Shown here in pieces: positions 1-64,000 of a DNA stretch of 64,000 bases. The stretch comes from Mya arenaria (lineage: Eukaryota > Mollusca > Bivalvia > Myida > Myidae). The DNA is taken from positions 20,014,966 through 20,078,965 of the forward strand of contig NC_069125.1 of NCBI RefSeq assembly GCF_026914265.1, written 5' to 3'. The position numbers were made by a program, and so were the translations under genes. The notes below the pieces were generated by a model. It did not search any database and was not told the DNA's origin. It saw nothing but the letters and a program-made list of their open reading frames with translations. Numbering within the stretch: the stretch's first letter is position 1; the number at the start of each line of letters is the position of its first letter.

Positions 1-406
1 TCTTCTTCTTCTTCTCACCCCCCCCCCTCTTAATCCTCATCACTATCATCAACGTCTTCATCCGTCATATTCTTCATCTGTCATAATCGTCTTCATCTGT
101 CATAATCTTCATCTGTCATAATCACTTTTTTCATCTTCATCATCAGCAGCAGCAACAGCAGCAGAAGCAGCAGCAGCAGCAGCAGAAGCATTCTTCTTCT
201 TTTTCTTCCTCATCTTCATCCTTATTCTCACCTACCTCCTCATCATCATTCTCCGAATGCAAGACTATATTCACCATCTATTACATATTAAGCCCTTGAA
301 CACTCACTAACTGGACGCATTTTACTCATCAATATTATCATTATCTTTTATTACCAATAAATATATATATGTTTGAATAAGATTTGAAGACTTATTCATA
401 CCTTAC

Positions 407-517
407 CCAGTCCCGATATGAGCCATCGCCTCATTGGTGGGTTGTCATCAGTAGCCAACTCCACTGCAAGGGGCATCTCTTCGGGTGGATGGTTGGACCC
501 TTCCGGTAGAGTGGACG
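407..517 (-). other. Possible 111 bp symmetrical exon (duplicate copy 1)
   Basis: On the minus strand a good acceptor (TTCTGTTCAAATGTTTCAG) and donor (GTAAGG) enclose 111 bp that is open in the frame reading STLPEGSNHPPEEMPLAVEL and ending RRWLISGLG. Both bordering introns would be phase 1, so this exon could be duplicated without breaking the frame. I recognise no domain. The plus strand is also open here (from 418), and a second minus frame is open too, so coding is not established. Other open, acceptor-preceded stretches lie upstream on the minus strand within the same unit. Confidence 0.25.
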
Positions 518-1181
518 CTGAAACATTTGAACAGAAGCATCACCACATGTTCCCCTATAAAAGTTTATATATAATTAAAGCAAGTACAATAATAATACAA
601 ACAAATATTAAACATATAAGTAAAAGTGCTTATAAACTAGTATTATCAAAAAACAACAACAACAGGTTTTCTAAAGCCTTTCCATGTGTTGAGTATATTA
701 TTAATAACATCCAATCTAAAAAATACCAAGCCCCATCTTATATACAATACTATATTTATTGAAATACACGAAAACTAAATAAACATTTTCTACTACACGG
801 GTTCGGTTAAAGAGATCTTGGGAACAATGCTGGTGCCTTTTAGCATGTTCACTGTAAGATTTCAAAAACCAACAGAAAATGCCTATTCATTATGTGTATT
901 TTTAAAAAAGAAAAAGAAAATTTGGCTTATTGATTGAAACAGATTTTCCGACTTTCAACAACTTCTGAAAAAGCTAGCAAAATGAAACATATCTTTGTTG
1001 AAGGTTTTGTCCACAGCAGCATAGGAAGCGAACTCCAGTGCTAGTGAAGCCCCATCCCGCCAACCTGAGTAAATTAGATTAATTCATTTTGAATGGGCAA
1101 AACTTGAAAAGTACTAACGAATCGATTAATCAGCCTTTTTTGCAATATAAATATCTTGAATGCAAAAGTAAGCAATAATCT

Positions 1182-1287
1182 TCTTCTTCTTCTTCTTCTT
1201 CTTCTTCTTCTTCTTCTTCTTCTTCTTGGTCTTCTTCTTCTTCTTCTTCTTCTTCTTCTTCTTCTTCTTCTTCTTCTTCTTCTTCTC
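1182..1287. repeat. (TTC)n microsatellite at the duplication junction
   Basis: This is an almost pure TTC run with one interruption near 1228. It produces a long poly-arginine reading frame on the minus strand that should not be taken as a gene. Related CAG-rich tracts lie at about 141-190 and 1411-1500. Confidence 0.95.
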
Positions 1288-1400
1288 ACCCCCTCTTAAT
1301 CCTCATCACTATCATCAACGTCTTCATCCGTCATAATCTTCATCTGTCATAATCGTCTTCATCTGTCATAATCTTCATCTGTCATAATCACTTTTTTCAT

Positions 1401-1447
<47 letters not shown>

Positions 1448-1715
1448 GAAGCAGCAGCAGCAACAGCAGCAGAAGCAGCAGCAGCAGCAGCAGCAGAAGC
1501 ATTATTCTTCTTTTTCGTCCTCATCTTTATCCTTATCCTCACCTACCTCCTCATCATCATTCTCCGAATGCAAGACTATAATCACCATCTATTACATATT
1601 AAGCCCTTGAACACTCACTAACTGGACGCATTTTACTCATCAATATTATCATTATCTTTTATTACCAATAAATATATATGTTTGAATAAGATTTGAAGAC
1701 TTATTCTTACCTTAC

Positions 1716-1826
1716 CCAGTCCCGATATGAGCCATCGCCTCATTGGTGGGTTGTCATCAGTAGCCAACTCCACTGCAAGGGGCATCTCTTCGGGTGGATG
1801 GTTGGACCCTTCCGGTAGAGTGGACG
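1716..1826 (-). other. Possible 111 bp symmetrical exon (duplicate copy 2)
   Basis: This is the second copy of the candidate exon, identical as far as I can see to that at 407-517, with the same acceptor and donor. The same caveats apply. Confidence 0.25.
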
Positions 1827-2816
1827 CTGAAACATTTGAACAGAAGCATCACCACATGTTCCCCTATAAAAGTTTATATATAATTAAAGCAAGTACAATA
1901 ATAATACAAACAAATATTAAACATATAAGTAAAAGTGCTTATAAACTAGTATTATCAAAAAACAACAACAACAGGTTTTCTAAAGCCTTTCCATGTGTTG
2001 AGTATATTATTAATAACATCCAATCTAAAAAAACAAGCCCCATCTTATATACAATACTATATTTATTGAAATACACGAATACTAAATAAACATTTTCTAC
2101 TACACGGGTTCGGTTCAAGAGATCTTGGGAACAATGCTGGTGCCTTTTAGCATGTTCACTGTAAGATTTCAAAAACCAACAGAAAATGCCTATTCATTAT
2201 GTGTATTTTTAAAAAAGAAAAAGAAAATTTGGCTTATTGATTGAAACAGATTTTCCGACTTTCAACAACTTCTGAAAAAGCTAGCAAAATGAAACATATC
2301 TTTGTTGAAGGTTTTGTCCACAGCAGCATAGGAAGCGAACTCCAGTGCTAGTGAAGCCCCATCCCGCCAACCTGAGTAAATTAGATTAATTCATTTTGAA
2401 TGGGCAAAACTTGAAAAGTATTAACGAATCGATTAATCAGCCTTTTTTGCAATGTGAATATCTTTTTCTTCTTCTTCTTCACCCTAGCTTACTCCATTCG
2501 AAAGGCATTACTCCCGGTTGCTTGAAGGTCAGTTTCGGTTGTTATGTCAAACATTGAACTGTTGTCAAGATATACTTATAATTTAATATAGAGCTTATAC
2601 GATATACAACAACTATCATAATTAAACAAGGAAATGTTAAACAAATGATTTGCATGTGGTAATAAACTAATATCATTAGTTCATATCGAAATTTATTAAA
2701 TATATGACAAATAGGTTCTAAACTACTTATTAATTTACCTATACATTTAAATGTAAACAAGCGACGCTTAAGATCGGAAAAAATGTTATGTCCAGCTATG
2801 TCTTTGAAGTTAGCCT

Positions 2817-3010
2817 AGGTAGCCGATGTAGCCGATGTAGCCTGTGTAGTGAAAAGGCTACAAGATGCAACCTATGTAGCCGATGTAGCCTGTGTAGCCT
2901 GTGTAGTAAACAGGCTACAACATACAGCCTATGTAGCCGATTTAGCCTTGTAGCCTGTGTAGTAAACAGGCTACAACATACAGCCTATGTAGCCGATGTA
3001 GCCTGTTTAA
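2817..3010. repeat. GTAGCC-based minisatellite with self-complementary units
   Basis: A degenerate array is built on the 6-mer GTAGCC followed by GAT or TGT. Three segments (about 2837-2861, 2894-2918, 2950-2974) read GTAGCC(TG)...GGCTAC, so each can fold into a hairpin with a 6-8 bp perfect stem and a short loop. The frame at 2788-3051 reads through the array and gives a repetitive Cys/Ser peptide; I do not take it as a gene. Confidence 0.8.
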
Positions 3011-3270
3011 CCCCACATTGTGTTGGGAAAACTCTGGTTTTGGCACATTAAGCAAGTGAACATTGCCTTACGCATCGCTAAATACGCTATTATGGCTCAT
3101 GTTGGAGGCTCTGGTGCGTGCACGTGAAACAATTATGGGTATTGCCACTATGCCAGAGTGGTAGGCATTTGGGCACACTTTAACCCCACAAAGGCCATTG
3201 TGCTGGAAAAACTCTGCTTTAGGCACATTAAGGATGTGAATATTCCTTTGTGCATCGCTAAGGTGTTTTA
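3010..3270. repeat. Diverged direct repeat pair, ~80 bp
   Basis: The segment starting TTAACCCCACA near 3007 and running to the ATCGCTAA near 3080 recurs near 3180-3262 with substitutions and a small insertion. Shared blocks include GCACATTAAG and GCATCGCTAA. No coding evidence. Confidence 0.6.
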
Positions 3271-4020
3271 AGTATACACCATGCAAATCCCGTGACCATA
3301 AAAAAATATCATTTCGGTAAATAAAATGTTAATTATTTGTAAATAATGTATTTTCTATTGTTTTCATTTAACGAAATCCAATGGATAATTGCAATTTGGT
3401 CAAATCTACCAAAATAGGAGAGGTAAGAAAGTGCAATTAAAAAAGTGTATATAGTTGAGTTCCAGTCATATGCAGATATCCGTTCTGCTTGTCAAGGGAG
3501 AATACTGCGTACGATATTGATAAACACCGGCTAGCAGACAACAGGTTTGAAGCCTTGGCGCTGATTTGAATTCGAGGGTGTGGCCACCAGTTTCGAATAA
3601 AAATTGCCCAAAATATAAGAAACAGTAGCAAAATATTACATGTTCAGCAGAAACAGTAGCATTTTATATTTTTAAAAACAGAAAATGCCCAAACTTACCT
3701 TTAATGGTTTATAGATAGAAATTTGAGATCCCCAAATCGCATCTAATGATCCCAAATTACCTTCCAATTATGACCAAACTATTGACTGCTATCAAACGTT
3801 CGTATCAACGGAGGCTATACAAGGGTAACATTTAGGTCGGGATAAAAGGTACAGTAGAGAGATATTTACTTTTAGTTTGAGTGAACTAACATAACCTTTT
3901 ATGTTTAGTTTCATAAACCAATGTAACAGATATGTACATTCTTGAATAAATTATGTTTAAATAATAGAAAAAATATTTTGTAAAGATATGAATGTGTAAG
4001 TATCATTTCCCGACATATGT
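3270..4020. other. No recognised feature
   Basis: AT-rich sequence with only short chance reading frames. I see no splice-flanked coding segment, RNA gene or clear repeat. Confidence 0.5.
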
Positions 4021-4044
4021 ATTTATCACAAATCAGCATTAATA

Positions 4045-5057
4045 ATGGCTGGACTTAAACGCAAATCTACGCTCGCCGGGAACACGTCTTTAGCAAAACG
4101 CAGGAGAACTGGATATACTAGAATCCAGAGATTTCGTAAAAAATTGTATACTCGTCGAAGTCGTTTTGCTAGGAAGAAGCGATCTTTCAGGCGATCGACA
4201 AGGGGTCGTTTGTCGTATAATAAGCGGAAGCGCTTTGGCGTAGCCAAAAGTTGAAAAATAAAATTAGTTCACTCTGCTAGACATTATCTTCACGATACTT
4301 TGACAAAGGCTCAGGCTGATTACAATGTTGCTAGGATTTGGCCATTTCACATTGCCAAGACAAGTTTTGGTAAGAATGAATTTTCACCAATGATGCAAAG
4401 CCTTTGTTTGAATTACGAACAATATAAGTTCGATTATGTGAAGTGTGAACTGTTCAACTCCCAATGTAAGGAACTATAACTTACGGCTCTCAACTAACTC
4501 ATACCAACCAGATGGTTACCAATTGTGAAACAAAGGTGAAAACCAGACAAGATATTCGGTATGTCGTCGACTATGACAATAAGTTTAAAAATCGTGGTAT
4601 GCCAGAAGGAGACGAACAGAAGTTGTACAAGGCCAAAACTCTTGTGATGGGATCTCACAAACCATCCTTCAAGATATTCAGGAAATTCAAGGCTCATCCT
4701 TCTAGAACCTGGCTACAGCTCTTGAATGAAGCACAAAACAAAAAAAAGATTTCTGTTATTGAGTTTATTCAATTTATTTTGCAAAACAATGAAATGATTG
4801 ATGCTGGTCTTAAATCACTTTTGAATGATAATACTCAGTGTCAAATCAATCCCACTAATGGGGCTCCTGTTGTAAATAATTATGAACCTTTTAAAATTGT
4901 AATGAATCGTGAATCTCATTACACTGCTGAGGAATATGTTGATCCTGCTAAATCTCCATCTCATGGTATCTTAGAGGTGAAAGGACATTTAGAGTGGGAT
5001 TGTCGGATTACTTGTGGTTTATCTGCTCGTCACCCTGTATTTTCTGATATTAATTAA
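4045..5057 (+). pseudogene. Fossil CRESS-DNA virus capsid-like sequence
   Basis: The first part encodes a strongly basic Arg/Lys-rich stretch of about 60 residues starting MAGLKRKSTL, as at the DNA-binding N-terminus of circovirus-type capsid proteins. The rest has lower basicity and beta-rich, capsid-like composition. Similar capsids are known from circular Rep-encoding ssDNA viruses of invertebrates, and endogenous copies are reported in mollusc genomes. The copy is broken in a few places and I see no Rep gene nearby. The remaining open stretches suggest a moderate age. It is one sequence type only, with no flanking direct repeats that I could find. Assignment rests on composition and overall look, not on a search. 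Confidence 0.6.
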
Positions 5058-6330
5058 TAAAGAATTATAAATGTTACATTGCATTATTTTAATACATTCA
5101 CTGACTAACACAACCACCCGTCAGTATGGACCACTTAGCATGATCTGAGCACCCGTTTCTTCCTTTTTATTAATAAACTATTGATATTTGAACACAAGCA
5201 CTCTTTTTTCCTGCATTAACATCCGGATCTTGGACAACGGAGGGGTGGGGGAGATAACTGTGGTATTGAGCCATATAAAGAGTTCATCCTGGATAACATA
5301 CAGGTACTTGAGATTTTGACATACCTTTACTGTATTACCTTTCATAATAATTTTCATTTTATATTACATAAGCCTTTCCTTAAATAGTATCGGTAATCTC
5401 AATGAAACGATTTTAGTCCGCTTCAGAACATGTCTGCACTAATGTGAAATATCATATTTATGACAACATGTACACGGAAATGAATCAAATATTTTCTGGT
5501 ACTCGGGTTTGAGGTCTTTGGAAAGATGCTAAGAAGTCTAAGACCAAAAGAAAATGCATGTTTGTTTCTCGTGTATTTTTTAAATTCAATCTCATGAAAT
5601 ATAAAATGACCTATTTAGCGAATCATGCGTTATGATTTTTTTTATCTTAATTGTGCAAAACGTTTTAATTGTTTTACTTTCGCCATGAATTAAAATACAA
5701 AAGAGATGGCTTTCAACAAATTGTAATTTAGGTAAACCTGGAAACACTAGCACGGCGCTCTGGTTCTGACCCACAAACACTACATACTAGTAACACTATT
5801 AAATTGTGAGCAAATTGAAATTACCTTTAAACCATTACGGTGTCATAAAGCAGTGGTGGGGTTGACAACTTGACGTGGGGTGCGGGGGTAGTTTTTGTGC
5901 CAGTACGCGGGGGATTATGTTCGATCCTGCGTGTTTTTTCTGCGATGATGACGCAATGGACGTTCATACGCAGATAAGTTCCACTTTGGATAACAATTCA
6001 TTTATATATATAGTCCCACCAATCGTAATATCAGGAAGCATAATGCATTTAAAACACACTCAAATACCTATAAACAGAAACGTTTGTCCGAATGACAGAC
6101 ATTACGAAACATCCGCCTTGTATCGCTCCTGCCTTCACCTGATCAATACTGACCAATATACATGCAATGCTGACCACCTGACACTCCATTTATTCATGCC
6201 TAAATATTCACGTGTCCAGGGGCTAAAAAGCAGTGTTCGAATACAATATAATCAATACACAGTATAATATGTGCTGATGCTTTAATTGAGTGTGCGCTAA
6301 AGTAACACGGATTACTTGAAATATATACTG
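5058..6330. other. Non-coding stretch with a diverged third copy of part of the left-edge repeat
   Basis: About 5484-5585 aligns with 782-905 and 2092-2215: shared blocks are TATTTTCT, CGGGTT, GATGCT or ATGCTGG, AGAAAATGC and GTGTATTTTT. It is much more diverged than the two tandem copies, so it predates their duplication. The open frame at 5875-6267 has no recognisable domain and I do not call it a gene. Confidence 0.6.
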
Positions 6331-6950
6331 CTCTAGTAGGTGCTGTTCTGTTGGGGCATTTTTAAGTATGCATACATTATATTTGTATTCTAGTGGCTGC
6401 TGTCCTGGTGGGGTGTTGTTTAAATATGCATACATTGTATTTGTATTCTAGTGGGTACCGTCTTGGTGGGGCGTAGCTAAAGTATGCATACATTATATTT
6501 GTTTTCTAGTGGCTGCTGTCATGGTGGGGCGTTGTTTAAGTATGTATATATTGTATTTGTATTCTAGTGGGTACCGTCTTGGTGGGGTGTAGCTAAAGTA
6601 TGCATACATTATATTTGTATTCTAGTGGGTTCTGTCCTGGTGGGGCGTAGTTAACGAATGCATACACAATATGTGTATTCTAGTAGGTACTGTCCTGTTG
6701 GGGCGCAATTAAAGTATGCATACATTATATTTGTATTATAGTAGGTGCTGTCCTGTTGGGGCGTAGTTAAAGTATGCATATATTATATTGGTATTCTAGT
6801 GGGTGCTGTCCTGGAAAGACGAAGTTAAAGTATGCATGCATTATATTTGTATTATAGTAGGTGCTGTCCTGTTGGGGCGTAGTTAAAGTATGCATATATT
6901 ATATTGGTATTCTAGTGGGTGCTGTCCTGGTGGGGCGTATGCATATAATA
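6331..6950. repeat. ~57 bp minisatellite, about 11 copies
   Basis: The unit contains CTAGTGGGTGCTGTCCTGGT then GGGGCGTAGTTAAAGTATGC and ATACATTATATTTGTATT. Copies differ by a few substitutions; GGTGCTG/GGTACCG/GGCTGCTG variants are intermixed. Occasional open frames through it are by-products. Confidence 0.9.
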
Positions 6951-7091
6951 ATTATATTTTAAACAGTAGTCCCTTTAAGTTTTAAGTATATTAATGCATG
7001 TTTTATTAATTGAATGTTTTATATTTGAGTGCAGTATGGACCATTGACAGTACTATCTGTTACGTAGATAACGCATCGGCTAATAAGGGGT

Positions 7092-7765
7092 CAATCGGAA
7101 CACCTCGGCAATTTTTCATAGAAAACAACCTCGGAGTATATGGACGGTTTACAATGTCATAATTCTTTCATTTTACTGCATTGCAAGTGGATTGCGTAGT
7201 CATTTTAATTCAACAGTTTAACCAAAGGCCTTTACTCTTATAGAAATCTTGATTATTCATGCAAAATTTAACTTCACTGGGAATCAATTTGAACTACGTA
7301 AAACAAATTACACGTTAAAACACTACAATCAATTAACATTGTTATTATTTCAGCTTAGGAACAACTTCCAATTAATACAGCGGAATACATGACCAATACT
7401 TTCCGATATTTCCCGATACGTCATTCAAGTATGTAATAAATCGGAGCATCTTGGCCATTTCCCTCGGTGAAACAACGTCGTATGGGGGAGATGGCGTTGT
7501 TCCGTTTAGTATTACATTATATAATATCCAATCGGAACATCTCGGCAATTATCCAATTGATTCGACCTCCGAAATAATACGGGTCTGTAAAGATAGTCCA
7601 TCATGCCGGCGCCCATAGTAGAAACGTGTTGTATGTGTTTTTCAACCATAAAGGCTCGTATTTAATGTTTTAGGGAGAAGAACAATCGGAACACCTCGGC
7701 CAGTATCTAACAGGAATTGACCTCGGAAATAATACGGGTTATTAGAAAATAGTCCATCATGGCCG
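7092..7765. repeat. Three spaced copies of an ~82 bp motif
   Basis: CAATCGGAACACCTCGGC occurs near 7092, 7529 and 7683. The second and third copies share about 82 bp ending AATAATACGGG...ATAGTCCATCATG, while the first is shorter. A shorter ATCGGAGCATCTTGGCCATT variant lies near 7441. They are direct and spaced by 150-440 bp, so this is a dispersed or decayed tandem repeat. No coding evidence from 6950 to 8230. Confidence 0.7.
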
Positions 7766-8238
7766 ACCAAAGAGTTGTTCAAACAACCAAGCGATATTTT
7801 AGACCAAAGACAGAATATGGGGCGAATTATTACCACTTATTTGTGTGTAAGTGTTATTTTTATACATGATATATTTTATTAAAATATAAAAATGGCATAA
7901 AAGGGTCCTAATGAGGAACTAAATGGAAATGCCATTTAGTCTTAGTGGGTGGGGTAAGTATGCTTCCATTTGACAGTACTAAGATAGTAAAAATAATTTT
8001 GGAGCTCCAGTGATTAGTGGCAAATATTAAGAATACATATACTTTATTTGATTTCTGTAAAATACACAAATTAGACTGAATCAGAATGATAATATGTCGA
8101 CTTTCTGAACTCAGTGTTTTTACAAGTTTTATTTTTTTTAATTAGAATTAAGATGTCTTTAACAACGGACGTATGGTTTATATGTGCTAAAACATACCTC
8201 TTCTCCAAATGTAAATTATAGTACTTTGACTGTCAGTG

Positions 8239-9496
8239 ACAGTCGACGGGTGGGGAAAGGTCACCTCCGCCACAACCTGGTACTCTAGACAGTAGCCCCT
8301 CACATACTGTATCAGGGACAGGGAACCTTTGGAATAGTGGGTCTTTGGCCGATATTGACTTACTTAAACAATTACCTGTAGACGTAAAAATAAATGTTTT
8401 GCTCGAGAACATGGTGGCATTGAATTGACACATGTACGGCTAAATAGGCTAGAGCAATCGTGTATTTATAATCTTGCCTCGCACGATATTGTGGACGAGC
8501 GATTGCGTCTATTGGAATACGAATCCATTGATCTGGAAGCCCGTCGGAAAGAAACTAACATTTTCATCGGTGGCCAACAGGAAGTCGTGGGAGAAAATTG
8601 CACAGAACTGGTCCTGAGTGTCATAAAGGATAACCTCCAGTTTCATGAAGAGGACTTTGCAGTGATTAGTGCCTACAGGGTGGGACGTAAGTCCTATAGT
8701 CAGGGTACCTCCCACAGCCACAGGCAAATCTTTGTTAGCTTTCCACACCCAGGCCAAGTAAATCAAATCATAAAGAATGCTTACAAACTAAAGGGCACCA
8801 CGATGAGCCTCAACCGAGACTACCCTAAAGAGATCAGGGACGCGCGGCATATGTTGAAGAGTGAGTATAAGGAGTACAGGAACAAATTTGGAAATAACAA
8901 TGTTAAAATTAGGTTCCCTGCAGCCCTAGTGGCCAAGGGTGAAATAGTAAGAGACATGATCCCCCCATTGGTCTAGTGTACTTGCTGAAAGCAGAGCCAC
9001 CAACCTTCAGAAACGTGTTATGGGAGCTTATGAATTCCTGAGAATGGACGTACACCAGTCACTACCACGGGAAATGCCGGAACTACTAAAAGCAGCATAT
9101 TCGCCGGTAACGAAGCAATCGGCAACTTCCGGAGAATCACTGACTGAAACGACGCCGACTGATCAGGGGCTTTCGGAGAGTAAAACCGTCCAGGAAACCC
9201 CAAAGCTACCCGAGCCCAGTGCGTTGATCCCCAGCGCGAGGAGTGCGAATGAAGCAGAACCAGAAGGGAGAACATCACGGGACAATGGCTCGAAAACGCT
9301 TCATCACATAGAGCAGGAAGTAGTGCCGCCCCTCGCGGTCGCGTGACACCAACAGGGTCAAACAAAAACAGTAGCAACAGTGCTCCCAGTAAAGCGCCTA
9401 CACAAAAACAGGCTTCCACCGATGCTCCCAAGCGCCCTGAGGGGACTTCCGGCAGACCTGGTAGCACCGCCGGAAACAGTAAACCGGCATAGGATT
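8239..9496 (+). pseudogene. LINE A ORF1 (nucleic-acid-binding protein), broken
   Basis: The best block, 8425-8976, carries ETNIFIGG, FAVISAYRVGRK, RQIFVSFPH and KLKGTTMSLNRDYPKEIR, the pattern of L1-like ORF1 proteins (RRM-like core plus C-terminal domain). In L1-type elements this protein binds the element RNA. An upstream block from about 8239 reads in another frame and ends near 8430, and a downstream Ser/Pro/Thr-rich tail continues in shifted frames to a stop near 9496, so at least three frame changes are present. The homologous ORF1 of LINE B supports the identification. Confidence 0.75.
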
Positions 9497-9539
9497 GGAA
9501 GGGTCCGGTGACCCAATCATGTTGTGAGAAGTCTTTCTT

Positions 9540-12500
9540 TAACTTACAAGGTTGCCTGAATGTATGTGGTATAAAACAGAGGTCAAATTATCCAGAATAT
9601 ATGATATATTTTGTTGTACTGAAACAATGTTGGCAAATTATGATGTTTTAGATGTACCAAACTATAGTTTTTTATCACAGGCAAGAAAACAAATGTTTAT
9701 TAAGCGATCCGGTGGAATCGGAGTATTTTGCACGAGCCATTTATCTAAATCTGTTTCTGTTGTGGAAACTGAATCTGATTATGTTTTGTGGATCCATATA
9801 AAGATATATATTATCATAAGATACCGATTGTATTTTAGGTGTATTTATATTTCACCGGAAACATCAAGATTGTTCAATTATGACGAACTTCAACTTTTTG
9901 AAACTGATGTTATTGATATGTGTAGCAAATATAAAAAAGTTGTATTATGTGGGGACACAAACGGGCACACATCAAATATGTGTAATACTTTAGAAGTCGA
10001 TGAATTTATTTCGGAATATTTCGATTTTGATGATGAAGTTTTAGAATATTTCAACCAAGTAAAGGAATTAGATATTGAATTATTTTCTAAAAACGCGTGT
10101 CTGTCGATACAAAAGTTAGTAATATCGGCAATAAGATTATTGATATTTGCAAGAATAATAACCTGTCTTAAATGGAAGATTTGGTTGTGATAAATCAATC
10201 GCGGGCCCGACTTTAAAAGAAAATTCCGTTATTGATTATTTTTTATGTTCTGCAAATATGTTACGACACTTAAGCAACTTTGAATTTATACCCCTAGATC
10301 CACTGTACTCGGATGGTCATGCCATCTTAAAGTTGGAGATATTAAACCAAATTGTCTGACCAAAGCCAGCGGAAAATAATTGTCACGTACAATATAAACA
10401 TGAATGGGAGGATCAAAATGCGAAACAATTTACCGAAAATATCAACTTAGAGAAAGCAGCCGAAATAGAAAATCTTCTCCGTACCTTAGCTAAAAACCAT
10501 AAAAATATTGATAAAATTGCAGAAGCTTTATCGGACATTTTTCAACGAATCCGCACAAAAAAGTTTCAAACCTAAGCCTATGTATAATTCCCAGAACAAT
10601 TTCACCAGTCGCAATAATAATGATAAGCCCTGGTACGGACCTCAGTGCAGAAATAAACGGATATTTTATAACAAGGCTTGGAAGAGATATAATACAAACA
10701 AATCGCATATTAATAAAAACTTACTCAACCGTAATCAGCACGATTACAAACGTACCTTGAAATACTGTGTTAGGCAATTTAAGTTCAATAAATCGTCCCG
10801 CTTGCGTGATTTACATACAATATTGGTCCTATATTAAAGCTGCACTCTCAAAGATATCCCGTTTTAACAACTTTTTTTATTTTTTTGTCTTGGAAAGAGC
10901 ACATTTTTGCGTAAATATCTGCAAACCAATGATAAAAGATTGCTGACAAAAGATCAGATCGCAGATTTCCATTTTCGCAATAACGGCAAGGCTTCAAGCC
11001 CATCTGACAACATTTGTAACGAGCACCTAAAATCGACGAAACAATTTCTTTTACCATTTTATTCCAACTTTTTAAACTACATTCTAGATACAGGAGTATA
11101 TCCAAAGTGTTGGTCGGAAGGCTACATTGTGCCAATCTATAAGCAAAAGGGTAACTCCATGTTACCCGAAAATTATAGACCTAGGATTAATATCCCAAGT
11201 TGACATCAGTACTTAAATAAAATTGACACAATTTTCAAATAAAAAATCAAGCCGGATTTAGGAAAATTCGTTCAACCGTTGACCATATATTTACATCACA
11301 CTTCCTAACTGAGCTTCTAAAGTCACGCAAACAAAATTGTTCGTTGGATACGTCGACTTTAAACGGTGTTTTAACCTTGTTCCGAGATATGAGCTTTTAA
11401 ATAAACTAATATCATTAGGGATTGACGGTAAAATACTAAGAATAGTCCGAAACATGTACTCAAACGTAAAGTCTTGCATTCAATCCTGTTGGGAAACGTC
11501 CTATTTCTTTGTCAGTAAACTTGGTTTAAGGCAGGGAGAGAGCTTATCACCGATTCTTTTTTCCTTAACTACTTAAATGATTTACTGGATTTCTTAAAAT
11601 CAAAAAATAATGAGGGAGTTAAAATCGAATATTTTATAGACGACTTAATTCACTACTTTGATATCCTGGTTTTGTAATTCGCAGACGATACCATCTTGGT
11701 TGCTAGGTCAGCGAATAAATTTCAAAAATGCTTGAATGATTTTGAAGAATATTGTAACACATGGAAACTCAACATCAATATAAATAAAACAAAGTTTATG
11801 ATATTCGACACCAACAGAAGAACATGGAGAAATTGTTCATTTAAGTTTAACGATGAATTATTAGAAATAGTAGATAATTATAAATATCTCGGTATTCTAT
11901 TTAGCCCAACTAGAAAGTTTCAATAAAGCGAAAGATCATTTAATTCATTAAGCAAAAAAGCACTATATAAAATAATATATAATCTGGATCTGCCAATAGA
12001 TTTACAGCTTAAGTTATTTGACCATCCAATTTCCCTTTCCTTACATATGGCTGTGAAGTAATCGGCTTTGAAAATACTGATGGATATGAAAAAATTCACT
12101 TGGATTTCTTACGTAAAATTACAAATTCTAGAAAAAGTACTCCAGCGTATATGCTTTATTGAGAATTAGGCCGGTATTCTATTAAAAGACTATCAATAAA
12201 CGAATAATCAATTTCTGGAACAAACTTGTCATTGAAAAGGATTTATATGCAGCAATGGTATATAGAACAATGGCTCAAAGTGGCTTAAATTACAATTGGA
12301 CAAATTATGTAAAGTCGTTGTTGAACAACACTGGATTTACCTATCTTTATGATAACCAAGAAACGTTGACCAGCAAAAATGTCTCTACTTTAGTTACACA
12401 AACCCTAAAAGACCAACATATGCAAGTCTGGCGAGAGAAAATGAACGAATCACATGTATTATACAGTAGTTTTAAAGAAGAAATTAATCTTGAGAGTTAT

Positions 12501-12815
12501 TTACTGAATTTTCCACGGAATACAGCTTTGGGAATCTATAAATTATGGAGTTGTAATTTTAAATTCCCAATTGAAACACTTGCGTGGCGAGGTATTCCAT
12601 ACAACGAAAGACATTGTCATTTTTGTCCAAATACAGTAGGAGACAGTTTTCACTATACACTAGAATGTTCCGAATTTCGCACCAAAACGGAAGCCCTGAT
12701 CCCGAGATGTTATAGACAAAATCCAAATATAATTAATTTCGCAGAGCTTCTTAATAATAAAAATAACACGGTTTTGAATAATTTAGGCAAGCAATTTAAC
12801 TTATTAAAAATGTAA
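9540..12815 (+). pseudogene. LINE A ORF2 (endonuclease-reverse transcriptase), broken
   Basis: An APE endonuclease start resembling CLNVCGIK lies near 9555. Later come the GGIGVF and VVLCGDTNGH-like motifs (about 9940). RT blocks follow: NYRPR (about 11180), a YVDFKRCFN motif A (11343), LGLRQGESLSPILFS motif B (11519) and a FADDTILV motif C (about 11680). At 12255-12815 is the C-terminal part with a CHFCPN...HYTLEC zinc-knuckle-like motif. At least six frame changes or stops separate these blocks. ORF2 normally nicks the target and reverse-transcribes the element RNA; this copy cannot. Confidence 0.9.
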
Positions 12816-12840
12816 TTGCCTAACCAACAATAAAATAAAA

Positions 12841-13389
12841 CTCAAACCTACCTGTTGCTACTATATCCACACCGGAATGTCATTCACTTTTAAGGTTTAA
12901 ATAACACATTTATTCACAATTGTATTTTGCACGTGGATTTTCATGGTGTGCTGATTACTATAGAAATATTTTTCCGTAAATGACCCTCAATCACGTTTTG
13001 ATTTGTGCCAGATTACACTAAAGCGTCATGTTTTAATAGCAGTATTTATACTATCAAATGAAATGAACGATACATGTATACTAATCTGTTTTTTAAGATA
13101 ACTATTTACTTGCAGAAAATACCACAAATATCCTACATTTCCTCTCAAAAAGAGTTTTCTTCAAAATGTTAAAATGAATTGTTTAACTAATTTTACCCAT
13201 GTCACTGAACCCGCAAATACGTTTATGAAGCTTTATTTCAGTTGCACATATTAACATTATTATATTGCGTAATAATTTCACTTCGATAGCATAGAAATAT
13301 CTATGCAAATATAGTGTAACGAAATATTCATTACCATCTTGTTCACCGATGCTTTTTCGAACTGTTGTAACAAATGTTACCATGGCAAA
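12841..13389. other. No recognised feature
   Basis: AT-rich gap between LINE A and an opposite-strand LINE fragment. It may include LINE A 3' sequence, but no tail or target-site duplication could be seen. Confidence 0.4.
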
Positions 13390-14060
13390 TAAAGGTAGTT
13401 GTTGTTGTTGTTGTTGTTGTTGTTGCAAGTTTATGTAACGTACCTCCTTGATTACTATTCATTAAAGATTTAAATTTATGAAAAGTCGGCCAAGAACGAT
13501 ACTATTTTGGTTAAGATTTTGTAGATCTCAGATCTTTATAATATTGACACACTAGTAGAAAATGATATTCTGTTTCGACAATACACATATTGCACTTTGT
13601 GCACAAGTCTTTCTGCTCTATCGATGCCTTTGATCAATCATAAGTTTATGTTAAGAACATCTGAATCGTGATATTAATATATTATTAATATAGTTAAGAT
13701 AGGGTTCACATACAATACTTTTCTTCATAAGTACATACGATTGTAGCTTTCTACTATTATTAACATCTTCAAACCAACATAGTGCGTATTGATCATGAAC
13801 ACGTTGGATTAACATCTCCAATTTAACTTTCGTAACATTTGCATTATGCCACATGTATATGTATGTCCAAAATCATCTTATAAGCGTTTTACTTCTAATG
13901 GCAGTACAGGTATAACTCTGAAGGTCTTTTGAAAAGGCGTATTCACATAAAAATATATATTTCTCCAAATGAACGAATTAATACAAATGTCAAATGGTGA
14001 GCAATCTAGAGAGAACTCGGTACAACCTAATTTATTCATACGTATTCCTAACTTAGTATA
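13390..14060 (-). mobile_element. LINE 3'-terminal fragment, minus strand
   Basis: Read on the minus strand, 13854-13651 contains QRVHDQYALCWFEDVNNS, matching the segment downstream of the RT in mollusc LINEs of the LINE A/B type. Further on (about 13620-13530) comes CTKCNMCIVETEYHFLLVCQ, the C-terminal zinc-knuckle-like motif. The fragment ends around a (CAA)n run at 13398-13428. It is 5'-truncated and interrupted by stops. It is not an inverted copy of LINE A itself but belongs to a similar family. Confidence 0.75.
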
Positions 14061-14270
14061 CAGCAATGCTTGTTTATTGTTTTCCTATGGATGAGTTTAT
14101 TTATTGCGTAAATAAATTTAAAAAAATCAAATGATTTCATAGTATCAAATGCGTCATGTTATGAACTGTACGATGTGTGTGCGGTAATAATTACTTTTGC
14201 GGAGATAACGTAGCAAACAACAAACAAGGTTAACTAGACTTTGTGTTACGTCTAAACAAATACACATACC

Positions 14271-14362
14271 ATAAGCAATACCGCTTGGCTCGATATTCGC
14301 GAGGCTCGAAGTATTTTAGTCGGTCCCTGAAATATCAAGTAAACGGGTTTCGACTGTATAGA
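14271..14362. repeat. Partial pogo/Tigger-like MITE
   Basis: CGCTTGGCTCGATATTCGCG through GTTTCGACTG followed by TA matches the right half of the MITE at 29959-30118. Only one terminus is recognisable here, so it is a partial or decayed copy. Confidence 0.6.
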
Positions 14363-14619
14363 TAATTGAAAACGTATTATTTGGTACGCGTCAATGAAAC
14401 TTAATTTGAAATACCATGTAATTCATTCAATTGGTATATAATTTCGAAACAAAATGTAAATTACACATAGCTTAGATCACATTACATCTGAATATTACTG
14501 CATTAACGGCTGTATACGGTGATTATACAAAATCTGTTGACAGTATAATATTTTATGTACTATAAAGCTAACCGTTACTTTGGACTGTATTCCAATAGTA
14601 TTGCCTATGGAGGTAACAT

Positions 14620-16392
14620 TAGGTATAGAAGGCGACAACCAGTAAGCGGATGTTTCTATATGTATAGCTTAGGGATTTATAGGTCCCTATTGGTATGCCT
14701 AATAGATCGACATCCAGTATGCATATATGTTCAGCCTAGTCCCAGTATGTCCCTATCATTTTCATAAGGTGTCAACCAGTAGGCGGAGGTCATACAATGT
14801 TCAGCTACGGTCCAGTATATCTATCTGGGTGAACATCAATAGGGAAAGGTCACTATATCTTCGGGACGTGTGCCTACTATGACAATAACCAGTAGGCGGA
14901 TGTCAATATATGTTCAGTTCAAGTCTAGTTTGTCCCTACTATGAGCCTACTAGGGCACCAACCAGTAGGCGGATGTCACTTTATGTTCAGCTTATACCAA
15001 ATATGTCTCTGTCATGTGATTATCAGGGTGACTACTAGTAGACGTAAGACAAAATGTGTTCAGATGAGGTCTCGTCCCTAGTATGCACCTAAAAGGTCGA
15101 TAATTAGTCTGAAGAGGACACTATGTGTTAAACTCATGGCTAGTATTGTCCCTGTTATGTGCTTACTAGTACTAGGTCGACAACTAGCAGACGGAGGTCT
15201 TCAAAGGTTCAGCTCAGGCCTAATACGTCCATAATATGTGCCTATTCGATGGGCAACCAGCTGGAGGAGGTTACTATATTTCCAGCCTTTTGCCCAGGTT
15301 ATTTGTGTCCCTAATATGTGCCAACAAAGGCCCCGGGTTATGGCCTAAGTACATGCACTTCATGTCTAGTATTTCCCTTCTATGTGTAAACTAGGACGAC
15401 AACCAATAGGCTGCGGTCACCGTATGTTCAGATTAGGCTTAGTATAAGCTAGGATCCAAGGTCATGCCGGAGGTCATTATTCATTCTGTTCAGGACTAGT
15501 ATGTCTCTTTCATGCATATGCTAGGGCGTCATCCATAACGAGGATGACACTGTATGATCAGTTCAACCTGGTATGTTCCAACAATCATTAAATGTTTAGT
15601 TTAAGCCTAGTGTATCCCTACACTGTGTCCTCTAGTGCGGTAACAAGTAGGCGGATATCAATTTTTGTTCAGTTCAGGACTCATATGTCCTTATTGCATG
15701 CCTACCTGGACAGCCAGTAAGCGGAGGTCAATATGTGTTCTAATCAGGTCTGGTATGTCTTTATTGTGTGCCGAACAGGGAGACAACCAGTAGGCTGATT
15801 CACAAGATGTGCCCAGGAGGGCGACAACCGGTACGCGCAGGCCATTATATGTTTGCTCAGGCCCAGTATGTTCCAATAATACAGCTACTAGGGCAATAAG
15901 CAGTACGGCCTGTTACTTTTTGACGCTTATTAATGCCTGCTAGGGCACTAGGTCATGATAGAGGTCACTGCATATTCATATCAGGTCAAGTACGTCTCAA
16001 TCATGTGTCTACTAGTGCGACAACCAGTAGTCTGAGGTCACTATATGTCCAGTTCATGTCTAGTATCTCCCTATAATGAGTAAACTATGGCAACTATCAG
16101 ACAAGTATGATGTCATTATATATTCCGCTCAGGCCCAGGACATGTTTTATAGGGCACCAGATCATAGTGTAAGCCACTGTTTATTAAGGTAAAGGCTCGT
16201 ACATGTCTTGTTCAAGACTAAAATGTCCCTTTTATGATCCTAAAATTTCGACAACCAGTTGGCTGAGGTCTCTCTGTGTTCAGTTCAGGTTCAAAATGTC
16301 ACTATTATGTTCCTACTCGGGCGACAACCAGTATGTTGTGATTTAAAATATATGCCTATTAGGGCATCAACCAGTAAAGAGGTCATATTGTA
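14620..16392. repeat. Degenerate ~75 bp tandem satellite
   Basis: Recurring landmarks are CAACCAGTAGGCGGA, GTCACTATATGTTCAGCT, CAGTATGTCCCTA and GTGCCTACTAGGGCGAC. Spacing between clear copies is about 73-76 bp, giving roughly 23 copies. Homogenisation is poor, so the array looks old and no longer exchanging. No coding. Confidence 0.85.
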
Positions 16393-17078
16393 AACTTCAC
16401 AGCCTTAAAAAAATCGCTCATTATCTGGCATCGATCTTTGTTAAATACGGGTGCTCGATGTAATTCTTTGACAGCGCTAATCACCGCAATCCGATACCAG
16501 CGAGCTATCGTATCATGGAGTGAAAATTATGAGTTGACACACTTCGAAACAAGGATTAATACATAGGTGTGAAATACAGAATCGGGTCCGTGATTTTGAC
16601 TTCGAAATAGCAATAATAATCGAAAAAGCGAGTTCGGTTTGTTAATATAAATTTTACTTAAACAATGCAGAAATAAAATATTGACCAAAGAAAATATTCG
16701 AGATAGCTATATAGTATTTAATGCATACATGTCATTGTTCAACGAATATTTCATTAGCAGTGCCATTATCAGTCAGCTGACCGAGATCAGCCAATCAGGA
16801 GATTTGTTAAGGCACGCGGGATTATCAGGTCACTTGACCTCTCATGTGATCTCTGTAAGCCAATCAAACTCTTTAGCCATCTCATTTGTTTACTTCGACA
16901 TAATAGAAGCGTTCGACAATTTGGTTTAAATTTTTCAAGGTCATCGAAAGGCACACGCGGTTCAGTGGGAGTAACAGCATTTGTTAAGAAGCAACTTTGT
17001 GACACTGGGGTTATTAAATGAATTTACAAAGAGTTCAAAGAATGTATAGTTCTTTACATTGATTAACAGTTAACGAGA
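16393..17078. other. No recognised feature
   Basis: Non-coding by inspection. An open frame at 16681-16929 has no domain and no convincing splice context. Confidence 0.4.
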
Positions 17079-17700
17079 TTGCATCAACATATTGTTCTAT
17101 TTTTCACGTATGATTCACCAAAACACTCACCAATATATGAAGACAGCTCAAATAACGGTATTGAAAATTTGTCTGAGAAACTTACTTGTATTGTATCGGA
17201 TTTAAATTATATATCTCTTATAGTCGCGGGAGATTTAAATGCAAGAACAGGAAACATGCATGACTTCATACCAGATGAAAATCTAGATCACGTGTACAAA
17301 ATGACGTCAATTATCCTGCACAATAGATGTACACATTCTAAACGACCGGCTTTCGAGATATTTAATTAGAAACTAAACGTGTACTGCTAATAATGGAAAA
17401 AGTGTAGTAGATTATTTTCTTGCATTGTCGAATCTATATGAATTTATTACGGACATCGGTTTCGAGTTTTTAGACATTTCTTACTTGCAAGACTTAATGC
17501 TGACCTGGAAGGAGATGGACCTAAGCCGACTGAGGATCTACACCAAAATCTGTCCAGCTATACCACGTTTAGGTGGAAGGAATCTCTACGAACACAATAC
17601 ATTGACAAATTCATTCCAGCCTTTAATACTATGATAGAAAACATCGGTGATTATGACATTATTGAGAGTCAACACCAATTGTGAACATTTTACAAAATAG
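17079..17700 (+). mobile_element. LINE endonuclease fragment
   Basis: IVAGDLNARTGN (about 17220) is the endonuclease GDxNxRTG motif seen also in LINE B (LSGDLNSRTG). Further on, SVVDYFL-like sequence (about 17405) and a weaker stretch to about 17700 follow the endonuclease C-terminal region of the same group. It is truncated at both ends and frame-broken. No RT follows. Confidence 0.75.
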
Positions 17701-18009
17701 TTGCGAATGCATGCGACTGAAGGGCGGTAGGCGGTAGGCGGCAACTTCCGGTTTAACAACCTCCGTGGTGGGATTCAGACTGCGCAAATGCCAAGTATGA
17801 GAAATATGCTTTCTGGAGGTTTTACAGAAAATAACAATTATTCAATGCTTACTTGTATAACAGGACTGATTTTTCATTGTGAGCATTAGCGCTTTTAATA
17901 AAATGTGTTCAAACTTGAAAATTCTATTTTAATTGTTTCATGTACCTTTTCTCATTTTTTGTTTAAGATAATAATAATTAATATTTTGAAATATTGCAGG
18001 GATAATTTA

Positions 18010-18245
18010 ACAACTATTGACTACGATAGCAACAGTCTGCTTTCATTGCCATCACATCCATTTCCCCTGGGAACAACCAGCTGACAATGTTTTGACTTCC
18101 CTGGACATACTATCGATTTCCCTTTACAAGGGCTTACCTCCTTATCGACCATCGAATTACTCGGCAACCATCTTCTTCCTTAGCAAGATGCAGCATCCTT
18201 AATAACCACTGATTAGTTAGCCATTTTTATCAGGTGAGCGATATC
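18010..18245. repeat. Dispersed repeat ending GGTGAGCGATATCGGGCCAT
   Basis: The end motif (GGTGAGCGATAT, GGGCCATTATGG, CCTCTTGTTT) is one I recall as very common in bivalve genomes; this recognition is from memory. I could not define the other end. The open frame at 18017-18202 lies inside it and is not a gene. Confidence 0.45.
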
Positions 18246-18339
18246 GGGCCATTATGGTCCTCTTGTTTACTATTTTATAAATTTTCATTCTGGTTTTCGT
18301 CCCGGTTTGTATAATAATAACTATTTTTATTATAAGACA

Positions 18340-18690
18340 CTATGAGGACATAGATTTAAACCTTACTAAGACAAGCTATGTCCGATGGTTGTCTTTCCAT
18401 GACTTTATTGGACCTTTTCAGAGCTAGCAATTTAGCTACGGTTAGATCCATTCGTTTGCAGGTGATGCTTGTATCCGGTAGTTGAGTAACTGAAATTACT
18501 TATTCAATTTATATGTTATTTTTTACTTTAATTTTCATTGTTTTCAAGTTGATATTTGCTTTGTTAAAGCTTTTAATTTTAGTTTTAAGTTATAATTGTT
18601 AAATGTTAACAGGGTTTATTTTTTGAATACTGAAGACTGGTTTTGTCTCCGTAGTTTTCATTGTATTATTGGCCGAAGGTTATATGTCTG
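18340..18690. repeat. Dispersed repeat, copy 1 of a family of three
   Basis: GCTACGGTTAGATCCATTCG, then TTGTATCCGGTAGTTGAGT and a later GGGTTTATTT...TTTTGTCTCCGTAGTTTTCA, recur at 24780-25320, and the tail recurs at 22630-22800. No coding capacity. Confidence 0.6.
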
Positions 18691-18769
18691 ATTCATCACT
18701 TGTCACTTCCGGTGTAATCGGGGATCTTTCGTGGAACCTATACTGCAAAAATACTGACTTACCCCCAAT

Positions 18770-18928
18770 ATGTCACATCCAGAAAGATACAATGTACGTT
18801 CTACATTAGATGCCGCTGTACTAGATGAAGGCCTCCCGCGTCCTTCAGGAATACATTTACAGTTTGCAAAAGTGAAAGAGCGTTTTGAAGAACTATTGTA
18901 CTGTTATGGAATAATTTATTTCCTTTAA
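18770..18928 (+). other. Short open frame before a strong splice donor; unknown
   Basis: A 52-codon frame starts MSHPERYNVRSTLDAAVLDE and contains PRPSGIHLQFAKVKERF, a composition that looks protein-like. It stops at 18926, four bases before a strong donor GTAAGT at 18931. Just before that donor another frame reads LWNNLFPLN. It may be a decayed exon or transposon remnant. No continuation was found and no domain is recognised; it is not needed for the aldo-keto reductase, which has its own start. Confidence 0.25.
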
Positions 18929-19740
18929 ATGTAAGTAAAAAATAATTGAACATTTATGCACAAATACGATAAACATTGAAAATTATTGTAATATAAATTA
19001 AGTACTTAAAAATAGACAGCCATGAAATGAACGGGTGTACGGTACCGCGTCCCGGGTTTTAGTAATAAACCTCAAGTACGTTGAACGCAGCGTACTCATA
19101 ATAATATGGCACTAGAAGAAAATTTGACAGACAAACACGAAGTTAAATCGAATGCCATTTCGAATATTGATAGATAGATAGATAGATATACATTAATATC
19201 AGAGAAGTCTGTATTGTTGAACCCTCCATGCAAACAACTGTTGAGTGCTCATGCCAAATGACCATAACGGAGTATTGGTATCATAATTATGTAAACTAAA
19301 TACAATCAATACATTATGGCCCAGTTTGTATATTTCCAATGAAAATAAGCATAAATAAACATAAAAAGTATTCAAATTGTCACAACAACACTACGTTATC
19401 TATACGTACATTAAATTAATTTCATATCATATACATGTCAGCTAACGTAACATTTTAAATGTAACAACTATTTCTTGATACTTTGCATATGATGCCTGAC
19501 CTTATTAAGAGTGTAATAGATTAAAAACGAGCATGATTAGTTTTTCGTGACACTCCTGTACACTGTTTCAATATTTGCTATCTTCGTCGGAAAATGATAT
19601 CGTAAAGTACGACCTCGATATCTTAAATCAAGTGACCCCATATATGGCATCTCATGTGATTTGAGTAGTTACCTGCCACATTTCACGTCTCCATTATAAC
19701 TCCACGATCTAGGTCAATTTTGCAATTTTGAATAAAAACA

Positions 19741-22700
19741 ATGTCAAAAACTGTTCCCATAGGAAATGCTTCGGGGATTATTCCTGTGGTAGGATTAGGA
19801 ACTTGGACGGTGTTTGGGCAACAGGTATTCTAATATTAACGGAATAATTTGTTATTTGTAGTTATTTTTACGATGACCGTCTTACCTACATATTGCAAAT
19901 GGTCACAAGGCTACTATATTGAGACACAAACCATGTGACTAGCGTTGTCTCGATGTATTTTTTGTACAAATCAGCATTAAACTGAATGCAAATAAGTGAA
20001 TCTGGAGGTCTTTTGATGTTGTAAAAACAAACGAACGATAAATAAACCTACTAAGCGATATCGTCTTATATCATAAAATGGTTCTATTTAAAAATATGTG
20101 CCTCATTTTGTATAATACACAGACTACGAATTACACATGCGTTCTTTTATATTTCAATAAAATATGTTCAGAAGTTGATTTAATGTTGTATTCAACTTTA
20201 TATATCGCCATATATTAACAGGGTAATTCTGATGAGGTTGAGCGAGCTACCCTGGCGGCCATTGATGCAGGATACCGCCATATTGATTGCGCGTGGAACT
20301 ATGGGACACAGCCTGGAGTGGGCAAGGCGCTTGAAGCGAAAATCAAGGAAGGCGTCATTAAACGGGAGGATATGTTTCTGACAACAAAGGTTTTGCAATC
20401 GTGTTATGGAATATTGATTAATGTATGGAGAAATTCAATATATATACATATATATATATTGTTCTCATTGATAAAATACTTGTACTTGAAAAAACCTATT
20501 TCAAAATGTTGGGACTAACGCTCAATAAAAAACGCGTAGAGCATTACATGAGTCTGCGATTTATTTTCCCTTTTAGTTATGGGACACGCACCACAACCCC
20601 TGCCTAGTTATTGAAGAGCTGAGGGATTCCCTGAGACAGCTCAAAACGGACTATGTCGACCTGTTTCTGATTCACTGGCCAACGGCTCTGAAGGTTTGAC
20701 ATGGAAGAACCTTTCTTTAAGTATCTGCTGTGAAATTTTGTAAATCGACACTCACGACATGGTTGATATTTCTAACAAAAGTGCACTCTTGAAGATGCAA
20801 TGTTTTTTTCATCACATGTTATTGTAAGTCTGGTCCATGTTAGTGTTTCTATTCCTCCTGTCAGAAATGACGCGATTATCTATATAAACAATCTTATCAC
20901 TTATAGGACGGTTTGTATATCCGTGGTATTATGTATCCCTCGCCACTGCAGACCATGTTTATTTTGAGAATAGACATAATCAACAAACGCACCATTCTCC
21001 TTTTAATTATACAATTGAAACCTCAGTGGCCAGGTCAGCAATCAAAATCATAACAATGAACTTGTTTAGAGGCACAAAGTTCAAGGTCTGAAAAACTCTT
21101 AACAAGCGCCTACAATATCACCATCTAATACATGCAGTAGATATATATAAAAATAACGATATCTTTTAGCTCCTATATTCCATTTTTAAATATTTTCAGG
21201 ACCAGGACATGAGCGGAGAAACTATTTGTCCTCTGGACGAAAACGGAAAGGGAATACCCGCCGACCACAAATTGGAAGACGTGTGGAAGGTAAGTATAGT
21301 ACACACCAGCGGGTTGACCCTTGTTAAACAAGCTCATAGTTATTTATGTTTTACTTTTGGGCTCGACACGGTAGATTTAATTGTATTTTTGAACGTGTTT
21401 TAAAGCGTGTCGTTTATTGCATGTAATGTCGCTGATATCATTTAAAAGATAAAATGACACTTAAAACATTTTTTACTCATTCTTCATTCATATTTTTTTA
21501 ATTATTCAGATGGACACAAAACCAAGATTACTTTTCTGCATTGAATATTCTAAATATTGCAAAACAAATAAAACATATACTGCTGAGCTATTTCTATTTC
21601 TTGACACAAAGGCTGTTACACAGAATGGCGACTAAGCGTGTTCTTGTATGTCCACAGGCGGTTGAGGAATGTCAAAAGGCAGGTTTGACAAAGCACATCG
21701 GGCTATCTAACTTCAACAAGAGCCAAGTGACTAGAATACTGAATAGTTGTTCCATCAGACCGGTCGCTTCTCAGGTTCGTAATCATGCATTCTTTTGCAA
21801 ATTGGTTAAGTCGTAAATTGTAAAAAAACAACATTTAACGCTTATGATAAATTTGTCAACAAATCATTTAAAATATGATATGTATGTGATAAAAGAACAC
21901 AAATAATTAAGATTCATAAACATGTGCTTGTCTCCCATTGTGTTAAGGTTGAAGTATCCCCTTACTTCTCTAACAGACCTATTCTGGACTTCTGCAAGGA
22001 AAAGGGAATGACTCTTACAGCATATGCGCCCCTTGGGGCTCCAAATAGACCTTGGTAAGACAATATGTCAAAACGTGCCCCTATTCCTCAGGCTTTCTCC
22101 ACAATTCAATTATTAAATGAATTACACATAAAGCTTCCCATACGTTAAAACTTTCAACGCAGTTAAAAATAAAATAAAAACCTTATTTAAGTAAACGTTT
22201 CCTCATTTCTACCTCCTGTAACTAATAATACTGGGCCCCATATATGTAACGATCATGCACAATCTGTCATTTCCAAACATTTGTCGTGTTTATATCCGAG
22301 CTTTCGTCGCCAGTTTAAGGGTAATCATAGTCTTTAGATTTTGGTCGTATACGAAAACTATTTGACATTTCTGTTGACAGGCATGAAAGTGGCCAACCAG
22401 GGCCAGTATTTGATGAACCGATTCTAAAGGAGATCTCTGCTAGTAAAGGAAAGTCCATTCCACAGGTTGTTATTTGTTTGCACTATTTTTGTTTAAGCGA
22501 TTAAAAGCATTCTTTCTCTGACAAAACAATTTAGCCAGGCATTTCAACGATATACATTTCACCGAGTCAGCACAAAAAGCTATATAGTTCACGTGTGACG
22601 TAGCCACGAGTTGAAATGTTTTATTTTTGTGTCATAGTATGTATGTACTGTGCTGCTTGTGGAGTTTTGTGCTGTTCTTCCATATTTCTTGTTTGTAATT

Positions 22701-25392
22701 TTATGTTCTATGTCTTTGGCGTTTACCCAGTGCCATTAAACCAGGTTTATGTTTTAACGTTTTGCTACTGAGCTTGTTTCTGTAGCTTTTTGCATAAATA
22801 TTTATAAGGCGAAATGTACTCAATCTTACACTGAAGTATATTTTTCTTTTTATTATATGCCTTAATAGAATCTAGAAATACAGTTTAATTTCAACGTGGG
22901 AGCGGGTTAAAATTTCAAAACAGTGAAAATGTCAATATATTTTATCGCCGTTTTAACAGTTAAATATTATTTCATTTCACTCATAAATCTCTGGAAATCA
23001 CTGGAAAGCATTGTACGATTGGTGGCCTTCGGATGAATATTTGCTTTTAGTATTGTAATCTTGTTTTGCAATTAAATAACATTCATTAAGCAATATTGGC
23101 AATTTCATAATAATGTCTATAAAATTGCGTGAGATATGTGTTTAACAAATAAGACCTTAAATTGCTCATTTTGAATACTACATATGACGTCAAGCACATG
23201 GTTCTCAGTAAGTCCCCATTCAAACCGAGGCAGATTTTTTCATATAAAGGAACTTTCTTCCTGGACACATTTATACCTGTGGTATGATATTTGATACTAT
23301 ATTCCAGGTTATTCTTAGGTTTCACATCCAACGTGGACTGGTGGTTATCCCGAAAAGCATCACGCCATCCAGAATCAAGGAAAATATTGATGTAAGAAAG
23401 TACAACAATGGATACGCACGAATAGTCTGTATAAGGTTAAAAAACGCTGATAATAAAAATAACAGTTAAACGTTTCTTCACACAGCACTGTGCATACCTT
23501 GCTGGACGTTTTAACCCGATTTTAAAGAACACGGTAATATGATACCTTTATTTTAGGTTTTTGACTTCCAACTATCAGAAGAAGAAATGACCAAAATTGC
23601 ATCGTTGGACAGGAATTTCCGAGCGTTTGCAGAACCAATGTATGTACCTCGTTTTGTACCAACAAACAAACATATATGCATACTTATTTATCTAGTAATT
23701 GTTTTTACCGATGTTATATCAAAAGATAAGAATATCAAATTGATAAAAAGATTCATATTTATTTATGTTTGTTGTACGCTTATATTGCACATAGTGACGG
23801 AATTGAAGTTTGTTCTTATGTTCTTAACAAAGACATTGGCAACACAGACATAAACGTTGACGATGTAAGTAAGCTGTTAAAATTCGTGCTTGACAACAAC
23901 TGTTTTTACTTTGTGACAAACACAACGCTATCTACAAATAATTGGCAAGGCTATGGGTGGTCCTATGGCTACATCATAATCCTCACTGTTTATGAAGAAT
24001 TAGATGAAGAATTTCTTTATTCAATGCCATTAAATCCAGTGGTTTGGCTAAGCTTGTTAGATAATATTTTTATGATATGGAATGGATCGAACTTAAGTGT
24101 TTTATTGATTGTCTAGATAAGTATCACCCACATATATAGTTAACGCATTGTATATCATGTAAACACAGTCTGTGTCATTATTCGATGTGTCTATATAATT
24201 ATATGTAAAGGAGCTGATGCTGTTATTACAGATATATTTTGTAACCCAACGAATATGCATATTTACTTCCTCTTCTCACCCCATTTAAACGCGGTATCAT
24301 CCAATATAGTCGAGACTAAACGTTACAGACGAATTTAGTTTGAAATAATCCCCAAGCTGTGAAAGCGGATGGACTTTCGAAGTAAGAATTGAGACTTATC
24401 TTTAAAACCGTTTTCTGTCAGCATCCTAGGGTCCGTTTCAATAAAAGATTTCAGTCGTTAATTCATTAATCTTCAATCTGTAAAATCTTTACAAATGGCA
24501 ACACATTGACTTTTTTATTTCTTCAACCTGTTGGCTAAAGATCAATTCACACATATGTAGCAATGTAGCGAAATAAGGAAACTATGACACTAAAATGATT
24601 TCAATTTATGATTAAAATCGAATAAGATCTTTGAAACGGTCCGCTGTCCCCTTTATGAGAGATTGTCGGAAAAGTTTTCGACAGCATTTATAATCGACAA
24701 CATTTGTGTATTTTTTATTGTTTTGATCTATTTCCTATGTGTTTTTCCTCCTATAGTTTGTACAAGGATACTTTCATTATTAGACTATATGAAACACAAT
24801 TTAAAACCGTGCTCATGGCGAGCTGTGTCTGATAGCTAGCACGGTTGCTACGGATTGATCCATTCGTTTGCAAGTAATGTTTGTATCCAGTCGTTGAGTG
24901 ATTAAAATTACATTTTCAGTTTATATGTTGTTGTTTTTTTTCAATTTTCTCAAGTTGATGATGGCTCTGATGAGGCTTATTTTTGTAAGTTTGTAATTAA
25001 TGATAAATGATGGGACAAGTGTCAGGTTATGGCCATACAAAGTAGTTGCAGCTCCCATGCAGTAGACCTCGTGTTCCAGCGAATGCGTGTTTCACTGACC
25101 GTTCCGAAGCGATAAACCCATCATTTATCGGTATGCGTGTATGTTCAGCTTTTGGTGTTTGTACTAGTGTATGTGGTGTCAATACATGTGTGTGCAGAGT
25201 TCATTGTCGATTGGGTCCATGCCTTGTGCCTCTAAACAGGGTTTATTTATGAATGTCCGACTACTGGGCTTGGTCCTGTAGTTTCCATGGTAACATGTTG
25301 TTGTTGGTATTATTCACATACTTGTATTGATATTTATTTTCCATTTCAGAGCATCAAACCACAGAGAGTACCCATTTAATGATGATTCGTAA
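19741..25392 (+). CDS. Aldo-keto reductase, family 1-like, ten exons, complete
   Basis: Exons 19741-19824, 20222-20389, 20577-20693, 21200-21289, 21658-21774, 21948-22054, 22381-22465, 23308-23391, 23557-23639 and 25350-25392 all have GT/AG borders and join in frame to 325 codons plus a stop, the usual family length. The product should be a cytosolic NADPH-dependent (alpha/beta)8-barrel enzyme that reduces aldehydes and ketones. The tetrad is Asp50, Tyr55 (HIDCAWNY), Lys84 (FLTTK) and His117 (LIHWP), in canonical numbering. Cofactor residues are visible in IPKSITPSRIKEN (Lys272, Ser273, Arg278, Asn282), and GLGTWT near the start is typical. The start has A at -3. The last intron is 1.7 kb and repeat-filled; the last exon adds only 14 residues. 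The exact subfamily (AKR1A/1B/other) and substrate cannot be told. Confidence 0.95.
22630..22800. repeat. Dispersed repeat, copy 2 (tail), in an aldo-keto reductase intron
   Basis: GTGCCATTAAACCAGGTTTA and CTACTGAGCTTGTTTCTGTA resemble the tail of the copies at 18340 and 24780 (GTGCCTCTAAACAGGGTTTA; CTACTGGGCTTGGTCCTGTA). It lies in the intron between exons 7 and 8. Confidence 0.6.
24428..24645. repeat. MITE-like element with inverted ends
   Basis: GGGTCCGTTTCA near 24429 is matched in inverted form by TGAAACGGTCCGC near 24632, about 215 bp apart, with AAAGATTT/AGATCTTT continuing the inversion imperfectly. No coding. It lies in the last intron of the aldo-keto reductase. A target-site duplication was not evident. 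Confidence 0.55.
24780..25320. repeat. Dispersed repeat, copy 3, in the last aldo-keto reductase intron
   Basis: It shares TTGCTACGGATTGATCCATT, the TTGTATCCAGTCGTTGAGTG block and the CTACTGGGCTTGGTCCTGTA tail with the copy at 18340-18690, in the same orientation. It ends about 30 bp before the last exon. Confidence 0.6.
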
Positions 25393-26304
25393 ACACATGT
25401 GTTGACCGATTGTGTATACTATAACTACACCGATATCATAAATAGTTTAATTTAAGGGCGATGCTGATAGGACTTCAACTTTAATTTCATAAACCCCATT
25501 GCCAGATTTGAAATAAAAGTGGAAGTTGTCTTATTTTGTTATCTCGTATTGGTAATTAAAGGTTATGTAGAATGGTTTACATCAAACAACATGAGAAGAA
25601 GAACCAAGTGTATATGGCTATTATTTAGAATAATTTGTGACATTAATGAAAACTACAAAGTTGTTAACCGTTTCCAGAAAAAAACCTGCGTCATTCGTAA
25701 GAAACGTCTTAATCTAAGTTGAATCCGTTCTTATATACTACTAGTACACCAACATTGTAGTTAAGCTTTAACGATGTACAAAATAAAAGAAACGCATGAT
25801 TGTTATATATGTATTATATAACAGTATAACCATATAACAAATATTAAAACATCATATTTCTACATACAAACTTCAAAATACACAAATTACAAAATGTATA
25901 AAAGTACATGTACAAACTATAGAATAACAACCATTGTCTCATGGCGACTGGGTGTTGTCGACCTCTACAATCCAAGACCGAACAGTTTGTTAAACAAACT
26001 GAAAGACAGCATTCTGAAATACAAGGAACGATAAAGGATTTACAATACGATAATGTACTGATATATATATTTCTTCATTTTCATGATAATAAATCTGTAT
26101 GCATCGAAATATACTGTTTTATTATATTCTCCTTCAATTTATGATGTGTATTTTTAAAAAACTGGATGAAAAGCCACATAATATTGGAATGAAAACACTT
26201 CTATTTCATTGCATAACATCTACACATCGATTAATTTGGTTGTTATAACCCATGGTCATTTACGTTGTTTAACATTTGTATGAGGTTGTCATTGAACTCT
26301 ATTT
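25393..26304. other. Intergenic; no recognised feature
   Basis: This begins with the 3' untranslated region of the aldo-keto reductase. An AATAAA-type motif occurs near 25780 (AAAATAAAAG) but is some 390 bp past the stop. Short frames at 25519 and 25941 show no domain. Confidence 0.4.
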
Positions 26305-26307
26305 GAC

Positions 26308-26308
26308 A

Positions 26309-26366
<58 letters not shown>
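26308..26366. repeat. (AT)n microsatellite
   Basis: An uninterrupted AT dinucleotide run of about 58 bp. Confidence 0.95.
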
Positions 26367-26404
26367 TTGTATATTAAAAGATAAAATAAAATTACGCATA
26401 GTCT

Positions 26405-26765
26405 ATTATCTAGGTTTGACATAATAACCTAGTTTTTTACCCCACATTACCCTGTTTCAAATTAATAAAACATTTAATCAAGGCAAACATTATGATTAAG
26501 TTTCCTTAAGATTGGACCAGAAATAATGCAAAAAATATAACCTCTAGAGTGTCCCCAACGATTTTCTACGATTTGACCTAGTGACCTAGTTTTTGAGCCG
26601 CCATGTGACCTAGTTTCAATCTAAGATTTCATCGAGGCATATATTGTGATTAAGTTTCATGGAGATTGATGAAACGAAAGAAAAACGAACGGACAGGCAG
26701 ACAGACGGGCGGGCAACGCCAAAACAATATCCTCCTCCAAAACCTTCGGTTTTGCAGAAGATAAT
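26405..26765. repeat. Dispersed repeat with terminal hairpin, copy 1 (plus orientation)
   Basis: Landmarks are repeated GACCTAGTTTTTGA and GTGACCTAGTTTCAA blocks, ATTAAGTTTCATGGAGATTG, ACGGACAGGCAGACAGACGG, AACGCCAAAACAATATCC and a terminal stem around AAAACCTTCGGTTTT. The same element lies inverted at 54280-54545. I recall this family from bivalve sequences. Confidence 0.75.
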
Positions 26766-26929
26766 AAGTGTTCATGTATGGTCATAAAAAAATCAGTTAT
26801 GATATGAAGAGTTACAAGTATTATCGATTGATTTAGGGGTGGCCATTTACCGAAGTAATCTTAATAATACATATTATTTGCTTGATACCAACAAATTAAC
26901 TATTCATAGACTACAGAGTGATAAAATTA

Positions 26930-27240
26930 TTAATAATATGGAAAATGCTTTGTAAGCGATATTGAAAGATTCTTTAACATAATATAAGTTTCTGTGGTCA
27001 ACAATTCTATCGTTATATACATATTTGGACCAGTACGATAACATCGTGGAATGTATTTAGTTCTTCTTACTGAATATAGATTGCATTCAATCAAAAAGGA
27101 ATTTCCTGTTCTCAAACAGTAAGGAAAAACATTAAAAATTGATATGTTTTTATAAAATAACGCTCTGTTCAATTCCAATAATCGACATTCCAAATGTGAA
27201 ACAAAGATATATCTCATTCTTTGCGTCTTAAGTGACATAA
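26930..27240 (-). mobile_element. LINE C-terminal fragment, minus strand
   Basis: On the minus strand KYIPRCYRTGPNMYITIELL aligns in position and wording with LINE A ALIPRCYRQNPNIINFAELL near its ORF2 end. The fragment is truncated, lacks most of the zinc-knuckle motif and may extend upstream a little beyond 27240. It lies about 390 bp downstream of the cysteine-rich gene. Confidence 0.6.
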
Positions 27241-27627
27241 AACTTGAATATTCATCTAAAACCCAAATTACTTTACATAGTTCTATTATGAACAGTCCAG
27301 TTTGTTTTGTTTGGAAAATTTAGAACACCATCAAGCATTACATTGTAGATGTTTTATCATTTGGGACATGTATGATTTTAAACCAGCGTTTGGTAATATT
27401 GATACAAAAATGCGACATTAAATCTAGTCTAAACAAAGTCGTTGTCTAGTATTTCTTACTGAGAGTACATATTTAATGAACTGAGTTCGTATTCTTCCAT
27501 TTGGCTTTCGTTTTGCAAATTCTTAAATTTTGAACAATATAACAAAACAGGTATAATAAGTATATCAAAAAGTTTAAATTTATGTTCAGGTGAAATGATG
27601 AAGTGTTATCTTAATTTAAATATTGCC

Positions 27628-29831
27628 TTATGTGAGAGCTTTAATGGCAAAAGTCTCAACATACCCGTTAGCGTTCATGCCTGACGCCATTCCTCCTGAA
27701 GGTTGACAACCAAGGCGCCACCTTGGACATCCCCTGCACTGAAACCCGTTGTACCTGTAGCTCGTCTCCTCTCGGCACTGTGGGGGAATCAGCATATCAG
27801 GACACGGCAGTGGTGGGCAGACCAGAGTTTCTATGGTTGACATGAACTTATCTACTGGTATAACACCAGTTAAGTCAGATATCCTCGTGGTTTCTTCAAC
27901 GGAATTTGTGTTCTGCAACGGCGTTTGCCGAGTGCCTGGAATACAGCCTGGTTTCCACCGTGGGCACAAATAACATGTTTGTCCTTTGAATTCATATGAC
28001 TGTTCTGATCTGCATTCTTTTGGAATCAGAAGACGTGGACATGGTAAAGGCGGACATGACTCTTTTGTTTTGTTTTTAGATGGGCAATCCGGTTTGATAG
28101 TTGGGCAGCCTGTGCATGTAATTCCATCCATTTTCATTGTACTTAAAACCACACATTTAGCAGGAGCTTTCAAAGTGGTGCAGTTTAATAATGGACAAAT
28201 AGGCTCAGATGAAATAGTGGTTGTGGTCTGAGTAGTTGTTTCTGTTTTAAATTCCTGAAGCAAATTCGGTGGATTTCCTGTTGGTTTACATCCTTCCCGC
28301 CATTTTGGACATCTGTAGCATGATTTTCCGCGAAACTGGAATGATTGCTCATCGCGGCATTCTTTTGGTATGAATACTCGCGGGCAAGCGAACAATGGGC
28401 ACGACATTTCAGGCTCGTTGTGGTTCATTTGGTTGGAATCACCGCCCGGTATACATCCTTCTCTCCACTTGGGACAGTGGTAACACGTTACCCCGTTTAA
28501 ACTGTATGGCTGCTCATCTCGACATTCTGGAGGAATGAGCATAAGCGTGCATGCTTTGAGAGGGCATTGGGTTTGCGATGTCATATCCGGGACTGGCGGC
28601 CTCGGGAGGTTATCATCTAACGGTGGAATACAGTTCGGGATTTGTTTTGGGCACCCCTGGCAGGCTTGACCTTCGTGCATGTACTGTGTTTCTTCTCGAC
28701 ATGCTGGGTGAATGTTTATCATTTGACAAGCAAGCGGTGGACATTTCCTTTGAGCAGTGTCTAAGTTAGCCCCTTCTATCGAAACATGTGGAATCGGACG
28801 TGCCAGTTCTCTACATTCCTTTCTAATAGAAGGACAATTTTCACAAACTTTACCCATGAATTTGAAGTATTCCCGTTGATAACAATTATTGTTTAATCCA
28901 GGTATTCTCTTACATCTCATTGAAGGACATGCTATTTCTGGTTTAGATGTACTGGTAACGGTTTCCATATTAATTTGTGACGGCTGGCAGCCTTCCCGCC
29001 ATTTTGGACATTTATAGCATCGCCTACCAATGAAAGTGTAAGGCTGTTTTTCTTGACAATCCGCAGGGACTGTTTCTTTACACGCCATCAATGGACACAC
29101 GGCAGGAACAGCACCATCGGGAAGTGAGATATACACCTTTCGTTCCTCCTCTCGACAACCGACTCTCCACTCTGGACACCGCTGACACACCTGTCCCTGA
29201 CTGTCCGTGTAGTTTCTTTTCTCTTCACACTCGGAAGGAATGTGCCCTTTACAACGAAGAAGTCCGCAAGATTTTCTTGGAGTAAATGAAGCCGGTTGTG
29301 CATTATGATCTGCTCTAGCTTTACACGATTCCTTCCACTTCATACATCCGTTGCAGACTTGTCCGCCAATAATTGTCGTTGGGACATCTCTACATTCTTC
29401 TGGAATAAATTCCATCGTGCAGGCCAGCACTGGACATTTCGCATCAGGCTTACTTATGGCTGTTTGTTTACTTTCTAATGTGCAATTTTGATTATGAATA
29501 GGGCACTTATTACATACAAGACCTTTGAATTCATATGTCTCTATAACTTTGCATTCAATTGGAATATTTGACAAAGGACACTCTAATTTGGGACAAGCAA
29601 CACCATTGGGCACGCCTGCAGCAATCATGCTTTCCAGTTCAGACTTACACGATGGCTTCCATTCTACACATCCATAGCAGTGTTGTCCGCTCCTTGTCAA
29701 TACAGGCTTTATTTGGCACTCGGTGGGTATGAACTCTAAGGAACACGCGATATCGGCGCAGTCAGAAATACTTTGCTGCGAGCTTGTAAAAGGATCTGTT
29801 ACATTGTCTGCTGTTGTTGCCTGTCTATACG
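27628..29831 (-). CDS. Cysteine-rich repeat protein, twelve six-Cys repeats; terminal exon
   Basis: One open exon carries twelve tandem repeats of about 47-75 residues, each with six cysteines arranged C-x(4)-C-x(6-9)-C-x(11-13)-C-x(2)-C-x(4-6)-C; the first repeat departs slightly at its start. A strong copy reads CPLFACPRVFIPKECRDEQ then CYRCPKWREGC. Paired cysteines and spacers rich in Pro, Ser and Thr suggest a secreted, disulphide-bonded protein. The frame stays open upstream to an ATG at 29865, but a good acceptor (ATATAATATTTCAG) ends at 29832, so I place the exon border there and expect a signal-peptide exon further upstream, not found. The frame ends at a stop at 27628-27630. It is not the VWC, antistasin, EGF or TIL pattern as I know them. 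Function unknown. All twelve repeats keep all six cysteines, so it is under selection. Confidence 0.85.
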
Positions 29832-29958
29832 CTGAAATATTATATGTACTGGTTATTAGTATCATTGTCTACCTGCCCGTCACCATATTACCCATAATTG
29901 CTTATTTTCGAAATATAGATTTGTTATTGATACAAAGTTACCGTAATTGACTTCTGTA

Positions 29959-30120
29959 TTCAGTCGAACCGCTTTAGCTCGATTTCCACGTTGGCTCGAA
30001 TTGGACGTGAAGGACTGATTTTTGTACATACAGTAAACAATCTCGCTTGGCTCAAATTTCCCGAAGCTCAAAGTATTTTGGCCGGTCTATGGAAGTTCGA
30101 GCCATCGGGCTTCGACTGTA
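29959..30120. repeat. pogo/Tigger-like MITE, ~160 bp
   Basis: It starts CAGTCGAACCGC near 29960 and ends GGGCTTCGACTG followed by TA at about 30118, so the ends are inverted repeats. The interior alternates GGCTCGAA/AGCTCAAAG segments. The CAGTCGAA end is like pogo-group elements from memory. It lies about 130 bp upstream of the cysteine-rich exon. Confidence 0.6.
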
Positions 30121-30452
30121 TCTTCTTTTCGTATATAATTTAATGATTAAATTCTTATTCTATATTCTGTGATTACCATAATTAAGCATTTTGATATAAA
30201 AACAATAAGATTAATTTGCTTATGAAATTATTGTTTAACAAATCACATTTATTATCAAATTCAACCAGCATTCATCAATGTCAAAGAGATATGCCTACTG
30301 CATGTATAGTTTCTTATATGCATATTCTCCTCCTGTTATATCGAAATGTGACTTCAGCCGTTTCATTAAGTTATATTGTATGTTTCTAGGAAGGAAATAA
30401 GTGATAGATCAATCATTCAGACACTATTTTGGATTAATATGAAGTAGTCTTA

Positions 30453-31493
30453 ATGACTAGAAAACGAAAAAAGTCAAAAGCTTCACCGGGAGAAGAAAAA
30501 CAAACTCCAAGTAAACGGCGGGAAAGAAAACAAAGACAAACAATGGACACTGACAAAGGTCAAAACAGTGGCAATAACAATAACAATGGGATTACAACCA
30601 GCCAGTTTAGTCAATATCCAAACCCTCAAACTCCACAGGCACAGTACTGCAGCCCGGGATCTGGCTTCATGTACCCGCAGAGCTTAAACATGGCGGCAAG
30701 CCCGTACCCGGCCTGGGGATCGCTACCACCCGGGATGCCACAGAGTGGACAAACAACATCAAATTCACCAGGTACAATAAATAATGACCTAGTTTCAATG
30801 CTTATAAACAGATTAGACAGCATGGACAGTAAACTCGCTCGGCTGGATTCCATTCAAACTAGTGTAAACAATATAAATACACGGATCCAGAGCATGGAGA
30901 CAAAGATCAATGCTCTCGAGAGTAATGTGCGTGACATTGAGAGGAGCCGCGAGTTTGATAGCCAAACATTGTCGGAAATAAACAAACAGCACAAAGACTT
31001 AGATAGTTACATTTAAAAAGTAAAAAAGTTTGAAAGTGAGCGCAATGCCAGTGAAACAGCTCTAAAAGCAGAAATCCAGGACCTCAGATGCCGCAGTATG
31101 CGTGACAATTTACTGTTTCATAAATTATCAGAGGAAAAGGACGAAAACTGTGAGGAAAAAATATTACAATTCATACAAGAAAAACTAAAAATAGAAAATG
31201 CTTCTCAACAACGTTTGCAGCGGGCGCACCGGATAGGTCCCTACAATCCCGAAAAAACTCGACCGATTGTGGCCAAGTTCGCCGACTTCCCCGACCGCGA
31301 GAAGGTACGCCGTGCGGCGAAAGAGCTGAAAGGCACAATCTACGGTATTTCTGAACAATTTCCAAGAGAGGTAGTCGAGCAACGCCGGAAACTGATACCC
31401 ATCATGCTCCAGGCCCGGAAGGATGGAAAGGAAGCCTACATTAAGGTCGATAAATTGTTTATTAACCACCAGCTTTACCGTGGACCGTGTTAG
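30453..31493 (+). pseudogene. LINE B ORF1, one internal stop
   Basis: The frame is open for about 346 codons apart from one TAA at 31014. It begins MTRKRKKSKASPGEEKQTPS, a basic N-terminus, followed by a low-complexity Asn/Gln/Pro region. A coiled coil (INRLDSMDSKLARLDSIQTS onward, through about 31080) is followed by an L1-ORF1-like RNA-binding core (RSMRDNLLFHKL; QRAHRIGPY; TRPIVAKFADF; IYGISEQFPREVVEQR). This protein normally trimerises on the element RNA. It ends at a UAG at 31491, and ORF2 continues in the same frame. Confidence 0.85.
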
Positions 31494-34400
31494 GACGCTA
31501 GTGAGAGTGTGCTAAAGTGTATATCATGGAATGTAGAAGGGCTTACACTTCAGAAAAAATCTTCCAATAGTTTTGTAAATATCATTAGTGAATATGACAT
31601 TATATGTTTAAGCGAGTCATGGACTAATAAGAACTCTATTATAGATATAAAAGGATATTCTAAACCTATTCATTCATATCGTAAATATCAAAATCGACGG
31701 GCCAAACGATCCAGTGGTGGAATTATAGTATATATTAAAGATGACATTCGTAATGGTGTGCATTTAATAAAAAATACAATTGATTGTATTATTTGGATAA
31801 GACTAGATAAAAACTTCTTTCATATTGATGATGATTTATATATTTGCTTTACATACATTGCCCCGGAGTCATCTCCGGTTCATAACATGTATAATGTTGA
31901 CATTTTTTACCCAGTTAGAACAAGATATTTTATTGTTTAGCCAACGTGGGAAAATATTTTTGTCAGGCGATTTAAATAGTAGGACTGGTAGTAAAGCGGA
32001 TTTCATTCAATGCGATCGTAGTATAAATGTAAATGACGTTATCGCCACCTACGCCACGCGTCTCGCGAGATTTAACTTCCAATCGCTTTGGTGAATACTT
32101 ACTTGACCTGTGCAAGGCAACCAATCAGCGTATAGTTAACGGTCGATGGCCAGGAGACCGTGGGAATTTTACCTGTATGACCTATAACGGGGCCAGTGTA
32201 GTTGATTATTTGTTGACACACCATGATAATTTTGATCTGCTTGCAAATTTTACAGTCGGGGATTTTAATACGTTCTCTAACCATGCACCTGTGTCATTCT
32301 CATTTAAAATAAAGACAATACATCGGGATCCAAGCGATGGAAATAATGAATTCACATTTTATAAATTTGACACAAAATACACGGCTTCTTTTGTGAGAGA
32401 TATAACACAAAATATCGATAGCCTGATACATGATCTAAATACTGAGATCAGCGGGGAGGGGAATGTTGATAGATTGACATCGTTTTTTACAATCTTTTTA
32501 TGTGATCACGGAAATAAGTATTTTCGTAAAACAGCTAAAAAAAGAAATGTCGGATTTCATGATGGGAATAGGAAACAGGAATGGTTTGACGATTTGTGTA
32601 AACATAAATATGAAATATATAAAAATGCAGTGCGTCAATTTAATCTTAACCATTCTGATGTTGATAGAGCATCTTTGTATAACGCGAAGAAAGACTACAA
32701 GTATCAGTGTCGGAAGTCTAAAAATATATTCAACTATGCACGTTGTCGTAAAATGAATGATCTCAGACGAAAGACCCCAAGAGAATTTTGGAAAATATTT
32801 AAACCATCGAAGATGGTAAATGGGTCCGATAATATCACTAACGAGGAATTTCGAACTTTTTTTAGTAACCTCATGTCAGGTGTTGAATCTCGTGATAATG
32901 ATGACTATGATGATTTTGTTGGCCAGTTCGATGCGGAGGTAGAACAAAATGTTACATTTGATTCGTTGGATGCACCTATCACAAATGATGAAATTAAAAA
33001 AGCAATTGGGAAACTAGGCTCAAATAAGGCTGCTTCTATTGACAATGTGTTATACGAGTATTTTAAGGTATCAGTCCCACTAATCATTGGGCCATTGAAT
33101 TCTTTTTTTAACCATATATTGGACATGAAGTCATTTCCAAGCGCTTGGGCATCTGGTGTTATTATCCCAATTCATAAAAAGGGTGATCAATCAGATCCAA
33201 ATAATTATAGGGGGATAACTCTCACTAGCTGTTTTTCAAAATTATTCACTGTTATATTGAATGAAAGATTAAAAGCGTGGGCGGAGGAAAATAGTATATT
33301 AACAGATGCACAATTTGGGTTTAAAAATAAGTACAGTACTGTGGATCCTGTTTTTATTTTGCATTCATTGATTCAAAAGCAGTTTGAAAGAAAAAGAAAA
33401 AAAGCTTTACTGTTGTTTTATTGATTATAAAAAAGCTTACGATTGCATTGATAGAAACAGACTCTGGTATAAATTTATTAAGTTGGGAATTGATGGTAAA
33501 GTTTTGTCCCTAGTAAGATCAATGTATAATGAAGTGAAACTATGTGTAAAACACTTGGGAACATTATCAGATTTTTTTAATAGTGACATTGGCCTGTTTC
33601 AAGGAGAGATAACCTCGCCGATATTTTTTTCTCTCTTTCTTAATGATATTGAAATGCATTTACAAGAAAACCTTGACGTCGGAATTAACATTGACCATAT
33701 TTCAATTTATTTGCTGCTTTTTGCCGACGATGCGGTTATTGTATCAGAAACTAAGGCAGGATTGCAGAATTCTCTAAATAGTTTACATTCATACTGTCGC
33801 AAATGGAACCTCACTGTTAATATAGATAAGACTAAGGTAATGGTGTTCAGAAAGGGTGGGAGACTAGGTATTAATGATAAATGGTTTTATGACAATAAGG
33901 AAGTGGAAATTGTTAGCTCGTTTAATTATTTAGGAATTGTATTTAGTAGTGGCGGTGCATTTATGCAAGCTACAAAAACTTTAGCTGGAAAGGGGTTGAG
34001 ATCACTTCACTCTTTGATGGCGCTAGTCCGTAATATTAAAGTGCCAACAGATATAATGTTTAATCTGTTTGATGCATACGTATTATCAGTCCTTAACTAT
34101 GGTTCTGAAGTCTGGGGTTATATAAATTCGGACGTGGTAGAAAGAGTCCACAAAAAGTTTTGTAAATGGGTATTAAATGTGAAACAGTCAACCAATACGT
34201 TGGCTTTGTACGGAGAGTTGGGCAGGTTCCCATTATATATCGAAAGACATGTAAGAATGGTTAAATATTTCTTAAAACTTCATATAGTCAAGCGAGATAA
34301 TTGCATTTTAAATGTTATACTAGTATTACAGGATCAAATGTATAGTGTTGAAAATCATTCGTCTACGAACTGGGCATCAAAGGTTAAGGAAATTCTCCAA

Positions 34401-34919
34401 TCATCCGGTCTTTATGAAATATGGTTATACCCTGAGTCGGTAAAAATGGACGTATTTGTTCCCGTACTAAAAAGTAGACTCAGAGATATGTATATCAGCA
34501 ATTGGAGGTCTGGGTTAGACTTGTCTCCGTCTCTAGATGTGTTTAAAGAAATTAAGACAAATTTTGAACAATCTTCATATCTCAGTCTTGTTGAAAATAC
34601 AAAGTATAGAAGTATTTTATCTAAATTACGCCTTTCATCCCATAAACTAATTATAGAAATAGGTCGACACAATAAGGTTCCTAGGAATGAAAGAAAATGT
34701 TCACTCTGTAATTTAAATGATATTGAGGACGAATTTCATTTTGTCCTCAAATGTCCAGTATATGCGGACCTTAGACGTCAATATATTCCGAAGTATTTTT
34801 ACACTCATACGAGTTTGATGAAATATATTGTTTTAATGCAAAGTAACAACCAAACCACCCTAAGGAAGTTAGCGCTTTACTGTGATAAGTCCTTCAAATT
34901 ACGTGATTCCTTAATATAG
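31494..34919 (+). pseudogene. LINE B ORF2 (endonuclease-reverse transcriptase), three frameshifts
   Basis: Right after the ORF1 stop, in frame, come CISWNVEGLT (endonuclease motif), IICLSESW, GGIIVYI, SGDLNSRTG and VVDYLLTHHDN. The RT carries NNYRGITL, CFIDYKKAYDCI (motif A), GLFQGEITSPIFFSLFLND (motif B) and LLFADDAVIVSE (motif C). A C-terminal CSLCN...EFHFVLKCP zinc-knuckle-like motif follows near 34700. Frames change near 31900-31920, 32070 and 33415, the first and last at homopolymer runs. No ATG lies between the ORF1 stop and the first endonuclease motif. No RNase H domain is seen. Confidence 0.92.
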
Positions 34920-35496
34920 TATAAATGTTTCTTTGGTATTTTGATTGTATCATAAACGGTAGTGTTTAATCATAAATCTGTAGATCCTTAGGACATACGA
35001 GATGTACATATTCTTTTTCCTTTTGTGTGCGTGTTTTTCCTTTTGTTGTTATTGTTGTTGTTGGTTTTGTTGTCTTTTTTTTGTAATATTCATATCCTTA
35101 AACAGTAGCCACAAAGTTGTATGTATCACGCAGCTTGAACCTTGCGGCTGTATTAATCAACGTTGAGAAGTATTTATATATAGAGAGAAATTCATATAGA
35201 TTTTTATAACACCGAAATCATTACCTTTTCATATTATACCTTAATATCGATGACATTCTTGTTATTGTTATATACACTCTCACAATATCTATATCAAACT
35301 TATGATTGATTTATCAATAGAACTTATGTTATATTTGTCACATGCCATGCATTGTTTCTATACATATTGTTGTGACGATGAGCTTTTTATGCTTAAGTCG
35401 AATAAAATTTCTGTTCTGTTCTGTTCTGTTCTGTAAATAATGTAAGTTTTTCTCATTTCCAGTTTTTTTCTTTTGTTTAAAATACTGTTTTTGAAA

Positions 35497-36327
35497 ATCA
35501 GTCTCGGGTGGAAAACAAAAGGATGAATAGCACAATTAAAATATAACATATAAATTGAATACGTTAATTATAATTAACATTCTCGGGTGAAAAACAAGAG
35601 GATGTATAGCACATATAAAATAGAATATATTAATTGAATACGTTAGTTATAATTAACATTCTCGGGTGGAAAACAAGAGGAAGTATAGCACATATAAAAT
35701 AGAATATATTAATTGAATATATTAATTAAAATTAACATTCTCGGGTGGAAAACAAGAGGATGTATAGCACATATAAAATAGAATATATTAATTGAATATG
35801 TTAATTATAATTAACATTCTCGGGTGGAAAACAAGAGGATGTATATATATAAAATGAAATTTATTAACTGAATATGTTAATTATAATTAACATTCTCGGG
35901 TGGAAAACAAGAAGATGTATAGCACATATAAAATAGAATATATTAATTGAATATGTTAATTAAAATTAACATTCTCGGGTGGAAAACAAGAGGATGTATA
36001 GCACATATAAAATAGAATATATTAATCGAATATGTTAATTATAATTAACATTCTCGGGTGGAAAACAAGAGGATGTATTGCACATATAAAATAGAATATA
36101 TTAATCGAATATGTTAATTATAATTAACATTCTCGGGTGGAAAACAAGAAGATGTATAGCACATATAAAATAGATATAAAATAGAATATATTAATCGAAT
36201 ATGTTAATTATAATTAACATTCTCGGGTGGAAAACAAGAAGATGTATATATATAAAATAGATTATATTAACTGAATATGTTAGTTATTGTGTTATACATC
36301 CTCTTGTTTTCCACCCGAAACACTGAT
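35497..36327. mobile_element. 79 bp tandem array bounded by inverted unit copies; Helentron/HINE-like candidate
   Basis: Ten direct copies start (at CTCGGG) at 35503, 35582, 35661, 35740, 35819, 35895, 35974, 36053, 36132 and 36222. Each reads CTCGGGTGGAAAACAAGAGG then ATGTATAGCACATATAAAAT and an AT-rich TTAATTATAATTAAC end. At 36297-36327 the unit start appears inverted (CATCCTCTTGTTTTCCACCC, then ACTGAT). The left edge is ATCAGTCTCGGGTGG and the right edge, inverted, is ATCAGTGTTTCGGGTGG, so the array has matching inverted ends. Bivalve pearl-type and Helentron-related elements carry central tandem cores; assignment to them is inference. No coding. Confidence 0.7.
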
Positions 36328-36538
36328 ATAATAATACTAATTTGATATCAAGAAGCAATGATGACGTCACGTCCGATAAACAACTTTTTAAAATCGTACG
36401 TTAAAAAATGTAAAAAATAAAAAATAAAATGTCGCCGTCAAAAGATAAATAAAGGAAACGTACACGTCTTAAAAGCGCTTCTTTTTCTGGATGAATTGAT
36501 ACGAAAAACATTAAAAAGTATAAACTAACAGCTAAAAT

Positions 36539-36951
36539 ATGAATGAAAAATCGATTGTGACGGCTCCGGGACAACCGGAAGTGGGTTCAACGGCGGCATT
36601 TAATTTGAATGAAGCGAGACCGTTGTTAAAGAAACTCAAACAGGACGAAAAAAGAAGGACAAAGCGACTGTAGAAACAATCAAGGAGAACGCGACAAAAG
36701 AAAAAGACAAAATTCAAGGTCAAAAGGTGAAAAAACAGTATGAACTCAACGCAGAAAAGGCTCTAAAGAAGAAGTTAGATGCGGCGAATAGTACCACATT
36801 CTCAATCATTCAAACAGGCGGAGGAATAAGACTGCATACGAATGTGGGTATGTATGAATTTTTTAAACATACAGCTTATCAGTATTATACGTCAGACGAA
36901 ATGAAAGCAGATTGCACTAACGCAACTGATAAAAAAACAGAACATTGTTGA
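36539..36951 (+). pseudogene. LINE C 5' coding remnant, basic, with TGGG motif
   Basis: A 45-codon frame from ATG 36539 (MNEKSIVTAPGQPEVGSTAA...) continues after a frame change near 36660 as a Lys-rich stretch (KKQYELNAEKALKKKLDAAN) and QTGGGIRLHTN, ending at 36949. The Lys-rich run followed by TGGG recalls zeste/MADF-Myb-like DNA-binding segments, but this is weak. It may be the N-terminus of ORF1 or a separate upstream protein. Confidence 0.4.
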
Positions 36952-36971
36952 AACCCGGTGTAGAGTAGTAG

Positions 36972-38726
36972 TTGCATTATACAATTAACTTTTACCATAC
37001 AACTAGTTCAATGCTTATAAATGGAAAAGGTGTACAGCAGTTTATGACAAAAGATATGTGTGAAATCTTGTCAAAACTTGAAAACAGACTGAATGAAGAA
37101 GGCATCACGCTCGACGATTTTAATGAGAAAATACGACAGAAAATCATTACAGCATTGTCAGACGTTTCTGATGCAGAAAATACTTCGGAACACACATCCC
37201 AAATTATCCAGAATAATACTGAATCGAACGACTCAATACTGAGTGAACTTGATCCAGATGAACTTATAATACTGGAAGAAACTGGCGCGGATAACTCGTG
37301 TGACGAGAGTACATTAAACGAAATTGTAGACACATGTACGGAACATAACAATGAAACACGTCTACTGAAAATTTTACAGGCAGACATGGCCGATCTGATA
37401 GACATATTACTATGTCATATTGAGAATACAAACTCTAATTTTTAAAGACTGAGTGATGAAGTTATTAGTTTGAAAAGGCTAAATTCTCAAATAGCGTCTA
37501 GTACTGACAGCAAAATTGAGTCTGTACAGCAAAAAATAAACAATTCTCAGCTAGACATAAACAAATTCAATGGCATGTTACAGAAACGAATGCAGTCAAT
37601 TATGGATATACTGAAATCTCGTCAAGGAAAATCAGAGAGTGGGCGTGAAATAAAAAGTCCCGAATTTACAATAGACACCAATAACGAGGCAAGTTGCAAT
37701 GAAGATGTACAATTGCTTCCCGAGACAACATTGTTGATAGGAGATTCTATTCTCAAGAATGTTAATTCTAGAGGACTAGGAAATGTTGAAATTCGAATGA
37801 TTAGAGGGGGAAAAGTTAACCATGTTGGTTTAAGGTTGGAAAAATGGGAAGTAGACGACTTGAAAAACGTTATTCTGTATATCGGTGGGAACGATGTATC
37901 TGATGGCCAGGATCTTCGCGAAATGTATAAACAAATGAAAAATGGAATAGAATCTGTACAACGTAGAAATCCGTACTGCGAAATGTACGTTTGCACCATT
38001 TGTCCCCGAGCCGACTGTGACGTTAGCCAGGCTAATAAAATGCTGGCAGCGCTGTGCGAAGAAACGGGAGCCAAACTTATTAATACATTTAATAAGTTTG
38101 TATTCGGTGACGGTTCCTCAATTCCGGAGTATTACAACCACGACGGTATTCATTTGAACAAAAAAGGAACAAGTGCTTTGGTTCGTACAATTAACACGTC
38201 GGTGAAAATAATTCGAAGGTCAACAGACGCAAGAAGTTATCACTCCGAAATCGGCGGTGCAGTGCGAAACACACATAAACCCGAAGCAGCTTATAGGACG
38301 GATCGTGAAAGAAAATCTGCAGGACAACGCGGAGAAAGAACAAGGAGGCACTCGGACAATAAATCCCCTCGGCAAAATGTTGCCGGCATTGACAGAGAAC
38401 GAGATATACCCGTAGATCGTAATAAATGGTGTACACACTGCAGAATGCAGAACCACAATACCAGCGAGTGTGGACGAAGGCGGCATGCTGGAAATACACA
38501 TTTTAGTTCTAGCCTTTACCGGAAATACTACGGATCCGCCGACAAACACAATCAAAGAAATGAAACTGTTTTTCATATTATTCCACGTAATAAGTTTATA
38601 ATGATACAATTACAATTATTGTATATATATAGTAAATTCTGTAATATTATGGACAAGTATAATGAAGGAATTTCAATCAGGAATCCCAATAAAAAATGTG
38701 CGAATACAAATGCATGTAACTATTGA
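36972..38726 (+). pseudogene. LINE C ORF1: coiled coil, SGNH hydrolase, CCHC knuckle; one internal stop
   Basis: The frame is open except for a TAA at 37443. The likely start is the Met near 37010 (MLINGKGVQQF). An acidic and coiled-coil region leads to an SGNH/GDSL-type hydrolase: LLIGDSIL holds the nucleophile Ser, LYIGGNDVSD is the Gly/Asn block, and HDGIHLNKKG supplies the Asp-His pair. A basic RRSTDARSYHS-to-RRHSD region and a zinc knuckle (CTHCRMQNHNTSEC) follow. Such esterase ORF1s are known in CR1-type LINEs. All catalytic residues are present. ORF2 overlaps its last 65 bp in another frame. Confidence 0.88.
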
Positions 38727-41717
38727 CTATTTGTTACAACCTACGGGTCAGCCTCAAAATATATATCCATTTACGTCATGTACGGTGAATACCAAAACTG
38801 ATTTGATAAGAAATACAGGCTTTAATAGTAATAGTTCGACTTTGCCAATTAAAAATGACAAAAAGAATCATAAAGGCTTACACATAGTCAGTTTAAATAT
38901 TCAACATATTTTAAACAAGCGAGATGAGTTGAAATTTCATTTATTTCAGTCATTTCACATTGATATAATTGGTTTATGCGAAACGTTTTTGACACCCAGT
39001 GTACATGATAATGAATTAGTTATTCCTGGATATAGCTTCGTGCGCAATGATCGCCACGACAAAGGGGGTGGGGGTATAATTGTCTACATTTCAAATAAAC
39101 TCTCAAATGTTAGGCGATATGATTTAGAGTCCGACACTTTAGAATCCGTCAGGGTTCAAATCGCTTTACCCAGAAGTAAATCGTTTTTAGTAAACTTTGT
39201 ATATAGACCTCCTGATTCTTCACAAAACTTGATAGTTCTATTTGAAACTCAATACAACAAATTAGGAAGCAAGGATAGTGAAGTATATGCTCTTGGGGAC
39301 TTTAACATCAATTTTTTTCCAGACAAAACAAATAAATTTAATAATGACAAATGGGAAAATTTTCTTTCCAAGTTTGGACTTTCTCAAATCATTGAAACGC
39401 CAACTAGAATTCATAAAAATGGTTCGTCTATTATAGACCATATATACACAACAAGAAAAGATCTCATCTCAGATATTGCTGTATATAATTATACCACAAG
39501 CGACCACTTGCCTATCGCTTTCACGAGATCAGTAAAAAAGAAACAAGTGAAAAACAGTCACGATTCAATAGCATATCGATGTTATTAAAGCTTCGATGAA
39601 GATCTTTTTAAAGCAGATTTAGTTAACTCAAATCTGATCCTTATCGATTCAATAGCAGATCCAAACTTTGCTTTGGGCATTTTATATGATACAATTCATA
39701 CTGCTCTTTCTAACCATACGACAATCAAGCAAAAGAGAATTAAATATGCGAGTCAACCGTTTTGGTTCTCGGATCAAATAAAACAAACATTTTTTTTGAG
39801 GGATTATTATTTTTTGCACAAAGATTTTGAGAATTACAAAAAAACACGAAACAAAATTTCATCTATGATACGCAAAAGCAAAAATTCCTTCTATAACGAT
39901 GCTATCAAAAATAATAAATCTTCAAAGTTTCTTTGGCAAAACCTGAATGATATCACAAATAACAACAAAGCACACCAATTAAGTATTCCAAATAAACTTA
40001 TCATAAATGAAAAAGATTTTGAGGGTGCAGTGGAAATATTGGAAGCCTTAAATTCTCACTTCACCAATATATCTAATATAATTAAGAGAAACCCATTTGC
40101 TAAGGAACATTTTTCTACTCTGCAAAAATATCTGGATGAAAAATTGCGACATCATCAATTTAATGTGGAAAATATTACAGCCCTTGATGTAAAGCACATC
40201 ATTGACAAACTTGACACTTCAAAGTCCACTGGTCCTGATGGAATAGGACCAAACATTTTACGCTATTGTGGCGATTACATAACATCTGCAATAGCTTCTA
40301 TCATCAATAACAGTATAGAAAGCGGTATATTTCCTGACAAATTGAAAGAAGCTTTTGTTGTCCCGATACACAAATCAGGAAATAAGTACGAACCGGGAAA
40401 CTATCGGCCTATATACATTCTCAATACTTTATCAAAGATATTTGAACGACATATTGCGTCTCAGTTGCAAATGTTTTTTTAAGAGAACGAATATTATACA
40501 CAGAAATCAGTCGGGTTTCCGTCCAAATCACTCATGTCGGACTGCATTAACCCATCTTATAGATACATGGTTGAAGGGTATAGACAGTGGTGATTATGTA
40601 GGGGCCATTTATCTCGATCTCCGAAAAGCATTTGACTTAGTTGACCATGAAATACTCTTACACAAATTTAAACTTTATCACTTCACAGAAAGGTCTATGA
40701 AGTTATTTAGGTCCTATCTGACTAACAGGATGCAATTTGTGAAAGGGAACAACATTAATTCTGAGAAAATGAAAACTATGTCGGGTGTCCCTCAAGGATC
40801 AATACTCGGTCCCTTACTTTTTCTAATATACATCAATGATATGCCTTTAATTTCTTCCAATTCATGTATTGACTTATATGCAGATGATTGCACGTTATAC
40901 AAAATAGGTCCAAGTATATTGAGCATTCAATCAGATCTACAAAAAAGTCTTAATAGTGTGAACTGTTGGAGTAAGACAAATAATATGTCAATCCATCCAT
41001 CAAAAAACCAAATGTATGATTCTATGTACTAATTATAAGGCAAAACATGCATTGCAACGTGAACTATCAATAGATGGATTGTCAGTAGAAAACGTGAAAT
41101 GCCAAAAGGTCCTCGGGGTGCATGTTGATCAGACATTGTCATGGCATACACATGTTAAGACTGTAGTGAATAAGCTTAATTCAAAATTGGCACTTCTAAG
41201 AAGAATAGCATATTATCTAACAGACGAGATGGAATTATTGTATTATAATGCATATATCATTTCAAACATGGAGTACTGTTGAAGTGTCTGGGGACTTACA
41301 CATTCCTCAAATACCACAAAAATCACTAATATTCAGAAAAGAGCGATTAAGCTAATAATGAAGTCGGGAACTAGCCACTGTGGAAACATATTCAAACAGT
41401 CAGGGTTGCTATCTTTTGAAGACAGGTGCTATTATCATTTTTCATTACTTGTTTTCAAAAGCATGAAATTTTTGACTCCTTCGTACTTCACAGAATTGTT
41501 AACATTTGCCAAAAATGAGCACTATAGCTTGCGTTCTTCAGAAAACAAGGATCTTTTTGTTGTTAAACCCAGAACAAACTATATCAAAAATACATTTGCA
41601 TATAAAGCAATGAAAATTTGGAATTCTCTTCCTACATACATTAAATGTAAAGATAAGCTACCAGCCTTTAAACATGCATTAAAGGCTACTTATTGGCAGA
41701 ATAATTTTATCATATGA
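38662..41717 (+). pseudogene. LINE C ORF2 (endonuclease-reverse transcriptase), broken
   Basis: The endonuclease (38662-39588) shows VSLNIQHILNK, GLCETFL, GGGGIIVYI, ALGDFNINFF and TSDHLPIAF. The RT follows with NYRPIYILNTLSKIFERH, IYLDLRKAFDLVDHEILL (motif A), GVPQGSILGPLLFLIYIND (motif B) and LYADDCTLY (motif C). Stops lie at 39586 and 41280, and frames change near 40480 (a T run) and 41010 (an A run). The C-terminus (41358-41717) contains FEDRCYYHFSLLVFKS and IWNSLPTYIK, usual for CR1/L2-like elements. No RNase H domain and no C-terminal zinc knuckle of the LINE A/B type is seen. Confidence 0.92.
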
Positions 41718-42150
41718 AAAACAATCTTGACACTTTATTTAATTCACATTATAATAGAAAGTTCATTGTTTACATGAATTGTGAATTGTGTTAATGTACG
41801 TATATGACACTCTTGCAACAACTTGTAATGGATACTACCAAATATGTAAATGTTGAAAATATATTGATTGAATGTGGTTTTACTGAATATATCTTCATTA
41901 TTTACATTATGAAATTATTGTAAGTTATAATCATTATATTAAACTGAGTTGTGTTTGTCGATAGTGATAGTGTGTTTGTATGTTGTTTTGTTTTTTTTAT
42001 GTTGCTTAATATGTAACTTAGTATATGTGTTTTTGTAATACTTTTTTGTGTGAAGGCCATGCTGGAAATAAGTAGTATGACTGTAATGATTGTACACTTA
42101 GTATGTAACCTTCGTTAAATAAAGTTGTTATTATTATTATTATTATATTA

Positions 42151-43341
42151 TTTTGGTTGTTGCGATTTAAAAACGCCGTTATATCTAACAATAGTTAGTG
42201 TGGTTGTTTATGTTGTTGTTGTTGTCGTTGTTGTTAATAATCATACCTTTTTAATGTAGAATAAACAATATCAAGTTTTCACAACTGTATCTTTTATGAA
42301 CCGATTTATTTAGATGACTTTTAGATTATACATACCTGTGCTTAAACAAAATAACACGATCCAAAAACTCAGGCATCTTCTACCGTCCATGTCTACTTTT
42401 TAATGCCTAATATTCTAAAAGTTGTTGCTGCACTTTCGTTAAATTCTAGTTTCACATGTTTACTCATACATACTTTACTTAATGTAATAGTTTAGCCTCT
42501 ACCATATTTGTGGACAATAATTTACCTAGCGGTCAGTCTAAACAGTGAATCATCAATCAAAGTTGACAGGCAACTGGCCACTTACGCGTTGTAACGTCCG
42601 TCACGTAAACGTTGTGGTGTGTATTGGACTTGCCATGACAAGATGATTGGTCAAGCAATGTGTTAACGTACCGACTGGACGAGGTAGGGGCAGAAATAAA
42701 TTATTAGTCAACTTAGTAAACATCCTCGTTATTATTTGTATTACATCTTAAAATAGCCAATACTCATAAATAATTGTTTTATATATAAGATATATTTCCT
42801 TTTAAACTAGTATAACGATTTGTTCCGCATAAATAATTATCGTAAGATATGTTTAAAGAAAGTATTCAAAATATACGAGTGCTTCGGAGTCCATTCAGTG
42901 GATAATTTTAGCGGGTTCAACAGTTAAACGCTCGATTTTAAATTATTTATCTTTCCTTATAAAATAAAGAAACTGCTTTAAAAACTGTCATTTCTTTTTT
43001 TGTATTTTTTGTATGTTCATTGTACTTTTCTTCATGTAAATGAACTATAATAAATTCATCTATGACTTCTACTGAAGTTTCGTTTATTTGAAATATCGCC
43101 GTTCTTTGAAACCTTGATGATGACAACAAATTCAATATCTATATACATATTCAATATCAATTTCCATAGAAAATAAAATTCGTTTGATAAAAGCACCCAC
43201 TTCCATTGTAAATCATCGAACAAGTATTGCGCAGCAAACTATGTGTTCGATATTTATAGCTCGTCTGTTTGTTCGAAGACAAAAATCCGGCTATTGCCGG
43301 TGATTGGGTTGATATTGTCGTCGGTGGCGTCGTCGTATTTG
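42151..43341. other. Intergenic; no recognised gene
   Basis: Holds a GTTGTT-rich run near 42205-42236, otherwise AT-rich non-coding sequence. A small CCGGCTATTGCCGG hairpin lies near 43290, immediately before the minisatellite. Confidence 0.45.
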
Positions 43342-44577
43342 CGATTACTCAAACAACATGAACATACTGTAACATTGGCGATCACTCAAACAACATGAAC
43401 ATACTGTAACATTGGCGATCACTCAAACAACATGCACATACTGTAACATTGGCGATTACTCAAACAACATGCACACACTGTAACATTGGCGATCACTCAA
43501 ACAACATGCACACACTGTAACATTGGCGATCACTCAAACAACTTGCACATACTGTAACATTGGCGATCACTCAAACAACATGCACATACTGTAACATTGG
43601 CGATCACTCAAACAACATGCACATACTGTAACATTGGCGATCACTCAAACAACATGCACATACTGTAACATTGGCGATCACTCAAACAACATGCACACAC
43701 TGTAACATTGGCGATTACTCAAACAACATGCACACACTGTAACATTGGCGATTACTCAAACAACATGCACACACTGTAACATTGGCGATTACTCAAACAA
43801 CATGCACACACTGTAACATTGGCGATTACTCAAACAACATGCACAAACTGTAACATTGGCGATTACTCAAACAACATGAACAAACTGTAACATTGGCGAT
43901 TACTCAAACAACATGCACATACTGTAACATTGGCGATCACTCAAACAACATGCACATACTGTAACATTGGCGATTACTCAAACAACATGCACACACTGTA
44001 ACATTGGCGATCACTCAAACAACATGCACATACTGTAACATTGGCGATCACTCAAACAACATGCACATACTGTAACATTGGCGATCACTCAAACAACATG
44101 CACATACTGTAACATTGGCGATCACTCAAACAACATGCACATACTGTAACATTGGCGATCACTCAAACAACATGCACATACTGTAACATTGGCGATCACT
44201 CAAACAACATGCACACACTGTAACATTGGCGATTACTCAAACAACATGCACACACTGTAACATTGGCGATTACTCAAACAACATGCACACACTGTAACAT
44301 TGGCGATCACTCAAACAACATGCACACACTGTAACATTGGCGATCACTCAAACAACATGCACACACTGTAACATTGGCGATCACTCAAACAACATGCACA
44401 CACTGTAACATTGGCGATTACTCAAACAACATGCACACACTGTAACATTGGCGATTACTCAAACAACATGCACAAACTGTAACATTGGCGATTACTCAAA
44501 CAACATGAACAAACTGTAACATTGGCGATTACTCAAACAACATGAACATACTGTAACATTGGCGATTACTCAAACAA
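43342..44577. repeat. 37 bp minisatellite, ~33 copies, with higher-order structure
   Basis: The unit is GATCACTCAAACAACATGCA then CATACTGTAACATTGGC. Copies are nearly perfect and vary mainly at two sites: GATTAC or GATCAC, and CACAC, CACAT or CACAA before ACTGT. The run of variants ending ...GCACAAACT, GAACAAACT, then CATACT occurs twice, about 17 units (629 bp) apart, showing block duplication. 37 is not a multiple of 3 and no frame stays open. It ends about 250 bp downstream of the C1q gene stop. Confidence 0.95.
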
Positions 44578-44785
44578 CGTTCAAGATATTCAACATGCAC
44601 ATGTATAGGCCCATAACTATGTTCTTAATAACTGCCGAGTTACGCTCCCTTTTTGACAGAAAAATAACATGCAATAGCTTTAATTTTGGATTTAACTAAG
44701 GATATTCAAATGCAACACCGTAAAATGTTGGTAAAGACATAAATCTGAAGGGAATTAACCACGTTAAAGGTTTGTTTGTTTTGTT

Positions 44786-44791
44786 TTTATT
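44786..44791 (-). terminator. Candidate polyadenylation signal of the C1q gene
   Basis: AATAAA on the minus strand, 40 bp past the stop codon of the C1q-domain gene. Its position suits a short 3' untranslated region. Confidence 0.5.
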
Positions 44792-44830
44792 TTGAGTGTG
44801 TTAACTTTAACTGTAAATACATTTAGTCAT

Positions 44831-45769
44831 TTACATTGCATGTAAAAGGACTCCAGAGAACCGAGAAAAGTGATCGTAAACAGCGTTTGTCCCTCCTACA
44901 CTTGCTTTCACAAAGATTTCGTCTCCTGCATTGGCTTCTACTAAAGCGACCTCGCCCGTTCCAACAAAGCTACTTGATGGTCCTGTAAACGGCCTTGCGA
45001 TAAGCTTGGTGTTGTGGTAGAGCTCAATGGATGCCGTACCATTCCTTCCATCGGCTAAGAGTGTGACCGAGAAAAGGTACAGGCCTTTGACAGGAGCATG
45101 GAAGATGCCGGTAGTTGTGCTGTAAGCCCCTCCCAAATTAGTCAAGACTGTGTCGAAAATCAGGATGCGTCCACCTTCGGTTGACCCCAGTCTGGTTGAG
45201 CTAAGCTTTCCTTCAAATGCGATGATTGCCTTTTCCGCTGTCAAGGATTCTAGTAAAGGCAACGTGTTTGTATTAGTTAGATGTACATTATATAAAGAAT
45301 TACTATAAACTCTACCAGCTAACACTTAAAAAAGCTACTCACGGTTTCCATAAAAAGACGATGTCCAGAGTTATAGAAAGAAGTAGAATGCAAAACTAAA
45401 TATAGTACAACATTTAGCAAAAAGTTAATGTTTCTTTTCCAAACAAAAACTGAAACTTACTGTTGAGTGTGTTGACACTCGCTTGCAGTTTTTCTATGTT
45501 TTCTTGTTGACTATGTACCTAATAAATAGATTAAAAAGAAATGCATGAGTCATCCCGTTTTAAAACGACTTGGGCTATTAAAAATATTGACAAGCAAATT
45601 AACTTAAAAACGCTCAACCTACCTGAGTTTCAAGGTTCATTCTTAGCGACTGCTCTTGGCCAATGAGTTGCACGAGAGCAGCGTGGTCAGCGCTGCCGGA
45701 AGCAAGCGTTTCCTCTAGAAATGCGCACGCGCTAGCCAGATGAACAGCAAAACACACCAAGGCAAACAT
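44831..45769 (-). CDS. Secreted C1q domain-containing protein, three exons, complete
   Basis: Minus-strand exons 45623-45769, 45461-45518 and 44831-45249 have GT/AG borders and join in frame to 207 residues. Exon 1 starts MFALVCFAVHLASACA, a signal peptide, followed by a helical region. Exon 2 (VHSQQENIEKLQASVNTLN) is a short coiled coil likely to drive trimerisation. Exon 3 is the globular C1q domain with AFEGKLS at its start, GIFHAPVKGLYLFSVTLLAD, NAGDEIFVKAS and a final FSGVLLHAM. Globular-head C1q proteins are a hugely expanded, lectin-like family in bivalves, with roles in recognition and biomineralisation; ligand unknown here. No collagen region is present, as is usual for the bivalve type. 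The alternative ATG upstream (45907) would precede the signal peptide and is rejected. Confidence 0.93.
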
Positions 45770-46163
45770 GGCGTCACTCAATTGTGACAACTTGGGACTA
45801 TAAATGGGGGCATAAAGTTCGCCTGCTAAGTAAAATACTGATAAGATATGGCGTTGAGTACATATGAAATTTGAAATACGACAGATCTGACGAAAAGTAC
45901 CGTACACAATTCAAACAAAACAATCATAACCAGTAGACTTCGGATGCTTTAACTCGTAATATCTTATCGCTGAACAGCATAATTGTAAGCCTTTTAAAAG
46001 TCAGTATTAGCAGCCAACTATTTCAAATTCGGATCTCCTCAGAGTTTGTTATCCATAACTAAGCAACAATGCTCGTATTTTAAATCTAGTACGAATTGTT
46101 TGCGAACATCTATTATCCAAGTATTGATTGCATTCAACGCATAAATATTCTGCCAGAGGGTCA

Positions 46164-46272
<109 letters not shown>

Positions 46273-46984
46273 GGCCATCCTTAGATTTATTGTGTGGCAC
46301 TTGATAATATTTACGTGAAACATTACGAATACACAACGGGGAAGAGAGGATTTTCAATCTGAGCTGCAAGATGGCGGCGAAAAATAAAACAATAGGTATT
46401 TTGGAACCTGTTTCCGCCTGGAAAGTAGTGAAAATTATAATTTTTCAAAAAATCATGAGCATTCGTCACTACAATCTCCATGTTTTTCTCGGCTTTAATA
46501 TTGTAGGTTGCGGATTAAAAAAAGTTATTGAAGGGAAACCTTGGACAATTCTAATGTTTACAAATGTGGGGAGCGAGATTTTGATAATTTTAAAGGTCTT
46601 TTTAGCTCAAAATACACACTTATATGACTAAGCAGATTAAATGCTTGACCATTCATAGTTCAAGGGGCATCCAGATATTTAGTTAGGTATTAATGAAACC
46701 AGTAAACATGTGTTTATTAAATATAGTCCCATTTTTAAAAAAGTTCATCATTGCGAAATCCACTCTCTAGCTATATTCATCCACGGTCAATCCTCTGTAC
46801 ATATATGTACAGTGCATAAAACGTTATTGTTTTTATTCACCTGTCACAGTTAACATAAATAGGTCAATACATACATAACATTTCCTGGGTCAGGGGTCAT
46901 TTTTATTAAGCACTTTTTTGGTATTATTCATAATATAAATATAACAATGAGTTTGCTGCTAATGTACATTCAATTATCATATAG

Positions 46985-47505
46985 CAGTGTGTGTATTACA
47001 CGTGATAAATTACGTCATATATGCTACGTCGGAAGGCAACATTTTGCTTAAAATGATGATTTATAACAATGACAAATTTTGGTTACTACACCATTTAAAA
47101 TGAAACAAAGGGCAGTATATGCCGCTTAAAGAGCCCCGCCTTCGTTTTGTTAACGGAGTTAGAAAAGGTGATAAGTTTCATCAAACACTTCGACAAACCT
47201 GCTTCCAAAATAGTTTTGACAGTGCTCCGTCAGACGGCCGTATTGTGAAAAGGTTTGTCGGAGTGTTTTAGGAAACTAAACTCTCAAACTCGGGTAAAAT
47301 ACCAAAGGCCGGGATCCGTAAGCGGCGTAGACTGTGCTATGTTTCATTTAAAATGGTGAAGAAATAGTAACGTAATCTTTGTTTAAAGTCTTTATTCAAA
47401 GCAAGATATTGCTTAAAAATAATTTTATCAAATATTCGCGACCCCATTGCCCCAGCTCCTACGCGCCTGAATTTTTTATCACGTGGTAAACACACACACA
47501 CACTG
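46985..47505. mobile_element. 521 bp MITE with long inverted repeats and 5 bp target duplication
   Basis: The left end reads CAGTGTGTGTATTACACGTG and the right end, inverted, CAGTGTGTGTGTGTGTTTACC then ACGTGATAAA, so the termini are imperfect inverted repeats. The inversion continues inward: ACCATTTAAAATGAAAC near 47090 matches GTTTCATTTAAAATGGT near 47340. TATAG flanks both sides (46980-46984 and 47506-47510), a perfect 5 bp target-site duplication. No coding capacity, so it is non-autonomous. Confidence 0.85.
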
Positions 47506-47639
47506 TATAGGGCTTCAACATAAACAAGAACAGTAACAAGGTTACATTTGATGGTGAGTCATCTGCCAATATCAAGTGTTATTGCGAAGTTGTGTTATTG
47601 CGAAGTTTCAAAATATAGCATTGAGCAATTATTGAATAG

Positions 47640-48340
47640 ATCAAACATGTATTAGTACTTCAACTTTCACTTCACCTTTCCATAGTAGACCAGTTGGAAG
47701 AAGGAATCTTCAAGAAGAGCCCAATTAAACATAAAGCGAAACTCGACACTGTTGCATAGAGACTTTACAGGCCAATTTATTTGCTGACTATTTCATTCAG
47801 ACGAATGCGCTTGTTATTGGTGCCAATGACATGCAAGTCAGCAGCATGCATTGTGGAAGGAATCAAACGGCTATGTTGTGGAAGGAATCAAACGGCTATG
47901 TTTTTCACTGCATGCTATGTCTCCACGTGGAACTGGCCTGGTGTGAAAGATCCTACCAAGGGGGCGAAACTATTTTCACGTTCAGACCGCAGAACCTTAA
48001 GCCTATGAGACTGGCTTTCTGAAAAACTGGAATTATGTCGCTGCAGAGACGAATTATCTGGTGCATGAGTTGTCGTCGTCCATTAAATGGCTGCAGATTA
48101 TCAGGCAGAGTAAATTCAACATGATGTTCAGTGCTGCTCGTCACAACATGTCTCGAAATGGTCTTCACCTTAGCTTTGAAGGCACTGAGAAGCTGGCATA
48201 CCCCATCGAGGCTGCAATTGAGGTATCCCCGACAGCAGAAGGCATACCTTCAAGGGATATATCCCTGACCACAGCGTGCCTACCTGCAGGTAATGGCCCC
48301 CCGACAGAATTGAAAGAATTGTTTTGGATGGGCTTATAAA
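47640..48340 (+). pseudogene. Possible decayed SGNH-type hydrolase-like fragment
   Basis: The frame at 48061-48339 contains SRNGLHLSFEGTEKLAYPIE, resembling the DGxHLxxxG block at the C-terminus of SGNH hydrolases such as that in LINE C ORF1. Upstream frames (47781-48008) are protein-like but do not join it. A perfect 25 bp tandem duplication (TTGTGGAAGGAATCAAACGG...) lies at about 47854-47903. No clear catalytic Ser block was found. Confidence 0.25.
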
Positions 48341-49022
48341 TGAAATTATCTTGTTTTCCTAAATATTAACAAATAACAAGTTGACCCAAAATTCGCAGTA
48401 TTGGACAATCACAGGAATCAATTTTAACTCATGGTTTAAATTATGGAGTATGGAAGCTACATGCCAGTCGGAATAGAAAAAGGTCTGGAATTACAGATTT
48501 AAGTATTTATGCTTTAAGAAATGATCACAAAATCGAAATGTTAGCGAAACATATTGCTATTAGACATGTGCTATATAAATCTTGTTAGTGCTTACTGTAC
48601 CAAAATGTACAACTTGCATAAAAAAAATAATATATATATTATTCTAACTAATGCTGGCCCCTTTAAGGCTGCTGTATATTTTCAGAATAGCATTATAACA
48701 ATAACAAGTACATGGAATTTACTACTTCTTAAGGTGAAATGAGAGTGCTGAATCAACATGTTCTACTAATAGCCACATATTGTTTAATTTCAATCTGTAT
48801 CCCCTTTCATAATATGAGTTTATGGTATAGATATTGTCATAACTGTTACTATGTGATATTGTATTACATGTGAAATCTCATAGCCTGAGCACATTCTCTG
48901 CATCCATGATAGCATGGGCATTGAAACCACATGGTTTATACATGTCTGGTTTTAGTTTCTGAAACATTTCATGTCACGAAATTTAGAATTACAAACAAGA
49001 CCATCCTTCCCTCTACAACCTA
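48341..49022. other. Intergenic; no recognised feature
   Basis: AT-rich; the 3' untranslated region of INO80B (minus strand) should fall at the right end, but I could not fix a polyadenylation signal. Confidence 0.4.
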
Positions 49023-52000
49023 TCATGTTGTTACTAATCTGGGCGGGGTCAACTTATGTAAACTAAGATTTTTCTTATAACACTGTAGGCTACAGAGTGA
49101 AACTCCAGTCTTTGAACATGAATATTTTCTGTCATTTTTACAGCCCTTCACACCACACCTTGGCCTCACAGGGGGCTTATCAGCACTCTGGCTGTCCAGG
49201 GGAAACTTGATACCCTCTGGGACAGAGATGGAGATTCCTCTTGTGGTGTTCAGATATGTAACCTTTGGTGCATCTGCTTTTCTTCCTGCTCTTGCCTGAA
49301 ATGATTTTTTATAGTTATAAAAAAGTAGATTCAGTTCAATATGAAAAAATCTCTTTGAACAATAACGTAATTGCATTTTAATATAAATAACAAATTGTCT
49401 TATTGTACAAAACTGCAAAAAATATCAAATTTCTTTAGACATGTTTTTGTACTTTAAACCTGTAAAACAAACTGATAACTGAATGTACAATATCAATATT
49501 AATATGGCCAGTCATATGAATGTATACAGATATCTCAACTTACAGAACATCTGGTAAATACAAATTTATACCGCTAAATAATAATTTATCCAGCTATCTC
49601 ACCTTACAGAACAGACTGGCCAGTAAATACTAATTTATACAGCTATCCAACTTTACAGACTGGTCAGTAAATATGAATGTATACAGCTATTTCATCTTAC
49701 ATTCTGACCAGTATAAATGAATGTAATACTGATATTTCATTTAACAGACAGGTCAGTTTATCTGAATGTATATACCACTTTCTCACCTTACAGACAGGCC
49801 AATATGATATATGAATCTATACTGCTATCTCACCTTGGCGGCTCCTTTCAGTTGTTTTTCTTGTTTCTTTAGCAACCGGTCAATTGTTTGTCTCTGTGAA
49901 ATAACAGAATATTATACATTTTCATACCTCAATGTACAGATTTTTCAACTGGTTTCATTGATGAAATAAGATTGATCATATTCATTTACCTTACATACCG
50001 GTACTCATTTTTCTAGACAATTGGATGACTTGAAACTATAAAATTATATTGTACAAATGGTATAATCAACATGAGTTCAAGGACTAAGGTTAAGAATTCT
50101 CACAAGACAAATGTTCAAGGAATTGTCAAATTAAAACATTTGTTTAAACTGTTAACTACTTATTATGTAAATGGTATTTCTAACAGTAGACATTTATGGA
50201 GAGCTATTTTACACTATCGTCTTACTTTTTAAAATAAAATATCTGTTTGTTCTCTTATGAAAAATCAAAACATTAAAGGATTGTTTATAATATAACAAAA
50301 GAGCTCTATATTGTCAATCAAGTTTTACCTTATCCTTTTCTTGTTTTTCATGCGCCATCTGTTTACGCTTATTTGCCCGTTGTTCTCTACGCTTTAGCTG
50401 TTCTTCTGTCAACTCGACTTGCTTGTAGCCTACAAACAACTTAGTATAAATTTCACTAATTCTTTACGAGTATATTTCATGTATTCAATCTCAAGCTCAG
50501 ATATAGGAACTTTTCCACAAGCTAACTAAGTTGCATGAGAAAATCCAATGGGTTAATGGCCAAACTTTTCTCTGAAAAGCAAACAGGCTAAAAAAGTCAA
50601 CTTAAAGCACAATTTACCCTCAAGAATTTACCTTTTACACTTTTTTAAGGCTTTCCACATTGAAAACTTATTGCAATATTAAGATTAAGAGAGCCGCAGA
50701 GAGAACGCTAATGCTCATCTGCTGTTTTTCACTCAAACTCCTAACTCAACAATTATTGATGCCAGAGTTATTGGCCGTCTTGTATTTGTGCATACTGTCT
50801 CTGGCAACATGTATACCAAGTTTCACTTGAACATTTTCATACATGTCATATTTTCTGGAGACCATTCAGGGGGATTTGTTCAAAAGGCTGAAAATTCAGG
50901 GGGATTTTGATTGTATTCAGGGGGATTTTTTTAGCAGGTCTAAGTTGGCGAAATTTTAAAGTATTTTTAGACGCAAGTATGAAAAAATGTTTTCACATAT
51001 AGTTTGCTTTGAAAACCTCTTAACTTTTTCATTATACAGAATTATTTTATGTCATGATTTATCATATTTTTATGATACACTGTCATGTCATACTGTAAAT
51101 TGCACTTGCAGAACAAAATATGTCATTGAAAAAATATGTTTTCGAGACAATTAAATGAAATTCACCTTCCTCCAAAGTCTTTAAAAAAATTGTGCTTTAA
51201 TCAGCTTTGATGACTTTCAGACAATAAGGGAATAGAATAAATATTATTAATTTCTTCCTTCCAAAAGAGTAATATTTCTTTGCCTTTGATAATTACTACA
51301 AATTAATTGATCACTTGTTGTAAAAGTTTCCTATTGGAGAGTTTCACTCACATACTGTGGTTTCACTTTGTCATTATTGCCCTAAATTTTTTTATTTATT
51401 TTTTTTTAAATTCCGGGGGATTTTTATCTCCCGCCGGAAGACCGGGGGATGGATCGAAATTCCGGGGGATTTTCCCCCCCACCGGGGGATATGGCATGTA
51501 TGCATTTTGGATGTTTCATAGCTTACAAACCGCTGGCTGAGGTTTAAGTTTTTAAGACAATTGCTTCAACACCAAGGCTCAGAAGCAGGAGCTGTAGCAA
51601 CGGGTTCGGCGGCTGCTGCTCCAATATAGCGCTAAGTGGTGAAAATTTAATTTGGTCTTTTTAAGAAAAAAGTTTTTATTAAGGTGAAAGACTGTGGCGG
51701 TTCTTAGTACAATAAAATATTCAGCAATTATGGTCATATAACCCGAGTCTAGTGTAGGTCGACTTGGTAACAGAATACAGTGCACCATTGATAATCTATA
51801 ACACCTCCGAACTCTTCTCAAGTTTCTGACTAGGAGCCTCGTATAATTGGCCATAATCGTCAAACATGACCATGAATTTGTTAATTGTAAAAGATGGCAT
51901 GCATAAAAGACACTTGCAATTAAAAAAAACCTAATTTCTCATATTCTGCCATCAAGGATAAGTCGTTTCGCGTGAAAACAAACACAAATGAGTGTCATCA

Positions 52001-55000
52001 GATTTTTTTACATGGTACATTTAATTGAATATTTTGATAATTAATTTCATTCGTTGATCAACACCAAAGAAAACAAACATTTTGCTCTTTAATTAAATTC
52101 AATTAAGACCATCCTCATAAACTCTGTAGTTCTAGATACATTAACAGGATTGTCATTTTTTGCTTAAAACTGGAAGAGACAATGAGCCTAGCAATTTTAC
52201 ATTCCCAAAACAAGCGTTTTGTAAAAGGACCCTGAACAATGCTCATTCAACTCTCAGTTTCAGCTATTCAGTGTACCAGATACTGTTTGCCAATTTGCAT
52301 CAACAGAAATGATAATCATGTATGCAGTTTTGTATTTTGAGTTATGGCAAATGTATACAATGGCAGAGAAAGAAAGGAATAAAATGCAAAAAAATAGCTC
52401 AGTCTGTTTATTTTACCAACAAAAGATCATGTGTAACATATGTATGACATTATTGGTAGTGACTATGTCACAAGAATTCAGTTACCAATAAGAGCTATAA
52501 ATCATTCCTAGAAATGCACCAGATCTGACCATTAATAAAAAGGTGTCTGTAAAACCAAACCCAACCCAATCTGCTGCCCCAAGAACAATGGCGTTCCTTC
52601 CCACCTCAGACTTTTACAATACCTCAACCTTTTTCTTGGAAAAAACAGACAAGATAATTATGAATACAATCCAATAAAATAGTTCAAGTTAATGGTTGAC
52701 TCTTCAGTCCATTTTTCCTTAAAAGTATTTGTTATTCACTAAATGTTTAGTTATGCACAAACCTGTTGGCAACTGTAGCAGTTCTTGCTCCTGTGTGCCA
52801 TGTTTCAGCGCCCTCTGCAATCAAAATAGGTCATGATAACACTTCCTTCGTATGCAACAGTCTTTATGAAAGGTTATCTTATCTGGAAAAACCTGATTAA
52901 TTAACAAACAGTTAGACCTGTGAATATCGGACATAGTCATCCCCAAAACATTGGTTCATCAAAACTTTCAACAAAATAACCAGCCTTCCTACAATACAAA
53001 TTCACTGACAGTTATTTTAAGATGATATATGTCATGATGTAATTATGCATTTATTTAATAGCATTGAATGATGACATATACAGCAACAAAACACCATGCC
53101 CCATATTGTCTCCCAGTATGCACATGCATCGAGTACATTACTGTTATAACTATCTACCATTGGTCGTGTGGTGAGTGTGTCTGACTCAGGATCAGAGAGT
53201 TTGTGGCTCAATCCCCTATCTGAGCTTCATCAATGTTTTATAGTGGTTATCACTCAGGAATGGTACATGGTTCTCAATCATATTTTAAAACTGTTCATAT
53301 GTTTGTCACTATAAAAGCTCTGTAGCTCTCCAGAGCATATGTTACAGTATCATATTTGTGATTTCAAATTAATGTTACCCTTATCTCAATATTCATTAAG
53401 ATTTTTTTAACAATAGAACACTAATTACTAGAAAACATGACCAGAGAACAAAAACTAGCCATGCCAAAAAGGTGAATGAAGGAAATTGTTTTACCTGTCT
53501 GGCAGTCATGAGTGTGGGATCCCTCTTGCCCTTGCTGACCTCACCATAATCATCCAACTCCCCCTTCTCAAGGGCAGTTAACCACTCCTTCTCCTCATCT
53601 GAGGTATCATCCCCGGCCTTCTTTGTTTTAACAGACGGATCTTCCACATCTTTTGGCTCCTCTGTTGAGATAAAATTTGGCTACAGAACCAACTTGCATT
53701 AAATGTCTTCATGGTATTAATTCTACAATTATCAATTAAATATAAAGAGTATTATTGTTTGTTTTCCAAATGAGTTCACAATATATATTTCATGCCTGGA
53801 ATTAATTGCAATTTTTCATAAACTCCTTATTTCTTCCTGTGATATTCATAAAAAGGATGTCATATGATATTTAATCATAGATTCTAAGAAAAGTGTTCCA
53901 AATTGCATGCAAACTTTTTTCTTCCTATTATATGCGTAAAAAAGATATATATTTAATCATAGTTTCTAAGAAAAGTGCAAGCAATTGCGTGCAAATGTTA
54001 CTTCATTTCCAAAATGATGTTGCTGAAATTTTGTTCAAGTCGTGTGTGCACTGAAGTTTGATTTGGACATGAGTTGCACTTGATACATCAGAAAGAAATC
54101 ACTGATAACAGAGGAAGTCTTATAACATTTATTTCTTTGTTTTTCTTAAAAATGTGTATTTTGAATTGCAATGAAATAATAAATGTGCTTGTTTTACATC
54201 CCAGGATGATATTTGTTTTCCTTAACTACAGTGCCAATGAAATGGTGAGCTTTACTTGCAGTCTTCTTTTAAGACATTGCTATCCCCCGCCGAACCGAAG
54301 GTTTCGGGAGGGGGATATTGTTTTGGCGTTGTTCGTCCGTCCATCCGTCTGTCCAGAGCCATATCTTGGTAGGCATTGATCAGAAAATGTTCAAACTTGG
54401 TCAGAATGTTCCCCTTGATCAAATCACGACCTCTTTTAAAAATGGGTCACATGGGGTCAAAAATTAGGTCACTAGGTCAAATCTTAGAAAAATCTTTGGA
54501 ACAAACTAGAGGCATTATACATGGTCAAATATTCATGAAACGAATTTGCTTGTTGTTGTTTTTTTGATAAGCAGCTAGATTTCGAAAAATAAGAGTTAAT
54601 GATAAACATCAAACAGAGCCTCATCACAGCAAAATGCCATAATGTTCTGAGATAGCATGGTTTACAAAATGCAGTGTCTTACCGTGACTAAATTATATTT
54701 GAAATGTATAATTGTAACAGTAACTACTCTGTGTTAAGAACTTATAGATACCCCATGGCTGGTCATCAGTCACATTGACAATATCATCTGTGCTCTCTGT
54801 CGTCACGGACACAACACTGAAAAGTGCAAATAAAATATTCTCATATTGAATAATGCCATTGTAATCTTTTATACATGGTTTGCTTTTAAATGATGATAAA
54901 TCTTTTAAGGACAATGTTACACACTGTTACAACAACAACAACAAAATCTGCAACATATTAAAGTGACTGCTCATGGTTTGTAAAATGTACTTTTTTTTTA

Positions 55001-57099
55001 TTACGAAATAAAGTGTGGCAAATCATAAGGAGGGTTAAAATAAAAATACCAAAGCTGAAACCCTTCAGAAAATGTTAATATATGCTCAAATATCGTCTTT
55101 GAAGACCACAATTTTCATTAGCGTTTAAAAAGTGAATGAAAATTATTTACAGATGTGGTGTTGCGTGATTGGTTGATTGACATTATCACATGATGTTATC
55201 AATGTATCCTTAACAAGTCGATATATTCAACACTTTTGTTAAAGTCCCGGTGGCCGTGTGGTTAAACGGTTGTTTTCTAAAAAATTTCTTGACTTTACTG
55301 GTGTGGGTTCAAACCCCATAAAACTACAATACTTTTTTATGCTATAACTGTATTTTTTCTACATTTTCGATATCATAGAGTAAAATAATGATCAAAAATG
55401 TTTTCAGATGCATTACCGGGAAAACTAATTTTTGGTCCAAAAACATGAGTGCGTCACTCTAAGGTGCCTTTGGCTGTTATGTTAAATTTTGTTGCCTGGC
55501 GACCTCTTATAATTTTTGTATCGTTTGAACCAGAGTTATTGAAATAACAAACAAGCGTGTGATGAGGGTTGCTGGTGAAGTTACTGTTTTATACCATGTT
55601 GTCATGGACAACCTTCAATAACAAGCATGTGTATGAGTGAATAGTGTCTAATCACATGCTAGTAATTGAACAGTTAAGCTTTGCCTTCTTGTTAGGCTTC
55701 CAGTATGGTTTTTAATGTTATGGTTGAAATGTATCAACGAAAACAAAGAATATACGCTCCAAATTGATACAAATGACGATATTTTTAACAGATATTGCTA
55801 TTGTTGGTTGTGTTTTTTTTCTTAAATTCAACTGTAATCAGATATGAAATGACCTATTTTGAGCTCTTTCATTTATTAGTGATATTGTGGGGTAGGTGTT
55901 TGAAAATTGGACGAAAGTCATAATCGATCATCGAGTGAATCAAAATTTAAAAAACAATTTTATCAAAATTTAAAAATTCAACCTTAAACTGACTAGATAA
56001 ATTTTAAACCCTTGATATAGAAAACATCACTCTTAAACAGACAACATTTGGCTAAAACAGTTAAAGAAAGTATGTTATCTTTCAGTCAGCCACTTCAAAA
56101 CAATATTAACAAAGATATACCTATTCAGTCAATCACAGTGATTTGAACATTACCGAGGCTTACTTTAGCAATCATAGTCATGTGTATAATACTCCCACAT
56201 TGGAATGGTAACAAGAAGGTGGAGCGTAACCATTAAATAACTTTTGTGCAAATAAATTACCATGCTATTTACTTATATTTCATGCTAATCTTTAAAGGAT
56301 TCAAGTATAATTTCAATTACTCCGGGTATAAGATTTATAGAATACATGTAAATGTCTAAACTCAATACAGCAGTAAGGTCCCTTTGCTGTACAAACCGAC
56401 AATTGATTATGGATATATATAATCGATTATCGCTGACCTCGGACGTAAATAAGATCATCGTTTTATACCTAATGGGCAGTATCTTTTTTCATTTTCTTTC
56501 ACTACACATAAATCCCTTTCAAATCACACTAAAATAACATGCGTTCACCTGGCATCTTAACTTCACATAATTGTACAAAGCAGTGATCTCAATAAGAACC
56601 GGCTGCCGGCCAAAATGGACGGTTCAAGTGGAGATAAGGCCAGTTCAAATTTGGAAAAATAAGTGAATTTTAAGTTAAATAAGTAGTGGCTGGTCGGTTA
56701 CTTTATTGTTTGAGACAGTCCAACCGAAACTTATTGAGAACCCTGATAAAGTATATCTTAATGTTATAAATCATGAATATTACCGTACTGAGATAACATG
56801 GAGTCCAGCACTTATTATATAATGATCTATACAAGGAAGTAAGAGACAGTAAAACAATAAAATAAAATGAATACATGTTAAGTTATGAAAGGTTTTATCG
56901 ATTCATTTAAAGGTGTACATTGACGGAGTGACCCACTTTTTGGTTCCAAGTGTTTCACCCCCAATCTTAAACTTCAGTTTAAGTGAGGCTTTTGGAGATT
57001 CAAGCTCTTCATTTTCTTCCACAGGCTTACGCTTATGTTTCTTTTTGTGTTTTTTGTGTTTCTTGTGGCTTGATGGTGACTGCACTTCTTCTGGCGAAT
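49023..57099 (-). CDS. INO80B: INO80 complex subunit B; seven exons seen, 5' exon missing
   Basis: Minus-strand exons 56937-57099, 54752-54816, 53495-53661, 52763-52814, 50329-50429, 49834-49893 and 49023-49295 have GT/AG borders, matching phases and an open join of 293 codons including the stop. In order: a Lys/His run (HKKHKKHKKKHKRK), LKLKFKIGGETLGTK, WLTALEKGELDDYGEV with LMTARQ, the PAPA-1 helix (TEEQLKRREQRANKRKQMAH; RQTIDRLLKKQEKQ), and a HIT-type zinc finger (CGVKGC, YSCSKTG, LCSLQC). This order matches vertebrate INO80B, a nuclear subunit of the INO80 ATP-dependent chromatin remodeller. The first visible exon needs one base from an upstream coding exon with the start Met; it was not found. 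Introns hold two SINEs, a hairpin-ended repeat and a MITE. Confidence 0.95.
51400..51495. repeat. GGGGGAT-rich segment in an INO80B intron
   Basis: CCGGGGGAT occurs repeatedly between 51412 and 51490, interspersed with CCCCCC, and earlier TCAGGGGGATTT copies lie near 50866-50930. A dispersed-repeat remnant or low-complexity tract; both strands have open stretches without a domain. Confidence 0.45.
53150..53290 (+). repeat. tRNA-derived SINE-like copy
   Basis: TGGTCGTGTGGTGAGTGTG resembles a pol III A box and TGTGGCTCAATCCCC a B box, about 45 bp apart. It does not fold into a proper tRNA, so it is a SINE head and not a tRNA gene. It lies in an INO80B intron. Confidence 0.5.
54280..54545 (-). 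repeat. Dispersed repeat with terminal hairpin, copy 2 (inverted)
   Basis: It starts with the stem CCCCCGCCGAACCGAAGG...TTTCGGGAGGGGG, then GATATTGTTTTGGCGTTGTT, GTCCGTCCATCCGTCTGTCC, AAATGTTCAAACTTGGTCAG and GGTCACTAGGTCAAATCTTA. It is the reverse orientation of the element at 26405-26765 and lies in an INO80B intron. Confidence 0.75.
55243..55330 (+). repeat. tRNA-derived SINE-like copy
   Basis: GGTGGCCGTGTGGTTAAACG is an A-box region and GTGGGTTCAAACCCCATAAA a near-perfect B-box region, about 55 bp apart. The presumed acceptor stem halves do not pair, so this is a SINE head. Sequence downstream to about 55500 may be its body. It lies in the first visible INO80B intron. Confidence 0.6.
56581..56745. 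repeat. 165 bp MITE-like element, CAG-N-TCTCAATAAG ends
   Basis: CAGTGATCTCAATAAGAACCGG at the left is mirrored by CCGAAACTTATTGAGAACCCTG at the right; ten bases (TCTCAATAAG) are perfectly inverted. The CAG termini suit hAT-type MITEs, but flanking 8-mers do not match exactly. It lies about 190 bp downstream of an INO80B exon, in an intron. Confidence 0.55.
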
Positions 57100-58797
57100 C
57101 TGAAACGACACAATTGAAAAAGAATTTAGATTTACGAGTCACATTTTCTCAAAAATAAACCAAAGGAGACAAAAATACAACCCTAAATTCTTTAAAAACA
57201 AGACTTGATAAAAAACACTATATCTTGCTGCAAAATAGTAAGAAATGGTGAAGACAGACCAGTGACATGTGGTAAATGAATCGCTGAAATATTAAGAAAA
57301 CTGCAGGAAAGTCTTTGGACAGCGTTACCCATCAATATTGAACTGGAAGACGCTATTAAACTGGTTGTACAATCGTATAACTACACAATTTTCTAAAGTA
57401 TGCAACGGTATGGGCTTTTCTACATACCATTTTTAAGTGTTAAAGGCAACATTAAAAGACAATGTATGCTTTTGATGGTCAATCATTGATTGGTTAGCAT
57501 GGGAATAGCCTGTCAAAATTCTAAATTGAACATTGTAGGCTATAAAAAATTTGAATCAGTGTTAAAGTAAACCTGGGAGGGAGTGTGGGACTCAATTCCA
57601 GGACCGCACGGGGAGCAGGACTTTCCAACCCCTATATCAAAGACTTTTCAACCCCTGGTTGAAATATTTTAATAGCCATATTAAAGACTTTTTAACCCCT
57701 ATTTATATTAAAGATTTTTCAACCACTATTATTTTTGTCAGTCAGGTGTTGTCTTTTTCATTGTTTTGTTGTTTTTTGGCAAAAAAACTTTACAAATTAA
57801 CAAATTGTTATTGAAATACAATTAAAGATTTATTTGCCTTATTTGTTACACTTTTCTCCAAAGTACTGGATGAAATTTAGACAAGGTGTTGCATTGATTT
57901 ATCAATCACTTGTTTCATGACAGCAAATGATATCTTTGATTAAATATATGATTTTTTTAATTATATTACATTGGTAGAACTAGAATATATATTACTCAAG
58001 ATGTACTTAGCTGGCATCTAGCCATGAGTTGCAATACCTCACACGATGATATGCGTATGTTCTCAATATTAGTAAAAGTTAACAGTTAATGGTTAGTGTT
58101 ATTTTGGCTATAATATTCGGTACATTTATAGCAATGGTACAGTAAAGTAAGATTTTGATGCCTGGTTACCCTGAAAAATTGCTGTATTATTGTATTATTC
58201 TAAAGTGTATCTGAAGGAATTAACATATAATATGTACAAAGTTATGTCCATCCTTTTATTCTTTAAATAACAAAATTGAATAATTGTAAAAGAAAATAAA
58301 TGTATTGAAGGATTTACGGAACAATCTCCATATTTTGACTGTAGACCACCCATAAAAACCTTCACTTGAACATTTATAAAACTTTAATTGCTTTTAAAAA
58401 AGGTCAGCAGTTGAAACATTTTGTTGTAGTACCATATTGCTTTTTTAGTTGTTGGTTATGTGTTTATATCTAAAAATTCTGAGAATTGGGGGTAGGGAAA
58501 TAAGTTAAAATTAAATTCATTTTTGTTTGGTTTTTAAATCTGGAAAATTAAACACAAAATATATCAAGCTGCTCAAAGTTTAAAATGATGGCCATCTGAC
58601 AGGGTATAACAACCTTTTTTTTAAATTGACTGTCACTTTTAAGTTATTATAACCTAAATTAAAGGTGTTATGAAGCCCCTTAATCCCATAAGAATTTATG
58701 ACCATGTCACACATGTTGCCCATTAATGAATGTGTGACCTTCATTCCATTCTTTAATTGCATAAAACAATACAATGCTTAGAGCATTTTTTACTTAC
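57100..58797. other. Upstream of the visible INO80B exons; no gene recognised
   Basis: It includes three or four degenerate copies of AAAGACTTTTCAACCCCT between 57590 and 57730. The rest is AT-rich non-coding sequence. The missing INO80B 5' exon may lie here or beyond, but no start exon ending in the needed phase is convincing. Confidence 0.4.
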
Positions 58798-59012
58798 AAG
58801 GGTATAGCCAGAAGTTCGTGGAATTGCTTAATAAAATCAACACATTTTAACATTTTTCAACGAACGTCAGCTTGCTATAAAATCTATTTCAGGTGTAAAT
58901 GACAAATAAAATTTCAAACTGATACATACAATATAAAGGAAACTACAGCTTTTTCATTAACATGAGGTCAGTATAGCCCCTGCAGTTCAAACATCAGAAT
59001 CTGATGTCAAAG

Positions 59013-60257
59013 TTATAACTTCTCAAAGTAAGAGCCGTTCGCAGCAATACACCGTCGATGTCTTGCTACCCACTGCCGGTAAATGTCACTGGACCACCCT
59101 GACTTGTAAGAATACAGGCGTGTCTGAGCTTCACTCTGTAGTTCCTGAAAGTCATTGAAGCGTTTACCTTTCAGTTCACATTTAAGTTTCGAAATAGAGC
59201 AAAATCGCATGGTGCTAGGTCTGCGAATAAGGGGGGTTGGGAAGGATTGCCACTTCAAGCTGGAATGTCGTGGTAGTCTGGGCATCCTCCGATCTATGCG
59301 CTGGTGTATTATCCTGGTGAAGAATCCACCCATCATGCAACGCCTGTGGTCTCTTTAATGCCATCGCCCTGTACAAGTCACGCCTCAATACCTTAAATGG
59401 AGAACATAAATGAGGCTAATATTTAACATACCTAGTGCATTTGTCGCGTTTTGCATACTTCATCAAATATCATAATTAAAACTAACACTTATTCAATCAC
59501 ATATTTTTAATCATAAACTTCTTTAAACATTGTTTTATGCAGATTTAATCAAGATCTTAATATTGATAAAAATGAATTTTGTTATATATCACTTTACCTT
59601 AGAATAGTAAGCACCTGTCACAGATTGGCCCTGTGGAACTGCATGGAGAAGAATAACACGGTGCACATCAAAGAAGACAATGAACATATGCTTTCCTATC
59701 GAGCGGGATGATCGTGCCTTCTTCGGAGGCGGGGAACCGGTAGTGATCCATTGACTGCATTGCTGTTTTGTCTCAGGGTCATAATAAAACAGCCAGGATT
59801 CATCACAAGTGACTATCTTCTCAAGAAAACGGTTTCCTTCCTTTTCGTACCGAGCTAAGAATCGGCGTGATTCTTGTACTTTTCTGCTCATCTCATTTTC
59901 TGTCAACAGCCGCGGAACCCAACACGCACTCACTAGACTCATTTTCAATCTGTCTTTCATTATCCTCCGTACCGACCCATAACTCATGTCCAACATCTTG
60001 CCTATTTCATGAAGAGTGACTCGACGATCAGCGTCAACGATGTTTTTCACGGCCTCGATGTCACTCTCCATAGTTTGTGAATACAGTCGCCCAGACTTCA
60101 CGTCGTCACAAATGCTGTCCCGCCCCTCACTGAACCGCTTGTGCCACTTGTACACAAGCATTTGCTTCACTGGAGTGTCACTCGATGCTTCATTCATCAG
60201 TTTAAGTGTTTGCAAGAAGCTTTTCCTAGGTTCACACAGAACTGTATCACTGCCCAT
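59013..60257 (-). pseudogene. Mariner transposase, two exon-like parts, damaged near the C-terminus
   Basis: Part 1 (60257-59598) starts MGSDTVLCEP and has a helix-turn-helix (VYKWHKRFSEGRDSICDD; LHEIGKMLDMSYGSVRRIM), the linker WVPRLLTENE and the first catalytic Asp in VTCDESWLFYYDPETK. It ends TACTATTCTAAG, followed by GTAAAGTG. After 206 bp, TTCTCCATTTAAG precedes part 2 (from 59391): VLRRDLYRAM, HQDNTPAH with the second Asp, PNPPYSQ, then after a one-base loss LAPCDFALF with the third Asp. A second one-base loss precedes KLKCELKGKRFNDFQELQ. The stop is at 59013. All three catalytic Asp codons survive. The Tyr-Ser-Lys/Val-Leu junction is uninterrupted in ordinary mariners. Confidence 0.9.
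59392..59597 (-). other. Candidate spliceosomal intron in the mariner transposase gene
   Basis: 206 bp with donor AAG|GTAAAGT and acceptor TTATGTTCTCCATTTAAG|G. It is AT-rich, contains stops in all frames and sits exactly between two codons, so removal restores the conserved YYSKVLRR context. The alternative is a chance insertion, which would rarely leave such borders. Confidence 0.7.
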
Positions 60258-60502
60258 TTTTTCAATGTGATTGGTCAACAAAACAAGATATTGTCATGGG
60301 TTATTTTTGCAACTGCGGAGGAATGCGCGACCACATGTTTCCATAGTGATCACTACGTTGTTGTAATAACATGCTATACGCTGAAACTCGCATTCCTAAT
60401 TTCAAATTACCTGATTATTATTGTAAGAAAGTTTTAAAGATATGCTGCATATTGTTTTCATTTTATCAAGCTTTTCCACGAATTTCTGGCTATGCCCTCG
60501 TA

Positions 60503-61436
60503 TATACCACGTTATAATAGAATGTCCTAATTATTTATCTGAGAAAACAAACATTTATAAAATCTTATGTTACACAGAGATATGTTTTTACATTTATCAA
60601 CACATTTTAAAAGCATTTAGTGATTGAATTTTTTTATTCTCTTCGGGAGATTTTTGATAATTGGCATAATGTGGTTTATTTACTGTTTAAAAACTTTTCA
60701 TCTGAGCTTGACATGATTATAATTCTATGTTATTCTATTTGCAATTTGACCACATTTGAAACTCAATGTATAATGCATTTTGAACAACTTTAAACTCAAT
60801 GTATAATGCATTTTGAACAACTTTAAACTCAATGTACAATGTATTTTGAACAACTTTAAACTCAATGTTTACTTTTGTATTTCTTAAACTTTGTCTGCTA
60901 AATAAAGATATTTTGAAATATCATGAAGATTTATTTTGAAGTTCAACTTATTCAAGTGTTGTCTTTTTATTGATAACAAAATATGTTTTATGGCTAGGCG
61001 ACTAAACAACAAAATGAACAGTCAGTCATGCATTTTTTGTAGTATTTATTTACATGTAAATATTTTATGAGTTATTGTATTATCATGTGTTCATAGTATG
61101 TATTACATATTTGTTATGTATTATCTTTAAAAATTTTGTTATATTTTTATTCTTAATAGGTTCTTGATTTTTAAATTAATTTTCAAAATAAATCTTTTAT
61201 TGTTGTAGTAATTATTTGAAAAAATCTGAGAAAGTAAGGGGTTGAAAAGTCTTTGTTCATAAGGGTGTTGGGATTTTGGCGTGACGTTATGCAATGTATG
61301 AGAGAGATGTAACACGCAAAATAATTATATTGATACTTATGTAACGTAACTTCCTGTGTTGTTACTGTATGTTTGACTTAAATAAAGGAAACGAACCTGA
61401 GTTAATGTCTTTTCAATTCATGGAATTATCGATGCA
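60503..61436. other. AT-rich spacer with a 33 bp tandem repeat and an inverted repeat arm
   Basis: AACTCAATGTATAATGCATT and TTGAACAACTTTA form about 3.4 tandem 33 bp units at 60759-60868. AGGGGTTGAAAAGTCTTTG near 61238 is an inverted counterpart of the 57590-57730 repeats. An AATAAA near 61380 may belong to a remnant of the adjoining LTR element. Confidence 0.6.
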
Positions 61437-62375
61437 ATGAAAATTCTTGACGATAAAATTGTATCACAAATGGATGTTGACAACACTACACGTGAGATGA
61501 AAGAGACGATCGCGTATTATTTACTTTTGAAACTTCGACTGCAGAGAGAGAAAAGGCATTTTGCTACGGTAACTTCAGTTATCCCTGCCACTGCGTCCGC
61601 CGCTGTAACCCCTGATGTTTCAGGAGCACCATCAGATGAAGCTACATGTACCTCCGCCAATACAACTATGCCTCCCGCCGAAGCAACTGCCGCTGTCAAC
61701 GCTCAAGAAGAATACAGAAACGTAAACCAGTCATCTCGACCACAAGAGCCGATAGTAGAATCATTGCAACAAGTCATCACACCTTCATACTACTACAAAT
61801 TGCCGAAACTGTCCCTTCGGGGCAAACTTGTAATATGGCAAACATTTTGCGATTCATTCGAGTCAACCATTCACGGAAATCTTACGTTATCCGACGTGCA
61901 GAAATTTGGGTATTTAAAATTTTTGCTAGAAGGAGATGCAGCAATCAAAGGTTTCACATTAACCAATGCTTACTACAGGCAAGCTCTAAATTTGTTGACT
62001 TAATGTTTTGGACAAAAGCACAAAATTTCAACTGCATACATGCAGACACTTCCACAGTTGCTTTCCCCATCCAACAACATTAGAGAGCTCCGTGATTTCA
62101 ACGATCGACTAGAAACTACGATCAGAAGTCTTGAGTCGTTAGGTGCAGGCAGTTATGGAAACTTGCATATGCCCATAATCCTTGAGAGGCTTCCACCGGA
62201 AACAAGGCCTCTCACTTTACCAGAGATCATGGAACCGAAAGTTGGACTGAAGTTTGTCTGAACTTCGCGGAGCAATATACAAAGAACTAGAGATTATGGA
62301 GACTGGTCAGACACAGGAACAACTTACCTTCCAACCAACTGCCTCGTTCCTTACAAGTGCCCGAAATGTATTGAT
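61437..62375 (+). mobile_element. Fossil BEL/Pao LTR element fragment (gag-like region)
   Basis: The visible part carries KLSLRGKLVIWQTFCDSFES and LSDVQKFGYLKFLLEGDAA, the conserved wording of the BEL/Pao gag-like domain, followed by weaker downstream gag similarity to about 62375. No protease, reverse transcriptase or integrase follows and no second LTR is seen, so only a 5' portion remains. The copy is broken, with a few interruptions, and looks moderately old. Sequence just upstream with an AATAAA could be LTR remnant. Confidence 0.85.
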
Positions 62376-64000
62376 ACTGTGACGAATTTTACCACAGCCG
62401 TGTAAAACAGTTGACTGTAACCTAAAAAGTTGTTTCCCTTTTTATTGTTATTGCCAAATCGTCAAAAACTTCAACTGTCTTTCTTGAAAACTTTAAAGGG
62501 AAATAGTGTTATTTCTTCACATAAAATAAAAATTAAAAATTGCCAATTATCACAATTTACAGTTACCACATCATATTCTTACTAAAAATTGATAAAAAAA
62601 AACAAAAACAAAAAAAACGGACAGAGGCGTGGTGTGTCAAAACAACGCAACCTGCCCCTGTGACATGAACCATTAAGACCAACCAAGGCACTCTTGCCCT
62701 TTACTTCAGACACAAGTATAAATGTAACTTGGGAGGAAAATTGCACCGTATTTGGAGCTTAAAGGGGCAACAGGACTATATAAACCTCCAGGTGGCGCTG
62801 GGGCAAGCTTTTGTATAATTTTATGCATGTTTCACTTCAGGGACACTTTTTTCAAAATTAAGCAATCCCTTCTAAAAGTTTAGACCTGAAACTTTGCAGG
62901 CATGTAGAATGAAGATTACACCAATGAAAAATCCTTAATTTGTTTTTTAAAGATTACTAGAAACATGACTTTGAGAAAAAAATCTAACTGTCAGATTGAA
63001 AATTTGAATTTGCCGGGGGAGTGGCTAATAGGTGTTCTGGGGGTTATGAACTCTCTGTTGAAAACATTACCACGTGCTGGTGTTTACATTCCTAGCAGCT
63101 TGCTTGTAGCAGACGACATGCCTCACTATCAAATATTGTAGTAACAAAAGTGAACAAACCTTGACAAGTTTTTATTCCACATGTATTAAGCATATCCAGA
63201 AATTATTGATAGATATCATCAGCTTCATATATGCTACATTTTCAATCTAAATGTTTTCTATGCTATTAGCACATTTTCCTTTTTAATAATTCTGGTGAAT
63301 CTTTCCCAGGTTTAAATATATAACACTGTTTTCATATTTGTCTCTTTTAAAAAAAAAAATCATGAACCTCATTGCTTCAATGTTATTTGCTCCTTCACTT
63401 CTCTATCAAAACCTTTGTCATCATTACAAATGTATATATCCCAGCCATGTAAAATGAATATCTCCTATTGTTCTTCAGTCATGTAAACTATATATCTCTC
63501 TTTGTCCTGATTATTTTGTTCCATATTTTGAGTATTCTTATTCTGCCCATAGTATTTATTTTAACAGAAGGCAGTACCTAGTTACGTGACTTGCAAATGT
63601 TCATGTATAACTGTGTATGAGTTCCCTCCTTTTTGTCTCAAATGTGCATTAGATTTCCAGCTATCAATACACAAACCAGATTCCAGCCAGTGCCCAGCCA
63701 TTGACATTTAATTATCAATAATAGGTGTCAACACTATCTGAATTATGTTATGGCAGACTCAACTGTATCTGGGCTGAACTCGCTTACCATAAGGTTAATT
63801 TGTACAAGGGTAGTCCACCTAAATGGCCGTCAACGAGTCTTTTGACGATTTTTTTAATATAGCAGACTCGTGACGTCCACCATCCCAGCAAAAAGTAGCA
63901 AGCGGTCCTTGCGCAGAGAATCCTCGCAGCCACAATTTTGAAATTATCTCCGTTATAAATTCAAATTTCTTCGAAAATATTATTGCCTACTATTAAACAC
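62376..64000. other. No recognised gene
   Basis: AT-rich sequence. Two blocks look repeat-like (around 62760-62830 and 63000-63060), but no second copy occurs in the window. Near the end, CGTCAACGAGTCT (63829) and AGACTCGTGACG (about 63864) form an imperfect hairpin. A short ATG frame at 63824 stops after 16 codons. An upstream INO80B exon or promoter could lie here but was not identified. Confidence 0.4.

Follow-up and report, generated by a model that had tools for sequence, protein, structure and literature searches.

Mariners of animals are portrayed as elements with a single ORF and few demands on the host. The DNA analyzed here, which we call the window, is a 64,000-nucleotide stretch of the genome of the bivalve Mya arenaria, and it contains a mariner in which the transposase reading frame is interrupted by 206 nt. 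An earlier note, made from the window sequence, proposed that the interruption is a spliceosomal intron and that the element could belong to an intron-bearing lineage. The question raised by the locus is whether the segment is indeed an intron carried by a family of transposons, or an insertion into one dead copy. The features of the element, and the related families described below, are collected in Table 1.

Table 1. The window mariner and the intron-site segments of related families
Feature	Position in window or places in genome	Strand	Evidence
Mariner element (family A), dead copy	58797-60500	minus	TIRs, Pfam Transposase_1, Mos1 similarity, genome copies with same ends
5' terminal inverted repeat	60474-60500	minus	24/27 match to other end; present in most other full-length copies
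3' terminal inverted repeat	58797-58823	minus	24/27 match to other end; present in most other full-length copies
TA target-site duplication, 5' side	60501-60502	n/a	TA in sequence, compared with other copies
TA target-site duplication, 3' side	58795-58796	n/a	TA in sequence, compared with other copies
Transposase exon 1 remnant (DNA-binding part, catalytic Asp 1)	59598-60260	minus	ORF 59589-60281, Pfam and Mos1 matches
Putative spliceosomal intron, phase 0, GTAAAG...TTTAAG	59392-59597	minus	206 nt; 40/40 aligned copies, families B-E same position
Frameshifted exon 2 remnant (catalytic Asp 2 and 3, C-terminus)	59013-59391	minus	Reading frames; SETMAR match
Family B	L092-L094		151-nt GT...AG segment, same boundary
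Family C	L095, L097		228 and 162 nt GT...AG segments, same boundary
Family D	L096		177-nt GT...AG segment, same boundary
Family E	L098 and L101 (177 nt), L105 (899 nt), L106 by eye		SSYYSQ/GTTGG...TTCCAG, same boundary

The assignment to the mariners by terminal inverted repeats and a TA duplication, as made in the earlier note, was confirmed on the window sequence. The inverted-repeat arms of the window copy (58795-58844 and 60453-60502) are 84% identical over 50 nt, and within the window the core of the TIR has matches at the two mariner ends only, shuffled sequences giving a mean of 0.00. TA is found at both element ends in 29 of 40 aligned genomic copies, the window copy among them. Exon 1 of the window copy is a 230-aa open frame that matches Pfam Transposase_1 with an E value of 3.5e-9 and Mos1 with an E value of 1.4e-18. 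The segment splits the transposase precisely between the codons of YYSK/VLRR, at the borders given in that note. Joining of the flanks raised the Transposase_1 score from 36.8 to 42.8 bits and extended the match from position 61 to position 76 of the 80-position profile, and the alignment of the joined peptide with Mos1 continued through the junction.

The window copy belongs to one intron-bearing mariner family, family A, and is a dead relic of it; the earlier note does not mention that the copy is dead. Its exon 1 has one frameshift near the 5' end and has lost the start codon region of the transposase through a deletion of ∼155 nt near 60260-60269, between ATTGA repeats. Most full-length relatives keep these ∼155 nt, and in the less damaged ones they include an ATG in the reading frame of exon 1; the stretch was considered as a second intron and rejected, since it reads as the end of the 5'UTR followed by the start codon. 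All three catalytic Asp codons expected from the earlier note are present in the window copy, but a frameshift in exon 2 puts the third, as read by eye, in a different frame from the second. Exon 2 frames of 125-126 codons are open in the family A copies L013, L016, L020, and L046.

Several other features of the window were recorded. A match to DUF1759, which we take to be a domain of retrotransposon proteins, lies ∼1 kb from the mariner (61401-62003, plus strand, E 2.3e-12), and the window also has a C1q-domain gene and frames that by eye look retrotransposon-like. Rfam SECIS_1 matches at 18334-18395 on the plus strand with 38.5 bits against a cut-off of 35. Tandem arrays at 43337-44578, 35499-36287, and 6332-6939 have units of ∼74, 79, and 58 bp, respectively, and a direct duplication of ∼1.2 kb (1-1157 and 1272-2464) has 94% identity. 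An open frame of 746 aa (27628-29868, minus strand) consists of repeated cysteine-rich units and has no Pfam match at E 0.01.

The segment in the window has the general appearance of an intron. Its 5' splice site agrees with the consensus at 7 of 9 positions, with G missing at +5. At its 3' site 12 of 16 positions before the AG are pyrimidines, a value reached by 4.8% of AG sites, and a branch-point-like CTCAT lies at -23; taken alone, this is weak evidence. In length and splice-site scores the segment resembles seven introns inferred from reading frames in a window gene for an aldo-keto reductase (its sixth intron was omitted, as the border was impossible to place, and from a second gene a single 5' site was obtained). 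The segment was also considered as a folded or TIR-bearing element. This was rejected because its fold is less stable than those of its shuffles (z 2.01) and an inverted-repeat search of the window reported no inverted repeat of the segment ends.

A search of the source genome (1.216 Gb in 18 contigs) with the element returned 187 candidates, of which 40 were scored. An alignment was made of 39 scored places and the window copy, and flanking DNA sorts these 40 copies into 23 independent insertions. A segment of 188-216 nt is present in every copy and hence in all 23 insertions, with the 5' GT in 40/40 copies (23/23 insertions) and the 3' AG in 37/40 copies (21/23 insertions). An introner would leave related copies in many genes; a genome search with the segment by itself gave 148 candidates, and all 40 scored places lie inside copies of this mariner.

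Core columns of the alignment were those filled in over half of the copies. They amount to 687 nt for exon 1, 198 for the segment, and 381 for exon 2, such that the joined exons make 356 codons, stop included. All 40 copies are broken. Stops occur in the exons of some copy at 50 codon positions, none of them common to more than 4 of the 23 insertions; the most shared one is found in 12 of 40 copies, mostly representing one insertion multiplied within a larger repeat. The 71 frameshifts across the copies are likewise scattered, none being common to more than 5 of the 23 insertions, and the terminal stop is kept in 38/40. The segment, on the other hand, has stops in every frame that are common to 22-23 of the 23 insertions. 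Reading on from exon 1, a stop is reached at the third codon in 38/40 copies. The frame of the progenitor was therefore very probably open only without the segment. The copies differ pairwise by ∼7%, alike in exons and segment (the mean distances omit the five 5'-truncated copies L037-L041).

Some of the copies (L011, L012, L024-L028, L031, L033, L034, and L043) have common flanking DNA, which is also found 3' of L037, and several common stops. One dead mariner has therefore been multiplied here as part of a larger repeat rather than by transposing itself.

The query used for the element search included the segment and could have favored copies bearing it; a search with the spliced protein is free of this bias. 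The protein query was a spliced natural reading (L029) with the junction at residue 225, and 136 of 1704 candidates were scored, giving 171 matches. Among the matches listed, rows starting in exon 1 end by residue 234, mostly at 226-228, and exon 2 rows begin at residue 223-225. Thirty loci from this search, some of them already aligned, were inspected: 28 carry the segment followed by exon 2, the segment being partial in L064 and L065, and two (L063 and L077), which are cut off, contain no exon 2. No intronless copy was found in the matches listed for the 136 scored candidates. Rows crossing the junction in L064, L080, and L085 were rejected as intronless copies, since the segment is present there and the rows represent read-through. 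A 361-aa open frame in L106 was rejected as well, being a tandem repeat fused to exon 1, with exon 2 following a stop-bearing gap.

Two further searches gave the same picture. All 150 scored genome matches to PF01359, from 383 candidates, stop at position 60-65 of the 80-position profile; joined exons reach position 76-77. A pattern search for the empty site found three matches, as against six in a reversed control, and none of the three has mariner homology. The earlier note had named, as the sign of a private insertion, copies that match at the site but are without the segment, and none was met in the genome searches by element, spliced protein, and PF01359. These results hold for the scored candidates, and intronless mariners further removed may occur in this genome. 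The viral contigs, genome contigs, and phages searched outside the source genome yielded no relative.

In four further families, B to E, a dissimilar GT-AG segment occupies the identical phase-0 codon boundary. Six more distant places (L092-L097) have 42-47% amino-acid identity in exon 1, and in all six exon 2 follows after a gap; where measured, identities of the families are ∼42-50%. Family E was compared with L093 in pieces, with 37-51% identity. L103 was excluded from the border evidence because its border could not be placed, and L100 because of a rearrangement at that place. The introns of different families have no similarity to each other at E 0.01 except for one 18-nt stretch between B and C. 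These families, with the 40 copies of family A, bear out the suggestion of an intron-bearing lineage.

The only intact copy seen outside family A is L093 of family B, although its 3' end seems to be cut inside the TIR. Its spliced frame of 352 aa is intact and contains all three Asp residues, the catalytic identity of which we assume from Mos1, and it aligns with Mos1 over residues 8-350 with an E value of 5.3e-41. The unspliced frame ends at 239 aa. The triad lies in TCDETW, HQDN, and APMD, and a hand count against Mos1 puts 34 residues between the second and third Asp; in family A (L016) there are 35. L092 and L094-L097 all carry some damage, affecting exon 2 or the start, and L092-L094 are 97-98% identical to each other. 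Separately, genome contig C6 has five PF01359 matches in tandem (47454408-47469956), spaced ∼3.8-4.1 kb apart and equal in score to one another and to the family B copies. This array looks like a tandem duplication that carries a mariner.

If exon 2 has been translated behind the segment, its differences should bear the mark of coding constraint, and families A, B, and C were compared in this respect. Differences in exon 2 at codon positions 1/2/3 are 0.42/0.37/0.76 between A and B, 0.44/0.35/0.65 between A and C, and 0.44/0.25/0.66 between B and C. Exon 2 is close in this to exon 1, for which A and B give 0.42/0.34/0.67. Inside a family there is little or no such bias (the two C copies give 0.04/0.01/0.03 in exon 2, and two B copies 0.02/0.01/0.03 in exon 1), in line with the decay expected after insertion. 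The bias between families lies behind stops that splicing would remove, which argues that exon 2 was translated after the intron arose. It is hard to explain without translation while the families diverged, and is the strongest indirect evidence that the intron is used.

Taken together, these observations lead us to assign a probability of about 0.93 to the reading that the segment is a true, old, position-conserved spliceosomal intron of a Mos1-type (DDD) mariner clade. The evidence is of a comparative kind, from genomic sequence. The presence of an intron at the same site in related families argues that it is an inherited part of the mariner lineage and not a stray insertion. We infer a single origin of the intron across the families. 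The polarity, gain rather than loss, is taken from Mos1 and SETMAR, whose genes we assume to be uninterrupted at the intron site, the source genome having yielded no intronless mariner as a root.

The alternative that survives best concerns this single origin. Introns might have been gained independently in several families at the same AAG/GT-like site rather than once in an ancestor. The dissimilarity of the introns would fit such a history, although at 42-50% protein identity intron sequences are expected to diverge beyond recognition in any case. The site encodes a conserved K/Q-V/I/M-L/R stretch, and AG/GT is described as a preferred site of intron gain in PMC3443670. However, position and phase are the same in 5/5 families examined, for which one gain is the simpler explanation, and we regard repeated gains as unlikely.

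It is less likely still, and in our view quite improbable, that insertion of the segment killed a master copy, which an intronless relative later mobilized in trans, the segment being shared by its descendants as a passenger that was never spliced. Such a history would account for the death of all 40 family A copies, one of which was multiplied further in a larger repeat. It would not account for different segments at the same codon boundary in four other families, for the coding constraint on exon 2 between A, B, and C, or for the intact spliced frame of L093, and no intronless relative was found among those scored.

The last alternative is a private insertion, of a small transposon or repair filler, into one dead copy, with splice-like borders by chance. 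The window copy does have a 7-nt direct repeat, TAAGGTA, at both borders of the segment, which could be read as a target-site duplication. In-register border repeats of at least 7 nt occur at 0.08% of positions paired at random in the window but at 6% of AG/GT pairs, and the seven aldo-keto reductase introns have border repeats of 6, 2, 3, 3, 5, 6, and 2 nt. The window by itself therefore cannot separate an intron from an insertion. Most family A copies have GTTTTG after the junction, a shorter repeat, and TAAGGTA is therefore not the state of the family but partly a mutation of the window copy. Border statistics alone being indecisive, it was the genome search, with the segment in 40/40 copies from 23 insertions, that led us to reject a private insertion with a target-site duplication, filler from double-strand break repair, or a single-copy introner, and we give this explanation practically no credence.

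Accepting that the segment is an inherited intron, the expected behavior of the element can be outlined. The intron lies in phase 0 and separates the codon of the first catalytic Asp from that of the second. As the element moves as DNA, the intron is copied along with it, and the host spliceosome would have to remove it to give a predicted transposase of ∼352-355 aa with all three Asp residues. Without splicing, translation would end 2-38 codons past exon 1 in the cases read, with a putative product of ∼229-253 aa that has the DNA-binding part and the first Asp only. The predicted unspliced products are 231 aa for family A, 239 for B, 253 for L095, and 229 for L096, with 240 for L097 when counted from an internal Met.

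Retention of the third intron of the P element yields a truncated DNA-binding repressor instead of transposase. By analogy, the mariner intron may have been kept because its retention serves the element: in tissues that leave the intron in the message, the unspliced protein of ∼229-253 aa could bind the TIRs and act as a repressor, and a P-element-like switch of separate origin in mariners would then be common to at least five families. This proposal is speculative, and we think it rather doubtful. The transposase of the P element belongs to an unrelated family, and tissue-limited splicing, which is established there, is a hypothesis here.

An intron kept while members of the clade diverged to ∼45% identity, with a transposase dependent on the host spliceosome, would be a counterexample to the picture of mariners as largely host-independent. 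It raises the questions of whether the intron limits transposition to certain tissues or hosts, whether the unspliced product acts as a repressor, and whether dependence on an intron limits horizontal transfer. At a practical level, mariner searches that are blind to introns report such elements as truncated.

The closest known systems are Mos1, a mauritiana-type mariner (PDB 3hos and 4u7b), and SETMAR/Hsmar1. The present elements resemble them in near-full-length alignment of the transposase, the three catalytic Asp residues, short TIRs, and the TA duplication. They differ in that the catalytic domain is split here by an intron, whereas theirs is not known to be interrupted at this site. The earlier note held that mariner transposases normally lack introns, which is in keeping with the literature, but the wider Tc1/mariner superfamily has precedents: introns are already known in Minos, in TLEWI, and in fungal elements. 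None of the titles listed in a literature search dealt with an intron of conserved position in mariners of Mos1 type, most subscription journals being outside its scope.

Of the precedents, we take Minos to be Tc1-like and the fungal families with HTH_psq/HTH_Tnp_Tc5 transposases to be Fot/pogo-like. Minos, from Drosophila hydei, is described in PMC2874221 as having a 60-bp intron and 254-bp TIRs, as compared with the short TIRs here. For the fungus Sclerotinia sclerotiorum, PMC4188875 reports six Tc1-Mariner families with single GT/AG introns of 124-276 nt, some of them optionally retained, and with HTH_psq/HTH_Tnp_Tc5 transposases. Other papers treat cryptic splicing in Bari3 (PMC4120734), AGGT sites and direct repeats in intron gain (PMC3443670 and PMC4202315), and introners as mobile introns (PMC9860276). 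The nearest precedent by host is TLEWI. A passage of PMC10379824, citing Puzakov et al. 2020, states that Tc1/mariner elements are "as a rule" intronless and yet that TLEWI has 3-5 spliceosomal introns in mollusks. As far as that passage goes, TLEWI has in common with the elements described here the Tc1/mariner superfamily, a mollusk genome, and spliceosomal introns; it differs in being Tc1-like with several introns, whereas the present elements are of Mos1 type, with D as the third catalytic residue and, in the copies read, one intron between ATG and stop.
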